Shown: piece after piece, positions 1 to 64,000 of the stretch
Position numbering within the stretch: position 1 is the stretch's first letter
Layout of the letters: each line of letters begins with the position of its first letter
DNA from: Sediminibacterium sp.
Lineage (GTDB): Bacteria > Bacteroidota > Bacteroidia > Chitinophagales > Chitinophagaceae
Assembly: GCA_017983845.1 (NCBI GenBank)
Contig: JAGOAO010000009.1
Span: 1-64,000, forward strand
Direction: 5' to 3'
DNA: 64,000 nucleotides
Program-made: the position numbers and the translations under genes
Notes under the pieces: generated by a model
Told to the model about the DNA's origin: nothing
What the model saw: only the letters and a program-made list of their open reading frames with translations
Databases searched by the model: none

Positions 1-254
1 CTTTGCCATTCTTTTGCAGGCAATTTGTCGTAAATCACATTATGGTGGTTCCTGTTTAAGCTATCCCAAACTTTTACCAATAACAATGTCTTAGTAGTAG
101 AATAGTCGGTATCTACATTGGTAATGCCTAGTTGCGCTAATGCTCTTGTATACGAAGTGCCTTCGGACGAGGCAATAATTTGACTCTTTGCATCCGGCTT
201 TAATACAAGACAAAATAGGAATATTAAAAATGAAATTGAACGAGTAATGCGCAT
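1..254 (-). CDS. Exported protein of unknown function, N-terminal fragment
   Basis: Open reading frame on the minus strand that starts with ATG at 252-254 and runs off the left edge, so about 84 residues are visible. The first 25 residues (MRITRSISFLIFLFCLVLKP, then DAKSQ) form a signal peptide with a likely cleavage after the first hydrophobic run. The mature start reads IIASSEGTSYTRALAQLG and then continues with a tryptophan-containing region. I do not recognise a family from this much sequence. It is divergent from the phosphodiesterase gene at 377, and the 120 bp between them must hold both promoters. The reality of the gene is supported by the signal peptide and an uninterrupted frame to the edge. 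Confidence 0.6.
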   Translation of the reverse strand, partial: MRITRSISFLIFLFCLVLKPDAKSQIIASSEGTSYTRALAQLGITNVDTDYSTTKTLLLVKVWDSLNRNHHNVIYDKLPAKEWQ

Positions 255-376
255 ACGAATTTTATTCAAATTTGCTATGCTGAAGCCTTGGGGAGGTGGA
301 AGGTCGGCAGTTGATTTGTTTTTTAAAAATAGGCCTTTTTCGTTATTTTTAGCCAACAATTTAAGCCTGACTTATC

Positions 377-1336
377 ATGAAAAAACACGTATTACTTTCT
401 TTCTTACTAAGTCTTTGCTTTTTGTACTCAGTTGGCCAGATTAAACAAGGCTTTAAAGTAGTTCCACTTGGTGTAAAAGGCGGCTTAGACGAGTCAAACC
501 TTTCGGCTTATTTAGTGGCTGCAAATGGGAGTGACCAATACATTTGTTTAGACGCAGGCACCATTTATAAAGGGCTTGAACTTGCCATAAAAAATAAAAT
601 TTTGCATGGTTCAAATCCTAGCCTTGTTCAACAAAAACAGATCAATAGTTATTTTATATCCCATGCACATTTGGACCATACCGCGGGATTAATCATGAAC
701 TCCCCTAATGACAATACTAAAAAGCTTTATGGATTACCCTCTGTGCTTGAAGTGTTTAAAAAAAACTATTTTACTTGGTCCGCTTGGGCCAATTTTGGAA
801 ATGAAGGCGAAGCCCCCATTTTAAAAAAATATTCCTACACGCCACTAGTAGCAGGTGAAGAAATTGCAGTGGAAGGCACAGGTTTATATGTGAAGCCATT
901 TATGTTAAGTCATGTGAAACCCTATGAGAGCACTGCTTTTCTTGTTAGAAATCAAGAAAGTTATTTGCTATATCTTGGGGATACTGGTGCAGATAGTATT
1001 GAACAAAGTAATCAATTATTGCTGTTGTGGCAAGCCATTGCGCCATTGATCATCAAAGGACAACTAAAGGGTTTGTTCATTGAAGTGTCTTTTGATAATA
1101 GTATTCCTGCAAAGTCTCTTTTTGGACACCTAACACCATCGCTCTTAATGGAAGAGATGAAAAAACTAAACCAACTTGCAAATGGAAATTTAAAAAATAC
1201 ACCTATTTATATTACACATATAAAGCCTTGTGATGCTTGTGAAACAAACATTCAACAACAAATTCGCAACGGCAATGAACTTGGCTTAAAAATGAGCTAC
1301 CCATCTCAGGCAAGTCCAATTACATTGTATGAATAA
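377..1336 (+). CDS. Class II 3',5'-cyclic-nucleotide phosphodiesterase (MBL fold)
   Basis: 319 residues with a signal peptide (1-21, ending SVGQ), so it acts in the periplasm or on the cell surface. The metal-binding signature HAHLDHTAG is at about 96-104 (H96, H98, D100, H101). A further conserved stretch is SHVKPYESTAFLV near 177, and LGDTGADS near 200 carries the bridging aspartate. These together mark the cAMP phosphodiesterase class II family (PDEase_II), zinc enzymes that hydrolyse cyclic nucleotides. The length fits the family. The next gene starts 32 bp downstream on the same strand. The physiological substrate of exported bacterial members is not established, so cAMP as the substrate is inferred from family membership. 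Confidence 0.85.
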   Translation: MKKHVLLSFLLSLCFLYSVGQIKQGFKVVPLGVKGGLDESNLSAYLVAANGSDQYICLDAGTIYKGLELAIKNKILHGSNPSLVQQKQINSYFISHAHLDHTAGLIMNSPNDNTKKLYGLPSVLEVFKKNYFTWSAWANFGNEGEAPILKKYSYTPLVAGEEIAVEGTGLYVKPFMLSHVKPYESTAFLVRNQESYLLYLGDTGADSIEQSNQLLLLWQAIAPLIIKGQLKGLFIEVSFDNSIPAKSLFGHLTPSLLMEEMKKLNQLANGNLKNTPIYITHIKPCDACETNIQQQIRNGNELGLKMSYPSQASPITLYE

Positions 1337-1368
1337 TTCAATACCTTTAAATCAATAAAACAAATATC

Positions 1369-1590
1369 ATGTCAACAAAAATTACAGTTAACAACAACGG
1401 ATCTTTAAAAATAGAAGGAGATTTCACCATTGTAGATAGAGAAGGAAATACCTATGATTTAGGCGGCAGAAATGTATTAGGACTTTGCAGATGTGGATTA
1501 AGTAAGAATAAGCCGTTCTGCGACGGAGCACACAATGGTCAATTCGAACACCAAGCCACTGCATTTGCATTGCCTCCAAAAAAAGCTTAA
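1369..1590 (+). CDS. CDGSH-type iron-sulfur protein
   Basis: 73-residue protein with the CDGSH signature C40-x-C42-x8-C51-DGAH55, written CRCGLSKNKPFCDGAH in this copy. Three cysteines and one histidine bind a 2Fe-2S cluster in this family. The N-terminal half is a short beta-rich stretch (KITVNNNGSLKIEGDFTIVD), and there is no signal peptide, so it is cytoplasmic. It follows the phosphodiesterase gene by 32 bp and ends at a strong terminator, so the two may share a transcript. The function in bacteria is redox or Fe-S related but not defined. Confidence 0.9.
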   Translation: MSTKITVNNNGSLKIEGDFTIVDREGNTYDLGGRNVLGLCRCGLSKNKPFCDGAHNGQFEHQATAFALPPKKA

Positions 1591-1599
1591 TTAGATTTT

Positions 1600-1630
1600 A
1601 AAAGGGACTTAATAATAAGTCCCTTTTTTA
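1600..1630 (+). terminator. Rho-independent terminator after the CDGSH gene
   Basis: Perfect stem AAAGGGACTTA (1601-1611) with TAAGTCCCTTT (1616-1626), a 4-nt loop and a following run of T. It lies 10 bp behind the CDGSH stop codon. Confidence 0.9.
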
Positions 1631-1724
1631 TTGATTTTCGCCCATAGATAATGTTCCTATTAAATAAATTAAAATGATGTAATAGGATGCTTATAATCGT
1701 TAGCTTTGCGTTTCAAAACACAAA

Positions 1725-2147
1725 ATGCTGTATAAAATCTTAACCGTTGCTGGGCTAGCTACTTTCGAAATTTACGCAGCAATTCCTGCTGGCTTTGCCT
1801 TTAAACTCTCTCCCTTTGTCATCTTCTTGGCAAGTGCAATCGGCGGACTATTGGGGGTGTTTGTTGCAGCCTATTTAGGAGATATCATTAAAAAATGGAT
1901 CAGCAAATTTAGAAAACCTAAAGTTGCAAAGTCAGAGCCTGGTTTTGTTTTAAAAATCTGGGAAAAATATGGCGTCATTGGACTTGGTTTATTAGGCACC
2001 ATGACAGTAGGCGCGCCCATTAGCATTGGTGTTGGTGTAGGCTTTAATGTTCCTACCAACAAAATGGTGTTTTGGTGTTGCCTGGGCGTACTCATCCGTT
2101 GTGCCCTTTTCACATCCATCGGACATTTTAGCTTAAAATTGTTTTAG
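1725..2147 (+). CDS. Small multi-pass membrane protein, small multi-drug export-like
   Basis: 140 residues with three to four hydrophobic segments, at about 5-25, 28-55, 80-105 and 115-138. A basic loop (KKWISKFRKPKVAK) separates the halves. The second half (KYGVIGLGLLGTMTVGAPI) resembles the small multi-drug export family, a poorly characterised inner-membrane group; this assignment is by pattern only. The stop lies 5 bp from the convergent stop of the symporter gene, leaving no room for a terminator between them. A transport role is not proven by the sequence. Confidence 0.55.
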   Translation: MLYKILTVAGLATFEIYAAIPAGFAFKLSPFVIFLASAIGGLLGVFVAAYLGDIIKKWISKFRKPKVAKSEPGFVLKIWEKYGVIGLGLLGTMTVGAPISIGVGVGFNVPTNKMVFWCCLGVLIRCALFTSIGHFSLKLF

Positions 2148-2152
2148 AAAAA

Positions 2153-3859
2153 CTACCAAAATTTAATATACAAGGCAATGACAACACCAAGCACTAGCAT
2201 CGCCATCGCCAAGTGTGCATTGGATAACTTAAACTGTCCTTCGTCTTCTGTAATTTCATTTTCATGCTTTTGTCCTTTCACATCTAACAAGCTAATCAAG
2301 ATAATAGCAAGTGTTGTAAAACAAAACACCCAGCCCATTTGGATTAAATAAGGAATCTCAAAACTACCAGATGCGGTTGGATAAGCCGTGTAGATTAAAG
2401 TATCATTGCCCATCCATCCTGGCAAGAACTTATCAAAAACAATAGATAATACTACCCCTAAAAAAATACCAGTGATCGCTGCCTTCGAAGTTGCTTTTTT
2501 CCAGAAGAAGCCAAGAAGGAAAACAGGGAAGATAGCCGGTGAAATATAACCTGTGTATTTTTGGATGAACTCAAATCCTCCTTTACCACCAATACCCAAT
2601 GTGTCTTTCCAGTTGATCACAATCGCAATCAATAAAGAAAGTATAATAATCACTCTTCCAGTGGTCACAATCTTAGTATCACTCGCGTCTTTATTGATGT
2701 ATTTTTTATAAATGTCTAATGAATAAATGGTGGAAATACTATTTGCTTTACCAGCCAATGAAGCTACAATTGCTGCAGTTAAAGCAGCCATGGACAAGCC
2801 TTTAAGTCCAACTGGTAAAAAGCCTACCACCGACGAATAAGCATTGTCTTGATTCAACACCCCATTGGTCATCATTTGTGTTTGTAAGCCGCCATTTTGG
2901 TACAATACATAGGCTGCAATACCCGGTACAACTACCAAGATAGGCATCATCAATTTTAAAAACGCTGCAAATAAAATACCCGTTCTTGCTGTTTTTAAAT
3001 CTGCACCCAATGCTCTTTGTGTGATATACTGATTACATCCCCAATAATTTAAATGCGCTATCCATATACCTGCCACCATCATGGCGATGCCTGGCAAGCT
3101 TGAATAATCTTCGATCTCTTTTTGTGTAGCACCTGGACCTGGTTTATCAAAGATCATTTTAAAGTGATCTGGTGCGGCTTGCATTAAGTGCTTGAATCCA
3201 GCAATCATATCCTTGCCCATACCAAACTGTTCACTCACCACCGTTAATGCAATATAAGAAGTAATTAAACCACCTACCGTTAATATCAATACTTGAAACA
3301 CATCTGTATAACCAATCACTTTCATGCCACCTAATGTGATGAATAATGCAAACACTGCAAGACCAATCATGATCAAATGAAAATGCGCCCCACCCGTTAA
3401 ATTATTGATTGCAATTGCACCTAAGTATAAAATGGATGTGAGGTTGACAAAAATGTATAGAAACAACCAAAAGATCGCCATGATCATGGCTACGGTTTCA
3501 TTGTACCTGGTTTTTAAAAACTGTGGCATCGTATAAATGCGGTTCTTCAAATAGACAGGCATAAAAAAAATGGCCACCACTACCAAAGAAACGGCTGCCA
3601 ACCATTCGTATACTGAAATTGCAAGACCCAATCTAAACCCATTGCCACTCATGCCAATGAATTGTTCTGCAGAAATATTGGACGCAATTAAGCTTGCTCC
3701 AATGGCCCACCATGTCAACTGACCTTCGGCCAAGAAAAAATCTTTGGTATTGGTCGTAGCTGATTTCTTTTTTCGATAGATCCAAACTCCATAAGAGGAG
3801 ATTAAAATAAAATATAGTACAAATACAATGTAGTCATAGGTTTGCAATCCTTGATTCAT
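2153..3859 (-). CDS. Sodium/solute symporter (SSS family, SGLT-like)
   Basis: 568 residues with about 14 predicted membrane helices. The N-terminal region has the family hallmark IGASLIASNISAEQFIGMSG (about 53-72), where SGLT-type carriers place sodium and substrate contacts. Later segments include LGGMKVIGYTDVFQVL, AHLNYWGCNQYITQRALGA and ALTAAIVASLAGKANSIST, all typical of the sodium/sugar branch. It imports a sugar or similar small solute with sodium across the inner membrane; the substrate cannot be read from the sequence. The start codon lies 63 bp from that of the divergent DUF4442 gene. No sugar catabolic genes sit next to it. Confidence 0.88.
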   Translation of the reverse strand: MNQGLQTYDYIVFVLYFILISSYGVWIYRKKKSATTNTKDFFLAEGQLTWWAIGASLIASNISAEQFIGMSGNGFRLGLAISVYEWLAAVSLVVVAIFFMPVYLKNRIYTMPQFLKTRYNETVAMIMAIFWLFLYIFVNLTSILYLGAIAINNLTGGAHFHLIMIGLAVFALFITLGGMKVIGYTDVFQVLILTVGGLITSYIALTVVSEQFGMGKDMIAGFKHLMQAAPDHFKMIFDKPGPGATQKEIEDYSSLPGIAMMVAGIWIAHLNYWGCNQYITQRALGADLKTARTGILFAAFLKLMMPILVVVPGIAAYVLYQNGGLQTQMMTNGVLNQDNAYSSVVGFLPVGLKGLSMAALTAAIVASLAGKANSISTIYSLDIYKKYINKDASDTKIVTTGRVIIILSLLIAIVINWKDTLGIGGKGGFEFIQKYTGYISPAIFPVFLLGFFWKKATSKAAITGIFLGVVLSIVFDKFLPGWMGNDTLIYTAYPTASGSFEIPYLIQMGWVFCFTTLAIILISLLDVKGQKHENEITEDEGQFKLSNAHLAMAMLVLGVVIALYIKFW

Positions 3860-3922
3860 AAAGCTTCGTTTAGTGTACTAAATTAAGGTTTATCTATTAT
3901 ATTTAACTACAATTCAAAGGAC

Positions 3923-4408
3923 ATGAACCCAAATTTCAAGCAATTTAGTAACTTAATAAGTAATCCCATACGATTTAGATTTTTTCTGTTCCAGCAATTA
4001 CCTGCTGCCTTTTTTGCTGGTCTTAGGATGAAGCATTTCGACGCAAATAGTTGCACAGTTCAAATCAAGTATTCTTGGTTCAGTAAAAATCCATTTAAGT
4101 CTGTTTATTTTGCTGTAGAAGCGATGGCTGCTGAAATGTGTTCGGGCATGTTGGCATTTGGTCAAGTGTATCAGCGCAACCCTAAAATTAGCATGTTGGT
4201 GGTAAAGCTTGAAGTCAATTTTATAAAAAAAGCCACTGGTACCATCTTGTTTACTTGTGAAGATGGCGCAGCAATTCAATCTGCTATCAATGAGTCTATA
4301 GCAACTGGTGAAGGAAAAACAATTACAACTATCTCTAAAGGAAAAAACTCCGCGAACGAGACCGTTGCGGAGTTTTTGATCACTTGGAGTTTTAAAGCCA
4401 AGTCTTAA
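3923..4408 (+). CDS. DUF4442 hotdog-fold thioesterase-like protein
   Basis: 161 residues without signal peptide. The stretch PAAFFAGLRMKHFDANSCTV and the following FKSVYFAVEAMAAEMCSG match the DUF4442 family, which has the hotdog fold of acyl-CoA thioesterases. The family has no established substrate, so an acyl-CoA role is inference. The terminal beta strand (AEFLITWSFKAK) is encoded over an embedded terminator hairpin described separately at 4343-4377. The gene is divergent from the symporter and convergent with the haem lipoprotein gene. Confidence 0.75.
   Translation: MNPNFKQFSNLISNPIRFRFFLFQQLPAAFFAGLRMKHFDANSCTVQIKYSWFSKNPFKSVYFAVEAMAAEMCSGMLAFGQVYQRNPKISMLVVKLEVNFIKKATGTILFTCEDGAAIQSAINESIATGEGKTITTISKGKNSANETVAEFLITWSFKAKS
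4343..4377. terminator. Bidirectional terminator embedded in the 3' end of the DUF4442 coding region
   Basis: Stem AAAAACTCCGC (4343-4353) with GCGGAGTTTTT (4367-4377), plus an inner AACG/CGTT helix. T runs flank both sides when read in either direction. It lies 32 bp before the DUF4442 stop and 70 bp beyond the stop of the HmuY-like gene on the other strand, so it can end both transcripts. Confidence 0.75.
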
Positions 4409-4446
4409 TTATATACACTTGAAATGCATTCAAGGGCAATGAATTA

Positions 4447-5094
4447 CTAGAATGTAGTTGTGCCGTTTGGCTGATACGCGTATCTAAATGTATAATAACG
4501 TTGCTTGGTTAATTTATCCATATCAGCAGCAGTAGAAGGCAAAGTCACTCCACCTTTGTAGTAATTGATGATTTCGATTTTTGCAAATTTACCTGCAGCT
4601 GTTCTAATCACTAAAACTCTTCCGGCAATTGGATTCACCAATGTGGTTAATCCATCATAGGTATACCAACCCTTACCACTTCCCCAAGGAATTGCAAAAG
4701 AAGATGCGTTAGAATTGTCTGTTGCAAAAGTTGAATCTGAAGGAATGGTTTTTAAATCATCAAATAAGCCTTTAAATACAAAAGCACCGCCTAAACCTGG
4801 ACCACTTGTTCCACTGTTCACTAATACCTTTGTAGCTGTAAAAGCCACATCCCACTTTGTTGTTGCAGCGTCAGCAGCAGCAATTACTTTATTGTCCACT
4901 AAGCTATAATAAGTAATACTACCAGCACTTTGCGGTCTTCCATCTACTCCAATGCCAGTTACCGTATCGGCAGCAAGATCTCTTACTGTTATTGCGCTCA
5001 CAGGCACAACAACTGCCGTATCATCTTTTGAACAAGCTAACATTGTTACACTCACACCTAATACCATCGCAATTTTTGATACCATCTTTTTCAT
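4447..5094 (-). CDS. HmuY-like haem-binding lipoprotein
   Basis: 215 residues with a lipoprotein signal ending at the lipobox LAC, so C21 would be the acylated residue. The body contains WDVAFTATKVLVNSG, GKGWYTYDG and GRVLVIRTAAGKFAKIEI, the conserved pattern of the HmuY family first known from Porphyromonas. HmuY captures haem outside the cell and hands it to a TonB-dependent receptor. The gene follows the receptor gene by 32 bp on the same strand, the expected order for a haem uptake operon. The axial haem ligands differ between family members and cannot be assigned here. Transcription probably ends at the hairpin at 4343-4377. Confidence 0.8.
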   Translation of the reverse strand: MKKMVSKIAMVLGVSVTMLACSKDDTAVVVPVSAITVRDLAADTVTGIGVDGRPQSAGSITYYSLVDNKVIAAADAATTKWDVAFTATKVLVNSGTSGPGLGGAFVFKGLFDDLKTIPSDSTFATDNSNASSFAIPWGSGKGWYTYDGLTTLVNPIAGRVLVIRTAAGKFAKIEIINYYKGGVTLPSTAADMDKLTKQRYYTFRYAYQPNGTTTF

Positions 5095-5126
5095 GTTGAT
5101 TTGTTTTTATTTATTAAGATTGTTGA

Positions 5127-7232
5127 TTAAAATTTCTTTGTTCTGTTTTGAATTTGATACTTCACACTCATATACAATGTTCTTCCTGGCAGGTTGGGCA
5201 AATTGGCCGCATCAATATAATTCGTGATATTGTCTATCCCTGCTTGAATATTCAATCCATTCTTGAATGTTTTGCCAGCAGCGCTGTTGATCGCAACATA
5301 GCCACTAGCAAAAACATCGCCATTGTCAAAAACTTCGTTGCCATTGTTATTATTAACAGCCCATCTGCTTCTGTAAATGGCTCTTACATTCAAGTAATAA
5401 CCCTTGGGGGAATTATAATTTAATTTGATTTGTAGTTTATGTTTACTTGTATTAGGCAATCCCACATACTCATTTAGTTTCAGTAACCTGCTATACCCCT
5501 GACTATTTTTAGTATAGACTGTCCCCGATTTAATTTCAGCAATTTGATCCTTATCGCCTGTCACTAGATATTGATATCCACCGCTCAGTGTTAAGGTTTT
5601 ATTTAATTGATGCTGTCCTTCCAATTCAAATCCAGTCGTGAATGCGCGACCAATATTTAAGTAACTATATATTTGTGCCCCCGAGATATAAGTGCCTACT
5701 TGCTGAGATTCAATCAAGTTTTTAATGTCATTTCTAAAGAACTGAACCGATACATTTGAACGAGTGTTGATTTTCCAATCCCAGGTAAAGTGAACCCCAT
5801 TGGAATATTCAGGTTTTAATGCCTTTAGCTGATAATAACTTGGAAACAAATTACCTATTTGACCGAGTGCATCTAATTTTGCAATCACTTGTTGTGCCTG
5901 AGCCACACCAAAAACACTATAACTTCCCGCAGCCGCATTCGTAAAGTCTAAAAAGAGTTGTCTAAAATCGGGCGCTTTGAAGCCTTGTCCTATACTTAAT
6001 TTAAACTGATGTTGTGGATTCAATTTGTACAGCATAGAAACCTTAGGGCTCAATGCAGATGCAAATTGGGTATTGTTGTCAAACCTAAGTCCACCAATGA
6101 ATGTGAATTTTTCAGTTGGCTTCCATTCCCATTGCGTAAATGCATATTGAATTTCGTTCTGCTTTCTAATCTGCTCGCTATCATAACGACTGCTTTTTAC
6201 GCCCTCCCATACAGCGCCAATACCAAAAACTGCCTGAAGCTTTTTTTGAATATCCCAATCGGTTTGATTTTCTAGTCTTTTAAAATTATGATTCAATACA
6301 TCCCTATAAGGCAAACCATTAATTGTTACTAAATTTTGCACTGCATCATAAGTAGTGGTATAGCCCCTGATACTTGTTTTTAGTGTTGTAGAAAAGCGAT
6401 GATTCAAAGAAGCCGATAGATTTGCATCTTTAATAGACTCTTTGCCAATTGAATAAATGGTAACACCATTGTTTGAAACTGCAATTTCATTTTGAATTTG
6501 CTCTTGCGTAAAGCGTGTGTTGAACACCAAATTGGTCTTAGTACTAATATTCAATTTTAATTGTTGCGTTGTCGAATACCTGTCTATTGGAGTGGTGACA
6601 CGGCTATTGCTATTGGGACGGATACTATACCCATCTGTACTGTACACATTATAAAATCCTTGGTACAATACATTTTTTGTATTCCACTTTGTTTCCAAAT
6701 TTGCATCTAGGGTATTGTAAGTGCCATACCTTAATCCTACAGCAATGGGCGCGCCATAGGACGCATCTGTGATGATATTAATTACCCCCGCCATAGCCTC
6801 GCTCCCATACAAACTGGATGATGGCCCTTTTACAATTTCAATTTTTTTAATATTTCCTAGCGCAATTCTATTTAAATCTAAAACGCCTGCTGTACGACCA
6901 ACCAAAGGCTCTCCATTAATAAGGATGATTGTATAATCTGGATTTAAACCTTGTAATTGTACACCTGCGCCAAATCCACTTGTCAAATTCAGGCCGGTTT
7001 GTTCTTTTAAGATATCTGTTAAACGCAATGCGCCATTTTGTTGAATGGTTTTTGCATTAATAATAGTAACCGGTACCGTTAGGTTACTTAATTTTCTTTC
7101 TGTTCTTGTAGCTGTAACAACTACACTATCCCCATTCGCCTCAACCGTATCTTTAATGATACCCGTTTGTGCGTTTGAAGCGGTCCCATAAAGGAGGCCA
7201 AATAGTAAAAAAAAGTAGCTTGATTTTTTCAT
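5127..7232 (-). CDS. TonB-dependent outer-membrane receptor, HmuR-like
   Basis: 701 residues with a signal peptide (1-21, ending SNAQ). The plug domain is at about 35-155, with VTATRTERKLSNLTVPVTII, the RLTDILKEQTG box and IEIVKGPSSSLYGSEAMAGV. A 22-strand barrel follows, ending in aromatic residues near YMSVKYQIQNRTKKF. It takes up a ligand across the outer membrane using TonB energy. Pairing with an HmuY-like lipoprotein 32 bp downstream makes haem the likely ligand. Two neighbouring operons start from the 177-bp gap shared with pckA. I see no convincing Fur box in that gap. Confidence 0.82.
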   Translation of the reverse strand: MKKSSYFFLLFGLLYGTASNAQTGIIKDTVEANGDSVVVTATRTERKLSNLTVPVTIINAKTIQQNGALRLTDILKEQTGLNLTSGFGAGVQLQGLNPDYTIILINGEPLVGRTAGVLDLNRIALGNIKKIEIVKGPSSSLYGSEAMAGVINIITDASYGAPIAVGLRYGTYNTLDANLETKWNTKNVLYQGFYNVYSTDGYSIRPNSNSRVTTPIDRYSTTQQLKLNISTKTNLVFNTRFTQEQIQNEIAVSNNGVTIYSIGKESIKDANLSASLNHRFSTTLKTSIRGYTTTYDAVQNLVTINGLPYRDVLNHNFKRLENQTDWDIQKKLQAVFGIGAVWEGVKSSRYDSEQIRKQNEIQYAFTQWEWKPTEKFTFIGGLRFDNNTQFASALSPKVSMLYKLNPQHQFKLSIGQGFKAPDFRQLFLDFTNAAAGSYSVFGVAQAQQVIAKLDALGQIGNLFPSYYQLKALKPEYSNGVHFTWDWKINTRSNVSVQFFRNDIKNLIESQQVGTYISGAQIYSYLNIGRAFTTGFELEGQHQLNKTLTLSGGYQYLVTGDKDQIAEIKSGTVYTKNSQGYSRLLKLNEYVGLPNTSKHKLQIKLNYNSPKGYYLNVRAIYRSRWAVNNNNGNEVFDNGDVFASGYVAINSAAGKTFKNGLNIQAGIDNITNYIDAANLPNLPGRTLYMSVKYQIQNRTKKF

Positions 7233-7409
7233 TCAGAATGCAAAGGTGAACCTTATCAATATAATTTTGCTTTGCGCTAAAGTATTATTGGTTGTTTTAT
7301 CCTGTTTTTTGACATTCAGATGACAATTAAAAATTTAGTAATAAATCAAAACTGATTTTGATCATTTTTAACCGAACTTAAGGGTGCTAACTTTAAACAA
7401 ATTTAAACA

Positions 7410-8975
7410 ATGCCCGATTTTATTCTTTCCAACCCCAAACTACAATATCAAAATACAGTTGAAGATTTAGTGCAACAAACCCTATCACTGGATTTAGGAA
7501 AAATTGCAGATAACGGTGCACTATGTGTGAACACAGGTAAGTTTACCGGTCGTAGTCCTGAAAATAAATTTTTTATTAAAGACCATATTACTGCAGAAGT
7601 GGTGGATTGGGGTGGATTTAATCATGCAATGGAGACAAAACATTTTAAGCCATTACGCGATAAAATGATCGCTTATTTAGAACAGCAAAAAGAAGTGTGG
7701 GTGAGAGATGCATTCGCTTGTGCCGAAACCACTTATCAATTGCCGTTGAGATTGTATACTGAACTTCCATGGAGTGCTCTATTTGCACACAATATGTTTA
7801 TTCGCCCAACAGTGGCGCAATTAAATGATTTCAAACCTGAATGGCAGATCATTCATGCCCCAAGTTTTAAGGCAAATCCATCGATAGATGGAACACTAGC
7901 AGAAAATTTTTCAATCATATCATTTACAGAAAAAACTATATTAATTGGTGGATCAGCTTATACGGGGGAAATTAAAAAAGGAATTTTCTCTGTACTCAAT
8001 TTCATACTCCCTCATTTTAAAGATGTGCTAAGCATGCATTGCAGTGCAAACGTAGGCGAATCAGGAGATGTGGCATTGTTTTTTGGATTGAGTGGTACAG
8101 GTAAAACAACACTGAGTGCAGATCCAAAAAGAAAATTAATCGGAGATGACGAACACGGATGGACCAATCATTCCGTATTTAATTTTGAAGGTGGTTGTTA
8201 TGCAAAAACAATTCATTTAAGTGCAGAAAACGAACCGGATATCTTTGGAGCGATCAAACCAGGTGCCTTATTAGAAAATGTGGTATTTTTTGAAGGCACC
8301 AACAAAGTTGACTACAGCAACTCTAGCATTACAGAAAACACAAGGGTCAGTTATCCTATTCACTATATTCACAATATTGTACAGCCATCCATTGCGGCTC
8401 AACCAAAAAATATTTTCTTTCTTACTTGCGACGCTTATGGTGTACTGCCTCCAATTAGCAAATTAACTGCTGCACAGGCCATGTACCAATTCATTAGTGG
8501 CTATACTGCTAAAATTGCTGGAACAGAAGAAGGTATTAAGTCTCCAAAAGCTACCTTTAGTAGTTGTTTTGGGGCGCCATTTATGCCATTGCATCCCGGC
8601 GACTATGCAAAATTATTGGGCTTAAAAATAGAAGAAAATAATTGTAAAGTCTGGCTAGTCAACACAGGATGGTCGGGGGGAGCTTACGGTACTGGAAAAA
8701 GGATGTCTTTATCCAATACAAGAAAAATGATTGAAGCCGTTTTGAATGACACCATTGATCAAGGAGGATACGATAATTTCCCCGTATTTAATTTTCAAGT
8801 ACCCAAACAAATAGCGGGGGTTGATGCTACTATATTACAACCCGAAAATACATGGGAGGACAAAGTAAAATACGCAGCGGAACGTGCCTGCTTGGCTGAT
8901 TTATTTCAACGGAATTTCAAAAAATTTGAACCAGGTGTAGATGCCACAATCATGGATGCCGGACCAAAAATTTAA
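7410..8975 (+). CDS. pckA: Phosphoenolpyruvate carboxykinase (ATP)
   Basis: 521 residues, slightly short of the usual 530-540. It converts oxaloacetate and ATP to phosphoenolpyruvate, CO2 and ADP, the entry step to gluconeogenesis, in the cytoplasm. The kinase P-loop GLSGTGKTTLS is at 226-236 and is followed by the metal site KLIGDDEHGW. The N-terminal NTGKFTGRSPENKF holds the substrate arginine. Near the C-terminus, NTGWSGGAYGTGKRM is also diagnostic. The stop codon overlaps the stop of the convergent gene by 4 bp, so neither gene has its own terminator there. A malic enzyme that could supply or drain the same C4 pool lies at 58.3 kb. Confidence 0.97.
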   Translation: MPDFILSNPKLQYQNTVEDLVQQTLSLDLGKIADNGALCVNTGKFTGRSPENKFFIKDHITAEVVDWGGFNHAMETKHFKPLRDKMIAYLEQQKEVWVRDAFACAETTYQLPLRLYTELPWSALFAHNMFIRPTVAQLNDFKPEWQIIHAPSFKANPSIDGTLAENFSIISFTEKTILIGGSAYTGEIKKGIFSVLNFILPHFKDVLSMHCSANVGESGDVALFFGLSGTGKTTLSADPKRKLIGDDEHGWTNHSVFNFEGGCYAKTIHLSAENEPDIFGAIKPGALLENVVFFEGTNKVDYSNSSITENTRVSYPIHYIHNIVQPSIAAQPKNIFFLTCDAYGVLPPISKLTAAQAMYQFISGYTAKIAGTEEGIKSPKATFSSCFGAPFMPLHPGDYAKLLGLKIEENNCKVWLVNTGWSGGAYGTGKRMSLSNTRKMIEAVLNDTIDQGGYDNFPVFNFQVPKQIAGVDATILQPENTWEDKVKYAAERACLADLFQRNFKKFEPGVDATIMDAGPKI

Positions 8976-10375
8976 TTATTTTCGATTATTTTTTGTACGG
9001 TCTTTACTTCTGAAGCAGCGATAAAGTATTCAAAGAAACGCTTGTCATCCTCCTTACGAACACTTCCAATCAGGCTTGTTTCTCCCTGAGTAATAAACAT
9101 ATATTTATCATTAATCGCGTTCATGACATCACTTCTTACTTTTTTCTGTAGGCCTATATTTTTATCTTTTATACCCAATACATGATTGATATCTGCAATC
9201 TCTACATTGTGTTTTGAATGATATGCGTCAATTAATAACTGAATTAATCCTAATTCTATTTCAGTAAAAGCCTGATTGATTGATTTAGTTTTTAATGCTT
9301 TTAATTGAGCTTTTTCTATTTTCTTTCGCACAGATCTATTGATCCACCATAGCATCACTACCACCACAATGATTGCCAATACAATTCCTGCAATCAGTAG
9401 CGATGTTGAATAGTCCCTACCCCAAATTGGAAAATCCATTAACTGGAAATCATTCATATCTAATTTCCAAAATTTAAAAGATTGGGTATTTAACTGGTAT
9501 TTGTAAAATTGACCTTTGTAATAAAAAACGGTCATATCCTGTGAGTTACGAATAAAGAATTGATTTAAATCTGCTCTCTTAGATTTGAATATTTTATTAT
9601 GAACATAATCAAATAAATACGCTTCTTGATTGATAATGAATACTCTACCGTTATCATAATCATAGTTTGCAAAATTGCTTTTTTGATCGATTAACTTTAT
9701 AAGCTCATTTGAAAATTTGCCAATCTTGATCCAATCAGCAGTTTTAAGGTCTAGGTAATAACTGGAGTAATCAAAAATGCCATTATTATAGTTGGGGTCT
9801 TTTAATCCTTTATTTTCAAATTTTTGAAAAGGCACATATAGTCTACCCTCTGTTGGCGAAAACCAATCATAATCAGCAGTAAAAACCTCGATATTCGTAG
9901 GAATAATATCCCATTCCTGGTCTACCGTATTGAATTTTCTAAGATGGGCAGTTTTGGTCCAAAATCCATAGCCCCCATAATTGTAAATCTGGTCCTTATA
10001 AATGAAGTTAGTGCAGTCAATATTGTAGTTAATGTTGATCGTGTTGTCGATTTTCCTGAAAACAACACTGTCCCCTACCGGTTCTGACATTTGAAAAATG
10101 AAGCCAGTTTGTGATATAAAAATGTAGATTTTACCATTGTGTTTGATTAGCTCTTGTCCATTGGGAGCAAAAGAAGTGCCATCCATTGGTATTATTTTGG
10201 TGCTATTCCCTAATACAATACCCCCGTTATAATCTGATAATTGGGTAATTTTTTGCAATATTGGATTGAATTGAACCGTATAAGTTCTTTCACTAGGCAC
10301 AAATTGGGCAGAAATTGAACTATAAAATAGAATAAAAACAAAAAAAGGTAGAAATTTGATATTATTATAACGCAT
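8972..10375 (-). CDS. Membrane-anchored Kelch-like protein with a cytoplasmic putative HTH tail
   Basis: 467 residues that I cannot assign to a named family. A signal peptide (1-24, ending SISAQ) is followed by an extracytoplasmic region of about 300 residues. That region has beta-propeller features such as GGYGFWTKTAHLRKFNTVDQ, a Kelch-like repeat. One membrane helix spans about 325-345 (LLIAGIVLAIIVVVVMLWW). A cytoplasmic tail follows. Within it, AFTEIELGLIQLLIDAYH and then LGIKDKNIGLQKKVRSDV (about 369-425) look like a small winged-helix or helix-turn-helix module seen at the end of other Bacteroidota sensor-like proteins. The layout suggests a one-component transmembrane regulator or membrane scaffold; that function is inference. 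It is convergent with pckA and overlaps it by 4 bp. Confidence 0.65.
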   Translation of the reverse strand: MRYNNIKFLPFFVFILFYSSISAQFVPSERTYTVQFNPILQKITQLSDYNGGIVLGNSTKIIPMDGTSFAPNGQELIKHNGKIYIFISQTGFIFQMSEPVGDSVVFRKIDNTININYNIDCTNFIYKDQIYNYGGYGFWTKTAHLRKFNTVDQEWDIIPTNIEVFTADYDWFSPTEGRLYVPFQKFENKGLKDPNYNNGIFDYSSYYLDLKTADWIKIGKFSNELIKLIDQKSNFANYDYDNGRVFIINQEAYLFDYVHNKIFKSKRADLNQFFIRNSQDMTVFYYKGQFYKYQLNTQSFKFWKLDMNDFQLMDFPIWGRDYSTSLLIAGIVLAIIVVVVMLWWINRSVRKKIEKAQLKALKTKSINQAFTEIELGLIQLLIDAYHSKHNVEIADINHVLGIKDKNIGLQKKVRSDVMNAINDKYMFITQGETSLIGSVRKEDDKRFFEYFIAASEVKTVQKIIENN

Positions 10376-10489
10376 TGATTATCAATAATTAATTAGGAAA
10401 GTAACTTATCTATTATGAAATATTGCGATATAAAAATAAGAAATAACCTATTACTTCACTCGATTATTTACTCAATTCCTGATAACCCA

Positions 10490-10575
10490 TTCTAAAAGCT
10501 AGAAATTAGCTTTAGCTTTTGGGGGAAAGCTATGGATTTTACAAGGGGAGCCGGGAAACCAGCTCCCCTTTTTAT
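10490..10575 (+). ncRNA. Candidate small RNA with two hairpins and its own terminator
   Basis: The 267-bp gap between two minus-strand genes holds three consecutive hairpins that only make sense on the plus strand. They are AAAGCTA-GAAAT-TAGCTTT (10495-10513), AGCTTT-TGGGGG-AAAGCT (10514-10531) and a 9-bp stem AAGGGGAGC/GCTCCCCTT (10543-10551 with 10562-10570), followed directly by TTTTT. No open reading frame leads into the terminator on that strand. I did not find a clear promoter, so the 5' end is unknown. It could also be a relic or a structure acting on the minus-strand porin transcript. Confidence 0.4.
10543..10573 (+). terminator. Orphan rho-independent terminator on the plus strand
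   Basis: Nine-base-pair G/C-rich stem closed by an inner GG-GAAA-CC tetraloop helix, with five T directly behind it on the plus strand. Read on the minus strand the T run is missing (the sequence continues TTGTAAAATCC), so it is not a good terminator for the porin gene. Confidence 0.65.
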
Positions 10576-10642
10576 TTCAGTTATTTCATACTCCGCCTAA
10601 TAGGAGGCATAGAATTTGGAATGGCCAATGGTTGAAAAAGGA

Positions 10643-11848
10643 TTAAAAATTGATCTGAGCCTGAATTCTTAATAAATTGCCTTTCTGAAGATTGTCTTGA
10701 TTCTTATAATCTTCAAACTTTCTTGACGAAATGGTATACATAGTCACTAATTCAAAATGCTTATTGGGCTGCCATTCTAATCCAAGCTCAAATTCTTTGA
10801 CTTCATAAGATCTTGCATCTAATTCATGTTTTTTGCCCCCTTTGTAATATTGAAATCTTGTGAATGGGATGAACACTTGATTGTGTAGGTTTGTTTTATA
10901 TGAAGTGGTAATATATCCACCTTTTAATGACTTGTTTTCAATGGAATCCGTCAATTTATTAAACTCTGGTCCTTTACCAATATTATATTCCGCTTGAATG
11001 CCAAATGGCTTAGGATATAATATAAACGAGGCTGCTACGCGTGCATCTTCATAGGATTTGTCTTTTTTATATTTCACTGCGGCACTTAGTTGGTCTGCAC
11101 CAAGCACATATTTACCTGTATATGCCTGTATGCCTGTTTCAATAATCTGATTTCCCATCGTAAAAGGATAACTCAATCTCACAACTGTATGTAAACTGTT
11201 ATTGGCCTCTGGTTTGTTAGCAGTTTGGCCATTGTAAACCCCAAATCCAAATACCCCATAATCGCCACTGCCTTTCAATCCATCACTCACCAAACTTGAA
11301 TACAATTTCCTTATTCTCTTGGGTGCCCAATAAAAATTAGCTCCCAGATCTCTTTCATTAGAAACAGCACTATTTAATGCGTCATTTCGGTCAAGCGGCA
11401 GTCTATTTTGACTTGATTGCATATTTTCAAAGCCAAATGGCACTTTACTTTGTCCAATTCTTAATCTATATGTATTATCAGCAGTTAAACCCAAGTCCAT
11501 ATACGCATCTCTTATTTGTGCAAAATGGTTGGCAGTGGAGGAAGGACTGCTTACAAAATCAGGCTGAAAATACAAATAGACCCTTTCACTGATTTGACCA
11601 CTTATGACCAATCTTGCTCTACGAATAAAAAAGCCACCATTCTCGCCCCAACTTTTGTCACATTGGTCACATTTTAACAAGGGATTGGTTTCTAAAAGCC
11701 TATTATATCGCACTTGCATATAACCCCTCAGCTGAAGGGATTCGTACCATTGCTTTGAAACAGGCTTTGTTTGAGCAAATAGGGCGCTTGCAGTAACCGT
11801 CATTAAAATAAATAATACGATGAAGCTTTTGGCAGAAATGCGTTTCAT
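10643..11848 (-). CDS. Phosphate-selective porin O/P family protein
   Basis: About 401 residues from the preferred start MKRISAKSFIVL; an upstream in-frame ATG at 11878 would add ten residues in front of the signal peptide. The signal peptide ends at LFAQ. The barrel begins with LRGYMQVRYNRLLETNP and FFIRRARLVISGQISERVYL, a pattern of the porin O/P family, and ends in LRIQAQINF with the terminal aromatic typical of outer-membrane barrels. The pair CDQC near 73-76 may form a disulfide loop. The family lets phosphate or polyphosphate through the outer membrane. Divergence from a PhoU-like and Pit pair supports a phosphate role. A Pho-box-like array lies 45 bp upstream. Confidence 0.82.
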   Translation of the reverse strand: MKRISAKSFIVLFILMTVTASALFAQTKPVSKQWYESLQLRGYMQVRYNRLLETNPLLKCDQCDKSWGENGGFFIRRARLVISGQISERVYLYFQPDFVSSPSSTANHFAQIRDAYMDLGLTADNTYRLRIGQSKVPFGFENMQSSQNRLPLDRNDALNSAVSNERDLGANFYWAPKRIRKLYSSLVSDGLKGSGDYGVFGFGVYNGQTANKPEANNSLHTVVRLSYPFTMGNQIIETGIQAYTGKYVLGADQLSAAVKYKKDKSYEDARVAASFILYPKPFGIQAEYNIGKGPEFNKLTDSIENKSLKGGYITTSYKTNLHNQVFIPFTRFQYYKGGKKHELDARSYEVKEFELGLEWQPNKHFELVTMYTISSRKFEDYKNQDNLQKGNLLRIQAQINF

Positions 11849-11892
11849 GAAGGAAGTATTGGTATAAAGTGGTAGCAAAGCTGCTATACTAA

Positions 11893-11932
11893 TGTTACCA
11901 AATTGTTACGCAAATATTACCAAATTGTTACC
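11893..11932. promoter_or_regulatory. Pho-box-like array of four 11-bp-spaced direct repeats
   Basis: Four 7-bp repeats with exactly 11-bp periodicity: TGTTACC (11893-11899), TGTTACG (11904-11910), TATTACC (11915-11921) and TGTTACC (11926-11932), separated by A/T-rich 4-bp spacers. This is the architecture of PhoB/PhoP operators, and TGTTAC resembles the enterobacterial CTGTCAT unit. It lies between the phosphate porin gene (start 45 bp away) and the PhoU-like/Pit operon. A -7-like CAGCTTTG for the porin is present on the minus strand at 11876-11883. The binding protein is inferred. Confidence 0.65.
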
Positions 11933-12078
11933 AAATCAATATTTGGAAAGTGTCATATATGCAAATAACTGATTATCAGCATGTTTTATTGAATTAACAA
12001 TTTGATAATATAGAACCATCATTATATAAAGGAAAAATTTGGAGGTTTGTCTTGAATAAATCAACAAAATCAACCATT

Positions 12079-12726
12079 ATGGACATCAATTCAATCATGA
12101 AGATCTTTTTACCAAAGGATAGAGTGTTTTTTCAGTTATTTGAAGAAGTAGCAGAACACGTTTACGAAATGGGCGTTAAATTAAAAGAAATGGTGAACGA
12201 ACCAGACGCGGATGTAAGAGCAAACATTCTTGCACAAATTGAAAACTTAGAACATAAAAATGACGAGTTAACGCATAATATTTTTACAGAACTTGGCAGG
12301 AATTTTATCACTCCGTTTGACAGAGAGGACATTCACTATCTTGCAACATCATTAGATGATATCGCAGATTATATTTACGCATCTGCTAAAAAAATCAACT
12401 TCTACAAAGTGAATCCAAACGATACAGGAATTCATAAATTAGCAGAGTTGGTTTTACAAGGTACTCAAGAGACTAAAAAAGCAGTACTTGGATTACGCAA
12501 CATGAAGAATGTTAAGGAAATGACAGATGCGATGATTAAAATTAATAGCATCGAAAATCAAGCAGATGATGTGTTTGATATGAGTATTGAGAAATTATTT
12601 GAACAAGAAAATGATTTCAAAGAAGTGATTAAGAAAAGAGAGATCTATCAAGTACTTGAAATAGCTACAGATAAAATCGAAGATGTATCTAATGTAATTG
12701 AATCTATCATTATCAAGTACGCTTAA
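12079..12726 (+). CDS. PhoU-like DUF47 family phosphate transport regulator
   Basis: About 215 residues from ATG at 12079 (MDINSIMKIFLPKDRVFF), the start that fits the family. A TTG at 12052 with GGAGG six bases in front is an alternative and adds nine residues. The protein is all helical and cytoplasmic, made of two PhoU-like three-helix bundles. It has acidic metal-binding stretches such as DREDIHYLATSLDDIADYI in the first half and ENQADDVFDMSIEKLFEQE in the second. DUF47 proteins usually sit next to Pit transporters and are thought to control them. The Pit gene starts 11 bp downstream, so the two form an operon. The Pho-box-like array lies upstream. Confidence 0.88.
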   Translation: MDINSIMKIFLPKDRVFFQLFEEVAEHVYEMGVKLKEMVNEPDADVRANILAQIENLEHKNDELTHNIFTELGRNFITPFDREDIHYLATSLDDIADYIYASAKKINFYKVNPNDTGIHKLAELVLQGTQETKKAVLGLRNMKNVKEMTDAMIKINSIENQADDVFDMSIEKLFEQENDFKEVIKKREIYQVLEIATDKIEDVSNVIESIIIKYA

Positions 12727-12737
12727 TTTAATTCACA

Positions 12738-14450
12738 ATGACATTATTAATCATCATTATAGCGCTTGCGCTTATATTTGACTATATCAATGGTTTTCAC
12801 GATGCCGCCAATTCCATTGCCACTGTAGTTTCTACAAAAGTGTTGACTCCATTTCAGGCGGTACTATGGGCTGCGCTTTTTAATTCTGTAGCTTATTGGA
12901 TTTTTAAAGACCACGCAGTTGCAAACTCAATTAGTAAAACAGTCTATAAAGAGTTTATTACTTTGCCGGTAATTTTTTCAGGATTGCTTGCTGCTATTTT
13001 TTGGAACTTATTAACTTGGTGGTATGGTATCCCATCCTCATCTTCTCATACTTTAATAGGAGGGTTTGCCGGTGCAGCAATAGCACATGCACTATCTGTT
13101 AAAGGAGTAGACTACTCATGGTCAAAAATAGTAGATGCTGACACAATTTTTAAAACAGTACTCTTTATTTTCTTGGCACCCATTATTGGTATTATTATTT
13201 CAGTATTTATCACATTAGTTACCATCATGCGTAACATATGGTGGAGACTTTTTATTATTACAGCAACCACATTGTTAACTGCATTCCTTTTTGACTATTT
13301 TGAGAATTCTAAAATGAATGAAAATGCACAGAAGTTCTTTAGCATTGATAAGTATAAAAAAGAAATTAGCGTATTAACAACAGAATTGGAAGAAAAGAAA
13401 AACGACAGCGTGTTGTTGGCGAAAATTGAATCGGCTCAAGAAAAAATGGAGAAAGCAAAAGCAAATTTTGATCATATCCATCCTTATATCGAGAATTTTG
13501 ATAAAACAAGTGCTAACTATATTGCTAAAGTTGCTAAAGATAGTGGCTGGTTAAATAGCATTGCAGTTAGTAAATTAAAGGATGCTGTAAGAAATGCCAA
13601 TGATTTTTTAGTATTAGAGGCAAAAGCACCTGAAAATGAAGCAGCAAAAGAAAAATACGATGAAGCAAAGCTGATTACTGAAAAATACAAAGAGCCTTTA
13701 AAATTGTATTTAGACGGGGCTATCTCGTCTGACTCGGCTATAGTAATGATCAACCAGATCTATCCAATACAACCAAAAAATGTAGACAAGGTAAAGGCAA
13801 AGATTGCAAAATTCAATATCGAAAAATCCTTTGCTTCAGAGGTTGACAAAGCGGACAATACAATTATTGTTAACGGCATTTTTGGCGCGGCAATTTTATT
13901 TATGTTGATCTATGTTTATGTAGAGAAGATTAAAACCCCAACTGCATACACCGTTGCGAACATGTTTAAGAAATTACAGTTATTTAGTTCTGCTGCATTT
14001 AGTATCGGACACGGTGGCAATGACGCACAAAAGGTCATGGGTATCATTGGTGCTGCGTTGATTGCAAGTGGTAGTATCCAAGACTTTGCCTCACTTCCAA
14101 ACTGGGTGCCAGTAGCTTGTTACTTAGCCATTGGATTGGGTACAATGAGTGGTGGATGGAAAATTGTAAAAACAATGGGTTCTAAAATCACCAAAGTAAC
14201 TCCATTAGAAGGTGTGGCTGCTGAAACAGCGGGTGCATTTACTTTGTTCTTTACTGGACAAATGGGTATTCCTGTTTCAACTACACATACCATTACTGGT
14301 TCAATCATTGGAGTTGGTGCAACAAAAAGATTAAGTGCGGTTAGATGGGGCGTGACTACCAACTTACTATGGGCATGGGTTTTAACCATTCCCGTAAGTG
14401 CGGTACTTGCTGCAATCACTTATTATATTGTAGCATTCTTCCACGGATAA
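12738..14450 (+). CDS. Inorganic phosphate transporter, PiT family, with a large central insert
   Basis: 570 residues. The two PiT repeats are clear: FDYINGFHDAANSIATVVS near residue 12 and FSIGHGGNDAQKVMGIIG near 423. Each carries the phosphate and cation binding GxxHDAAN or GGNDA signature. About ten helices lie in two blocks (1-185 and 375-570). Between them is an unusually long hydrophilic segment of roughly 185 residues, rich in Lys, Glu and Ala, with coiled-coil stretches such as LTTELEEKKNDSVLLAKIES. It imports phosphate with a cation across the inner membrane. It is co-transcribed with the PhoU-like gene 11 bp upstream and ends at a strong terminator. The insert may dock the PhoU-like partner; that is inference. 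Confidence 0.92.
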   Translation: MTLLIIIIALALIFDYINGFHDAANSIATVVSTKVLTPFQAVLWAALFNSVAYWIFKDHAVANSISKTVYKEFITLPVIFSGLLAAIFWNLLTWWYGIPSSSSHTLIGGFAGAAIAHALSVKGVDYSWSKIVDADTIFKTVLFIFLAPIIGIIISVFITLVTIMRNIWWRLFIITATTLLTAFLFDYFENSKMNENAQKFFSIDKYKKEISVLTTELEEKKNDSVLLAKIESAQEKMEKAKANFDHIHPYIENFDKTSANYIAKVAKDSGWLNSIAVSKLKDAVRNANDFLVLEAKAPENEAAKEKYDEAKLITEKYKEPLKLYLDGAISSDSAIVMINQIYPIQPKNVDKVKAKIAKFNIEKSFASEVDKADNTIIVNGIFGAAILFMLIYVYVEKIKTPTAYTVANMFKKLQLFSSAAFSIGHGGNDAQKVMGIIGAALIASGSIQDFASLPNWVPVACYLAIGLGTMSGGWKIVKTMGSKITKVTPLEGVAAETAGAFTLFFTGQMGIPVSTTHTITGSIIGVGATKRLSAVRWGVTTNLLWAWVLTIPVSAVLAAITYYIVAFFHG

Positions 14451-14471
14451 TGTACAATGAATGACTTTTAT

Positions 14472-14504
14472 AAAAAAGGGCTCCAAATTTTGGAGCCCTT
14501 TTTT
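14472..14504 (+). terminator. Rho-independent terminator after the Pit gene
   Basis: Stem AAAAAAGGGCTCCAA with TTGGAGCCCTTTTTT, with a very short A/T loop. It starts 22 bp behind the Pit stop codon. Confidence 0.9.
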
Positions 14505-14629
14505 ATTTGCAACGTTTGCGGAATCATAATGGTTGTTTGTTAGTAAAAGTTTACACTCGAATAAATTATAATCAAGCTAGATAGGGGTTACCTTTGATGC
14601 AGATAGGTATAAATATTAAATCGCATTTT

Positions 14630-14917
14630 ATGATAGAAAAGAAATACTACAAAACAAAAGATTATTGCAAAGTAAAATTTACTGTTGAAGCTGAAGCAAA
14701 AAAAGTTGAAATTTTTGGTTTAAACAATGAGTGGAAAAAAGGCATTGCCTTAACCAAGAAAAAAGAGGGTGGCTTTGCACTTGAAATGAATATTGACAAG
14801 GGCACACAACATGAATTCAAATACTTAGTAGACAAGAAGACCTGGTTAAATGACGAGCAAGCAGATGCACAAGCGCAAAATGTATTCGGCACCACAAATA
14901 GTGTGGTGATCATTTAA
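14630..14917 (+). CDS. Small isoamylase N-domain/CBM48-like protein
   Basis: 95 residues from ATG at 14630 (MIEKKYYKTKDYCKVKF). Upstream TTG and ATG codons at 14594 and 14597 would add a short non-conserved extension. The sequence KVEIFGLNNEWKKGIALTKK, GGFALEMNI and HEFKYLVDKKTWLNDEQAD is the pattern of a single early-set domain as found at the N-terminus of glycogen branching enzymes and in AMPK glycogen-binding modules. It is a stand-alone domain with no catalytic part, probably cytoplasmic, and may bind glycogen or an alpha-glucan. It is convergent with the M24 peptidase gene, with 7 bp between stops. Confidence 0.75.
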   Translation: MIEKKYYKTKDYCKVKFTVEAEAKKVEIFGLNNEWKKGIALTKKKEGGFALEMNIDKGTQHEFKYLVDKKTWLNDEQADAQAQNVFGTTNSVVII

Positions 14918-14924
14918 TAGATCC

Positions 14925-16229
14925 TTATTTTATGATGTGAATGGCTTGTTGACGTCCATCTAGATAGTCAAAATTCTTTCCATCAAAATAACCATTTTGT
15001 TCGAGCGCAATCCTAACTGGTTTATTCCAACCCTGAATGGCATGCATTGCATTTAATTCGATAGAATAGCAGGTTCGAGGGCGCATTTTATATTCTCCAG
15101 CGCCTGGAACACCTGTTTGCATATCCCACATACCAACTGGAGGTCCTGCAGCATGTCCGTGGTAGCCAATTGGATGGCTGTAAATACTTGGCTTTATACC
15201 TTCTGCTTTAGCATTTTTTATTGTTGTTGCTAATATTTCATTTCCAGTTCGTCCGGTTTTAAATGAATTGGTAAGCAGGTCTTGTAATCTATTGGTGTTA
15301 GTAAAAGCTGCCGCTAATTCAACAGGTACTGTAACTTCATTTACATGCAACACATAAGCATGTTCTTGAACATCCGAATTCAACCTGAGGTAAGTGATCC
15401 CAAAATCTACATGTAATAAATCTCCTGGTCTAATCATTTCATCTTGATGAAGGGTATCCCTTCTTTGAATTTCTACTGAGGGATGAAACCAAGTACTTAA
15501 GCCAAGATCAACCACTTTTTGTCTAAACCACCAAACCAAGTCAGCGGTAGTAGTAAGATTTGGCTGAACCACTTTATTGCTAAAACCTTCTTTGATGATT
15601 TGATGGGTGATCGCTAAAATAGTTGGATATAAGGCCATTTCTTTTTCAGTTCTTGTTTCAAGCCAAGCAATTCCAAGTTTTTCTGCAGAAACAATTTTTT
15701 TTAAAGAAGAAGGGTCTAGTGCTTTTTTAAATAATTCCAACTCCGTAAAATTGATCCCGTCTGCATGACCAAAATCGTTGGAAGTATTGACGCCAATTTT
15801 TTGCGGTTGAATTTTCTTAATCAAATCCGCAAGCGCTTTCCATTGGTTTGGTTCTTTATCTGGATTCCATGCAGCTTGAATACTTTTTCCTACAGCATAC
15901 CTCGCTATTGCATAACTTTGTATTGCTCCTTTTGCTTTATCTCTATAAAATACGAGTATCGTTCTTCTTCTTGCCGAAAGCCATTCAGCAGGCAAAAATG
16001 TTTTAAGAATTGGGTCTTCATTGTATTCTCTAGAAATCAATACCCAACAGTCTAGCCCTGTTTCATCCATTAATTGGGGCAATAAATCATTGATTCTATC
16101 CGACAATAGCTCATTTACAATCTTAGCCTGTTCTTTTACTGGAAGCACCTGGTTGTTTAGATCAGTCACCTGGCTATACGAAGCCAAGGTAAAAAGACTC
16201 AATAAAAATGAAAACAAAAATCTAGTCAT
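14925..16229 (-). CDS. Exported M24 family metallopeptidase (Xaa-Pro aminopeptidase-like)
   Basis: About 434 residues from the preferred start MTRFLFSFLLSLFTLASYSQ, a signal peptide; the upstream ATG at 16286 adds 19 residues that do not look like a leader. The pita-bread catalytic domain fills the C-terminal half. Likely metal ligands are the aspartates of HVDFG and SDVQEHAY, the histidine of SHPIGYHGH, and the glutamates of YSIELNAM and ALEQNGYF. The family removes N-terminal residues next to proline or cleaves creatine-like substrates. It probably acts in the periplasm on peptides. The divergent TonB receptor gene starts 70 bp away. Confidence 0.82.
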   Translation of the reverse strand: MTRFLFSFLLSLFTLASYSQVTDLNNQVLPVKEQAKIVNELLSDRINDLLPQLMDETGLDCWVLISREYNEDPILKTFLPAEWLSARRRTILVFYRDKAKGAIQSYAIARYAVGKSIQAAWNPDKEPNQWKALADLIKKIQPQKIGVNTSNDFGHADGINFTELELFKKALDPSSLKKIVSAEKLGIAWLETRTEKEMALYPTILAITHQIIKEGFSNKVVQPNLTTTADLVWWFRQKVVDLGLSTWFHPSVEIQRRDTLHQDEMIRPGDLLHVDFGITYLRLNSDVQEHAYVLHVNEVTVPVELAAAFTNTNRLQDLLTNSFKTGRTGNEILATTIKNAKAEGIKPSIYSHPIGYHGHAAGPPVGMWDMQTGVPGAGEYKMRPRTCYSIELNAMHAIQGWNKPVRIALEQNGYFDGKNFDYLDGRQQAIHIIK

Positions 16230-16299
16230 AGTATTCGAATTGTAGAATAAGATAGATGAAATAAAAATCCTTAGTAATTTAAACATTAATTTTACAACA

Positions 16300-18375
16300 A
16301 TGCAATTTCGAATTTATATTTTATTTCTTTTACTTCTCTTGGCTCCATTATGGGTGTATGGTCAATTGAAACAGAATCCACCTCTTGATACCCTATTGAA
16401 TACTGTAATTGTAACTGCCAGCAAGACTAAAGAAAAACGTATTGAATCTCCTATTGCAATCAATCTATTAAGCAATCAACAAATTCAAGAGGCAAAAGCT
16501 ACACGTATCGATTTTTTATTAAATAAAGTAAGTGGGGTGTATATGCCAACCATTGGCAATGAACAACATATGATGTCTATACGTCAACCAGTTTCTCTAA
16601 AAGGCCTATACCTCTATTTAGAAGATGGCTTACCCATTAGAACAAGTGGGCTATTTAGTAATAATGCCCTGATAGAAATCAATACCGCAGCTATACATCA
16701 AATAGAAATCATCAAAGGACCCGCCTCTGCATTATATGGCGCAGAAGCCATAGGTGGCGTAGTCAATTTCATACACGCTCCAAGACCAACAAAGAATCAA
16801 CTATCCATCAGCAATCATATCAACAACAATGGACTTTTAAAATCTGCCCTGCTTTGGAATAAAGCTGGCAAGCAATCGGGATGGGCTTTGAATATGAGTC
16901 AGATGGGCCAAAAAAACGGATTGCTTGAATATAGTGACTACACAAAAACTGCCTTGAGCCTTAAACATGATTTTGCTTTCAAAAAGAAATGGTCCGGCTA
17001 TCAACAGTTTCAATACATCCATTATGATGGTCAAATGACGGGAACGGCAGATAGCTTGAAATTTCAATCAAAAAATTATTCCACACAACAAAGCTTTACG
17101 TTTAGAAAATTGGACCTAATACGACTTCGACAAAATCTAAGTTATCAATGGAATGAGGTCCAAAAAACATCTATCAATCTGTTTTACAGGGGTAATACGA
17201 TGGATCAAAATCCGGCCTATTTGATTGCAGCAAGTTCCAATCCAACTAAGTTTAAAGGACAAATTAATTCAAATCATTTTGATGCATATGTGGTTGACTT
17301 ACAACATCAAATAAACTTGAAATTGCTTAAATCAAAAATTTTGATTGGTGGATACATGGACGCTACGCTACAAGGCTTGGTAGCAAATTATATTGATATT
17401 GTAAAGGACACTGCAATCAATAAATTTACCCGTTTTACAAGGCCCGCAAAAGACAGCATCATCACCAACTATAAAACAACTATTTATAATAAGGCAATTT
17501 ATATGAACTGGATACAGCCAATTGTAAAAAACATTCGAGTGAATGCTACCTTGAGGTATGATCAATTCAATTATCAATTTAAAAACAGGTTGAGCACTGG
17601 TACCCCAAGCGCCAACAATATATTCACCAATTGGGTACCGAAGTTAGGTGCTACTTACAATCAACCAAACTGGGGTGGTTACTTTAATTATAGTAAAGGT
17701 TTTGTGCCACCTCAAATCACAGAAATCTACAATGCAGTTCGCGTACCTTATTTATTGCCTCAAAGCTTTTCAAATGTAGAAATTGGCAACTGGATTCGTA
17801 TACCTAATGGTTATTTTGAATGGTCGCTTTATCAATTGAATGGACGAAATGAAATTGTTTCGGTAAGGCAAGCAGACGGTGTCAACCTCAACCAAAATAC
17901 GGGACAGACAAAACACTATGGTATTGAGTACCAACTGAAATATAATTTTGGGCCAAAGCTTCAATTCAACTTTAATGGTAGCAATGCAAAACATGTATAT
18001 ATCAATACAGTACTAAAGGGAACAGATATCAGCGATAAGGATATGGTTGCAGCACCCCATTTTTTTAGCAACCTAACGCTGTTGAGTCAATGGAGTAAAG
18101 CATTCAGCTCATCCATAGAATGGCAACATCAATCCAGCTATTTTATGGACGAGATCAATGCAACGCGATATCCTGGATTTAATGTACTTAATCTTAGGGT
18201 GAACTATACCAGCAAGCAACACGAGTTCTGGTTGCAATGTATGAATCTGACGGATCAATTTTATGCAAGCATGGCCACCAAAAATTTTAGCGTAAAAGGC
18301 AATAGTGCTTATGCGTATTATTTAGGCGATAATAGAAATATCGCAATAGGTTGGAAATGGATTATCATTCCATAA
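16300..18375 (+). CDS. TonB-dependent outer-membrane receptor
   Basis: 691 residues with a signal peptide (1-21, ending VYGQ). The plug domain has VIVTASKTKEKRIESPIAIN, the LLNKVSGVYMP box and IEIIKGPASALYGAEAIGG. The barrel ends with NIAIGWKWIIIP, a terminal aromatic pattern. No carboxypeptidase-like N-terminal domain and no SusD partner are present, so it looks like a siderophore, cobalamin or metal receptor and not a glycan system. The ligand is unknown. It stands alone in its operon and ends at a bidirectional terminator. Confidence 0.82.
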   Translation: MQFRIYILFLLLLLAPLWVYGQLKQNPPLDTLLNTVIVTASKTKEKRIESPIAINLLSNQQIQEAKATRIDFLLNKVSGVYMPTIGNEQHMMSIRQPVSLKGLYLYLEDGLPIRTSGLFSNNALIEINTAAIHQIEIIKGPASALYGAEAIGGVVNFIHAPRPTKNQLSISNHINNNGLLKSALLWNKAGKQSGWALNMSQMGQKNGLLEYSDYTKTALSLKHDFAFKKKWSGYQQFQYIHYDGQMTGTADSLKFQSKNYSTQQSFTFRKLDLIRLRQNLSYQWNEVQKTSINLFYRGNTMDQNPAYLIAASSNPTKFKGQINSNHFDAYVVDLQHQINLKLLKSKILIGGYMDATLQGLVANYIDIVKDTAINKFTRFTRPAKDSIITNYKTTIYNKAIYMNWIQPIVKNIRVNATLRYDQFNYQFKNRLSTGTPSANNIFTNWVPKLGATYNQPNWGGYFNYSKGFVPPQITEIYNAVRVPYLLPQSFSNVEIGNWIRIPNGYFEWSLYQLNGRNEIVSVRQADGVNLNQNTGQTKHYGIEYQLKYNFGPKLQFNFNGSNAKHVYINTVLKGTDISDKDMVAAPHFFSNLTLLSQWSKAFSSSIEWQHQSSYFMDEINATRYPGFNVLNLRVNYTSKQHEFWLQCMNLTDQFYASMATKNFSVKGNSAYAYYLGDNRNIAIGWKWIIIP

Positions 18376-18376
18376 A

Positions 18377-18407
18377 AAAAGGGGGCTGCAAATTGCAGCC
18401 CCCTTTT
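18377..18407. terminator. Bidirectional terminator between the TonB receptor and GLPGLI genes
   Basis: Stem GGGGGCTGC (18381-18389) with GCAGCCCCC (18395-18403) and a 5-nt loop. A runs lie on the left and T runs on the right, so it works for both convergent genes. Confidence 0.9.
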
Positions 18408-18440
18408 AAAAACTTGAATACCCTGTTTGAAGGGGTAGGC

Positions 18441-19277
18441 TTAATTACCTCCTCCAAATCTAACTGCACCGCCACCCATTCTAATACCACCACCGCGTTG
18501 CATGTCCTGCATTAGCTTTTGCATTTGCTCTTGGAATTGTGCTCTTGTCATTTTCTCCCCTTTGCTTGGTTGTACCAATTCTTTCTTTGGATATTTGGCA
18601 CTTACTTCTACTGCAGTAGTTACAGTTGCACCATTGTCTAAATTCATTTCCATGATCACACCTGGCAATCCACTGTAATTGTCTGGTCCAACAGATACAG
18701 GAATATTTTCGGCATACCATACCACCAACTCCGTTTCTCTTGGTTTAATTGGTGCGTTTGAAGCAGTATCGGTATTGTTCTCTCCGCCTCTGCTAATACG
18801 CATACGCATTTGAGGCGCTACAATCATGGTCGTTGCTTTTTTACACAATTGCTTAGCAATCGTTTTAGTTTCTTCTGATAATTTCCACTTATACTGCTTT
18901 AAAGAATCCACAATCAAGAACTCTTTTTCAAAAAAAGCGCGCTCTTCATATTGTGTTTGCTTTGCTAAATCTGTGTAGGTTGTTGTAGTGGGCATTCTAA
19001 AATTCATACGCATGCCACCACCGCCGCCGCCAGCATTGGCAAACGGGTCTGGCGCTTCATCATCCACAACCGATCTAAATAAACTTGCAGATTCGTTAAA
19101 AATCAGTTCAAACTTATCTGTTCTGAACTCTGGAATCATCGACTTCATTTGCGGATCTGGTATATTACGATGCATGTTTGTCTTTCGCTCATAACTAATT
19201 TTACCTTCTTTCATCTGTGCAGTCGCTGTAGTTGCTAAAGCCACTAAAAGCGCAAATGCCAATTGTATTTTTTTCAT
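18441..19277 (-). CDS. GLPGLI family exported protein
   Basis: 278 residues with a signal peptide (1-20, ending TATAQ). The family name motif appears as YSGLPGVIMEMNLDNG near 200. Glycine/methionine-rich low-complexity stretches occur in the middle (ANAGGGGGGMRMNFRMP) and at the C-terminus (RGGGIRMGGGAVRFGGGN). GLPGLI proteins are restricted to Bacteroidota and usually follow an outer-membrane beta-barrel gene, as here, where the barrel gene ends 109 bp upstream on the same strand. The function of the family is unknown; a role in exporting or sensing at the outer membrane with its barrel partner is inference. Confidence 0.88.
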   Translation of the reverse strand: MKKIQLAFALLVALATTATAQMKEGKISYERKTNMHRNIPDPQMKSMIPEFRTDKFELIFNESASLFRSVVDDEAPDPFANAGGGGGGMRMNFRMPTTTTYTDLAKQTQYEERAFFEKEFLIVDSLKQYKWKLSEETKTIAKQLCKKATTMIVAPQMRMRISRGGENNTDTASNAPIKPRETELVVWYAENIPVSVGPDNYSGLPGVIMEMNLDNGATVTTAVEVSAKYPKKELVQPSKGEKMTRAQFQEQMQKLMQDMQRGGGIRMGGGAVRFGGGN

Positions 19278-19386
19278 AAATGCTATTTTAAAATTTAAAA
19301 CCTAATTGTAATAAAGAGATTTGAATAATTGTTTTATTGATTGTATGCTTGATTCTTTGTTTGATTTTACTAAATACTTGTGCGTC

Positions 19387-22203
19387 CTACATTCTAATCA
19401 TCATCGTACCGGGTCTTGCACGACCAGCACCTAAACCAGACTTTTGTAAACTATAGGTAAAGCTCAATAAAAAATATTGATTGATTACATTATAAGACCT
19501 ATCCACTATTTGATTCTGAGATACATTTCTGCTGATGCCAATATTTTTATTTAATAAATCAAACGCACTCATTTTAATTTCGGCTCTTTTATTTTTCATA
19601 AAGAATTTAGAAAAACTAGCATTCCAAATTGGCACAGCTGTATTGAATCCTTCTGCACGACCGCTATTGATTGCGTAATTTAAAGACTGGTTCAAGACAA
19701 TATTAAAAGGCAAATAATTGGTCATATCCGCGCCAAATACTTTGGTTAGATAGCTGGTATTCAAAGATGAATTGATTTCATTACTTGTTTTACTATATGA
19801 ATAGCGTGCAGTTAAATTAATATCAATCACATCGTCAAGTATGTAACTATAAGTCATGCTTGGGCCTGTTGACTTTGTTACAATGGTGTTTAATTGCCCA
19901 TTGGCATAGGAGATGTTATTATTTAAACCTGCACTCAAACCAAAGTTCAATCTTGAATTGATTTTCTTAATGCCAAAACCATAATTCACCGAACCATTCA
20001 CTCTATATGCGCCATTTACGTTTACTGGTTTAGAAAGTATTGTACGATTAGGTAGCACGCTGTCATAATTAACAATAGAATTGTTTGTTGTAGATGCATT
20101 TAAACTAGAGAAGAAGTTTTTACCTGCTAAAATTTTAGAAGAGAAAAAACGTAAATTTAAATTGTGTACATAACTTCTTTTTAAGTCTGGATTACCAATG
20201 ACTTGTCTGTTGATATTGCTTTGGTCTAATACAGGTTGTAATTGCGTAATAGAAGGTTGATTGGTCGATGTACGATAATCAATGTTTAAGTTTTTAGTTT
20301 GAGAAAAATTATACCTAAAATTTGCGTTAGGTAAGATATCCTGAAAGCTTTGACTCAATTTTGTATTCGCACTAATATTTTCTCCATTCAAGACTGCATT
20401 TTGCAAGGACACCCCTGTGGCAAAATTAAATTTCTTTTGATTGGACCTAAAGCTCATGCCTCCACCTGAATAAGTATACTCGCTATTGAATTCATTGGTT
20501 AAACGTGTGTTCAACAAATCGTATGTATCGGTTACGCTGTTTTGATCAAATACTTTTTTACTAGACGAACCGATTGATTTGCTTAGGTAGGTATTGAACT
20601 CCAACAAAGACCTTTTGCTAATTGGTTCGGTGTAAATAATATTTGCCGAATAGCTTGATGTGTTGCCTTTGCGGATATTTCTTTGGTCTAATATCGAATC
20701 GGAAGTGATGAATCCTGCATTATAAAAATACTGACTGGTATACTGACTACCCGTTGAATTAGACTGATTGTAACTTTGCGTTATGGTAGAAGAAATGGTT
20801 CTTCCTTTTTTTGCAAACTTTTTTCTTAATAGCAAATTACTAGAAGCATTGACTGCGTCTGATATACTAGAAGCGGCAGTGGTATTGCTATTGGTCAAAG
20901 CGCCAGTTGGGTCAAGTCCTAGTTTGGTTAATGTTGAATCTTCGCTTGTTGAACTGGTTTGTTGCCAGCCTAAACTTGGTGTAAACTTATAAGAAAAAGT
21001 TTCAGATACTTTATGGTCAATCGTGCTACCAAAACTTTGTTGTTGATTTCTTGAAACAGAATTTGATTTAGATTCTCTGTTGAATAAATTACCCGGCGTC
21101 AAATTTTGTGTAAAAGACCTACTATTGTTATTACGTTCTACGTCACTAATTGCCGTGTTGGCATTGAACTCTATTTTCTTGCTATTGAAGAGATTGGAAT
21201 AATTACCCCCAATTGAATAAGTTTCTGCAATACCTTGTGCATTGGCATCTGTCTCTCCAGAACCACCGCCGCCAATATTAATCGTCACTCCTGCGCCAGC
21301 ACCTGGTCTGCCTCCACCGCCACCAGAAAAGTTGACAATATTTCTGCTAGAAAAATTTTGACGATTGGTATTGTTCGCTCCACCAATAGCAGAAAACTGT
21401 TCGTCATTATTAATCACATTGATATTGCCTTGTGTATCAAATACAGATGGCGTACCTAAACCTCCATTTAGTTTTCCAAAAGTGGATCTGTTGCGATCTT
21501 TTTTTAATTTTAAATTAATGGCAGTTTCCTCTGATCCATCATCAATGCCTGTAAACATGGCTTGATCAGATTTACGATCGTATACTTGAATTTTATCTAC
21601 CGCATCTGCTGGTAAATTCTTGGTGGCCATTTTTGGATCACCCGAAAAAAACTCTTTTCCATTTACAAAAACCTTGGTCACCGTTTTACCATTTACAGTG
21701 ATGCCTCCAGATTTATCTACTTCCATGCCTGGCATTTTTTTCAATAAATCTTCCACTACTGCATTCGGAGCAGTTTTAAAATTTTCTGAATTAAACTCAA
21801 TTGAATCTCCATTGATCACAACCGGAGGTCTGCGTGCCGTCACGGTCACTGTCGACATACTATTGACATCATTCATATATATCGTGCCCATTTCTACAGA
21901 CTTATCTGTTGTGTTTGCCACAGGAACCCACTTGGGCTGATAACCTACATAAGAAACGGATATTAAATATGCACCAGGTGCTACATTCTTAAAACTAAAA
22001 GTTCCAGACTCATTGGTTCTAGAAAAACTCACTAACGAGGAATCTTTGGCATATACCAAGGAAACGGTAGCGGCATTCAATACACGATTGGCAATACTAT
22101 CTTTTAAAGAGCCCTGAATGGTCACATTTTGCGCAAATCCAACATAACTCATTAATAATAAGCTATTTATGAAAATAAATTGGATCAATTTTTGTTTATT
22201 CAT
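19387..22203 (-). CDS. Outer-membrane beta-barrel protein with carboxypeptidase-like and plug domains
   Basis: 938 residues. A signal peptide (1-24) precedes a carboxypeptidase regulatory-like domain (about 28-115, TIQGSLKDSIANRVLNAATV). A plug-like segment follows at about 120-235 (TVTARRPPVVINGDSIEFN, VEDLLKKMPGMEVDKSGGIT, VFVNGKEFFSGDP). The rest is a large barrel of the outer-membrane beta-barrel family 3 type. A glycine-rich loop (NFSGGGGGRPGAGAGV) sits near 290-315. These TonB-receptor relatives usually pair with GLPGLI proteins, and the GLPGLI gene follows 109 bp downstream. The cargo is unknown. The start lies 163 bp from the divergent amidohydrolase gene. Confidence 0.85.
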   Translation of the reverse strand: MNKQKLIQFIFINSLLLMSYVGFAQNVTIQGSLKDSIANRVLNAATVSLVYAKDSSLVSFSRTNESGTFSFKNVAPGAYLISVSYVGYQPKWVPVANTTDKSVEMGTIYMNDVNSMSTVTVTARRPPVVINGDSIEFNSENFKTAPNAVVEDLLKKMPGMEVDKSGGITVNGKTVTKVFVNGKEFFSGDPKMATKNLPADAVDKIQVYDRKSDQAMFTGIDDGSEETAINLKLKKDRNRSTFGKLNGGLGTPSVFDTQGNINVINNDEQFSAIGGANNTNRQNFSSRNIVNFSGGGGGRPGAGAGVTINIGGGGSGETDANAQGIAETYSIGGNYSNLFNSKKIEFNANTAISDVERNNNSRSFTQNLTPGNLFNRESKSNSVSRNQQQSFGSTIDHKVSETFSYKFTPSLGWQQTSSTSEDSTLTKLGLDPTGALTNSNTTAASSISDAVNASSNLLLRKKFAKKGRTISSTITQSYNQSNSTGSQYTSQYFYNAGFITSDSILDQRNIRKGNTSSYSANIIYTEPISKRSLLEFNTYLSKSIGSSSKKVFDQNSVTDTYDLLNTRLTNEFNSEYTYSGGGMSFRSNQKKFNFATGVSLQNAVLNGENISANTKLSQSFQDILPNANFRYNFSQTKNLNIDYRTSTNQPSITQLQPVLDQSNINRQVIGNPDLKRSYVHNLNLRFFSSKILAGKNFFSSLNASTTNNSIVNYDSVLPNRTILSKPVNVNGAYRVNGSVNYGFGIKKINSRLNFGLSAGLNNNISYANGQLNTIVTKSTGPSMTYSYILDDVIDINLTARYSYSKTSNEINSSLNTSYLTKVFGADMTNYLPFNIVLNQSLNYAINSGRAEGFNTAVPIWNASFSKFFMKNKRAEIKMSAFDLLNKNIGISRNVSQNQIVDRSYNVINQYFLLSFTYSLQKSGLGAGRARPGTMMIRM

Positions 22204-22366
22204 ACTGTAAATATACGATTGAGTTCGTAAACATAAGCCAAACTAGGCTATTTGTAACTATGTTTTTAGTTAAAATTATTAAAATATTTGATGAACGGCG
22301 TTCTTCAATTGGGTCATTTTTTTCAACAGGCTATCTGATTGATGTAACTTTCAAAAAATAATCAAT

Positions 22367-25300
22367 ATGAGAATATTCGCTTTGACCCTATTCATAGGTC
22401 TAGGTTTAATCAATGCGCAAGCACAGGACAAAAAAAGTCCTAAAAAAGACAGCATTAGCTATAGCCAGTTTAAAGGCTTGCCTCTTAAAGCCACCAGATC
22501 GATTGACTTTACCACCAACGAAGGCACTTGGACTTCTTTGGCAGTGAGTCCAGATGGTAAAACCATTTTATTTGATTTAATGGGTGATATCTATAGTATC
22601 CCAATGGAAGGAGGAAAAGCGACTGCTATTACAAAAGGCATGGCCTATGACAACCATCCTAGTTTTAGTCCAGATGGCAAACGTATCCTATTTATATCTG
22701 ACCGTTCTGGTGCTGAAAATTTATGGTATATCGATATAGAGAAAAAAGATACCCTTGCTTTAACAGAAGAACAAAACAATAATTTTCCTGGTGCAGTCTA
22801 TACGCCCGATGGCAATTATATCATCTACACAAAAGGTCGTCGTAATACGAAATTGTATATGATGCATAAAAATGGGGGCGCAGGCACGAGTTTAATTGAT
22901 GCACCAGCTGGTTTAAAAACGATTGACCCTGCAGTAAGTGCCGATGGTCGATACATTTATTATAGTGCAAGAAACGGCGCATGGAACTATAATGCTATGT
23001 TGCCTCAATATAGCATTGGTGTATATGATAGAGAGAAAGGAAGTACAAGAACCATTGCTTCAAGATACGGATCCGCATTCACACCTGTTTTATCTAAAGA
23101 TGGAAAATGGATGGTGTATGGATCAAGATTTGAAGATAAAACTGGATTGTTAAAAAGAAACTTAGCAACAGGCGAAGAAAGCTGGTTGGCTTATCCCGTG
23201 CAAAGAGACGATCAAGAATCGATTGCAGTACTAGGTGTGTTGCCTGCGATGAGTTTTACGCCAGATAGTAAATTTGTATTGGCTTCTTACGGTGGAAAAA
23301 TTAATAAGATCAATATTGAAACTGCAGCTCAAACTGAAATTGCATATACAGTGGATGCGAAAATTGAAATGGGTCCAGAAGTGTTATTCAAATATCCTAT
23401 TAAAGATACCGTTGCAACAATGGCCACTCAAATAAGAGATGCCGTGCCTTCGCCTAATGGCAAGCAATTGGCGTTTACAGTGTTGAATAGATTGTATGTA
23501 ATGGATTATCCTAACGGCACACCCAAGCGTTTGACTAAAAACGATTTTACAGAAGCACAACCTGTTTGGAACTTAACAGGAGATGGTATTTATTTCACCA
23601 CATGGAATGCAGCTGGTGGAAGCATTCGTTTAGTTGATTTAACAATCAATACCGAAAAAACAATAACCAAAGAAAATGCTTTATTCCAAGGACTAGCGAT
23701 TGACCCATCCGGTAAAAAATTAATTTATAACAAAACCAATGCGCAAAAATTCAAAGATGCAATAGAGCCTACTTATGATGATTCAGAAGACGAATTGGCT
23801 TGGATTGATTTAAATACAGGCAATGAAACCATCATTGATAAAGCAAACGGAAGATACAATCCTCATTTTGCAATGAATGACGGTCGCATCTATTTAAACA
23901 ATCGCGGAAGATTGATTTCGATTCAATGGGATGGTGGTGATGAAAAAGAGATTGCAAAAATTTCTGGCATCACTACTTTTGGAAGTATTCCAGAACATCG
24001 TGGCAAGCCCGTTGCTGATCCTTGTATCATTCCAGAAGTGATGGAAGAAGAAGATGCCGCTAAAGAAAACAATCCACCTTCAACTGCGAATACTATTTTA
24101 TTGTCTCCAAAAGGCAGTGCTGCTATTGCACAAGTAAACAACAATATTTATTTTGTAACCATTCCAAAATCTGGAAAATCTGTTTCCATTTCTGTAGCAG
24201 ATGCAAAGAGTGCTGCATTCCCTAGTAAATTATTGACCGAGATTGGCGGTGAATTTCCTAGTTGGCAAGCAGATGGTAAAACAATACATTGGAGTTTAGG
24301 TGCGGCTCATTTTACCTACGATATTGATGCAGCTTATGCATTTGATGATAGTCTAGCTGCTGCAAAAAAACTAGAAGCATCCATTAAAAAAGACACCACT
24401 AAAAAAGACAGCACCAATATTGTTAAGAAAGAAGATAAAAAAGAAACACCAAAATACAAGGCAGCTGAAACTTGGGTAAAGGTGTATTTTGAAAATGATA
24501 TGCCTAGCACAACCGTCTTATTAACCAATGCAAGAATCATCACGATGAATGGCGATCAGGTGATTAACAATGGAGACATCTTGATCGTTAAAAATAGAAT
24601 TCAAGCAGTTGGAAAATCTGGTTCATTGAAAGTGCCTGCTGGCGCAAAACGCGTTAACCTTGCAGGTAAAACAGTAGTGCCAGGCTTTGTAGACACCCAC
24701 TCACATATGTGGCCTAGCTGGGGCATCCACAAAAATCAAGCATGGATTTATGCAGCCAATTTAGCCTACGGCGTAACCACCACACGTGATCCACAAACTG
24801 CGACTACAGACGTTTTAACGTATAGCGATTTAGTAGATGCAGGTAAGATGGTAGGACCAAGAGTGTATTCAACTGGTCCTGGTGTGGGCTATTGGTCTTA
24901 TAATTTAAAAGACTCTGCACAAGCTGAATCTGTTTTAGCACAATACAGTAAGTATTTTAATACCAAGTACATCAAAATGTATTTAGTGGGTAATCGTAAG
25001 CATAGACAATGGGTGATTCAAGCGGCTAAAAATCAAAAATTAATGCCAACCACAGAAGGCGGATTGGATTTTAAATTAAACATGACCAACTTATTAGATG
25101 GATATCCTGGTCATGAGCACTCTTTACCTATCTATCCTTTATACAATGATGTGGTAAAAACCATTGCAAGTTCTAAAATGGCCGTAACGCCAACCTTATT
25201 GGTATCCTATGGTGGACCATGGGCAGAGAATTTTTATTATGAAACAGAAAATGTATATGGGGATGCAAAAATGCAATACTATACTCCATATGAAGAATTA

Positions 25301-25765
25301 GCAAGCAAATCTAGACGTCGTGCTGCTTGGTTCTTACCAGAAGAGCATGTATTTCAAAAGCATGCTAAGAGTATGAAGCAATTGGTAGAAGCGGGTGGAC
25401 TAGCAGGTATTGGAAGCCATGGTCAATTACAAGGCTTAGGTTACCATTGGGAACTTTGGTCGATGCAGTCTGGTGGCATGCGCAATTTAGATGCATTAAA
25501 AACAGCCACCATCTTAGGTGCCGAAAGTTTAGGTTTAGACAAAGACCTTGGAAGCATCAGTGCGGGTAAATTAGCAGACTTAATCATTTTAAATAAGAAT
25601 CCCTTAGAAGACATCAGAAATACCAATAGCATCCAATACATCATGAAGAATGGTCGTTTGTACAAAGGCGATAATTTAGATGAAATGGTAACAGGTAATT
25701 CAAAAGTTGATCGTAAGGAATACTTGGATAAGAAGCCAGTTAAAAATACCAAAGTAGCAGAATAA
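22367..25765 (+). CDS. Exported TolB-like propeller/amidohydrolase fusion
   Basis: 1132 residues with a signal peptide (1-19, ending NAQAQ). Residues of about 50-640 contain repeated PD40-type propeller motifs (SPDGKTILFDLMGDIYSI, SPDGKRILFISDRSGAENLW). A Lys/Asp/Thr-rich linker at about 668-700 (KKDTTKKDSTNIVKKEDKKE) joins them to an amidohydrolase domain at about 715-1115. The metal site is in DTHSHMWPSWG, and SAGKLADLIILNKNPL is the usual end of the fold. The family hydrolyses amide bonds of peptides or cyclic compounds in the periplasm. The natural substrate is not known. It is a single-gene transcript with a very strong terminator. Confidence 0.88.
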   Translation: MRIFALTLFIGLGLINAQAQDKKSPKKDSISYSQFKGLPLKATRSIDFTTNEGTWTSLAVSPDGKTILFDLMGDIYSIPMEGGKATAITKGMAYDNHPSFSPDGKRILFISDRSGAENLWYIDIEKKDTLALTEEQNNNFPGAVYTPDGNYIIYTKGRRNTKLYMMHKNGGAGTSLIDAPAGLKTIDPAVSADGRYIYYSARNGAWNYNAMLPQYSIGVYDREKGSTRTIASRYGSAFTPVLSKDGKWMVYGSRFEDKTGLLKRNLATGEESWLAYPVQRDDQESIAVLGVLPAMSFTPDSKFVLASYGGKINKINIETAAQTEIAYTVDAKIEMGPEVLFKYPIKDTVATMATQIRDAVPSPNGKQLAFTVLNRLYVMDYPNGTPKRLTKNDFTEAQPVWNLTGDGIYFTTWNAAGGSIRLVDLTINTEKTITKENALFQGLAIDPSGKKLIYNKTNAQKFKDAIEPTYDDSEDELAWIDLNTGNETIIDKANGRYNPHFAMNDGRIYLNNRGRLISIQWDGGDEKEIAKISGITTFGSIPEHRGKPVADPCIIPEVMEEEDAAKENNPPSTANTILLSPKGSAAIAQVNNNIYFVTIPKSGKSVSISVADAKSAAFPSKLLTEIGGEFPSWQADGKTIHWSLGAAHFTYDIDAAYAFDDSLAAAKKLEASIKKDTTKKDSTNIVKKEDKKETPKYKAAETWVKVYFENDMPSTTVLLTNARIITMNGDQVINNGDILIVKNRIQAVGKSGSLKVPAGAKRVNLAGKTVVPGFVDTHSHMWPSWGIHKNQAWIYAANLAYGVTTTRDPQTATTDVLTYSDLVDAGKMVGPRVYSTGPGVGYWSYNLKDSAQAESVLAQYSKYFNTKYIKMYLVGNRKHRQWVIQAAKNQKLMPTTEGGLDFKLNMTNLLDGYPGHEHSLPIYPLYNDVVKTIASSKMAVTPTLLVSYGGPWAENFYYETENVYGDAKMQYYTPYEELASKSRRRAAWFLPEEHVFQKHAKSMKQLVEAGGLAGIGSHGQLQGLGYHWELWSMQSGGMRNLDALKTATILGAESLGLDKDLGSISAGKLADLIILNKNPLEDIRNTNSIQYIMKNGRLYKGDNLDEMVTGNSKVDRKEYLDKKPVKNTKVAE

Positions 25766-25824
25766 TTGACTACACAGTACAGCCGCTGTTAAGCAGCTAT
25801 ACTTGAATTTTTAAAAGCATCCTT

Positions 25825-25862
25825 AACAGAGGCGGACCGTTGGTCCGCCTCTGTTGTTTTTT
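25825..25862 (+). terminator. Rho-independent terminator after the amidohydrolase gene
   Basis: Fourteen-base-pair perfect stem AACAGAGGCGGACC (25825-25838) with GGTCCGCCTCTGTT (25842-25855), a 3-nt loop and a run of T at 25857-25862. Confidence 0.95.
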
Positions 25863-25880
25863 CGCGCGCATCCGCGCGAA
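25861..25880. repeat. CGCGCG inverted repeat behind the terminator
   Basis: TTCGCGCG (25861-25868) pairs with CGCGCGAA (25873-25880) around a 4-nt loop, followed by ATTTTG. It lies directly behind the main terminator and 33 bp in front of the next gene. It may be a second terminator or a leader hairpin. The pure CG alternation is unusual in this A/T-rich sequence. Confidence 0.6.
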
Positions 25881-25912
25881 ATTTTGTAAGTTTAAGTATT
25901 CAATTCAACGCT

Positions 25913-26836
25913 ATGCAAAATTCAAGAAGAAAATTTATTCAAAATAGTAGTCTGGCATTATTAGGTATTGGTCTTGCACCAAATAATTTATGGTCTAAAA
26001 GCTTATTCGCTGATTCAAAAATAAAAATTGGCATCCAATTGTACACGGTGCGTGATACCATGTTTAAAGACCCGTTGGGCACTTTAACTGCATTGTCAAA
26101 AATGGGTTACCAATATGTAGAGCATGCGAATTATTCGAATAGAAAATTTTACGGATACAGCCCTGTTGAGTTTAAAAAGATATTGACCGACCTAGGGATG
26201 CAAATGCCAAGCGGTCATACCGTAATGAATGCGAAGCATTGGGATGCCGCTAAAAAGGAATTTACCGATGCATGGAAATATACCATCGACGATGCGGTAA
26301 CTTTGGGACAAGATTATGTAATTAGTCCTTGGATGGATGAAAAAGTAAGAACCTCCTATGATGCATTGATGCATCAATTAGAAATTTTTAATTTATCGGG
26401 CGAATTGTGTCAAGAGTCGGGCATGCGCTTTGGCTACCATAACCACAATTTTGAATTTATAGAAAAAGTAAACGGTCAATTGATCTATGATATCATCCTA
26501 AAAGAAACCGATCCCGAATTGGTGATACACCAATTGGATTTTGGCAATATGTATGGGATTGGCGCAAGAGGTATGGATTGGATCAAAAAATATCCAGGCA
26601 GATTTGCATCAGTACATGTAAAAGATGAAATCAAAGTGGCAGTGGGCGAAATGAACGATGGTCATGATAGCACTATTTTAGGCAATGGTGTGGTAGATCC
26701 TAAGGCAGTCAGCTTATTGGCAAAAGCAATTGGAGGCACGCACCATTTTATCATAGAACAGGAATCCTATCAAGGCATTGCACCATTGGAATGTGCAAGA
26801 ATCAATTTAGAGCGCATCAAGACTTGGGGATTATAA
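25913..26836 (+). CDS. Sugar phosphate isomerase/epimerase family protein with Tat signal
   Basis: 307 residues. The N-terminus has a twin-arginine motif (SRRKFIQ) and a hydrophobic core (SLALLGIGLAPNNLW), so folded export is likely. The remaining TIM barrel has IGIQLYTVRDTMFKDPLGTL, GYHNHNFEF, HQLDFGNMY and VHVKDE, the pattern of xylose isomerase-like epimerases, with Glu/Asp/His ligands for a divalent metal. Exported members of this group are common in Bacteroidota and are suspected to act on keto-sugars or inositols. The substrate cannot be read from the sequence. The penicillin acylase gene follows by 79 bp. Confidence 0.85.
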   Translation: MQNSRRKFIQNSSLALLGIGLAPNNLWSKSLFADSKIKIGIQLYTVRDTMFKDPLGTLTALSKMGYQYVEHANYSNRKFYGYSPVEFKKILTDLGMQMPSGHTVMNAKHWDAAKKEFTDAWKYTIDDAVTLGQDYVISPWMDEKVRTSYDALMHQLEIFNLSGELCQESGMRFGYHNHNFEFIEKVNGQLIYDIILKETDPELVIHQLDFGNMYGIGARGMDWIKKYPGRFASVHVKDEIKVAVGEMNDGHDSTILGNGVVDPKAVSLLAKAIGGTHHFIIEQESYQGIAPLECARINLERIKTWGL

Positions 26837-26915
26837 ATTAAAGGAACAATCAACCCTGAAAGTTAATTTCAAAATAGTACGTGTGGCATTTTTAGGGCTA
26901 TCTAAAAATTATTAT

Positions 26916-29147
26916 ATGAAAAATTATTGTTTCTTATTTGTATTACTAGTTACAAGTATCTCACTGTCTGCACAAAAGCCAAGCAGTGCCGAACTGAGTA
27001 GATGGAATCAGCACGCCCAACAAACCACCATCATTCGTGATGAATGGGATATTCCACATGTGTATGGGAAGACCGATGCAGATGCTGTATTTGGTTTAAT
27101 GTATGCGCAATGCGAAGAAAATTTTCCGCAGATAGAAAAGAATTTTTTAGAAATGTTAGGACGTCGTGCCGAAATGGAAGGGCCTACAATGATCTATGAA
27201 GACTTGATGATGCAACTGATTCAAGATAGTGCAGCTGCGGTGAAAGACTTTGAAAGAAGCCCTTTGTGGTTTAAGCAATTATTAATCGCACATGCAGACG
27301 GGATTAATTATTATTTATCTAAACATCCAGAAGTAAAGCCTGTTGTCCTTAAAAAATTTAAACCTTGGTATCACTTAATGTGGACAGACGGAAGTGTCTC
27401 TCCAACAAGGTCTGCAGGCATCACCGAAAAACACGTGGAGGCATTTTATGGTCAGCAATTATTTGCTAGTCCAAATGCAGTAAGTGCTAACTACAATAAG
27501 GCAAGTTCAGCATCTGCTTTCGAAGAGCCTAATTATGACATGGAAGATAAAACCTTAAAAGGTTCAAATGGTTTTGCCATTGCACCAAAACACAGTGCAA
27601 GTGGTAATGCGATGTTGTATATCAATCCCCATGTCCCTTTTTATTTTAGGTCAGAAATGCATATGGTGAGTGAGCAAGGCTTAAACGCCTATGGAGCGGT
27701 TACTTGGGGACAGTTTTTTATCTACCAAGGATTCAATGAAAATTGTGGATGGATGCATACCAGTAGCTATGCCGATGTTGCAGATGTGTATGAAGAGCAG
27801 GTTCAAAAAATAAATAACGAATTGTTTTATACCTACGAAAAAGAAAATAAAAAAATTGGCGCACGAAAAATTGATATCAAATATGTAGAAAATGGGGTGC
27901 TAAAAAATAAGTCATTTGACACTTACTTCACAGGACACGGACCAGTAATGGGGATGCAAAAAGGAAAATGGTTGAGCCTTCAAGAAAACAATCGTTCCCT
28001 TGATGCTTTGATGGAATGCTGGACAAGAACAAAATCTAAGAGTTTGGCAGATTACACAAAGGCAATGGAGCTATTAGCAAATAATAGCAACAATACAGTC
28101 TATGCCGACAATGCAGGTAATATCGCTTACTGGCATGGTAATTTTATGCCTAAGCGCAATCCCAGTTTTGATTATACAATGCCAGTGGATGGTACGACTA
28201 AAGCTACTGACTGGAATGGATTGCACCATTTAAATGAAATAGTGCAAAGTATCAATCCAGCAAATGGTTGGTTACAAAATTGCAATGCGACACCCTTTAC
28301 AGTTGCTGGCAGCAATAGTCCAAAAGCAAATAACTATCCTGCCTATATGGCACCAGATGGTGAAAACGGTAGAGGCATCACCGCTGTAGCACTATTGTCA
28401 AAAATTGATAAAATCAATTTAGACGAGTTAATTGCCTTAGGATACAATAGAAAATTAAGTGCGTTCGATATGCTGTTGCCTGGTTTTATTCAAAAAGCAA
28501 CAACAACAACCCTTGCTCCAAGAACAAAAAAAGCGATTGCGTATTTAGCGAACTGGGATCATTATGCAGACACGAATTCAATTGCAACAAGTATTGCCAT
28601 CGAATGGGCTACTAAATGGGGCGCGGAAATTCCACCTGCAAATACGGAAGAAGCTGCTACACAAATTTTAGTCAAGTACAATCGTATGGACCAGGAAGTA
28701 GCTTTTGAAACAAAGATTCAATTATTAGAAGCTACTTTAGACCAATTTGAAAAATGGTATGGTGGATGGGAGATCACATGGGGTGCTATCAATCGCTATC
28801 AAAGAGTAGCGCCTGGTGCAAACTTTGATGACAACCAAGCAAGCTTAGCTGTCAATCAAGCTTCATCTAGATGGGGCGGCCTGCCATCATTTGAAAGTAA
28901 ACGCTATCCGAATACGATAAAAAAATATGGTTATACAGGCAATAGTTTTGTAGCAGCGGTAGAATTTGGTAAAAGACTCAAAGCCAAAACAATCATCACA
29001 GGTGGTCAAAGTAGGTTTGCTGAAAGCAAACACTTCACCGACCAAGCCTATGGATATCTTCATGGACAATTTAAAACCATCCATTATTACAAGGAAGATG
29101 TTTTAGCCAACAAAAAACTTGCATACCATCCAGGATTGGCTAAATAA
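26916..29147 (+). CDS. Penicillin acylase family Ntn hydrolase
   Basis: 743 residues from ATG at 26916 (MKNYCFLFVLLVTSISLSAQ), a signal peptide; an upstream GTG/ATG frame from 26883 adds eleven residues before it. The alpha part contains RDEWDIPHVYGKTDADAVFG. The beta chain would begin at Ser217 in GSNGFAIAP, the autocatalytic nucleophile of this family. Later, NPHVPFYFRSEMHM and the asparagine-rich NCNATPF follow the usual pattern. The family hydrolyses amides such as acyl-homoserine lactones, penicillins or N-acyl amino acids. An N-acyl amide in the periplasm is likely, but the exact substrate is unknown. The 3' end overlaps the convergent regulator gene by 61 bp. Confidence 0.87.
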   Translation: MKNYCFLFVLLVTSISLSAQKPSSAELSRWNQHAQQTTIIRDEWDIPHVYGKTDADAVFGLMYAQCEENFPQIEKNFLEMLGRRAEMEGPTMIYEDLMMQLIQDSAAAVKDFERSPLWFKQLLIAHADGINYYLSKHPEVKPVVLKKFKPWYHLMWTDGSVSPTRSAGITEKHVEAFYGQQLFASPNAVSANYNKASSASAFEEPNYDMEDKTLKGSNGFAIAPKHSASGNAMLYINPHVPFYFRSEMHMVSEQGLNAYGAVTWGQFFIYQGFNENCGWMHTSSYADVADVYEEQVQKINNELFYTYEKENKKIGARKIDIKYVENGVLKNKSFDTYFTGHGPVMGMQKGKWLSLQENNRSLDALMECWTRTKSKSLADYTKAMELLANNSNNTVYADNAGNIAYWHGNFMPKRNPSFDYTMPVDGTTKATDWNGLHHLNEIVQSINPANGWLQNCNATPFTVAGSNSPKANNYPAYMAPDGENGRGITAVALLSKIDKINLDELIALGYNRKLSAFDMLLPGFIQKATTTTLAPRTKKAIAYLANWDHYADTNSIATSIAIEWATKWGAEIPPANTEEAATQILVKYNRMDQEVAFETKIQLLEATLDQFEKWYGGWEITWGAINRYQRVAPGANFDDNQASLAVNQASSRWGGLPSFESKRYPNTIKKYGYTGNSFVAAVEFGKRLKAKTIITGGQSRFAESKHFTDQAYGYLHGQFKTIHYYKEDVLANKKLAYHPGLAK

Positions 29148-29821
29148 TGATCATAGAGCTTTGTAATCAAAGCGATTTTTACAAGTCCTGCCACATTCTT
29201 AACAGCAAGTGATTGCATGAGTCGGGTTCTATGGCCTTCGATGGTTCTTTTGCTGTGGCCTAATTCTGCGGCAATTTGTTTACTAGATGCTTCTTCGCAG
29301 ATTCGGATTAAAATGTATTTATCATAAAGGCTTAAGGCATTCACACGCTCTATTAAATTAATTTTATCCATTGTTTGCGTCAATGTTAAAACCCTTTCGG
29401 CAGTGTGTTGACAAAAATAGACTTTATGTCTGCAAGCCATCTCGACTGCTTTATTCCATTCCTGACTAGACATATTTCTAGACACAATCACTTCTACCTC
29501 TAAGGCAATGAATTGATAGAGTGTATAATCGGGCGTGTCTTCATTGAGCAAAATGATTAAAGGGAATAACTGTTGTAGGGTTTTGATTTTTTTTCGAACA
29601 GACAGGGATGCTACATCAAACATGCTTGCGTCAATAATGAATAGACCTTCCTTAAGTCCTAGCTCAAAACTGACAATTTCGTCCAATGAAGTTAGCATAC
29701 GATACCCATTACACATTGGATGAGCTTGCACTAATTGACCGCAACCCATAGCATAAATAGCTTGTTGATCGCAGATAAACACTTGTCTTTGATCTGATGG
29801 ATGGTTATAATTTTTTTGCAT
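29087..29821 (-). CDS. LuxR/NarL-type response regulator with an atypical receiver
   Basis: 244 residues. Residues of about 13-130 resemble a receiver domain: VFICDQQAIY gives the acidic site and LFIIDASMFD holds a possible phosphoacceptor aspartate. The conserved lysine of the fifth strand is replaced (EVIVSRNMS), so normal phosphorylation is doubtful. The C-terminal HTH at about 170-232 reads SSKQIAAELGHSKRTIEGHR, typical of LuxR DNA-binding domains. It is a cytoplasmic transcription regulator with no adjacent histidine kinase. The last 61 bp overlap the end of the acylase gene on the other strand. Targets are unknown. Confidence 0.82.
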   Translation of the reverse strand: MQKNYNHPSDQRQVFICDQQAIYAMGCGQLVQAHPMCNGYRMLTSLDEIVSFELGLKEGLFIIDASMFDVASLSVRKKIKTLQQLFPLIILLNEDTPDYTLYQFIALEVEVIVSRNMSSQEWNKAVEMACRHKVYFCQHTAERVLTLTQTMDKINLIERVNALSLYDKYILIRICEEASSKQIAAELGHSKRTIEGHRTRLMQSLAVKNVAGLVKIALITKLYDHYLANPGWYASFLLAKTSSL

Positions 29822-30014
29822 TATTAAATAAACAAAAGATCTGGCCTAGTCATCCCTAATTGGTTTTTTATTACACCAATGGACCTTTTTATTAAGGTAT
29901 TTAGCCCCTTCAACTAAATACGAATGGGATAGTTTAATGCTAGAGTCGATAGAATATACGCAGAATGAATTAAATTGTGCACTTCACAGGGTTCAGAAAC
30001 ACCACTAAGCAACT

Positions 30015-30722
30015 ATGCAGTTTGAAAAATCAATTACACTTGCCACTTTTTCTCCACTTTGGTGGCAAATCATGTTAATCATTGGCGCCAGTATATTTTT
30101 ATTGATTCAATTGCCTAAGTATATCAAGAAAATCAAGATTAAGCAATATGACTTATTTATTGCCATCTTATTAATGGCTAATTTTTTAATTGAACAGTCC
30201 TACAACTACTACAATGGTTTATGGAATATTCAACAAAATATTCCTGCACATCTATGTAGCATTAGTAATATTCTTTGCATCATCTATCTGTTTAATAAAA
30301 ATCAATTGCTTGGAGAATTTGTTTATTACTGGGGATTATTAGGGGGCATTCATGCGCTACTCACTCCAGAGTTCAATACAGGTGTGATAGGGTATAATTT
30401 TTACAGCTTCTTTATTGGCCATGGCGGATTATTACTAGTTGTCTTGTATATGGTCAAACACAACGGATTTAAACCAAGCCAAAAATCTTGGTTAAAGATT
30501 TTTGGCTATTCACAATATGTAGTACTTACTGTAGGCGTCTTGAACTATGCAATGGGCACCAACTATATGTTTTTAAGAGCACGTCCAACAGCAGAAAATC
30601 CACTCATCATTGGTGACTGGCCTTTTTACTTAATCACTTTTGAATTAGCTGCCATTTCCCATTTTTGGTTATTCTATTTGCCTTTTGCTAGAAAAAACAA
30701 AAGGGCCGCATTGGCCCTTTAA
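30015..30722 (+). CDS. TIGR02206/YwaF-like integral membrane protein
   Basis: 235 residues with six to seven membrane helices. The motifs NIPAHLCSISNILCIIYLF, YWGLLGGIHALLTPE and FYSFFIGHGGLLLVVLYM match the TIGR02206 family, related to eukaryotic TMEM164. A conserved cysteine and histidines on helix ends (HLCS, GIHAL, GHGG) suggest an acyltransferase-like site, which is an inference from the eukaryotic relative. The last codons overlap a hairpin that ends the convergent HAD gene. The function in bacteria is unknown. The preceding 193-bp gap holds no feature I can name. Confidence 0.8.
   Translation: MQFEKSITLATFSPLWWQIMLIIGASIFLLIQLPKYIKKIKIKQYDLFIAILLMANFLIEQSYNYYNGLWNIQQNIPAHLCSISNILCIIYLFNKNQLLGEFVYYWGLLGGIHALLTPEFNTGVIGYNFYSFFIGHGGLLLVVLYMVKHNGFKPSQKSWLKIFGYSQYVVLTVGVLNYAMGTNYMFLRARPTAENPLIIGDWPFYLITFELAAISHFWLFYLPFARKNKRAALAL
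30700..30720 (-). terminator. Terminator for the HAD gene, embedded in the end of the TIGR02206 coding region
   Basis: Stem AAAGGGCC (30700-30707) with GGCCCTTT (30713-30720). Read on the minus strand it is followed by TTGTTTTTTC, a good T run. It overlaps the last seven codons of the plus-strand gene and lies about 50 bp past the minus-strand stop. Confidence 0.65.
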
Positions 30723-30771
30723 GTATGGATAAGATTGAATCCGCTAAATGGATGACTGTCTAGTGAATAGA

Positions 30772-31113
30772 TTATAACTCTTCTATTCTCTTTGCCTTAT
30801 CGTCAATTACTAAGTCAAAATTGGGCTTTACAGCACCACCATTCGGACAATAGCCTGTAATTAAATCATTGAACTTGCAACCCCATTTAGTCAGTTGCTC
30901 TAAAGTCAGTGGTCTTAAATCTCTTTTGGAACTTTCTCCTCTTCCTGTCCAATACGTAATATGCCAGCCTTCTTCGTACAATTTATTGATCTTGGCAATA
31001 TTGTCAAAATTAGGCTCAGCTAATTCATACACACGCTTATCGGAATAAAAACAAATGGTTTCGTCTATGTCAATTAATGCTTTTTTAGAACCGAATCTTT
31101 TTGACTCTATCAT
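30772..31113 (-). CDS. Small HAD-superfamily phosphatase
   Basis: 113 residues, a minimal HAD fold without a large cap. Motif I is DIDETICFY (about 17-25) with the two catalytic aspartates. Motif II is WTGRGESS near 55, and motif IV is FDLVIDDKAK near 100. Such short phosphatases often sit in polysaccharide gene clusters, and the neighbour 98 bp upstream on the same strand encodes a nucleotide-sugar dehydrogenase. A role in removing phosphate from a sugar intermediate is inferred from that context. It is cytoplasmic. Confidence 0.75.
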   Translation of the reverse strand: MIESKRFGSKKALIDIDETICFYSDKRVYELAEPNFDNIAKINKLYEEGWHITYWTGRGESSKRDLRPLTLEQLTKWGCKFNDLITGYCPNGGAVKPNFDLVIDDKAKRIEEL

Positions 31114-31211
31114 TATAGGTTTGTTATGTGGTTATATATAAAGGATTCTATTTAATCCTATGTAGAATTTTACAGCTATTCATTTTAGCACACAAATGTA
31201 AAATTATTTTT

Positions 31212-32486
31212 TTACAATCTAGCAGTAACAATCGCTCTATCTAAAAAGGCCTTGGTATCATATACGATCGCATTAGGATTATTTTTCAACATTGAAAAAT
31301 CCAACGCTTTAAAAAAATCGTGTGCCACCGCCAATACAATTGCATCATACTTATTTAGGGATGTAACCAATTGTACATGTTGTTTTTGCATTACTTCTTC
31401 CGCGTTTGCAAATGGATCAAAAGCATCCACCATCGCACCCTTGTCTTTTACATATCGGATGATTTCAAACACTTTTGAATTTCTTATATCTGGGCAATTT
31501 TCTTTAAATGTCACTCCTAGTATTAAGACTTTTGCGCCTTGCACTTGTTTACCAGCCTGTTCCAACAAACGAATTAATTTTTCACTTACAAATAAACTCA
31601 TTTGGTCATTCACTTCTCTACCGGATAATATTACTTGTGGATGATAACCCAGCGCTTTTGCTTTATGTGCTAAATAATAGGGATCCACGCCAATACAATG
31701 ACCGCCCACTAGGCCTGGCTTAAATGGTAGAAAATTCCATTTGGTACTTGCCGCTGCTAATACCTCATGCGTGTCTATCCCCATGCGATCAAAAATCAAT
31801 GCCAATTCATTTACAAATGAGATATTAATATCTCTTTGCGCATTCTCGATAGACTTTGCCGCTTCTGCCACTTTAATAGAAGGCGCACTATAAGTACCTG
31901 CTGTAATGATACTTGCATATAACTGATCAATAGATGCAGCAATTACTGGCGTAGAGCCTGAGGTAATTTTTTTAATCTTAGTTAAAGTATTCACCTGATC
32001 ACCAGGATTGATTCGCTCAGGCGAGTAGCCACAATAAAAATCTTCATTGTATTTTAAACCTGCTATTTTTTCAAGTACGGGTACACAATCTTCTTCGGTA
32101 CATCCAGGATAGACGGTACTTTCGTAAATCACGATATCCCCTTTCTTTAATACCCCTGCAATTGTTTTTGTCGCATTCAATAATGGACCTAAATCTGGTG
32201 TCTTATCGGCATGCACAGGTGTAGGCACCGTAACAATATATATGGTGGCAGCAGCGATTGCAGCCAAGTCTGCTGTAAAAAGTAATTGTTTATTGGCTTT
32301 TAGATCTTCCTCAGAAGCCTGCAGTGTAATGTCAACTCCATTGTTAAGGGCTTCCACTCTTTTTGTATCCAAGTCATATCCAATCACTGAATACTGCTTT
32401 GAAAAAGCCAAGGCCAACGGCAAACCCACATAGCCTAGTCCAATGATGGCAATAACAGGGGGATTAGATGGAGTCAATTCTTGCAT
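31212..32486 (-). CDS. UDP-N-acetyl-hexosamine 6-dehydrogenase (WbpO/TviB-like)
   Basis: 424 residues. The N-terminal Rossmann domain carries IGLGYVGLPLALAFSKQYSV. The catalytic middle includes ESTVYPGCTEEDCVPVLEK, where the substrate-loop cysteine lies. The C-terminal region has VGGHCIGVDPYYLAHKAKAL and ILGVTFKENCPDIRNSKVFE. This pattern fits the UDP-GlcNAc/GalNAc dehydrogenase branch of the UDP-glucose/GDP-mannose dehydrogenase family. It oxidises C6 of the sugar to the uronic acid using two NAD+, feeding surface polysaccharide synthesis. No glycosyltransferases flank it, so it may serve a distant cluster. A DUF1684 gene lies directly upstream. Confidence 0.88.
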   Translation of the reverse strand: MQELTPSNPPVIAIIGLGYVGLPLALAFSKQYSVIGYDLDTKRVEALNNGVDITLQASEEDLKANKQLLFTADLAAIAAATIYIVTVPTPVHADKTPDLGPLLNATKTIAGVLKKGDIVIYESTVYPGCTEEDCVPVLEKIAGLKYNEDFYCGYSPERINPGDQVNTLTKIKKITSGSTPVIAASIDQLYASIITAGTYSAPSIKVAEAAKSIENAQRDINISFVNELALIFDRMGIDTHEVLAAASTKWNFLPFKPGLVGGHCIGVDPYYLAHKAKALGYHPQVILSGREVNDQMSLFVSEKLIRLLEQAGKQVQGAKVLILGVTFKENCPDIRNSKVFEIIRYVKDKGAMVDAFDPFANAEEVMQKQHVQLVTSLNKYDAIVLAVAHDFFKALDFSMLKNNPNAIVYDTKAFLDRAIVTARL

Positions 32487-32510
32487 TTGAGGCCAAAGTT
32501 AATGGAGACC

Positions 32511-33407
32511 TTAATGATGTCCATATTTTTTTTCACCTGCTGGAATCGCAATAGTTAGTCTGTTTTGGGGAGGAGGCAATGGACAGGTAGCAAATTCAGT
32601 AAATGCACATGGTGGATTATATGCCTTATTAAAATCGATATAGGTTTCTCCATTTGCGTCTGGCTTTTCTAATTCAATAAATCTACCCGAACCATACGTG
32701 GTTTTACCCGATGTAGCGTCGGCAAAAGTGACAAATAACCTTATTCCACCTTCATCTATGGCATCCAAACGATAGGTTTTTCCTTCCATCTCAAAAACCA
32801 ATTGGCCACCATGTTTTTGCGCAGTGTTTTGGCCTAATACATTCATGATCATCAATGGATTTTGGTCCTGCGGAATTACTTTTGCCTTAATGCGCCATTT
32901 TGCATTTACCGGAAATCTTTCAATGCCTTTGAATTCAAGTAAAGTTTTTGCTTTTAAATTTCTAAAGCGTACGCCAACTTTATCTTCTCTTTGAATCACT
33001 ACCCAAACAAAATCTTTCCATTGACTCATATATTCTCCTTCTCTTTCTGACAATAAATTAATGGATGAAATGTCTTGTATCATTTCACCTGCACTGTTTT
33101 TCACGGTAATTTTTTCTCCTGCTGCATCTTTCCAATGCACTTTACCAGCTTCAAAAACAAAATCTCCAAGATATGCAGGGAATGCGGGATTGGCAAATAC
33201 GATATCGTTTTTTTTAGCCGATCCAAATCGATTCACTCCCGCTTTAAGCCAAAACAATCCTTCTAAATTTAACCAACCACTAGGGGTTTTTAAAGCAGCG
33301 ATTCTTGTATTATGCCACTGTTCAATTTCGGCAAGATAGGAATTGGATTGTCCGATACTTGATAATGCGATAAGTGCAAAAATGAATGCAATAGAAATTT
33401 TTCTCAT
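32511..33407 (-). CDS. DUF1684 exported protein
   Basis: 298 residues with a signal peptide (1-19, ending SSIGQ). The family pattern is clear: WHNTRIAALKTPSGWLNLEG near 32, GRFIELEKPD, and YIDFNKAYNPPCAFTEFATC near 255, ending in PLPPPQNRLTIAIPAGEKKY. DUF1684 proteins are widespread and of unknown function; the conserved cysteine pair in the C-terminal motif hints at a metal or disulfide. It lies 24 bp upstream of the nucleotide-sugar dehydrogenase on the same strand, although a functional link is doubtful. The gap to the divergent S41 protease is about 175 bp. Confidence 0.85.
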   Translation of the reverse strand: MRKISIAFIFALIALSSIGQSNSYLAEIEQWHNTRIAALKTPSGWLNLEGLFWLKAGVNRFGSAKKNDIVFANPAFPAYLGDFVFEAGKVHWKDAAGEKITVKNSAGEMIQDISSINLLSEREGEYMSQWKDFVWVVIQREDKVGVRFRNLKAKTLLEFKGIERFPVNAKWRIKAKVIPQDQNPLMIMNVLGQNTAQKHGGQLVFEMEGKTYRLDAIDEGGIRLFVTFADATSGKTTYGSGRFIELEKPDANGETYIDFNKAYNPPCAFTEFATCPLPPPQNRLTIAIPAGEKKYGHH

Positions 33408-33582
33408 TTTATGTATTTTAAAATCGGCAGGCCCGATGATATTTTGAATTTGTTTCAGTTTTATAGTTAGAATCAGTACTCAAAATTAGACAATTTTATT
33501 TGTCTACCAAATTAGTAGAGAATAATTTTTTATTCCCATTAACAATTGTTTGATTAAATTTACGATGAATCATTTTAACAAT

Positions 33583-34986
33583 ATGAAAAAGCTATTATTT
33601 GTCTTATTCGTTTCAGGTGCATTGTTTGCTTGTAAAAAAGAAGCGATTGATCCTTCAACCACTGGCACTACGCCTACAACACCTGTGAATCCAAATATTG
33701 CAGCCAATACCTGGATACACGAAGTAATGAGTTATTATTATTTATGGAATACCAATATGCCGAACCTGGCAGGTTCAAATACAACCGCAAAGCCAACAGA
33801 TTATTTTTATACCCTACTAAACGATTACGGTAAAACAGATCGTTTTTCATGGATTGACGAAAGCTATACCAATCTTCAAAATCAATTGAATGGTGTGAGC
33901 ACCGTCTTAGGTGTAAAAAATAATGCTTTTTATACAGATGATACTAAAACTAGTATTGCATTTGTATTAGCCTATGTATTAAAAGGCAGCCCTGCCGAAA
34001 AAGCAGGATTAAAAAGAGGAGATATTATTTTAAAAGTGGATGACCAAACCATTACAGGAACAAACTATTCAACCATCCTATCGAATCAAACCTTAAAACT
34101 TGGATTGGGTGATTTTAGCAATGGTGCATTTGTTTCCAATGGCAGGAATGTAACGGTGACAAAAGTAGAATTACAAACCAATCCAATTTTAGCAGATACC
34201 GTAATTGAATGGTCGGGCAAAAAAGTCGGCTACCTGGCGTATAGTCAATTCTTGACTAGCTTTGATGACAGCCTAAGAGCCATTTTTGGTCGCTTTAAAT
34301 CTGCAGGCGTAAATGAATTGGTTTTAGATTTTAGATACAATGGCGGCGGATACGTTGTCTCTTCTGATTTGATTACCAATCTTACCGTAAAAGATGCACC
34401 CGCTAAGATTGGCAAGCTGATGAATAAAAAAGTATACAATGGTACTTACACTGCTTATTTAGAAAAAACTTATGGGGCAAGTGCTTTTGAAACCTTGTTT
34501 AAATCGGAACCGAATCATCTTGGAACCCTTACTAGAGTGTTTGTTTTAACAGCTGGAAATACTGCTTCTGCTAGTGAACTAGTCATTAATAATTTAAAGC
34601 CATTTATGGATGTGATTCTTATAGGTGAGCACACTTATGGAAAAAACGTAGGCTCTTTCACCATCACCGACCCCAATAAAAGATGGGATTATGGCTTACA
34701 GCCCATCACATTTTTAACTACCAATGCGCTAGGAGAATCTAATTATGGTACTGTAAATGGGTTTACACCCAATTATGTACTTGCCGATAATGTATTACCC
34801 TATAAAACCTTAGGTAATCCCTCTGAAACCTATTTTAACAAAGCATTGAATATCATTAGTGGCGTTGCTTATCAAGCAAGTTCGACAGCATCAATTAAAA
34901 AATATACCCGAACTTTGGCCAGTAAGGAATCTTTTTCTGACAACAAATGGTTAGACAGAAAAGAAATGTGGATGGACCCAAAATAA
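33583..34986 (+). CDS. S41 family peptidase, lipoprotein, with PDZ domain
   Basis: 467 residues from ATG at 33583 (MKKLLFVLFVSGALFACKK), whose lipobox FAC marks a lipid-anchored protein; two upstream ATG codons in frame are not preferred. A threonine/proline-rich linker follows. The PDZ domain (about 115-185) includes GSPAEKAGLKRGDIILKVDD. The S41 catalytic core has FRYNGGGYV and NTASASELVINNLKPF with the nucleophilic serine, and HTYGKNVGSF with the lysine. It cleaves C-terminal or unfolded regions in the periplasm. The short asparaginase gene follows by 7 bp, so they probably share a transcript. Confidence 0.88.
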   Translation: MKKLLFVLFVSGALFACKKEAIDPSTTGTTPTTPVNPNIAANTWIHEVMSYYYLWNTNMPNLAGSNTTAKPTDYFYTLLNDYGKTDRFSWIDESYTNLQNQLNGVSTVLGVKNNAFYTDDTKTSIAFVLAYVLKGSPAEKAGLKRGDIILKVDDQTITGTNYSTILSNQTLKLGLGDFSNGAFVSNGRNVTVTKVELQTNPILADTVIEWSGKKVGYLAYSQFLTSFDDSLRAIFGRFKSAGVNELVLDFRYNGGGYVVSSDLITNLTVKDAPAKIGKLMNKKVYNGTYTAYLEKTYGASAFETLFKSEPNHLGTLTRVFVLTAGNTASASELVINNLKPFMDVILIGEHTYGKNVGSFTITDPNKRWDYGLQPITFLTTNALGESNYGTVNGFTPNYVLADNVLPYKTLGNPSETYFNKALNIISGVAYQASSTASIKKYTRTLASKESFSDNKWLDRKEMWMDPK

Positions 34987-34993
34987 TTAATTT

Positions 34994-35485
34994 ATGAATT
35001 CAAGCATACAAGTATTTGTAACAGGAGGCACATTCGACAAAGAGTACAATGAGTTAAATGGCAGCCTGTACTTTAAAGACACGCATTTACACGAGATGCT
35101 CCACCTAGGTAGAAGTAAACTGAATTTATCTATTGAGTCTTTAATGATGAAGGATAGTTTAGATTTTGTGGATGCGGATCGGGCTTTAATCGCAGCTGCT
35201 TGTAACGCAACAAAATCAGAAAGAATTTTAATTACACATGGTACAGATACCATGACGAACACCGCAGTGTATTTACAAAACACATGTCCGAACAAAACGA
35301 TCGTTTTAACTGGCGCTATGATTCCATATAAATTTGGTAGCTCTGATGGGCTTTTTAACTTGGGCAGTGCCCTTGCTTTTACACAAGTCTTGCCAGCAGG
35401 CATTTATATTGCTATGAATGGGAAATATTTTGAAGCCGACAAAGTTAGAAAGAATACAGAAAAAGGCGAGTTCGAAGCGATATAA
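34994..35485 (+). CDS. Short asparaginase-domain protein (N-terminal domain only)
   Basis: 163 residues, about half the length of a full L-asparaginase. It carries the first catalytic threonine motif (VFVTGGTFDKEYNE, residues 7-20) and the second motif ILITHGTDTMTNTAVYL near 77-93, then VLTGAMIPYKFGSSDGLFNL. The C-terminal domain of classical enzymes is absent, and no remnant follows the stop. Similar single-domain forms are common in Bacteroidota, so this is probably complete. It may hydrolyse asparagine or another amide in the cytoplasm. It follows the S41 gene by 7 bp. The activity of the short form is not established from sequence. Confidence 0.8.
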   Translation: MNSSIQVFVTGGTFDKEYNELNGSLYFKDTHLHEMLHLGRSKLNLSIESLMMKDSLDFVDADRALIAAACNATKSERILITHGTDTMTNTAVYLQNTCPNKTIVLTGAMIPYKFGSSDGLFNLGSALAFTQVLPAGIYIAMNGKYFEADKVRKNTEKGEFEAI

Positions 35486-35516
35486 AATTGCTGGACATAT
35501 TGCTTCATGCTACTCT

Positions 35517-36275
35517 TTAAGCTAACACCGCATCCCAAAGTTTCGCGCGTACTTGCAAGGCCTCGATAGAGGCCGCTTCTGCTTCTTTCCATTTTAATGT
35601 ATCGTCTCCGCAAAGTTCAGATACCATTTCCAATGCCAAATGACTGTGATGTCCACCATCCACTTCGATATGCCTTTCTATATAATATTTAAAAATGGCT
35701 ACTTTCTCTGGCGTCTCTGCTACTAGTTTTTCCAATAAACGTGTGAACATATCTGGAATCAAATCCTCTCTACCAAATGTAAACACAGCAGCTTGCACAT
35801 GTGCTGGTGCTTCATTTACAATTTTAAATGTAAACGATAAAAAAGCTTTAATCGAATCTGCACAATCCATTGCTGCTATTGCTGTTTCAATAGGCATGCC
35901 TGTTTGAACAGACTGGGTCAAACGCTCTATAGCATTGGTGGACGCCCCCATTTGACGCATCGCTTGTAGGTACAATTCAAAATGACTTATGCGGTGATCA
36001 AATTCGTCAACATCTGATTCTTCTCCCAACACAATTTCATTGATCAAATACCTTGTGTTGGCAGAACCAATCGGCACCCATGGGGTTTGTACACAAGTTA
36101 ATTTTTGTTGCAAAGATTTTAACAAACTCATGAAATCCCAAACAGCAAACACGTGCACTTGTGCAAATTTTTGCAATTCACCTAAGGTCTGAATTTGATG
36201 GTACACCGGGTGTGCTAATAACTTAGCTCTACTTGGCTCTATCGCGTTTTTAAGTTGCTCAATAGCTGGATTCAT
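35517..36275 (-). CDS. DUF3050 protein (haem oxygenase-like fold)
   Basis: 252 residues from ATG at 36275 (MNPAIEQLKNAIEPSRAKLL); an upstream start adds seven residues. It is all helical, with FAQVHVFAVWDFMSLLKSLQ, LINEIVLGEESDVDE and HIEVDGGHHSHLALEMV, which define DUF3050. Conserved His and Glu residues in these motifs could form a di-metal site of the kind found in haem-oxygenase-like oxidases; that is inference from fold similarity. It is cytoplasmic and its function is unknown. It is convergent with the asparaginase gene, with 31 bp between stops. Confidence 0.8.
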   Translation of the reverse strand: MNPAIEQLKNAIEPSRAKLLAHPVYHQIQTLGELQKFAQVHVFAVWDFMSLLKSLQQKLTCVQTPWVPIGSANTRYLINEIVLGEESDVDEFDHRISHFELYLQAMRQMGASTNAIERLTQSVQTGMPIETAIAAMDCADSIKAFLSFTFKIVNEAPAHVQAAVFTFGREDLIPDMFTRLLEKLVAETPEKVAIFKYYIERHIEVDGGHHSHLALEMVSELCGDDTLKWKEAEAASIEALQVRAKLWDAVLA

Positions 36276-36402
36276 CGTTAAATTTTGAGAGCGCAAAGTT
36301 AATTAAATAACAACTTATTTCAAACGCTGTTTAATCAATAATTGTTTAGTACCTTAATGTTTAAACTAACCATTTAAATTCTACTTTTATTAATACAGAT
36401 TT

Positions 36403-37173
36403 ATGTCAAAGATCCTCTATAGTTTTTTATTTATCTTAATAATGCATACATCAAACGCTCAACAAACTAAAATCATAGCACATAGAGGTGCTTGGAAAGA
36501 ATTTAATTTACCTGAAAATTCAATTGCTTCATTAGAGAAAGCGATTGATTTAAAATGTGATGGTGCCGAATTTGATGTGAGAATGTCTTTGGATGGCATA
36601 TTGGTGGTGAATCACGACCCAACTTATTATGGTGACACCATTCAAACAAATACGTATGCTTATTTAAATAGAAACAAGTTATCTAATGGCGAAGATTTGC
36701 CATTACTAGAAAACTACTATAAAAAAGGAATGGTCAATAATGCACATACAAAATTGATTTGTGAAATTAAAGCGGCGATCAATGACAAAGGTCAAGACCG
36801 ATTAGCAACAATGAGTAGTTTAGCATTGGCAAAAAAATTACAAATAGAAGATAAGATCGTATACATCAGTTTTAGCCCTGATATCTTGGATTGGATTAAA
36901 GCAAAACAACCTGCTGCAACAGTCTTATACCTTGAAGCAGACTTAAATATCAATCAGGTTTTACAGCATCAATTTGATGGCATCAATTTTCATTACAGTA
37001 ATTTCAAGAAAAATGAAACCCTTGCTCCTGACGCAATAAAATCGGGTTTAAAAACCGGATCTTGGACCGTAAATGAAATAGCTGATTTAAAATTATTGCA
37101 AGAACAAGGTGTAGAATGGATTACAACAAACCATCCGCAACAATTTCAACAGTATTTAAAAGAAAATAAATAA
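36403..37173 (+). CDS. Glycerophosphodiester phosphodiesterase
   Basis: 256 residues with a signal peptide (1-19, ending SNAQ). The catalytic motifs are HRGAWKEFNLPENSIAS near 27 and DGAEFDVRMSLDGILVVNHD near 56, with the His/Glu/Asp/His set of the GDPD family. It hydrolyses glycerophosphodiesters to glycerol-3-phosphate and an alcohol in the periplasm, which can supply carbon and phosphate. Downstream, EIKA near 123 gives a third metal-side glutamate. I see no Pho-box-like repeats upstream. It is convergent with the NTF2-like gene, with 3 bp between stops. Confidence 0.9.
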   Translation: MSKILYSFLFILIMHTSNAQQTKIIAHRGAWKEFNLPENSIASLEKAIDLKCDGAEFDVRMSLDGILVVNHDPTYYGDTIQTNTYAYLNRNKLSNGEDLPLLENYYKKGMVNNAHTKLICEIKAAINDKGQDRLATMSSLALAKKLQIEDKIVYISFSPDILDWIKAKQPAATVLYLEADLNINQVLQHQFDGINFHYSNFKKNETLAPDAIKSGLKTGSWTVNEIADLKLLQEQGVEWITTNHPQQFQQYLKENK

Positions 37174-37176
37174 GGT

Positions 37177-37659
37177 TTACTTATACCTGGTATCAATTAA
37201 ATATTGAATTTTCCATCCTTCTTTCATTTTAACCAATTGAAAACTATTCACTCCTTTATGCGAATAGTTGCCTTTATAATAAAAAGTATAGGGCGTCCAA
37301 ACTGTGGCCATCATGGGGTCTACATTAATGGATCCAAATTCAATTCTTTCGTCTAACACATTGGGCATTTGCTTTCCTATGCTTTGGATAAAATCCTGCA
37401 CTGACTCTGTTTTTATCACAGCGCCTTCGGGCTTATTCAATATCGTCTGAAAAATTGTTTTCTCAGAAAAACAGGTTTTTAATAAAGTCGTGTCCCCTTG
37501 CTTCATTGCCTGAAACATATTCAATATCACTTTTTTAACTGCAGTTTGACTAGTATCTGAATCAGGCAGTGTTGAATAGGTTGTATTTACGGATTGGGCC
37601 ATGGATCCATTGTACCCCAGTATCAATAATAAAGTAAAAAAGTAAAATTTTCGCATCAT
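37177..37659 (-). CDS. Exported NTF2-like/SnoaL-like protein
   Basis: 160 residues from the preferred start MMRKFYFFTLLLILGYNGSM, a signal peptide; a longer frame from 37740 adds 27 residues of A/T-rich translation. The mature part (KKVILNMFQAMKQGDTTLLK, IFQTILNKPEGAV, FVQ-like beta strands and SHKGVNSFQLVKMKEGWKIQ) follows the cone-shaped NTF2-like fold. These domains act as small enzymes or binding proteins; no catalytic residues can be assigned. The gene is divergent from the broken DoxX-like gene. Confidence 0.75.
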   Translation of the reverse strand: MMRKFYFFTLLLILGYNGSMAQSVNTTYSTLPDSDTSQTAVKKVILNMFQAMKQGDTTLLKTCFSEKTIFQTILNKPEGAVIKTESVQDFIQSIGKQMPNVLDERIEFGSINVDPMMATVWTPYTFYYKGNYSHKGVNSFQLVKMKEGWKIQYLIDTRYK

Positions 37660-37776
37660 TTGATTTGTTTGAAAAATAGAATTGGGTGTAAATTTTAAAA
37701 TATGGTTTGTAATTTGTAAATTGATTGTGAATTTAACCAAACTATTTTATTTTTCACTACTAAAACATTTAACAAA

Positions 37777-38142
37777 ATGAAAACAACTAAAATAATTTAC
37801 TGGGTTACCACCAGCATCATCTGCCTGTTCGCATCATCTGCAATTTTTATGAACTCCGAAATGGCCATCGAAGGCACCAAACATGTTGGCATCCCACGTT
37901 GGCTAGGACTTGAAATTAGTATTGGACAATTGATTGGACTAGTTTAATTAATTGTTCCTGCTGTACCTGCGCGCATTAAAGAGTGGGCCTATGTTGGATT
38001 TGGAATTTTGTACATCTCCGCAGCCGTAGCGCATATCGCCATAAATGACCCATTGAGCAATACCATTATGGCTATTGTGTTTTTTGGATTGTTACTTGTG
38101 TCTTATACTAGCTTTCACAAATTGCAAAAAGCAAAAAACTAA
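37777..38142 (+). pseudogene. DoxX-like membrane protein gene interrupted by an in-frame TAA
   Basis: Reading from ATG at 37777 gives 56 residues (MKTTKIIYWVTTSIICLFAS and so on to GQLIGLV), then TAA at 37945-37947. The same frame then continues for 64 residues (LIVPAVPARIKEWAYVGFGI to FHKLQKAKN) to a proper stop at 38140-38142. Together the two parts make a typical four-helix DoxX-like protein of about 121 residues, with the family stretch RIKEWAYVGFGILYISAA. A single T-to-A change (TTA to TAA) would explain the break. It is a pseudogene by nonsense mutation, a sequencing error, or less likely a site of readthrough or re-initiation. A terminator follows. Confidence 0.82.
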
Positions 38143-38161
38143 TAGTTCAGACTACACCAAT

Positions 38162-38193
38162 AAAAAAGGCGCCTAAAATTAGGCGCCTTTTTT
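38162..38193. terminator. Bidirectional terminator between the DoxX-like remnant and a serine hydrolase
   Basis: Stem AAAAAAGGCGCCTA with TAGGCGCCTTTTTT around a short A/T loop. It is A/T-flanked on both sides and lies between two convergent stops. Confidence 0.92.
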
Positions 38194-38211
38194 ATGAAAC
38201 ATATTTTAAAT

Positions 38212-39420
38212 TTATTTAGGCAAAGCCGATAAAACTAACTTTAAAAATCCGTCGATCGACTTATCATCCATCCATTTGATGACTGCCACTAAATCATTTT
38301 CAGTATCTACATAAATGGCATTCGTGCCATTGCCGATATGGGTAAAAGCAGATGCAGGAGCCGATGGATACATTTTACGATCTGTATTTAAAAAATAATT
38401 CATAAAACCATACCCCGTTTGTACAGAAGTGGGTGTAGTAGATTTTTTAATCCATCCTTCCGAAATAATTTGCTTCCCATTCCAATTGCCCTTTCTTAAA
38501 GTAAGCAATCCGAATCTAGCCATATCATATGCATTGATAAATAAGCCTCCGCCAAAATGTCCACCGCCACTAACAGACTGAATCATCTTGCCATCTAATA
38601 CAATCCATGCATTTTTATATCCAGTCCAGGTCCAGGTGTTGGATGCGCCAATAGGTTGCATCACCTGCTCTCTTAAGACTTCGGGCAATGGTTTTCTCCA
38701 AACTGTGGTAGCTGCCAAGGCTAAAGCATTCACCCTTGTATCATTATATTTGTACACTGTACCTGGTTCAAATCGTTTTCTTGTCGTCCATTCCTCTTGT
38801 TTATCAGAAGGTCGATCTGCCCAATCGGGCTTGCCCCATAAGACACCTTCCCAATCACTGGTCTGTCTTAAGAGATGGTCCCAATTAATTTTACGGTTGT
38901 GGTCAGTATCAAATGGATAAATAAAAGCAGTTTTCGCCAGTGGATTTTGATCTATTGAAGCAGCTTCATTCACCAATTCGATGGGAGGTAAATACGAATG
39001 GACTTTGTCTTCAATGGAATGGATTAAACCTTTGTCAACAGCTAATCCAATAACGGTTGACAACATACTTTTTGTCACACTGTTCACCATTTCTACCGCA
39101 TTTGGATTTCCCCATTCTGCAATGATATACCCTTTGTAAATAAGCACTCCTGATGCCGGACCACGGCTTGCCATTGGTCCAATGGGATCAGAAAATGGTT
39201 CTTTCCCAAATTGCATTGCTTGTGAAAGCATTAAATTTTTTGGGTATTTAGTTTCGTGTCCAATAGCGTATACAATCGCTTGATGGATTAAACTGCTGTC
39301 TATACCAAAACTACTTGGTGCTTTACGCTCCCAATTGGTTGCGATAGGATAATAGGGCTTTACCTGGGCAGTAGCTGAAAGACAAATGACCAATAAGAGC
39401 GCTGTTAAATTTTGCTTCAT
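38212..39420 (-). CDS. Exported serine hydrolase, class C beta-lactamase family
   Basis: 402 residues from ATG at 39420 (MKQNLTALLLVICLSATAQ), a signal peptide; an upstream in-frame ATG at 39459 adds 13 residues. The catalytic SxxK is SVTKSMLSTVIGLAVDKG, and YKYNDTRVNALAL holds the YxN element. HIGNGTNAIYV near the end replaces the KTG motif with HIG. These proteins include esterases, D-aminopeptidases and true beta-lactamases; the substrate is not predictable. It is followed on the same strand, upstream by 59 bp, by the M28 peptidase gene. Confidence 0.85.
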   Translation of the reverse strand: MKQNLTALLLVICLSATAQVKPYYPIATNWERKAPSSFGIDSSLIHQAIVYAIGHETKYPKNLMLSQAMQFGKEPFSDPIGPMASRGPASGVLIYKGYIIAEWGNPNAVEMVNSVTKSMLSTVIGLAVDKGLIHSIEDKVHSYLPPIELVNEAASIDQNPLAKTAFIYPFDTDHNRKINWDHLLRQTSDWEGVLWGKPDWADRPSDKQEEWTTRKRFEPGTVYKYNDTRVNALALAATTVWRKPLPEVLREQVMQPIGASNTWTWTGYKNAWIVLDGKMIQSVSGGGHFGGGLFINAYDMARFGLLTLRKGNWNGKQIISEGWIKKSTTPTSVQTGYGFMNYFLNTDRKMYPSAPASAFTHIGNGTNAIYVDTENDLVAVIKWMDDKSIDGFLKLVLSALPK

Positions 39421-39479
39421 ATAAATTGATTGAGGACATATTATTTGATGTGGGTACACATTAAATGAATGTCTACTTA

Positions 39480-40769
39480 TTATTTTAACTGGGTGGTATC
39501 TACTCTAGTTGGAGTATCTTTCCCTGCAACAATAGATTGTGCACTAAGGGCTATGGCCTTAATAATTTCATTCATATTGTCCAAGTCTAAGGTTTCAATA
39601 TGATCAGAAGCTTTATGGTAATTAGGTTCTGAATCCATTTTAGAAGTAGAGATGGTATGTGCAGCAACACCAAGTCTAGCAAGGGTTGCATTATCCGATC
39701 TATAAAATAAATTTTGTTCTGTATAAGGGTCTGGATAAAATTTAAAATCAGATCCATCTAAATTCTTTTGTAAAATTGCACCCATATTGGTTTTATCAAA
39801 TCCAGTGATATACGCGCTGTTTTTACCCCACTTGCTTTCTGTTCCAATCATCTCGATATTGAACATGGCAACCACTTTAGATGGATCCAATTGCTTTGAG
39901 AAATAACTTGCGCCATATCCACCTACTTCCTCTGCAGTGAATGCGGCAAATAAAATAGTACGTGCGTTATTGTTTAAAGCTTTGTAATATTTTGACAACA
40001 TGATCATGGCAGTAGTACCCGCTGCATCATCATTCGCGCCATTGTAAATAGAATCACCATTTACCATATTTTTTGTATTGACACCTAAGTGATCGTAGTG
40101 CCCAGAAAAAATCACATATTCATTCGGTAAAGATTTACCGGGAATCATCGCAACGACATTGGCTAAAGACATCGCTTCAATTTGATGGCTAGCTTGTATT
40201 GCATAGCTAGTAGGCTGTGTATTGGTTAATACAAAAACGATGGTTGCTTGATTAGATGAAAGGTTGTTTTTAAAACGAACGAGTCTGCCAAAATTTTGCG
40301 CATGTGCTTCATCTACCAACACAATACTTTTTTGATTCGCACCAATAATTTTTGCTGCTGCCTGACTTAAATTTTCCGAAGCTGTAATTTTCGAAACAAG
40401 GTAACCAGCTTGTTCGTTGATATTGATTTCAGGTTGAATAGTAACCACAATCACTTGCTTATTATCAATCGCTGCACCATTCAAGCTGGCAGACAAACTG
40501 ATGAACTTTGGTCTATTGATAGTGAATGACTGTAGATAATTATGATCTCCTTTCAATGATTTTAATCCTGCTGATGCAAACTCTTTCGCGATAAACGCAG
40601 CTGCTTTTTCTATGCCAGGACTAAAAGTTCTTCGTCCTTCCATTTCGTCGGAAGCTAGAACGCGCTCTATTCTTTCGGTTTCGGACTTCGTGATAATGGA
40701 ATGTATAGATTGACTTTGACCTAAATAAGGCATTAGCAATACAATACATATTAATTTAATCATTCTCAT
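39480..40769 (-). CDS. Exported M28 family aminopeptidase
   Basis: 429 residues with a signal peptide (1-19, ending LGQSQ). A protease-associated region spans roughly 120-215. The di-zinc site has SGHYDHLGV, NGANDDAAGTTAMI, FTAEEVGGYGASYF, and later MFNIEMIGTE and YHKASDHIETL. These give the His/Asp/Glu/Asp/His ligand set of M28 enzymes. It removes N-terminal amino acids from peptides in the periplasm. It precedes the serine hydrolase gene on the same strand and is divergent from the DUF1800 gene. Confidence 0.9.
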   Translation of the reverse strand: MRMIKLICIVLLMPYLGQSQSIHSIITKSETERIERVLASDEMEGRRTFSPGIEKAAAFIAKEFASAGLKSLKGDHNYLQSFTINRPKFISLSASLNGAAIDNKQVIVVTIQPEININEQAGYLVSKITASENLSQAAAKIIGANQKSIVLVDEAHAQNFGRLVRFKNNLSSNQATIVFVLTNTQPTSYAIQASHQIEAMSLANVVAMIPGKSLPNEYVIFSGHYDHLGVNTKNMVNGDSIYNGANDDAAGTTAMIMLSKYYKALNNNARTILFAAFTAEEVGGYGASYFSKQLDPSKVVAMFNIEMIGTESKWGKNSAYITGFDKTNMGAILQKNLDGSDFKFYPDPYTEQNLFYRSDNATLARLGVAAHTISTSKMDSEPNYHKASDHIETLDLDNMNEIIKAIALSAQSIVAGKDTPTRVDTTQLK

Positions 40770-40905
40770 GTTATTGTTTTTAGAATTGCTTTAAAGATAA
40801 TTTCATTTTGAATGCAAATAAAAAAAAGGTTGACGGATGGAATGATTTGCCATGAATTAAACTTTTGAATCTATAATTTGTCTAAATTGGTATTAAATAT
40901 TGTGC

Positions 40906-42510
40906 ATGCCGCTAAGCCCCCTTTCTAGCAGTTTAGGACTTGAGCCATTTCAAGGTCCTTGGACAAAGCAAACTACTTCCCATTTATTAAACAGAGTATT
41001 ATTTGGCGCAAAGCAGTCAGAAATTCAGTCCTTTTTAGCAATGGGTTTAAGTGATTCAGTGACTACTTTATTAAATCCAACTGCCGCCACCCCTGCGCCC
41101 CCTTTGAACGAATACAATACAGCAACCATCACAGATTCGACAGTGCCTGCGGGAAGCACATGGATCAATCAGCCAACCGGAGATGGCACTATCAATAGTT
41201 TAAGAAGGAATAGTTTTAAAAAATGGCTTACCGGGGTCATGATTCAGCAAGACATAAGTATCAGGGAAAAGTTAACCTTATTTTGGGCCAATCATTTTGG
41301 AACAGAAGCAGATACGATCTCCAATGCCAATATGTTGTACCAGCATCATGATACTTTAAGAAAAAACGCTATTGGAAATTTTAAAACAATGGTGAAAGCA
41401 ATCACCATTGACCCAGGTATGTTAAGGTATTTAAATGGATACCTCAATACCGCATCTGCGCCTGATGAAAATTATGGCAGAGAATTACAGGAACTTTTTA
41501 CAGTGGGCAAAGACAATGCCATACAATATACCGAGTCTGATGTTAAAGCTGCAGCAAGAGTATTAACAGGATGGCGCATCAACGCGAGCTATGCTAGTTA
41601 TTTTGACGCTGCAAGACATGATACAGGCAGTAAGCAATTTTCTAGTTACTATAATAATAAAGTCATTACTGGTAAAACAGGACAGGCAGGCGCAACAGAA
41701 ACAGACGAACTAATTGACATGCTTTTTGAAAAAGAGGACATGGCTAAATATATCTGCAGAAGATTGTATAGGTGGTTTGTCTATTATTATATTGATGAAA
41801 CAGTTGAAAGAAATATTATTGCCCCATTAGCAGTGATTTTTAAAAACAATCAATATGAAATCAAGCCTGTATTAACAGCGCTTTTTAATAGCGCGCACTT
41901 TTTTGATCCAATTTATATTGGCTGTCAAATTAAAAGTCCTATTGATCATGTCATAGGCACCCTGCGTAAAACCAACGTGGTTTTCCCTGATGCAGTAACT
42001 GATTATGCAGATGCGTATACGCATTTTAATAATATGGTAGGTCAATTAACAAGCCTAGGTCAAAACTTGGCTGACCCTCCTAATGTAGCGGGATGGCCTG
42101 CTTATTATCAATCTCCAGAATTTCATGAATTGTGGATCAATGCCGATACGCTTCCTAAAAGAAATAAATTTACCGACTTGATGCTTGAAACTGGCTATAC
42201 CAGAAATGGCAGAAGGGTAATCATAGATACGATAGCATTGGCAAAATCTATTTCTAGTAATCCAGCCGACCCCAATCAATTAATACAAGATCTATTTGAA
42301 CTATTCATTTCAACAGAAATCGATCAGTCAATAAAAGACAATTTAAAAAAACAGATTTTATTGAGCGGGCAAACTTCAGACCATTATTGGACTGATGCCT
42401 GGGTGAATTACCAATCTGTTCAAAATACCATCAATTTTAATTTAGTGAATAATAGATTGAAGGCTTTGATAAAATATATTATGAACCTGCCAGACTATCA
42501 ATTAAGTTAA
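40906..42510 (+). CDS. DUF1800 domain protein
   Basis: 534 residues from ATG at 40906. The pattern HLLNRVLFGAKQSEIQSFL, REKLTLFWANHFGTEAD, ENYGRELQELFTVGKDN, VKAAARVLTGWRI and PPNVAGWPAYYQSPE is that of DUF1800, a protein of unknown function. Its gene is almost always followed by a DUF1501 gene, as here with no gap. No signal peptide is apparent, which is unusual given that the partner is exported. The pair is thought to act on an extracellular or envelope substrate, but the role is unknown. Confidence 0.9.
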   Translation: MPLSPLSSSLGLEPFQGPWTKQTTSHLLNRVLFGAKQSEIQSFLAMGLSDSVTTLLNPTAATPAPPLNEYNTATITDSTVPAGSTWINQPTGDGTINSLRRNSFKKWLTGVMIQQDISIREKLTLFWANHFGTEADTISNANMLYQHHDTLRKNAIGNFKTMVKAITIDPGMLRYLNGYLNTASAPDENYGRELQELFTVGKDNAIQYTESDVKAAARVLTGWRINASYASYFDAARHDTGSKQFSSYYNNKVITGKTGQAGATETDELIDMLFEKEDMAKYICRRLYRWFVYYYIDETVERNIIAPLAVIFKNNQYEIKPVLTALFNSAHFFDPIYIGCQIKSPIDHVIGTLRKTNVVFPDAVTDYADAYTHFNNMVGQLTSLGQNLADPPNVAGWPAYYQSPEFHELWINADTLPKRNKFTDLMLETGYTRNGRRVIIDTIALAKSISSNPADPNQLIQDLFELFISTEIDQSIKDNLKKQILLSGQTSDHYWTDAWVNYQSVQNTINFNLVNNRLKALIKYIMNLPDYQLS

Positions 42511-44082
42511 ATGAAAAGAAGCACTTTTTTACGCAACAGTCTTGCAGTACTTACGCCCACAGTAATCAGTGGCAACCCAATACATGTGTTAAACAACCAT
42601 AGCATGGTTGAGCCAGAAGTATTGGCAAAAGTAGACAACGACAGGGTACTGGTAATTATTCAACTCAATGGAGGGAATGATGGATTAAATACAGTGTTGC
42701 CCATTAGTCAATACGGACAATATTACAATGCAAGAACCAATATTGCAATCCCCGAAAAAAAGATTCTTTCTTTAGCAGGTAATAACGCTACAGGATTGCA
42801 CCCTTCCATGACCGCTATGCAAAGACTGTTTAATGAGGGTCAATTGGACATTGTACAAGCAGTGGGTTATCCTCAACCTAATTTTTCACATTTCAGGGCT
42901 ACAGATATCTGGATGAGCGGATCTGATAGCAATGAATATTTGAATACAGGATGGGCTGGAAGATTCCTAGACACCAATTATCCTGGCTATCCAGACAATT
43001 ATCCAAATGAAGTAGATACAGATCCTTTAGCGATTCAAATTGGCTCTATCACTTCATTGACTTGCCAAGGACCAATGGTGAATATGGGGATGAGTATTTC
43101 AGATCCCAATTCATTTTACAATTTATTTGATGCTACGGAGCAAGCAGTTCCTAATACCAATGCGGGTTATGAATTAAGTTTTATCAGAAGAATTTCAAAG
43201 CAAACCAATAAATACGCTACACGCATCAAAGCAGCATCTGATGCTGTGACGCAGCAAGGGGTCTATCCCAACACAAGTCTTGCCAATCAATTAAAAATTG
43301 TTTCAAGATTAATTAAAGGTGGATTAAAAACTAAAATTTACTTAGTGAACTACGGCGGATTTGATACCCATGCAAGTCAAGCGGTTGTAACTGATACCAC
43401 TACAGGTACACATGCTAATTTATTAGGTGCCATCTCTGAAGCGATCGGCGCTTTTCAGAATGACATTAAAAATCAAGAAATAGAAGATAGGGTGATAGGG
43501 ATGACTTATTCGGAATTTGGAAGAAGAATTAAATCCAATGCGAGCGGTGGTACCGATCATGGTGCTGCTGCGCCTTTATTTTTATTTGGTAAAAATGTTA
43601 GAGGTGGTGTATTTGGCGAAAATCCAACAATTCCAAATGCGGTATCTGTTGGAGACAATGTCCCCTACCAACATGATTTTAGAACCATCTACAATTCCAT
43701 ATTAAAATACTGGTTCTGTGTCAAAGAAACAGACAACTTGCAAGTCATGCTCAAGCAATACCCAAGTTTGAATTTAATCAATGCAAGTGCATGTGCTATT
43801 GAAATGGCCAATCCGGTTTTTGAAAAAAATGCAATGATTGTAGCGTATCCAAATCCATTCTCCCAACAATCTAGAATTGAATTTAAAACCGAAGGAGGAC
43901 ATACATTGGTTCAATTACTTGACGCTACTGGAGCTGTCATAAAATTATTGGTCGATGCCAACTATAGTTATGCAGGTATGAATAGCGTCACCCTTCAAGG
44001 TGCGCCACTTCAATCGGGGGTATATTATATTAGAATCCAAAATGGCATTCACCAATATGTGAAAACGATTATTAAAATGTAA
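42511..44082 (+). CDS. DUF1501 protein with a type IX secretion sorting tail
   Basis: 523 residues beginning directly after the DUF1800 stop. The N-terminus MKRSTFLRNSLAVLTPTVIS resembles a weak export signal with basic start. DUF1501 motifs are VLVIIQLNGGNDGLNTVLPI, LHPSMTAMQRLFNEGQL, NFSHFRATDIWMSGS, NYGGFDTHASQA and TYSEFGRRIKSNASGGTDHG, similar to alkaline-phosphatase/sulfatase folds. The last 75 residues (VAYPNPFSQQSRIEFKTEGG to YYIRIQNGIHQYVKTIIKM) are a Por secretion C-terminal sorting domain. It is therefore secreted by the T9SS. The substrate is unknown. Confidence 0.92.
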   Translation: MKRSTFLRNSLAVLTPTVISGNPIHVLNNHSMVEPEVLAKVDNDRVLVIIQLNGGNDGLNTVLPISQYGQYYNARTNIAIPEKKILSLAGNNATGLHPSMTAMQRLFNEGQLDIVQAVGYPQPNFSHFRATDIWMSGSDSNEYLNTGWAGRFLDTNYPGYPDNYPNEVDTDPLAIQIGSITSLTCQGPMVNMGMSISDPNSFYNLFDATEQAVPNTNAGYELSFIRRISKQTNKYATRIKAASDAVTQQGVYPNTSLANQLKIVSRLIKGGLKTKIYLVNYGGFDTHASQAVVTDTTTGTHANLLGAISEAIGAFQNDIKNQEIEDRVIGMTYSEFGRRIKSNASGGTDHGAAAPLFLFGKNVRGGVFGENPTIPNAVSVGDNVPYQHDFRTIYNSILKYWFCVKETDNLQVMLKQYPSLNLINASACAIEMANPVFEKNAMIVAYPNPFSQQSRIEFKTEGGHTLVQLLDATGAVIKLLVDANYSYAGMNSVTLQGAPLQSGVYYIRIQNGIHQYVKTIIKM

Positions 44083-44129
44083 TCTTGATTTAAACCTTTT
44101 GAATGATTATTGGTCTAACTTCAACTAGC

Positions 44130-44669
44130 ATGACCGATCAAGCACTTATCATACAATTTCAATCTGGTGAATCCAAGGAAAACGCATTTACACAGTTGTT
44201 AAAAAGACATCGTGAACCTGTATTTTTTCAAGTAAAAAAAATGGTGATCGAGCATGCAGATGCCGATGATATCGCGCAGGCAGTATGGATCAAAGTTTGG
44301 AACAAACTGGATGGATTCAAACAAGAAAGCGCATTCAGTACCTGGCTTTTTAGGGTGGCTTACAACGAAACCTTGAATTTTATTGCACAAAAAAAGCGCA
44401 TTCAGGGTCAAACAAAGCAAAACTACTTAGAACATGAAGCCGACCATCCTGTCAGTTCAAATGCACTGAAAGAGACTCAAATTCAAATCAAATTAGAGCG
44501 CGCTATTGCAGAATTGCCTGAAAAGCAACGCTTTGTGTTTATGTTAAGGTATTATGAAGCCTATGATTACGAAAAAATTGCTTCTATTACTGGTACAACT
44601 GTAGGGGGCGCAAAGGCAAACTACCATCAGGCAGTTAAAAAAATGACTGAATTAATTCAACAAGCTTAA
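44130..44669 (+). CDS. ECF-type sigma-70 factor
   Basis: 179 residues from ATG at 44130 (MTDQALIIQFQSGESKENAF); an upstream start at 44103 adds nine residues. Region 2 is recognisable in HADADDIAQAVWIKVWNKLD and FSTWLFRVAYNETLNFIAQK. Region 4 is LPEKQRFVFMLRYYEAYDYEKIASITGT. It directs RNA polymerase to stress or envelope promoters. The gene follows the DUF1501 gene by only 21 bp before its first possible start, so it may be partly co-transcribed. The next two genes look like its anti-sigma factor and a periplasmic partner. Confidence 0.9.
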   Translation: MTDQALIIQFQSGESKENAFTQLLKRHREPVFFQVKKMVIEHADADDIAQAVWIKVWNKLDGFKQESAFSTWLFRVAYNETLNFIAQKKRIQGQTKQNYLEHEADHPVSSNALKETQIQIKLERAIAELPEKQRFVFMLRYYEAYDYEKIASITGTTVGGAKANYHQAVKKMTELIQQA

Positions 44670-44701
44670 ACCTTTGATCTCAATAGAGGTCTAAATATAG
44701 T

Positions 44702-45106
44702 ATGGAAAACGAAATTATTTCAAAAGAACTAGAAGCCGCCTTAAAGGGCTATCAAGCAAAAACGAGTCAGGTGCCAGAGGACTATTTCGACCAATTTGAG
44801 CTTGAATTGATGCGCAAAATAAAAGCGGATACAAATACACCTAAGCAAGCAAAATTGCTTACCCTATTTTCTGCACCAAAAAAATATCTAGTTGCGGCAA
44901 GTTTAATATTAGCCATCGCCACTGGATATCTTTTATACGACAAAAGCAACACCAATGCAATTGCACAGGACAGCTTAGTGCAAATTGAAGCATTGCCAGA
45001 CGAAGCAATTGAAGCTTATTTAAATGACAATGAAGTGGTTGCCGAAGTGGATTGGAATAATGCTATTGAAACTACAGGAGCATCCATCTCACTAAATAAT
45101 AACTAA
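44702..45106 (+). CDS. Putative anti-sigma factor with one membrane helix
   Basis: 134 residues. An N-terminal acidic cytoplasmic part (MENEIISKELEAALKGYQAK to LMRKIKAD) precedes one membrane helix at about 60-78 (YLVAASLILAIATGYLLY). A short periplasmic tail follows, rich in acidic residues (IEALPDEAIEAYLND). Position 33 bp behind an ECF sigma gene and this membrane topology suggest it holds the sigma factor at the membrane. No zinc-binding anti-sigma motif (HxxxCxxC) is visible, so the assignment rests on context and topology. Confidence 0.65.
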   Translation: MENEIISKELEAALKGYQAKTSQVPEDYFDQFELELMRKIKADTNTPKQAKLLTLFSAPKKYLVAASLILAIATGYLLYDKSNTNAIAQDSLVQIEALPDEAIEAYLNDNEVVAEVDWNNAIETTGASISLNNN

Positions 45107-45205
45107 TGCATCCTATTGATTTTCGTTTTTATAATAATTTGCTAAAAGATACAACTACATTAAACTATCACTTTAAAACTTCGTCCAAATAACAAATATA
45201 ATTTT

Positions 45206-45646
45206 ATGAAACAATTACTTATTTTATTTAGTATGATGCTTAGCATCGTTTTTGCAAATGCACAACCAAGACCGCCGCATCGTCAAGGAGCAATGCCGCC
45301 GCCGCCGCCACCAATCGAGCGAATGAGCAAAGAACACAGAGCGCAATTGGAATCTTTTAAGATTCAGTTTATCACAAAAAAATTAGACTTAACACCTGCA
45401 GAAGCAGAAAAATTTTGGCCAGTATACAATGAGCAAAAAGAAGCAAGCCGTAAAGTGATGCAAGAGAAAAAAGAAGACGAAATTGAGTTTCAAGAAGCCA
45501 TGCTAGTGATAAGAAAGAGGTTCAAAAAAGATTTGATGCCAATTTTAAAATCTGAAGAAAGGGTGAATCAGGCCTTGAAAGTAGACAGGGAATTGGTCAA
45601 CAAAATGAGAAATGAAATGATGCGCAGAAAAAGACCAATGCAATAA
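45206..45646 (+). CDS. Periplasmic helical protein, Spy/CpxP-like
   Basis: 146 residues with a signal peptide (1-19, ending FANAQ), then a proline-rich stretch (PRPPHRQGAMPPPPPPIERM). The mature body is helical and charged: IQFITKKLDLTPAEAEKFWP, YNEQKEASRKVMQEKKED and EERVNQALKVDRELVNKMRN. The LTPAEAEKFW element resembles the LTxxQ motifs of Spy/CpxP chaperones. It is the last gene of the sigma operon, 99 bp behind the anti-sigma-like gene, and may act as a stress chaperone or sensor. A strong terminator follows. Confidence 0.7.
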   Translation: MKQLLILFSMMLSIVFANAQPRPPHRQGAMPPPPPPIERMSKEHRAQLESFKIQFITKKLDLTPAEAEKFWPVYNEQKEASRKVMQEKKEDEIEFQEAMLVIRKRFKKDLMPILKSEERVNQALKVDRELVNKMRNEMMRRKRPMQ

Positions 45647-45663
45647 GTTGAATCTGGGTGAAT

Positions 45664-45698
45664 AAAAAAAGCACTAGCCGGGGGGCTGGTGCTTTTTT
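45664..45698. terminator. Bidirectional terminator after the sigma operon
   Basis: Stem AAAAAAGCACTAGCC with GGCTGGTGCTTTTTT around GGGG, with one G-T pair. A and T runs on both sides serve the two convergent transcripts. Confidence 0.9.
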
Positions 45699-45721
45699 GT
45701 TTTTAGAAATGGTCCTTCTAT

Positions 45722-46498
45722 TTATAAGTCTGAATAGGATTTTGCACGCATTAAAATAATATCCGATTTTGAAACCGTATTTACATACTCAGGTAGATTG
45801 CTCATCTGCTTCCAAGCAGCTGATGCCACAAAGCTTTTCCAATGCGCTTCTCTGTCTGCGATATCTTTAAACCTTGTGATATAGATCAAATTAGGCATCC
45901 TGTCACCAGCAATGACTTTGCCATAAAACAATGCATTAAAATTCAAGTTTTTAAACAAGTCAATTTCTTTTCCTTCATTGAACATATGTACTTTTTTTAG
46001 AAAATTAGCCTCGTCTGCACTTTCATAACTTCTGAACTCATAAATATTATCAGCAGATCTTTCAAAATTTGTTTCTTTTTTAGACTGCCCCTGAAACTTA
46101 AAAGACTTGGAAATACTTGTCTCAAGCCTACTGTAAGGCAAAGCCTCATTGGATGCAGTTAAACTTAATAATGTATGCTGTTTTAGTGGATCAATTGCCT
46201 CTTTCAATTGATCTAATTGATCAAGTTGTTGTAAGCTTTTTAAGGGTATCCAAACTAAGATGGTCTTATCTTTTGCCGTATCATTTGTGATGGGTTCAAA
46301 TACACCTACATTGGCAATACCGAATTGATGTAAATGAGGCAGGTATATATTTTTTAAATACGCATCAACCGCATCTAACTGGCTTGTTGAACTGCAGTGG
46401 TATACCTGTGTAATATAATACTCGCGAGATTTGTCTTTAGCAGCTGCAAAATTGGAAACAGTTAAGAATAAGCTTAACATTAAGATCATTGGTTTCAT
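45722..46498 (-). CDS. Exported NIPSNAP family protein
   Basis: 258 residues from ATG at 46498 (MKPMILMLSLFLTVSNFAAA), a signal peptide; an upstream ATG at 46516 adds six residues. Two ferredoxin-like alpha/beta units follow: YYITQVYHCSSTSQLDAVDA and, in the second half, NIYEFRSYESADEANFLKKV with PNLIYITRFKDIADREAHWK. These match NIPSNAP proteins, whose function is unknown. Bacteroidota members are often exported as here. It shares a strand with the serine hydrolase gene upstream, with 28 bp between the genes. Confidence 0.82.
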   Translation of the reverse strand: MKPMILMLSLFLTVSNFAAAKDKSREYYITQVYHCSSTSQLDAVDAYLKNIYLPHLHQFGIANVGVFEPITNDTAKDKTILVWIPLKSLQQLDQLDQLKEAIDPLKQHTLLSLTASNEALPYSRLETSISKSFKFQGQSKKETNFERSADNIYEFRSYESADEANFLKKVHMFNEGKEIDLFKNLNFNALFYGKVIAGDRMPNLIYITRFKDIADREAHWKSFVASAAWKQMSNLPEYVNTVSKSDIILMRAKSYSDL

Positions 46499-46544
46499 AA
46501 AATTTTTTATGGGCATTTGTAAATACTGTATGATTTAAATAGGT

Positions 46545-48080
46545 CTATTGATTTAACAATTCAAGATGATACTCCTGAATCAATGCTGGATTTTCAGGAC
46601 TCAATGTGAAACTTAATTTTAGTTTTTGATTTGCTCCTTCGAGTATACAATAGCCTCTTAATTGATTTTCGGCAACCATCTTCCCAACCACTTTAATCTC
46701 GCCAGCTTTGTCAAACAAATTTTTTGCTTCTGCTTTTAACTCATCTATTAAATAGTCGTCGAAAAAGTTTTCAGCAAAAATAGCTGGAGTACTTTCCCAT
46801 GTTGGCAATAATTGAATCAACTCTTTTTGTCTTTGCAATAAAATTGGAGAGGGCAATACAACCCTTGGTTGAAGTTGCGCTACTTGTACCAATGTGTCTA
46901 AAACAATTAAATTCATCTTTGAAGTTGGCGCATAAGTGTGGTTGGCAAAAAAGATAACCCCCAATCCATATTCAGGCATAAAACGCCAATTGCTCCCAAA
47001 ACCTGGCAATCCGCCACTATGCCCGATACTTGTTTTCCCCTCGGCATCATGCATCCAGTTGAGTCCATAACTATAGCTTGATGTAGTTGCTAGTTTTTTT
47101 CCTGAAGGAAATTGGTAGTTGGGATTTAAGTCAATGAAAGTATAAGGCTGGTGCATTTCTCTCACAGTGCTTCTTTTAATCACTTTGTTTTCCGCCTCAT
47201 TTCTTTCGGGCCATGCAGCCTGATGTAGTGCAACATATTTTGCAAAATCATCAATAGAAGTAATCATGCCTCCCATTGCGCCGTAAATGCCGTCTTTTAA
47301 TAAGGGCACATTCACCCAGTTACCTTTAATGGTTCTATAGCCCTTTGCTAGATTCATTTTTGAAATAGTAGTGTATTCATAAGTGGTATGCTGCATACCC
47401 AAAGGGTCTAAAATAGCCTTTTTAATATACGCATCATAGGTCAATCCGGAAACCTTGTGAATAATATAACCCAACATCGCAAAACCTAGATTACTATACT
47501 CATAATGCGCTCCTGTGGAATTAGAAAAAGAAAGGCCTTTTTCAATTAAGGCAATTAAGTCTGCTTCCGTATCAGATAGTTGTCTGTCACCCCATGGATT
47601 GTCTTCTGGAAATCCAGCCTGATGGGACATTAAATGACGAATGGTGATTGGGGCGCCATCTTTGGTTAATATTTGATCTTTAATGGAAGGAATATAGATG
47701 AAAACAGGGTCGTCTAATTTTAATTTACCCGCATCTCTAAGTTGTAAAATTGCCATGGTGGTAAAACTCTTAGACATAGATGCAATACGGAACATCGTCT
47801 CTCCGTTGGCTGGAATCTTCTCTTCAATATTCGCCCAACCTCCTACATTTTTATATAATAACTCACCATCTAATACAACCGCAAATGCATAAGCAGGGAA
47901 ATGATTTTTTTCTGCATAGGCCTTATATAAATTGTCTACCAAAGGCATTGCAGCTTGTAATTTTGCTTTTCTATTTGCATCCGCAAATTCAGCAGGTTTA
48001 AACTGTTTAGGGGTTTGTGCAACACCTACATTTAGCACAAATTGTGCAACAAATAAAGCCGCTAGTATTCGTTTTTTCAT
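46545..48080 (-). CDS. Exported serine hydrolase, class C beta-lactamase family, with C-terminal domain
   Basis: 511 residues with a signal peptide (1-21, ending VGVAQ). The catalytic SxxK is RIASMSKSFTTMAILQLRD, the YxN element is YEYSNLGFAMLGY, and HSGGLPGFGSNW is the third motif. A C-terminal extension of about 110 residues (LPSPILLQRQKELIQLLPTW to EYHLELLNQ) is not part of the catalytic fold and may be a lipocalin-like or DUF3471-type domain. It acts in the periplasm on an ester, amide or D-peptide. The substrate is unknown. It is divergent from the S9 peptidase gene. Confidence 0.85.
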   Translation of the reverse strand: MKKRILAALFVAQFVLNVGVAQTPKQFKPAEFADANRKAKLQAAMPLVDNLYKAYAEKNHFPAYAFAVVLDGELLYKNVGGWANIEEKIPANGETMFRIASMSKSFTTMAILQLRDAGKLKLDDPVFIYIPSIKDQILTKDGAPITIRHLMSHQAGFPEDNPWGDRQLSDTEADLIALIEKGLSFSNSTGAHYEYSNLGFAMLGYIIHKVSGLTYDAYIKKAILDPLGMQHTTYEYTTISKMNLAKGYRTIKGNWVNVPLLKDGIYGAMGGMITSIDDFAKYVALHQAAWPERNEAENKVIKRSTVREMHQPYTFIDLNPNYQFPSGKKLATTSSYSYGLNWMHDAEGKTSIGHSGGLPGFGSNWRFMPEYGLGVIFFANHTYAPTSKMNLIVLDTLVQVAQLQPRVVLPSPILLQRQKELIQLLPTWESTPAIFAENFFDDYLIDELKAEAKNLFDKAGEIKVVGKMVAENQLRGYCILEGANQKLKLSFTLSPENPALIQEYHLELLNQ

Positions 48081-48152
48081 GGTATTCTATTCATCACAAT
48101 TTAGGTCTAAATTCAAAAAAATGAACTAATTTTCTGCACTTAATCAATAGCT

Positions 48153-50636
48153 ATGCGTAAACAACTTTTTTTATTGCTTTTTGCAATGCCCCTATTCATT
48201 TTCGGACAACAAAAGGCCAATTATGACCTTGCCGCAAGATTTTCACCAAAGAAATTAGACAAGATGATTTTTTCTTTGTCAGTAGACCCTCATTGGCTAA
48301 AACAATCCAATAAATTTTGGTATGTGTACGAAACGAGTGAAGGAAAACAATGGATGATTGTAGATCCTACAAAGAATGAAAAAAAGCAAATGTTTGACAA
48401 AGAACAATTAGCCGCATCACTTACTAAAATTGTTAAAGATCCATTTGATGCGCAACATCTTCCAATTGATTCTTTAAAGTTTTTCAAAGATGAAAATTGG
48501 ATTCAGTTTGAAGTGAAAAGTAGTATTGATATTGATAAGCCTGGTGCAGCAAAGAAAGATGGTAAGGCAGAAAAAATTAAAAAAGTATTTTATTTTGAAT
48601 ACAATTTAATTACATCACAATTAAATGAACTTGTTGGTTTCAAGAAACCTAAAAGAAAACCAAGCTGGGCAAATATTGCACCAGACCAATCTAAAATTGT
48701 ATTCGGAAGAAATTATAATTTGTATTATATGGACAAAGCGAATTATGAAAAAGTTTTGATCAATGAAGAAGATAGTACCATTGTAGAGACCCCAATTACA
48801 AAAGATGGTATCCAAAATTTCAGTTGGCATAGTGAAGGTGGTGCTGGCGGTGGCGGAGAAACCAATGTAGACGCAGAAAAAAATAAAAATAAAAGAAAGC
48901 CTGTATTTGGTTACTGGAGTGAAAATAGCAAGCAACTTGCAATTGTAAAAGTGGATAACCGAAAAGTAAAAGATTTGTGGGTCATCAATAGTATTGCGGA
49001 TCCTAGGCCAACACTTGAAACCTATAAATACTGGATGCCAGGCGAAAAAGAAGCACCAGTTGATCATTTGATGTTGGTAGACATGACTGCTTACACCAAT
49101 AAAGAAATCAATGTATCACAATACAAAGATCAAGATATTTCTTTGTGGAATAAATCTGCAGCAGTTAACGCGAGAGACGACGAATTTAAGCCAATGATTT
49201 GGTTAGGTACCAATGAGCAGTTGTATCTTGCGAGAACTAGTCGTGATTTAAAAAAGATTGATCAATGTGTCGTGAACACAATAACAGGGGAAGTAAAAGT
49301 AATGGTAGCAGAAGAGATGAACACCTCCATTGAAATTAAAAAACCTGAATTAATAAAAAATGGTGCAGAATTAATTGAATGGAGTGAGCGTGATGGATGG
49401 GCACATTTGTATTTATATGATGGGCAAGGAAAATTAAAAAATCAAATCACGCAAGGCGCTTGGCATGTAGAAGAAGTTGTTTCTGTAGATGAGGCTAAAA
49501 GAGTGGTGTATTTCACTGCCAATGGAAAAGAGTCATTGAGTGGCGGTGGTAAGGAAGATCCTTATTATTTACACTTTTACAAAATCAACCTTGATGGTAC
49601 TGGCTTGCAATTATTAAATGCGGGGAATTTTGATCATAGCATTAGCTTAAACTACAACAACAACTATTTTGTTAATAATGCTTCAAGAGTGAATACGACT
49701 CCAGTAGCCAGTTTGCATAGTGCTGATGGAAGAAAATTAATGGAATTAGAAACTGCAGACTTAAGAAGTTTATTTGCTACAGGCTATAAATTTCCAGAAA
49801 CATTTAAAGTGAAAGCAGACGACGGTATCACAGACTTATATGGTGTGATGTACAAACCTTATGACTTTGACAGTACTAAGAAATATCCAATCATTGAATA
49901 TGTGTACCCAGGACCGCAAACGGAATCTGTAAACAAAACTTTTAGTAAAGGCATGGACCGTATTGACCGATTGGCTCAATTGGGTTTTGTGGTAGTCACT
50001 ATGGGTAATAGAGGAGGACACCCTGCAAGAAGCAAGTGGTACCATAATTATGGATATGGTAATTTGAGAGACTATGGCTTGGCGGATAAAAAAGCAACTG
50101 TAGAGCAATTAGCCGATAAATATGCATTCATTGATCGTAACAAAGTGGGTATTCACGGTCATAGTGGTGGTGGATTTATGAGTACCGCCGCGATGTTGGT
50201 TTATCCAGATATTTTCAAAGTAGCAGTAAGCAACGCTGGTAATCATGACAATAGTGTGTACAATAGATGGTGGAGTGAAAAGCACCATGGTGTAAAAGAA
50301 ACTATTTCCGAAAAAGGAGATACCAGTTTTAGTTATATGATTGACAAGAATCCAGGGCTTGCAAAAAACTTAAAAGGAAAATTATTATTGATCCACGGTG
50401 AGATTGATAACAATGTACATCCAGCTAATACCCTTAGAGTAGTAAATGCATTAATCAAAGCAAATAAGCGCTTTGACATGTTAATTTTACCTACCCAAAG
50501 ACATGGATTTGGAGATATGAATGAATACTGGTTCTGGAGAACTGCCGACTATTTTTCTAAATATTTATTAGGTGATGACACAGAGCGTTCTGTAGACATT
50601 GATGAATTGAATAAAGATGTAGAAAGAAAGAAATAA
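48153..50636 (+). CDS. Exported S9 family dipeptidyl peptidase (DPP-IV-like)
   Basis: 827 residues with a signal peptide (1-18, ending FIFGQ). An N-terminal beta-propeller of about 530 residues is followed by the alpha/beta-hydrolase domain. The nucleophile lies in GIHGHSGGGFMSTAAMLVYP, the aspartate in LLIHGEIDNNVHPANTLR, and the histidine in LPTQRHGFGDMNEYWF. The propeller part contains ENSKQLAIVKVDNRKVKDLW. It cleaves dipeptides or oligopeptides in the periplasm, feeding on external protein. The transcript ends at the hairpin at 50663. Confidence 0.9.
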   Translation: MRKQLFLLLFAMPLFIFGQQKANYDLAARFSPKKLDKMIFSLSVDPHWLKQSNKFWYVYETSEGKQWMIVDPTKNEKKQMFDKEQLAASLTKIVKDPFDAQHLPIDSLKFFKDENWIQFEVKSSIDIDKPGAAKKDGKAEKIKKVFYFEYNLITSQLNELVGFKKPKRKPSWANIAPDQSKIVFGRNYNLYYMDKANYEKVLINEEDSTIVETPITKDGIQNFSWHSEGGAGGGGETNVDAEKNKNKRKPVFGYWSENSKQLAIVKVDNRKVKDLWVINSIADPRPTLETYKYWMPGEKEAPVDHLMLVDMTAYTNKEINVSQYKDQDISLWNKSAAVNARDDEFKPMIWLGTNEQLYLARTSRDLKKIDQCVVNTITGEVKVMVAEEMNTSIEIKKPELIKNGAELIEWSERDGWAHLYLYDGQGKLKNQITQGAWHVEEVVSVDEAKRVVYFTANGKESLSGGGKEDPYYLHFYKINLDGTGLQLLNAGNFDHSISLNYNNNYFVNNASRVNTTPVASLHSADGRKLMELETADLRSLFATGYKFPETFKVKADDGITDLYGVMYKPYDFDSTKKYPIIEYVYPGPQTESVNKTFSKGMDRIDRLAQLGFVVVTMGNRGGHPARSKWYHNYGYGNLRDYGLADKKATVEQLADKYAFIDRNKVGIHGHSGGGFMSTAAMLVYPDIFKVAVSNAGNHDNSVYNRWWSEKHHGVKETISEKGDTSFSYMIDKNPGLAKNLKGKLLLIHGEIDNNVHPANTLRVVNALIKANKRFDMLILPTQRHGFGDMNEYWFWRTADYFSKYLLGDDTERSVDIDELNKDVERKK

Positions 50637-50662
50637 AACTGTTCCAGAAAAAAAATATCACA

Positions 50663-50692
50663 AAAAATGCCCTGATGATTCAGGGCATTTTT
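50663..50692. terminator. Bidirectional terminator between the S9 peptidase and FAD-domain genes
   Basis: Perfect 13-bp stem AAAAATGCCCTGA with TCAGGGCATTTTT and a TGAT loop, with A/T flanks on both sides. Confidence 0.92.
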
Positions 50693-50706
50693 ATTTTAAT
50701 AAGATT

Positions 50707-51885
50707 CTATTTCAAAAATCGTTCGCATTTTTTCCAGTATCCAAAAAAGCTTGGATAATACCCTGTCACTTCTGGAAACAACCAATCACGCTCCTCTTGA
50801 ATTCCTTTATAATGAAGGGTTGTAGGGTGTTCTTTAAAATACATAACAGGCTTCACCATTTTTTTTGTAGCGCTTTTGTCAATTGAATTTTTTAGTTCTT
50901 CGAAGGAACCTACAAAAATTTGCAAATTTGTAATATTAGAAATACCTAAGTCTATGATAAATTGTAGTACGTTTTCAGCTATAGGAAATTTGGCGAAATG
51001 AACTGGCTCTATCAATAAGATTCGATTTGCTTTTTCATTTGCATGCCATAATGGATCAAGATTAAAACTATTGTAAATACAAAAAGCTAAGTTTTGATCT
51101 AATTTACTTTTATCGAATGGCTCAATTTTATTTTGCTCCTGTAATTTTTCCAAAAACCGAACCGTATCGATTTCAAATATTTCATCCAATGGCTGTTTCC
51201 AAGCCGCACTATATTTGGACTTTAATTGACCAGCTGCATCAAAAATTGCATGAGGCAGGTTTTCATATTCCGTATCTAAAAAAGTATTAAGCTGTTTTGT
51301 ATTGGTGTATTTATTAATGTTCTCTTGATTCGCCACATATTGTTTACTACTAAAGGTACCCGCTACCCATTGCCAACTTAAAAAATTAGCTGCAGGATCG
51401 TGGTCTAACAAGTGGGCATACATCCATTTTGCGCCTGGTAACCAAGCAGCTTTAAAAATATTGGTATGTAACATGGCTATGTACATACGCAGATGATTGT
51501 GTAGATAACCTTTGTTATATAAATCAGCAATGGCTTCATCCATAGCATGAATACCCGTTAAAGCTTCATTAATAGGACTAGGCAGACCCTGTAAAACAAC
51601 ATTTGATTGGACCGACTTAAGGTCTTCTAAAATCAAATCACCCTTGTTCTGCCATACTCTTTGAAAATATTCCCGCCATGCCATTTGTTGCATTAAACCA
51701 ATCCAGGCTTGTTTGCTAAACTTAGTCTTTAGCTCCTGCATAACGACAATAGGGCTCAAAAAGCCTCTTGAGATATAAGGAGACCAGGCTGTTAAAGCGC
51801 CATTGGTATAGTTTCGAGTGGCCTGATAAGTGGATGGATCATAGGTTTTCACCTGTTCCAATAAAGCGGTGTAAGGGATGTTCAT
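50707..51885 (-). CDS. Photolyase-type FAD-binding domain protein with a C-terminal alpha/beta region
   Basis: 392 residues. The usual N-terminal antenna domain is missing and the protein starts with the FAD domain: ATRNYTNGALTAWSPYISRG near 22, QQMAWREYFQRVW near 66, NHLRMYIAMLHTN near 130, and HDPAANFLSWQWVAGTFSSK near 162. These hold the U-shaped flavin. The last 150 residues add alpha/beta elements (ILLIEPVHFAKFPIAENVL, LQIFVGSFEELKNSI, VMYFKEHPTTLHYKG) that I cannot assign; they loosely recall the missing N-terminal domain. It probably repairs UV lesions or senses blue light. It is divergent from a second photolyase-type gene, 60 bp away. Confidence 0.78.
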   Translation of the reverse strand: MNIPYTALLEQVKTYDPSTYQATRNYTNGALTAWSPYISRGFLSPIVVMQELKTKFSKQAWIGLMQQMAWREYFQRVWQNKGDLILEDLKSVQSNVVLQGLPSPINEALTGIHAMDEAIADLYNKGYLHNHLRMYIAMLHTNIFKAAWLPGAKWMYAHLLDHDPAANFLSWQWVAGTFSSKQYVANQENINKYTNTKQLNTFLDTEYENLPHAIFDAAGQLKSKYSAAWKQPLDEIFEIDTVRFLEKLQEQNKIEPFDKSKLDQNLAFCIYNSFNLDPLWHANEKANRILLIEPVHFAKFPIAENVLQFIIDLGISNITNLQIFVGSFEELKNSIDKSATKKMVKPVMYFKEHPTTLHYKGIQEERDWLFPEVTGYYPSFFGYWKKCERFLK

Positions 51886-51945
51886 TCAGGGACATTAATT
51901 AGGGGTATCTAATGAACAATTTTGTCTGCAAAATGTTTAAAGTAG

Positions 51946-53442
51946 ATGCAAGTTCAGCTCGTTTTCCCTCATCAATTATTTGACGCATCCGCCTTATTCG
52001 CCGAGGAAGGCGCTTTTTACATCATTGAATCGGATTTGTTTTTTTTACAATACCAATTCCATCAACAAAAACTCATTTTCCATAGGGCTTCAATGAAGCA
52101 CTATACCCATCTACTTACTCAAAAAGGATGCAATTGTCATTATATTGATGCGCATGATCCACATGGGCAAATACCATTTTTAGTGGAGTGGCTTGCAAGT
52201 AGGGGGGTAAAAAAAATAAAAATGTATGATCCTTGCGATCATTGGTTAGATAAACAATTAAAAAAAGCATGTACAAAAGGAAGTATTGAATTAATATATC
52301 TTCCTAGTCCCAATTTTTTAAACAATCAGCCTGATAGTGTTGCATTGCTAGGCAACAAAAAAACGTATTTCCAAACAAGCTTTTACACAGAACAAAGGAA
52401 ACAAAGAAAAATTTTACTGGAGGCAGATGGCAATCCAGTGGGAGGGCAATGGAGCTATGACGTGGAGAACAGAAAAAAAATTCCAAAAAATACAACCATT
52501 CCGGAATTGCATTTTTTTGAAAAAAACAAATTTATAGATGAAGCAACAGACTATGTAAAAATAAAGTTCAAAAATAATCCAGGAAAGTCTGAAGCGCCAT
52601 TTAATGCTGGAAACAAAGCGTTGTACTATCCAGTGACGCATGCAGATGCAAAAAAAGCAATGGATTTATTTATAGCAGAAAAATTAGAATTATTTGGCGT
52701 GTATGAAGATGCGATGTTGGTTTCAGAGAAAACTTTATTTCATAGTGTACTAAGTCCTTTAATTAACGTTGGGCTGATTCAGCCAAGTGATTTTTTAAAT
52801 GCGTTATTAAATGCTTATAAAAAAGCAGGAGCCCCAATCAATAGTATTGAAGGTATTGTTAGGCAAATTATTGGCTGGAGAGAATTTGTACAATTAACCT
52901 ATCGAAAAATAGGGAGTCAACAAAGAACAAAAAACTTTTGGGGCTTTACAAAAAAAATGCCTGCTGCTTTATATACAGGCACAACTGGCATCGCACCCAT
53001 TGATAGTAGTATCAAAAAATTACTTGAATCAGGATACAATCATCATATTGAAAGATTGATGGTCTTAGGTAATTTCATGTTGCTCTGCGAAATTCATCCA
53101 GATGAAGTGTACCAATGGTTTATGGAAATGTATATCGATGCCTATGATTGGGTCATGGTGCCCAATGTGTATGGCATGTCTCAATTTGCGGATGGGGGGA
53201 TGATCACCACCAAGCCTTATATCTGTGGGTCTAACTATTTAATGAAGATGGGGGATTTTCCAAAAGGAGATTGGCAAGAAATTTGGGATGGATTATTCTG
53301 GCGATTCTTATCCAAACAACGCGCAGTGTTTTCTAAAAATCCCAGATGGGCCATGTTATTGAGTACTTGGGATAATATGCCTGAAGAAAAAAGAGCAACC
53401 CATTTGAACAATGCAGAACAATTTTTAAAAGAATTAAAATAA
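51946..53442 (+). CDS. Cryptochrome/photolyase-related protein (FeS-BCP-like) lacking cluster cysteines
   Basis: 498 residues. The N-terminal Rossmann part (VQLVFPHQLFDASALFAEEG) and the helical part (VRQIIGWREFVQLTYRKIGS, LMVLGNFMLLCEIHPDEVYQ, YGMSQFADGGMITTKPYICG) follow the deoxyribodipyrimidine photolyase-related family. That family includes bacterial (6-4) photolyases and CryB-type proteins. Members usually bind a 4Fe-4S cluster through a C-x-x-C and a later Cys in the loop behind GSNYxxKM. Here the loop reads MGDFPKGDWQEIWDGLFWRF at about 433-452 and has no cysteine. A cluster-free variant is likely. The TIGR03643 gene follows by 13 bp. Confidence 0.85.
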   Translation: MQVQLVFPHQLFDASALFAEEGAFYIIESDLFFLQYQFHQQKLIFHRASMKHYTHLLTQKGCNCHYIDAHDPHGQIPFLVEWLASRGVKKIKMYDPCDHWLDKQLKKACTKGSIELIYLPSPNFLNNQPDSVALLGNKKTYFQTSFYTEQRKQRKILLEADGNPVGGQWSYDVENRKKIPKNTTIPELHFFEKNKFIDEATDYVKIKFKNNPGKSEAPFNAGNKALYYPVTHADAKKAMDLFIAEKLELFGVYEDAMLVSEKTLFHSVLSPLINVGLIQPSDFLNALLNAYKKAGAPINSIEGIVRQIIGWREFVQLTYRKIGSQQRTKNFWGFTKKMPAALYTGTTGIAPIDSSIKKLLESGYNHHIERLMVLGNFMLLCEIHPDEVYQWFMEMYIDAYDWVMVPNVYGMSQFADGGMITTKPYICGSNYLMKMGDFPKGDWQEIWDGLFWRFLSKQRAVFSKNPRWAMLLSTWDNMPEEKRATHLNNAEQFLKELK

Positions 53443-53455
53443 TAGAAATAGTATA

Positions 53456-53776
53456 ATGGAAAAAATAGCGTTGATCAATCCAAGACCGGCAGAGCCAATT
53501 TTAAGACCTGAATGGGAAGAGAAAGACAGGGACCGCATTATAGAAATGGCATGGGAGGATCGGACCCCATTTGAAGCAATTGAATTTCAATTTGGATTAA
53601 GCGAAAAAGAAGTGATTGAATTTATGCGCGCCAATTCAAAGCCTTCTAGTTTTAGAATGTGGCGCAAGCGTATGGCATCTAGAAAAACAAAACATGCAGT
53701 GTTAAGAAGTACAGATGTGATTCGATTCAAATGTAGCAGACAAAAAATAAGTGGCAATAAGATATCAAAAAGATAG
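53456..53776 (+). CDS. TIGR03643 family protein
   Basis: 106 residues, cytoplasmic, basic towards the C-terminus. The signature DRIIEMAWEDRTPFEAIEFQ and FGLSEKEVIEFMRANSKPSS, then FRMWRKRMASRKTKH, defines TIGR03643, a small protein found next to photolyase-like genes. The middle part resembles a helix-turn-helix (AIEFQFGLSEKEVIEFMR), so DNA binding is possible. The last 25 residues are rich in Lys and Arg. It follows the photolyase-type gene by 13 bp and is convergent with the DUF2256 gene. The function is unknown. Confidence 0.85.
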   Translation: MEKIALINPRPAEPILRPEWEEKDRDRIIEMAWEDRTPFEAIEFQFGLSEKEVIEFMRANSKPSSFRMWRKRMASRKTKHAVLRSTDVIRFKCSRQKISGNKISKR

Positions 53777-53800
53777 CGCACTCAAAAAGTCGTGCTATCT
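53771..53800. terminator. Weak hairpin at the TIGR03643 stop codon
   Basis: AGATA/GCAC pairs with GTGC/TATCT around a 10-nt loop, with a 2-nt bulge. The stop codon lies inside the stem. The following sequence AATTTCTATTG has only a poor T run, so termination is uncertain. Confidence 0.4.
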
Positions 53801-53849
53801 AATTTCTATTGATATAATTTTTTGAATGATTTACAATGCTTAAGCAGGT

Positions 53850-53996
53850 TTAGTTTTTTGATTTCTGCTTCTTACAGCCCTCGCTACAGTATTGAACTTC
53901 CTCCCAACACCTTTCCCATTTTTTTCGCCAGCTAAATGGTCGCCCACAAGTTTTGCATATCTTTTCAGGCAGATTTTGTTTTTTTACCCCTTTCAT
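53850..53996 (-). CDS. DUF2256 small zinc-ribbon-like protein
   Basis: 48 residues on the minus strand, ATG at 53994-53996 and stop at 53850-53852. It begins [20 protein letters not shown], continues [20 protein letters not shown] and ends CKKQKSKN. Cysteines C14, C17, C37 and C41 form a C-x2-C...C-x3-C set suited to zinc. The RPFxWRKKW and VxYCS motifs are those of DUF2256. The family is typically found beside photolyase-related genes, as here, 73 bp from the convergent TIGR03643 gene. The function is unknown; a role linked to the photolyase cluster is inferred from this repeated neighbourhood. The gene is short enough to be missed by automatic length cut-offs. Confidence 0.88.
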
Positions 53997-54011
53997 TCAA
54001 TGATAACAATA

Positions 54012-54356
54012 TTATGCATCAATTGTTTTATCAACAGGAGTGGTATAATAGTCCTCTTGGTAATTGCCTATATGTCTTTGACTTTCTTTTATTAATTTTT
54101 TATTTCTAAAGAAACTATAAAAACCAAAAATTAATAAAATTAAAGAGATTGTAAAAAAAATGGTTTCAAGATAAACAAGGACATCTAATTTGAAAAAGCC
54201 TCTTATAGATAATCCAGCTACGAGAAAATATAAGGCTGTACGAACAAAAGAAAGTAATGTAGTTTGATTGGCCATGAAAGTTCTTTGTATTGCCAATCGC
54301 TCTCTTAAGATTAGGTCCTTATTAATTTTTTGTTCGAGTGTTTTTTCCATGCTCAA
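54012..54356 (-). CDS. DUF202 membrane protein
   Basis: 114 residues. The N-terminal amphipathic part ILRERLAIQRTFMANQTTLL followed by SFVRTALYFLVAGLSI is the DUF202 signature (LRxxLAxxRTxLA pattern). Two to three membrane helices follow (about 45-63, 70-92). The function is unknown; in fungi related domains occur in vacuolar transporter chaperones. It is the last gene behind cydB on the same strand, 17 bp downstream, so it probably belongs to the same transcript. Confidence 0.8.
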   Translation of the reverse strand: MSMEKTLEQKINKDLILRERLAIQRTFMANQTTLLSFVRTALYFLVAGLSIRGFFKLDVLVYLETIFFTISLILLIFGFYSFFRNKKLIKESQRHIGNYQEDYYTTPVDKTIDA

Positions 54357-54373
54357 ATTTACAAAGAAAAATG

Positions 54374-55408
54374 CTAGTAACTCATCTCGTCCATCTGCAC
54401 TTTACCTTTAAATGTCCAAAAAACAAACAAAGTATATGCACCAACAAGTGGCGTACCAATCCCCGCAATTAATAACAAAGTTTTCATTGTTTTTAATGAA
54501 GAGGCAGCATTGGTTATGGTAATACTATTAGCTGAATTATTACTTGCCATTAAGAGAACAGGGAAAACTTCCAAAGCAACCATTGCAAGCAAGGATGCAA
54601 TTGTAATAGAGGAGCTTATAAAGGCAAATCTATATTTACGCTTATTCAATTGTCTAGGAATATTGGCAATCGCTAAAAACATGATCAAAGGCAATATAAA
54701 GTAGGCTGGATGAGATCTTAATTGATCACTCAAATGAGGAATATATAATAAAGTATATAAAGATGAAAATCCAAATGCAACTAAAAAAAAGATAGTGAAG
54801 TTTTTAGCTAATACCGTGATTTTTGCAAATAATCTATTTTCTGTTTTCATTGCTAAGAAAATAGCACCATGCATCATAAATAATGCCAAGCTAGTAATAG
54901 CAACCATGATGCTAAATGGATTCAAAAAACTCAACCAGTCTCCAATAAATTCATGTTCTTCATTTAAAGGAATACCTAATGCAACATTGCCTAGCATTAA
55001 TCCCAATGAAACTGCAATAGTAATACTTGCAAAAGAATAAATAAAATCCCATGCCATTCTCCATTTTTTACCAGGCTCCTTGCTTCTAAACTCAATGGCT
55101 ACACCGCGCCAAATTAGTCCAACAATAAAAACCATGAATGGAATATAAAATGCAGAAAAGATTGCAGCATAGGCTACTGGAAAACCAGCAAACAAAGCAC
55201 CGCCTCCAATTACAAGCCATACCTCATTACCATCCCAAATAGGTCCGATTGCATTCAAGGCGATACGTCTGCTTTCTTCTTTCTTTAGAAATAAATGTAA
55301 AGCGCCGGCGCCTAAATCAAAGCCATCTAATATAGCATAACCAGAAATGACTCCTCCAAAAACAAGAAACCACCAAGTGTTATAATCTAATCCTAATAAT
55401 GTTTCCAT
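54374..55408 (-). CDS. cydB: Cytochrome bd ubiquinol oxidase subunit II
   Basis: 344 residues with about eight to nine membrane helices. It opens with WWFLVFGGVISGYAILDGFD, the conserved start of CydB, followed by the NAIGPIWDGNEVWLVIGGGA motif. The subunit pairs with CydA to form a quinol oxidase that reduces oxygen to water and binds haems b and d with high oxygen affinity. The gene follows cydA by 9 bp. Bd oxidases resist sulfide and cyanide, which fits its position behind a sulfur-handling gene. No CydX-like small ORF is evident in the 17 bp after it. Confidence 0.95.
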   Translation of the reverse strand: METLLGLDYNTWWFLVFGGVISGYAILDGFDLGAGALHLFLKKEESRRIALNAIGPIWDGNEVWLVIGGGALFAGFPVAYAAIFSAFYIPFMVFIVGLIWRGVAIEFRSKEPGKKWRMAWDFIYSFASITIAVSLGLMLGNVALGIPLNEEHEFIGDWLSFLNPFSIMVAITSLALFMMHGAIFLAMKTENRLFAKITVLAKNFTIFFLVAFGFSSLYTLLYIPHLSDQLRSHPAYFILPLIMFLAIANIPRQLNKRKYRFAFISSSITIASLLAMVALEVFPVLLMASNNSANSITITNAASSLKTMKTLLLIAGIGTPLVGAYTLFVFWTFKGKVQMDEMSY

Positions 55409-55417
55409 GTTGTTCTT

Positions 55418-56788
55418 TTAAATGGTGACTCTTTCTTCTCTATTGCTATGTATATCCCCTGTTTCATGAGCTGACACAGGACCGTGTTTGATTTTCTTAT
55501 TCAATAAATAAATAAATAACGCAAAAAGTGTTAAATATACAAGCCCAAAAAGTATCAATGAAAAAACAATCTGATTTGCTTTCACTGTCTTAGACAATGC
55601 ATCAGATGTTCTTAATAAGCCGTAAACCACCCATGGCTGTCTCCCCATTTCGGCAGCAAACCAACCAGCTTGATTGGCTATTTGTGGTAAAAAAACAGAC
55701 CAAGCAAAAACATGCATTAACCATTTTTGTTCAAAAAGTTTACCCTTATATAGGAGCCATGAAGCATAGGCAGTTAGAGCAATCAAAAACATGCCAATGG
55801 CAATCATAATATGATATACCTGAAAGATGGCGTTTACTTGTGTTGGTCTATTATTTGGATCAAAGGCATTTAAGCCAGTGACTGGTTTTTTAAAATTTTG
55901 GTGCAGGAGAAAACTTAAACCTCCTGGAATTTTTAATCCAGTTACTTTCTGATTTTTATTGTCTACCCAGCCTAATAAATACATATCCGCAGCTGCACTG
56001 CTATCATAATGTCCTTCTAATGCTGCAAGCTTAGCTGGTTGATTCACCGCAACGCCATCTGCACTTTTATGACCTGTTGCTAATTGAGCAAAAGAAAAAA
56101 AAGTGGCGATGAATAAAGCAATTTTAAAAGAAGGCTTAGCAATTTCTAAATGTTTTTTTCTAAGAATATAGTAAGCGTTCACACTTAATACCAAAAATGC
56201 TCCTGATAAAAAGGATCCTATCCAAACATGTGTTAAACGGTCCATACTAGATGGATTAAAAACCATCGCCCAGAAGTCCGTGATTTCTGCTCTTGCCTTC
56301 ATGCCTTCACCAACAATATGAAAGCCTGCTGGTGTTTGTTGCCAGCTATTTGCTACAACAATCCACACGGCACTAAACATAGATCCCAAGAAAACCATGA
56401 TGGTAGAAAAATAATGCACTTTAGGTGAAACCCTATGCCAACCGAATAATAAGATTCCCAAGAAACCACTTTCTAAAGCAAAGGCAAAAATGCCTTCTGC
56501 CGCCAAAGCGCTTCCAAAAATATCCCCAACATATTTCGAATAAGCAGCCCAATTGGTTCCAAATTCAAATTCCATTACAATGCCGGTCGCTACACCAATG
56601 CCAAAAATAAGGGCAAATATCTTAATCCAAAATTGCGTCATGTTTTTATAATGCTGCAATCCTGTTTTAAGGTACATGCCCTCCATAATCACTAAAATAA
56701 GCCCCAAGCCAATGCTTAAAGGTGGATAGATATAATGAAATGCCACCGTAAAAGCGAATTGAATTCGAGCCAATATTTCAGTTTCCAT
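55418..56788 (-). CDS. cydA: Cytochrome bd ubiquinol oxidase subunit I
   Basis: 456 residues with nine membrane helices. The haem ligand His sits early in [15 protein letters not shown]. The conserved [19 protein letters not shown] follows in the middle, and [20 protein letters not shown] lies near the C-terminus. The quinol-binding Q-loop is short ([20 protein letters not shown], then GLNAFDP), so this is the short-loop type. It is a quinol oxidase of the inner membrane. The gene starts 10 bp after the stop of a CstB-like persulfide gene, which makes one operon likely, CstB-like gene then cydA, cydB and DUF202. Confidence 0.95.
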
Positions 56789-56798
56789 AATTTTTTAT

Positions 56799-58190
56799 TT
56801 AGCTAACAAGAGGTTGTTGTTCTTTCACCCACTCATTAATACCACCACTATAATTAGCAATATTGGTATATCCTTCCTTCATTAATAAAGAGTAACCAAT
56901 GGCAGCTCTATCACCACCTTGACAATGAATGATCACTGGTTTGTCTTTTGGCACTTTATCTAAGTTTTGCAATAATGTGCCAATAAATACATTTTTAGCT
57001 CCAGCAATATGGCCACTATTAAATTCCGCAACGCCTCTGATATCAATAATTTCGGCAGTCGTATTTGCTTTCACTGCGTCAATCGTAACCATATTTGATT
57101 TTTCTAAACTGCCGCTATATACTTGAGCAATTTTTGCAGCATCTACAAAACCAAAAATATTATCTAAGCCAATACGCATTAATTTTCTTGTTAAATCATC
57201 TACTTGACTTGGCTCAGCAATTAAAATAAATTGTTCTTCGTAAGATACAAACCAGCCCATCCAAGTAGCAAAAGAATTGTTGCCTTGAATATTGATACTG
57301 CCTGGTATAAATCCATTTTGAAAATCTAATTTATTTCTAGTGTCAATTAGTTTCATTCCTTTATCCGTAGCCGCTTTTAAATCTGCTGCAGACAATTCTT
57401 TAATGGTTGGGACTTCTGTTAATAAAGGACGATTCACTTTGTTCAATTCCTTCATTTTTGCAAAATACTTAGGTGGCTCTGGTTGATCTGTTAATAAAAA
57501 TTGAACGAAGCCAGCTTTGTCTGCACCATATTGAAATGCCCAGTTTCTTTTTTTCTCATAACCCACCGTAGTACTTGGTACCGCACCCAATGCTTTACCG
57601 CAAGCAGAACCCGCACCGTGGCCAGGCCAAACTTGAAGGAAATCAGGTAATGCAGAAAATAAATTAATAGACTGGTACATTTGCTCAGCACCCTTATCTT
57701 GTGTTCCTACCATACCTGCTGCTTTCTCCAATAAATCTGGACGACCAATATCTCCTACGAATACAAAATCACCTGTAAATAACATCACTGGCTCTTTACT
57801 AGCTGGTGTATCGGTCAATAAAAAGCTGATACTTTCTGGTGTATGACCCGGAGTATGTAAAACTTGGATTTTTAAGTTACCCACCATGACTTCTGAATTG
57901 TGCTTCATGCCCTCATGTGCAAATTCATATTCCCAACCTGGACCACCTTCGTCTGATAAATACATTTTAGCGCCAGTTACAGCTGCTAACTCTCTAGATC
58001 CAGTTAAAAAATCGGCATGGATATGCGTTTCAAAAATATGCGTGATCTGCATATTATTTTGTTTCGCTATTTCTAAATAAGTGTCAATATCTCGCTTAGG
58101 ATCAATCACAGCTGCTACTCCAGCTTTTTGACATCCAATAAAATAACTTGCTTGCGCTAAAGTCTTGTCGTATACGTGTTGAAAAAACAT
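56799..58190 (-). CDS. CstB-like persulfide dioxygenase/rhodanese fusion, copy 1
   Basis: 463 residues. The metallo-beta-lactamase domain (about 1-245) has THIHADFLTGSRELA, HTPGHTPESISFLL and GDFVFVGDIGRPDL, as in ETHE1-type persulfide dioxygenases with one iron. The next rhodanese domain (about 265-355) has no cysteine at its active-site loop (ILIAEPS), while the third domain has the active cysteine C423 in HCQGGDRAAI. This MBL/pseudo-rhodanese/rhodanese order is that of staphylococcal CstB, which turns persulfides into thiosulfate. It is cytoplasmic. cydA follows by 10 bp. The promoter carries a Crp-type site and a 24-bp palindrome. Confidence 0.88.
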   Translation of the reverse strand: MFFQHVYDKTLAQASYFIGCQKAGVAAVIDPKRDIDTYLEIAKQNNMQITHIFETHIHADFLTGSRELAAVTGAKMYLSDEGGPGWEYEFAHEGMKHNSEVMVGNLKIQVLHTPGHTPESISFLLTDTPASKEPVMLFTGDFVFVGDIGRPDLLEKAAGMVGTQDKGAEQMYQSINLFSALPDFLQVWPGHGAGSACGKALGAVPSTTVGYEKKRNWAFQYGADKAGFVQFLLTDQPEPPKYFAKMKELNKVNRPLLTEVPTIKELSAADLKAATDKGMKLIDTRNKLDFQNGFIPGSINIQGNNSFATWMGWFVSYEEQFILIAEPSQVDDLTRKLMRIGLDNIFGFVDAAKIAQVYSGSLEKSNMVTIDAVKANTTAEIIDIRGVAEFNSGHIAGAKNVFIGTLLQNLDKVPKDKPVIIHCQGGDRAAIGYSLLMKEGYTNIANYSGGINEWVKEQQPLVS

Positions 58191-58220
58191 ACTACCTTTT
58201 TTTTATGATAATTAAAATAA

Positions 58221-58244
58221 ATGACCTAGGTCGACCTAGGTCAT
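58221..58244. promoter_or_regulatory. Perfect 24-bp palindrome, two tandem GACCTAGGTC units
   Basis: AT + GACCTAGGTC (58223-58232) + GACCTAGGTC (58233-58242) + AT is a perfect inverted repeat of 24 bp. It lies 31-54 bp in front of the CstB-like start codon. The -7-like element CATCTTTG ends at 58251, so the predicted transcription start falls at about 58244, the edge of the palindrome. It is best explained as a repressor operator, or as a 5' hairpin in the leader. Confidence 0.75.
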
Positions 58245-58250
58245 ATGGTA

Positions 58251-58258
58251 CAAAGATG
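58251..58258 (-). promoter_or_regulatory. -7-like promoter element of the CstB-like/cyd operon
   Basis: CATCTTTG on the minus strand matches the Bacteroidota TAnnTTTG element at five of six positions. Its last base is 36.5 bp from the centre of the GTGA-N6-TCAC site. Confidence 0.5.
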
Positions 58259-58280
58259 CATCCAAATAGATGTACTATTG

Positions 58281-58294
58281 GTGACAAAAATCAC
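58281..58294. promoter_or_regulatory. Crp/Fnr-type site GTGA-N6-TCAC upstream of the CstB-like/cyd operon
   Basis: GTGACAAAAATCAC, an exact GTGA/TCAC inverted repeat with a 6-bp spacer. It is about 97 bp in front of the start codon, and its centre would be near -43 relative to the predicted transcription start, a typical activator position. Confidence 0.7.
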
Positions 58295-58324
58295 AAAATC
58301 TATTTAAAGGAAAAAATAATACAA

Positions 58325-59554
58325 TTAGGAAGGCATTTCCTTGATCTGTGCAACCCCAGATTCGATAGCTGCCTTGGCTACAGCTGTTGAAACCACCTTT
58401 AAAAGCCTGTTATCGAAGGGTTTAGGTATGATATAAGTGGGCCCAAACACGATAGGCTGTCCTCCATAGATGTCAATCACTTCTTTTGGAACAGCCGTTT
58501 TAGTCAAATCAGCCAACGCATGTACTGCAGCCAATTTCATTGCTTCGTTAATTTTAGTCGCGCGAACGTCTAAAGCACCTCTAAATATATATGGGAATCC
58601 TAACACATTATTGACCTGATTCGGAAAATCACTTCTTCCTGTAGCAAAAATAATATCTGGTCTTGCCAGCATAGCTTGCTCATAGCTAATCTCTGGATTC
58701 GGGTTAGCCAATGCAAAAACAATACAGTTTTTAGCCATGGATTGTAACATCGCCCCTGTAAGAATATCTGCTTTTGACAAACCTAAAAACATGTCTGCTC
58801 CAACCAAAGCATCTGCTAAACTAGTTGTAGCAGGCAGATTTTGATTTGTAAATAAAAGCTTGCGGCCATCTAAATTGTCTCTATCAGTATGAATTAAACC
58901 CTTAGAGTCAAACATAAATAAATGGTCTCTTTGAACACCCAATGCTAAATAGATACTTGCACAAGAGGTAGCGGCAGCGCCTGCTCCGTTAATCACCACT
59001 TTTATTTCTTGTATTTTTTTTCCGGTTAATTCAAGTGCATTCAACAATGCAGCAGCACTTACAATCGCTGTCCCATGTTGATCGTCATGCATGATTGGGA
59101 TATTCAATTCCGCTTTTAATCTTTCCTCAATTTCAAAACAATCAGGAGCAGAAATATCCTCTAAATTAATGCCGCCAAAAGTTGGCGCCAATATTTTCAC
59201 TGTTCTAATAAATTCTTCTACATCTTTAGTGTCTAGCTCTAAATCAAAGACATCAATGTCTGCAAAAATTTTAAACAAAACCGCCTTCCCTTCCATTACG
59301 GGCTTGCTTGCTAAAGCACCAATATCACCCAATCCCAACACGGCTGTGCCATTAGAAATAACTGCAACTAAATTACCCTTTGTAGTATAATCATACACCT
59401 TACTTGGGTCTTCTTCGATAGCCAAACATGGTGAAGCCACTCCTGGAGAATAAGCCAAAGCTAAGTCTTGTTGTGTTGCAGTTTCTTTCGTTGGTAGAAC
59501 TTGGATTTTCCCTGGTCTGCCTTTTGCGTGATAGTGTAATGCTTCTTTTTCCAT
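58325..59554 (-). CDS. Malic enzyme (oxaloacetate-decarboxylating malate dehydrogenase)
   Basis: 409 residues, the short form without a C-terminal phosphotransacetylase-like domain. Key stretches are [60 protein letters not shown] and [20 protein letters not shown]. The Rossmann region [20 protein letters not shown] binds NAD(P). It converts malate to pyruvate and CO2 in the cytoplasm. Cofactor preference cannot be fixed from the sequence. It lies between the two CstB-like transcripts on the same strand and is set off from the upstream DsrE-like gene by a terminator. A functional link to sulfur metabolism is not evident. Confidence 0.92.
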
Positions 59555-59587
59555 ATTTTTAATATCGTGGAAAGGTAGTAAAAAAAA

Positions 59588-59616
59588 TAAAACGCAATCA
59601 TATTGACTGCGTTTTA
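59588..59616 (-). terminator. Terminator of the rhodanese/DsrE transcript
   Basis: On the minus strand the stem AAAACGCA/TGCGTTTT, with an inner GTCAATATGATT part-helix, is followed by ATTTTTTT. It lies about 50 bp past the DsrE-like stop and just in front of the malic enzyme gene. Confidence 0.82.
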
Positions 59617-59664
59617 TCTAATTATTGTAACTAGGATTAAACCGAAATTGGATTAATCTAAAAA

Positions 59665-60096
59665 TTATAACCCTGCCCTTAAATAACTCCATCCAGCTTC
59701 TTGTTTTAGAACCAGTTCTGCAACACCCGATGGAACCGACTTGGCAGATGGCAATAACATGCCCTTGGTAATGCCATATTTGTTCATGGTATTTTCACAT
59801 GCATTAAAAACAACTCCTTTTTTTGTTAACATGTCTAGTTCTGTCCCCAAATGAGTCTTGTCGGCAACTAAGAAATTCAATGCTTTACCATGAACCACAA
59901 CTTCTATTTCCACTTTACCTGGCCAAACTTTTTGAAGGTTTTTGACATTTCCAATAACTCCACTCCATGCAGCTGTATCGGCTGTGTTTAACTGAATTAC
60001 AACTTGATGCATTTTTTCAGTAGTGTTATTTTGTGCATAAACACTTGAATTGAAAAGCAATAAAAACGAAGCAATAAGATAGGTAGTAAATTTCAT
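59665..60096 (-). CDS. Periplasmic DsrE/DsrF-like protein
   Basis: 143 residues with a signal peptide (1-22, ending VYAQ). The body has KMHQVVIQLNTADTAAWSGV, GKVEIEVVVHGKALNFLV and VVFNACENTMNKYGI, the DsrE fold with a conserved cysteine at C100 that can carry sulfane sulfur. The third part ends in VAELVLKQEAGWSYLRAGL. It is a periplasmic member of a family that relays sulfur between enzymes. It follows the single-domain rhodanese by 44 bp and the second CstB-like gene further upstream, a shared sulfur transcript. Confidence 0.88.
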   Translation of the reverse strand: MKFTTYLIASFLLLFNSSVYAQNNTTEKMHQVVIQLNTADTAAWSGVIGNVKNLQKVWPGKVEIEVVVHGKALNFLVADKTHLGTELDMLTKKGVVFNACENTMNKYGITKGMLLPSAKSVPSGVAELVLKQEAGWSYLRAGL

Positions 60097-60140
60097 GTGA
60101 AGTTGGATTGTTATTGGTAACTACAAATTACAACATTTTA

Positions 60141-60425
60141 TTAATTTCTTGCAATATTCATCATATCGAATATACCACCGCCATTGTATACTTCAGCAAC
60201 ACCATGTTGTCCTAGAATGGTTTTTGCCATACCGCTTCTATTACCACTTCTGCAATAAACCACAATTGGTTTAGGCATAGCAGCAATTTTTGCTGCTTCG
60301 TCTCCAACGGTTTCTAAAGGGATGTGCAAAGCACCAGGAAAGTGCTCCATATCAAATTCCATTTGGCTTCTAACATCAATTACTGTTGCTTTTTTTTCTT
60401 GAATTGCTTTGATTATATTTTCCAT
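60141..60425 (-). CDS. Single-domain rhodanese
   Basis: 94 residues, a complete rhodanese domain. It opens with TVIDVRSQMEFDMEHFPGAL and carries the active cysteine C58 in VVYCRSGNRSGMAK. There is no signal peptide, so it is cytoplasmic. Rhodaneses move sulfane sulfur between thiols, cyanide or sulfite. It lies 66 bp behind the second CstB-like gene, with a hairpin between them, and 44 bp ahead of the DsrE-like gene. The operon suggests a relay from persulfide to downstream acceptors. Confidence 0.92.
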   Translation of the reverse strand: MENIIKAIQEKKATVIDVRSQMEFDMEHFPGALHIPLETVGDEAAKIAAMPKPIVVYCRSGNRSGMAKTILGQHGVAEVYNGGGIFDMMNIARN

Positions 60426-60439
60426 TTTTGTTTAATTTA

Positions 60440-60462
60440 ATAAGGCGGCTTAGCCGCCTTAT
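60440..60462. repeat. Intergenic hairpin between the second CstB-like and rhodanese genes
   Basis: ATAAGGCGGC (60440-60449) pairs with GCCGCCTTAT (60453-60462) around a TTA loop. Read on the minus strand it is followed by TAAATTAAAC, a poor T run, so it may act as a partial terminator or an mRNA-stabilising hairpin. Confidence 0.65.
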
Positions 60463-60491
60463 AGTTTTGTTTTAGATTGTATATTTTTATT

Positions 60492-61913
60492 TTATAACAT
60501 AGTTGACGGACAAACGTAATCTGAGATTTTAAAATTACCGCTATCTTTCAATGCTTTGAATCCACCTTGTACATCGACTAAATTGTCAAATCCTCTTGCT
60601 CTTAAAGTAGATACAAAAATCATTGATCTATAGCCACCTGCGCAATGTACATAGTAGGTTTTCTTTTTATCAATTTGAGCCATACTGTCATTGATAAAAT
60701 CCAAAGGCGCATTTTCACTTTCTAAAATGTGCTCACTAAAGTGTTCAGACTTTTTTCTTACATCTAATAAGATTGCATTGCTGTCTTTCTTAAGCAAGTC
60801 TGCTAATTGATCAGCGCTAATAGATTCGATCGTGTCTACTTCTTCTCCTGCAGCTTTCCAAGCAGCAAAACCGCCTTTTAAATAACCAATGGTAAAATCA
60901 TAACCCACTCTTGCTAAACGAGTCACCACTTCCTCTTCTCTACCTTCGTCAGTTACCAATAAGATTTCTTGTTTGATATCAGGAATCATGGCGCCAACCC
61001 ATGGTGCAAAATTGCCATCTATGCCAATATTAATTGAGTTTGGTATAAATCCTTTTGCAAATGCTTGTGCGTCTCTTGTATCTAAAATCAATGCGCTTGT
61101 TTCGTTTGCTGCTGCTTCAAATGCCTTTGGACTTAAAGCATGCTGTCCTCTTTCTAATACTTTATCAATGCTATCATATCCTTGAATGTTCATCAATACA
61201 TTCAATGGGAAATAACCCGGAGGCGCTACTAAGCCATCTAATACAGCAGCCTTAAATTGCTCCTTGGTCAATTTTAAGTCTAAAGCATAGTTTGTTTTCT
61301 TTTGATTGCCTAAAGTGTCTGTTGTTTCCTTGCTCATGTTTTTACCACAAGCAGAACCTGCACCGTGTGCAGGATACACAATAATATCATCAGCTAGAGG
61401 CATCACTTTGTTTCTTAAAGAATCAAATAAATGACCTGCTAAAATATCCTCGGTTAATTCAGCTATTACTTTTTGCGCTAAGTCAGGACGACCTACATCT
61501 CCAATAAACAAAGTATCACCACTAAATAACGCTGTTTCTTTACCATTTTCATCTATTAATAAGAAACAAGTGCTTTCCATGGTATGACCTGGTGTATGAA
61601 TCACTTTAATTTTTACTTTACCTAGAGATAAAATTTCGCCATCTGTTGCAGTATGCATTTCAAAACCAGCTTTTGCTGTTGGACCATACACAATTGTTGC
61701 GCCAGTCTTTTTCGCCAAGTCAATATGTCCAGATACAAAATCAGCATGAAAATGTGTTTCTAAAACATACTTGATTTTTGCGCCATCTAATTTTGCTTTT
61801 TCAATATAAGGGGCTACTTCTCTTAATGGATCTACAATTGCTGCTTCACCATCGCTTTCAATATAGTAAGCGCCTTGTGCTAAACATCCTGTGTAAATTT
61901 GTTCTACTTTCAT
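60492..61913 (-). CDS. CstB-like persulfide dioxygenase/rhodanese fusion, copy 2
   Basis: 473 residues, the same architecture as the copy at 56799. The iron site is in THFHADFVSGHIDLA, HTPGHTMESTCFLL and GDTLFIGDVGRPDLA. The first rhodanese domain has LLVTDEGREE in place of the catalytic cysteine, and the second has C424 in YVHCAGGYRSMI. The C-terminus ends in KISDYVCPSTML. It probably oxidises persulfide formed by the SQR encoded nearby, as in the staphylococcal cst system. It is first in a transcript with a rhodanese and a DsrE-like gene. The promoter has a Crp-type site and a -7-like element. Confidence 0.9.
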   Translation of the reverse strand: MKVEQIYTGCLAQGAYYIESDGEAAIVDPLREVAPYIEKAKLDGAKIKYVLETHFHADFVSGHIDLAKKTGATIVYGPTAKAGFEMHTATDGEILSLGKVKIKVIHTPGHTMESTCFLLIDENGKETALFSGDTLFIGDVGRPDLAQKVIAELTEDILAGHLFDSLRNKVMPLADDIIVYPAHGAGSACGKNMSKETTDTLGNQKKTNYALDLKLTKEQFKAAVLDGLVAPPGYFPLNVLMNIQGYDSIDKVLERGQHALSPKAFEAAANETSALILDTRDAQAFAKGFIPNSINIGIDGNFAPWVGAMIPDIKQEILLVTDEGREEEVVTRLARVGYDFTIGYLKGGFAAWKAAGEEVDTIESISADQLADLLKKDSNAILLDVRKKSEHFSEHILESENAPLDFINDSMAQIDKKKTYYVHCAGGYRSMIFVSTLRARGFDNLVDVQGGFKALKDSGNFKISDYVCPSTML

Positions 61914-61952
61914 AGTTGTATTTTTTTATGTTCTAAGATTAAATTGATACCA

Positions 61953-61960
61953 CAAATTTG
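61953..61960 (-). promoter_or_regulatory. -7-like promoter element of the second CstB-like operon
   Basis: CAAATTTG on the minus strand fits TAnnTTTG at five of six positions. Its last base lies 36.5 bp from the centre of the GTGA-N6-TCAC site. Confidence 0.45.
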
Positions 61961-61982
61961 AAACTATTCAAATGCATACACA

Positions 61983-61996
61983 GTGATAATTATCAC
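61983..61996. promoter_or_regulatory. Crp/Fnr-type site GTGA-N6-TCAC upstream of the second CstB-like operon
   Basis: GTGATAATTATCAC, a perfect 14-bp palindrome, centred about 76 bp in front of the start codon. Confidence 0.7.
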
Positions 61997-62035
61997 ACTG
62001 ATTGGACTTTTATAAAATAAATCTTATGATTGTTA

Positions 62036-62626
62036 TCATTTTTTTGCGCAATACCTAACCAAATTTGCCTTGCCTTTATGGAATGGGCCTTCTTCTAAAT
62101 CAATTTCAATTTCTATTGCTTGTATACAATTCAAGGATGCAAAGTCTTGCTTTAATTGATCTAGACTGTAAAGTTGCTCTATGTCTTTTGGACCACCAGA
62201 CGTATTGTTAATTTGTGCTTTAGAAAAAGCTTCCAAAATAAGTACACCGCCTGGCAATAAAGCATCAATCATTTTTTGATGAAATACAATTCTTTCATTT
62301 TCTGGCAAGTGCACATATATTAAACCAATCGCATCATATTGCTTAGTTGCTTTAAAATCATTTAGTTCTAATACATCATACTTAATGGTCACCTTAGTGG
62401 TTTGAGCAAATTGGAGCGCCTTTTCTTGAGCAACACTACTATAATCAAATGCTTCTACCTTCCAACCCAATGATGCAGCATACACTGAATTACGACCTTC
62501 GCCTTCTGCAGGCAATAATAGAGAACCCGTTGTTAATGAATCCATTATAGACTTAAAATATTGATTGGGTGCTTTGCCGTATACTGTATCGTGCGTTGCA
62601 TATCGTTGATTCCAAAAGTCTTTCAT
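62036..62626 (-). CDS. Class I SAM-dependent methyltransferase (TehB-like)
   Basis: 196 residues, cytoplasmic. The start FWNQRYATHDTVYGKAPNQY and the SAM motif LLLPAEGEGRNSVYAASLGW are typical of TehB/thiol-type methyltransferases, followed by VEAFDYSSVAQEKALQFA for the acidic ribose contact. YDAIGLIYVHLPENERI and GGVLILEAFSKAQI complete the fold. The substrate is unknown; such enzymes methylate tellurite, selenite, thiols or small acids. The divergent SQR gene starts 109 bp away. Methylation of a sulfur compound would fit the neighbourhood, but that is inference. Confidence 0.82.
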   Translation of the reverse strand: MKDFWNQRYATHDTVYGKAPNQYFKSIMDSLTTGSLLLPAEGEGRNSVYAASLGWKVEAFDYSSVAQEKALQFAQTTKVTIKYDVLELNDFKATKQYDAIGLIYVHLPENERIVFHQKMIDALLPGGVLILEAFSKAQINNTSGGPKDIEQLYSLDQLKQDFASLNCIQAIEIEIDLEEGPFHKGKANLVRYCAKK

Positions 62627-62673
62627 AGCTTAGTGTTTAGACATTAAAATTAGCCTTATTGTATTCAATTAAA

Positions 62674-62687
62674 GTGACAATTATCAC
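62674..62687. promoter_or_regulatory. Crp/Fnr-type site GTGA-N6-TCAC upstream of the SQR gene
   Basis: GTGACAATTATCAC, centred 55 bp in front of the SQR start codon and 54 bp from the divergent methyltransferase start. The spacing to a -7-like element fits the SQR direction. Confidence 0.7.
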
Positions 62688-62709
62688 CTATCGCGTTCAT
62701 CTTAACTCC

Positions 62710-62717
62710 TACATTTA
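62710..62717 (+). promoter_or_regulatory. -7-like promoter element of the SQR gene
   Basis: TACATTTA fits TAnnTTTG at five of six positions. Its last base lies 36.5 bp from the centre of the GTGA-N6-TCAC site, with a predicted leader of about 12 nt. Confidence 0.45.
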
Positions 62718-62735
62718 CTTTCTAAAATTAAACAT

Positions 62736-63932
62736 ATGAGTTTAAAACATCAAGTAGTTATTATTGGCGGGGGCAATGCAGGTATTTCTGTTGCTGCACA
62801 ATTAAAACGAAAAGATAAAACATTGGATATTGCTCTTGTAGAGCCAAGTGATGTTCATTATTATCAACCCGCGTGGACCATGGTAGGCGGTGGATTTTAT
62901 GATATCAATGATACCGTACATGCAGAAGCGGATCAAATCCCATCTGGTGTAGAGTGGATAAAAGACTTTGTAGTGAGTTTTGATCCAAATCAAAATTCGA
63001 TCACACTTAAAAATGGCAGCATTGTAAATTATGACTATTTGGTCGTTGCTCCTGGTATACAATTAAATTGGAATGAAATTAAAGGTTTAGAAGAAAACCT
63101 TGGTAAGAATGGCGTTTGTTCAAATTATAGTTTCAAAACAGCGCCTTATACTTTTGAATGTCTAAAAAATTCAAGGTCTGGCAGGGCCATCTTTACAAGC
63201 CCACATACGCCTGTAAAGTGCGGTGGTGCACCACAGAAAATTATGTATATCGCTGCAGATTATTTTAAGCGTAATAATTTATCGGATAAAGTTCAAGTAG
63301 AATTTTGGTCTGGCGGAACAAAATTATTTGGCGTGAAAAAATTTGAAGACGCACTTAAAAAAGTCATTGCCAAGTTTCACATCAAAGAAAACTATTACAA
63401 CAAATTAGTGGAAATTGATGGCGCTAATAAAAGAGCAAAATTTGTAGGCTTCGGCGAAAATAATAAAGAAGTAGAAACATGGATTGATTATGAAATGTTA
63501 CATGTCACCCCACCTCAGTCTGCTCCTGATTTTATTAAAAACAGCCCATTAGTTAATGATGCAGGCTGGGTAGAAGTAGACAAGCATAGCTTACAACATG
63601 TACGATATAAAAACATCTTCTCTTTAGGAGATGCGTCTTCCTTACCAACAGGCAAAACAGGCGCAGCCATAAGAAAGCAAACACCTGTACTTGTACAAAA
63701 TTTATTATCATTGATGAAAGGAAGTGCATTATTAGGACATTATAATGGTTACAGTAGCTGTCCTTTAATTACTGGTCGTGGCAAGTTGATTTTGGCTGAA
63801 TTTGATTATGACAACAATCCTCAAGAGACCTTCCCATTCAATCAAGCAAAGGAAAGATGGAGCATGTTCATTTTAAAAAGATATATTCTTCCATTTTTAT
63901 ATTGGAAACAAATTTTAAAAGGAAAAATGTAA
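62736..63932 (+). CDS. sqr: Sulfide:quinone oxidoreductase (SQOR-like)
   Basis: 398 residues. The FAD-binding start is VVIIGGGNAGISVAAQLKRK, with the second nucleotide region near VAPGIQLNW. The catalytic cysteines are C162 in TPVKCGGAPQKIMYIAADYF and C342 in YNGYSSCPLITGRGKLILAE, both matching the pair of the mitochondrial-type enzyme. The C-terminal part (LKRYILPFLYWKQIL) is amphipathic and suits attachment to the inner membrane. It oxidises sulfide, passes electrons to quinone and yields persulfide. It stands next to two CstB-like genes, and quinol can be reoxidised by the cytochrome bd encoded 6 kb away. Confidence 0.93.
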   Translation: MSLKHQVVIIGGGNAGISVAAQLKRKDKTLDIALVEPSDVHYYQPAWTMVGGGFYDINDTVHAEADQIPSGVEWIKDFVVSFDPNQNSITLKNGSIVNYDYLVVAPGIQLNWNEIKGLEENLGKNGVCSNYSFKTAPYTFECLKNSRSGRAIFTSPHTPVKCGGAPQKIMYIAADYFKRNNLSDKVQVEFWSGGTKLFGVKKFEDALKKVIAKFHIKENYYNKLVEIDGANKRAKFVGFGENNKEVETWIDYEMLHVTPPQSAPDFIKNSPLVNDAGWVEVDKHSLQHVRYKNIFSLGDASSLPTGKTGAAIRKQTPVLVQNLLSLMKGSALLGHYNGYSSCPLITGRGKLILAEFDYDNNPQETFPFNQAKERWSMFILKRYILPFLYWKQILKGKM

Positions 63933-63970
63933 AATCTTAATTTAATATTTCATACTTTTTAATTGGGTAG

Positions 63971-63984
63971 GTGACATTTATCAC
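63971..63984. promoter_or_regulatory. Crp/Fnr-type site GTGA-N6-TCAC downstream of the SQR gene
   Basis: GTGACATTTATCAC, embedded in the wider inverted repeat TAGGTGA-N6-TCACCTA (63968-63987). It lies 39 bp past the SQR stop and probably belongs to a gene that begins beyond the right edge of the window. Confidence 0.6.
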
Positions 63985-64000
63985 CTACCTTTTATTTTAT

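Follow-up and report, generated by a model that had tools for sequence, protein, structure and literature searches.

Introduction

The PhoP box of Bacillus subtilis is built from TTAACA-type repeats. The Pho box of Escherichia coli consists of CTGTCAT repeats in 11-nt units, each with seven conserved and four less conserved bases, and the Streptomyces PhoP box has the unit GTTCACC (PMC4415409). PhoB is already known to act in Bacteroidota, in Bacteroides fragilis and in Flavobacterium. In the B. fragilis study, PhoB binds a 512-bp fragment of the pstC promoter and is needed for pstC induction; its passages on promoters, motifs or boxes give no box sequence (PMC3547664). In Flavobacterium johnsoniae, phoB, TonB-dependent receptors and a FecR gene are induced at low phosphate, and the paper on this Pho regulon names no Pho box or promoter motif (0 occurrences; PMC8115612). 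PhoP of Riemerella anatipestifer, an OmpR-family regulator, goes up at low phosphate and binds its own promoter. Its most conserved bases in DAP-seq are TTTAACA, a motif reported as ArcA-like, with aerotolerance genes among the targets, and not presented as an 11-bp Pho box (PMC9603813).

We did not find a Bacteroidota-wide Pho box consensus in the open-licence literature; an earlier description elsewhere is possible. A tested consensus would make Pho regulons readable in the genomes of many uncultured Bacteroidota from fresh water, soil and gut. The locus described here comes from a freshwater Sediminibacterium MAG with a 2.03-Mb genome. The window is the whole stretch of 64,000 nucleotides that was analysed.

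Results

A four-unit array lies before a porin gene

The original prediction described four 7-bp repeats at exact 11-bp intervals between a porin gene and a PhoU-like/Pit operon, with a -7-like element of the porin beside them, and each of these statements holds. Read directly, the repeats (Table 1) are separated by the spacers AAAT, CAAA and AAAT and have a period of exactly 11 bp. They are direct-repeat units of 11 nt, seven conserved and four variable, and form two adjacent 18-bp boxes, 11893-11910 and 11915-11932. Pfam identifies the flanking genes as Porin_O_P, PhoU_div/DUF47 and PHO4/Pit. The TTG at 11878, given as the porin start in the open reading frame list, is unlikely to be the start codon.

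The exact four-unit pattern occurs once in the window with no mismatches and is absent from 100 dinucleotide shuffles of it, even when three mismatches are allowed. A looser two-unit pattern with two mismatches is at chance level in the window, so the strength of the case lies in the exact four-unit array. In the related loci L077 and L078, which have the same divergent porin (76-77% identical), the position of the array is kept. There, both this operator and the second one described below are conserved blocks within an otherwise diverged intergenic region.

Table 1. Features of the porin/phoU-pit region, and exact box sites in the genome
Feature	Position	Strand	Sequence or evidence
Four-unit Pho operator, porin promoter (candidate)	11893..11932	-	Repeats, spacing, conservation
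Half-sites of the array	11893-11899; 11904-11910; 11915-11921; 11926-11932		TGTTACC; TGTTACG; TATTACC; TGTTACC
Second Pho box, phoU-pit promoter (candidate)	11993..12010	-	TATTATCAAATTGTTAAT; toward phoU reads TTAACAATTTGATAATA
Putative -7 element, porin promoter	11876..11883	-	CAGCTTTG; CAATTTTG at the same place in L077/L078
Tentative -7 element, phoU-pit promoter	12042..12049	+	GAGGTTTG; 31 bp from box; weak, poor TAnnTTTG match
Porin_O_P outer-membrane porin gene	10643..11848	-	ATG 11848; Pfam E 1.5e-31
phoU-like DUF47 (PhoU_div) gene, first of operon	12082..12726	+	ATG 12082; Pfam E 4.4e-21
Pit/PHO4 inorganic phosphate transporter gene	12738..14450	+	Pfam E 7.4e-94
Exact sites of TRTTAYCWAATTRTTAMY	C1:11827; 11915; 11993; C43:6110		phoB/phoBR; porin; phoU-pit; TonB-dependent receptor (GTG start)

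phoU-pit has a box of its own

A second box, which the original prediction missed, has the opposite orientation, lies before phoU and is better conserved than the array. The upstream regions of phoU at 80 related loci share one two-unit box at a near-constant distance from the phoU ATG, and 72 of 78 related promoters of phoU have it. A matrix made from these sites places 11993, 11915 and 11893 as the top three positions in the window. To avoid circularity, the phoU sites and the window were left out and the matrix was retrained from the sites of phoB, porin, TonB-receptor and pstS genes alone; the three window boxes again rank first, and 70 of the 78 phoU promoters score at least 18. With the original matrix, none of the 84 promoters at PF12849 loci that served as negative control reached 16. 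The original prediction placed the array in the divergent promoter region. More precisely, it belongs to the porin promoter, and phoU-pit has its own box.

Box placement differs among relatives. In three porin-phoU-pit operons (L087, L112, L114) there is no box before phoU and one roughly 75-110 bp before the porin gene. Equivalent phoU promoters of different clades carry the box in both orientations. Upstream regions of phoU in other families of the order are mostly without a box, so the phoU site is not universal; in those families the signal is carried by phoB, porin and pst sites.

Preferred distances to the -7 element are partly stepped by 11 bp

The two boxes of the porin array are 9 and 31 bp from CAGCTTTG. 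In a modest sample that includes related sequences, not independent of one another, the preferred distances of the box from the Bacteroidota -7 element (TAnnTTTG) are 30-33, 42 and 53 bp in one orientation and 35-37 bp in the other. Spacings that change by about 11 bp are consistent with a regulator that works from a single face of the helix. A sigma-70 promoter scan was uninformative here. Six-unit, 11-bp GTAACA arrays occur in the promoters of TonB-dependent receptors (L120, L122, L130, L232), about 9 bp before TAnTTTTG; in L122 the six units end 9 bp before TACTTTTG.

The box accompanies phosphate genes in the genome and the genus

The original prediction depended on the repeats co-occurring with other phosphate genes in this genome or its relatives, and genome-wide pattern searches found that they do: the motif accompanies phoBR, the porin and phoU-pit, and it recurs at phosphate genes in the genus, order and phylum. 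Its unit consensus is TRTTAYC/TRTTAMY. Pattern searches of the 2.03-Mb genome give four exact matches to the 18-bp form TRTTAYCWAATTRTTAMY (Table 1). A genome-wide search for three units with up to three mismatches returned in effect the array alone, because most boxes have two units. The 18-bp pattern with two mismatches was at background level across 20 genomes and genome-wide.

The exact pattern occurs 125 times in 121 congeneric genomes, its reversal 5 times. Inspection of 62 distinct sites, classified by short sequence signatures with Pfam on examples so that the counts are approximate, placed 14 before phoB, 11 before phoU, at least 12 before TonB-dependent receptors, 2 before a PafA-like phosphatase, 1 before a porin and several before FecR genes. 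The boxes are found upstream of both phosphate-acquisition genes and the gene of the presumed regulator.

FecR-type anti-sigma genes with a box 50-75 bp upstream (L192, L193, L200, L228, L274, L275, L284, L285, L315; assignment checked by Pfam on L193, L228 and L274) suggest phosphate control of SusC/D-like uptake loci. The PafA-like phosphatase gene carries its box in two congeners (L131/L225, L201/L231); Flavobacterium PafA is described as phosphate-insensitive (PMC8812569).

One regulator of the genome resembles PhoB

The genome encodes three OmpR/PhoB-type DNA-binding domains. One regulator is RprY-like, one is nearest to YycF models and the third, which has a box at its own gene, is PhoB-like and the only one for which PhoB models come out first. 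This protein combines PF00072 and PF00486, as a PhoB-type response regulator does, is 36% identical to E. coli PhoB and shares with it the recognition helix DRTxDVHxRxxR. These residues contact DNA in the E. coli PhoB crystal structure. Its scores are below the NCBIfam equivalog cut-offs (TIGR02154, 197.8 against 296.2 bits; NF053854, 199.2 against 270 bits), and these two models are still its best of 63 families. The adjoining gene encodes a HisKA/HATPase kinase that scores 215.6 against 334.2 bits with the PhoR model and best with the PnpS model. Because both proteins are below the cut-offs, we use PhoB and PhoR as functional names suggested by sequence. PhoB is the likely binder of the boxes, since its gene is present, carries a box and encodes a recognition helix resembling that of E. 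coli PhoB.

Porin and Pit as the presumed route of phosphate uptake

No PstC above the cut-off was found in 20 Sediminibacterium genomes, the source genome among them; the same search was positive in both genomes of other families that were included. The PstSCAB set of a Pst-coupled Pho system was not found. Uptake in the genus would then depend on Pit together with the porin. Matches to PF12849 were considered as PstS and rejected: their neighbours are HisS and TPR genes, and both PstC and a box are absent. This PstS-like lipoprotein (L148-L167) is kept throughout the genus and is probably not part of a phosphate importer.

The box extends beyond the genus

Outside the genus, about 383 genomes of the same order contain 56 exact sites against 19 control sites, so many of the matches are due to chance. 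About half of the exact matches lie away from obvious phosphate genes, which fits the 19 control matches. By automatic count, 22 of 50 inspected sites precede phoB, phoU, porins, pstS or a TonB receptor, and a few more were recognised by eye (L278 porin, L298 phoB). Boxes precede phoB (L270, 276, 277, 281-283, 298), phoU (L272, 278, 287, 291, 296, 313), porins (L292-295, 305, 307, 308) and, in three families, pstS (L268, L306, L309). The pstS of L268 is a true PstS, scoring 339 bits against a cut-off of 205, and is followed by pstC.

In 69 stretches surrounding pst genes of the phylum, 248 kb in all, 13 sites score at least 18; the reversed matrix gives 0. One family has the box about 92-101 bp before pstS (L339, L341-L343). 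In other families, porin-pst operons are preceded at about 72-134 bp by a variant, TGTTAAGAAATTGTTAAG (L353, L356-L359, L361, L362). About one third of 39 porin-pst promoters score at least 12, close to the 99th percentile for shuffled sequence. Only weak sites, or none, were found at many other pst loci of the phylum.

Discussion

In our view the array is very probably a Pho box and serves as tandem operator of a PhoB-type regulator, part of a PhoBR system encoded elsewhere in the genome. The kind of operator is already known; the sequence of its unit appears to be new. Like the E. coli Pho box, it has tandem 11-nt units of seven conserved and four less conserved bases, stands before phoB and phosphate uptake genes, and goes with a PhoB-type regulator whose recognition-helix residues are conserved. 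Unlike in E. coli, the unit is TGTTACC/TATTAAC rather than CTGTCAT, with TGTnA alone in common, single boxes are separated by 30-37 bp from a -7 element of Bacteroidota type instead of adjoining the -10, and both orientations occur. Of the original comparison, the PhoB/PhoP architecture of 11-nt units stands, while B. subtilis and Streptomyces PhoP boxes are at least as close as CTGTCAT. Read toward the gene, the unit is G(T/G)TAACA (CTTAACA in other Bacteroidota) with an 11-bp period, as in those PhoP boxes, and arrays of several units occur in both. The phylum and promoter type differ, however, and so does the Sediminibacterium gene set, which is without pst. Riemerella PhoP is like the PhoB described here in motif and regulator family, and the F. 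johnsoniae genes induced at low phosphate are of the same kinds as those that carry boxes here.

The repeats, their conservation, their spacing, the phosphate genes around them and a PhoB-type protein are observed; from these we infer binding by PhoB, activation, and low phosphate as the signal. During phosphate limitation, the PhoBR two-component system encoded on contig C1 would place phosphorylated PhoB on the box head-to-tail, one monomer per 11-bp unit and all on one face of the helix. Bound PhoB would then bring in RNA polymerase at a promoter of the Bacteroidota type, which combines a TAnnTTTG-like -7 element with a weak -33. Two PhoB dimers would cover the porin operator, from 9 to 48 bp upstream of its -7 element, and a single dimer would occupy the separate box of phoU-pit. 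PhoBR is probably autoregulated, because phoBR itself carries a box. The occurrence of both orientations at equivalent phoU promoters is not simply predicted by a head-to-tail activator.

PhoB could also bind at phoU-pit and repress it, so that phosphate limitation would turn low-affinity Pit off and the porin and other genes on. We regard this as unlikely. The DUF47-pit operon of Sinorhizobium meliloti, the same gene pair, has been reported to be repressed at low phosphate. Against repression here, Pit is the only phosphate importer recognised in the 20 genomes searched for PstC, and the -7 element is not covered by the box, which is 30-37 bp farther upstream.

It is improbable, somewhat more so than repression, that both promoters share the array and that it activates plus-strand phoU-pit as well. 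Some other genera (L278, L287, L296) do have a single box between divergent porin and phoU genes. At our locus, however, phoU-pit has its own box at a conserved distance, and the array is more than 100 bp from the phoU -7 candidates.

Very unlikely is binding by another OmpR-family regulator that prefers TGTTA direct repeats, such as a redox regulator of the ArcA type. ArcA-type boxes are TGTTA direct repeats too. The genome has two further OmpR-family regulators, and the Riemerella PhoP motif TTTAACA points the same way in being called ArcA-like (PMC9603813). The targets here, however, are phosphate genes and phoBR itself, and it is for the regulator with a box at its own gene that PhoB models rank first. 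A functionless A/T-rich tandem repeat made by chance or slippage has a negligible probability: the region is A/T-rich, but shuffling does not reach the array, and the conserved blocks amid diverged flanks and the genus-wide excess of 125 over 5 refute this reading in practice.

We put forward the box as a candidate Bacteroidota Pho consensus. Whether the phylum inherited 11-bp TTAACA/GTAACA boxes, spaced at fixed intervals from its own -7 element, as its ancestral PhoB operator, with Sediminibacterium combining Pst-less PhoR sensing and uptake by DUF47-Pit and porin, is evenly balanced in our judgement. The box predicts phosphate regulation of TonB-dependent receptors, FecR regulators and phosphatases, and regulation without Pst raises the question of how PhoR senses phosphate.

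Several minor observations concern other genes near boxes. In the window, a weak box-like sequence, TATTACTAAATTTTTAAT (7326-7343, minus strand), with two mismatches, a level at which matches are background genome-wide, lies about 94 bp before a TonB-dependent receptor gene (5127-7232, minus strand) and beside a PEP carboxykinase gene. In L183/L233, an exact box is found 59 bp upstream of the gene for a small protein of about 105 aa (MKATNKAMLYEAVSEFIQLH...) that has no Pfam match. At seven phoB loci (L123, L126, L129, L142, L144, L145, L202), a divergent gene shares the box with phoB and encodes a secreted protein of about 470-490 aa with the sequence '...PAMRQLHHEYI...'.
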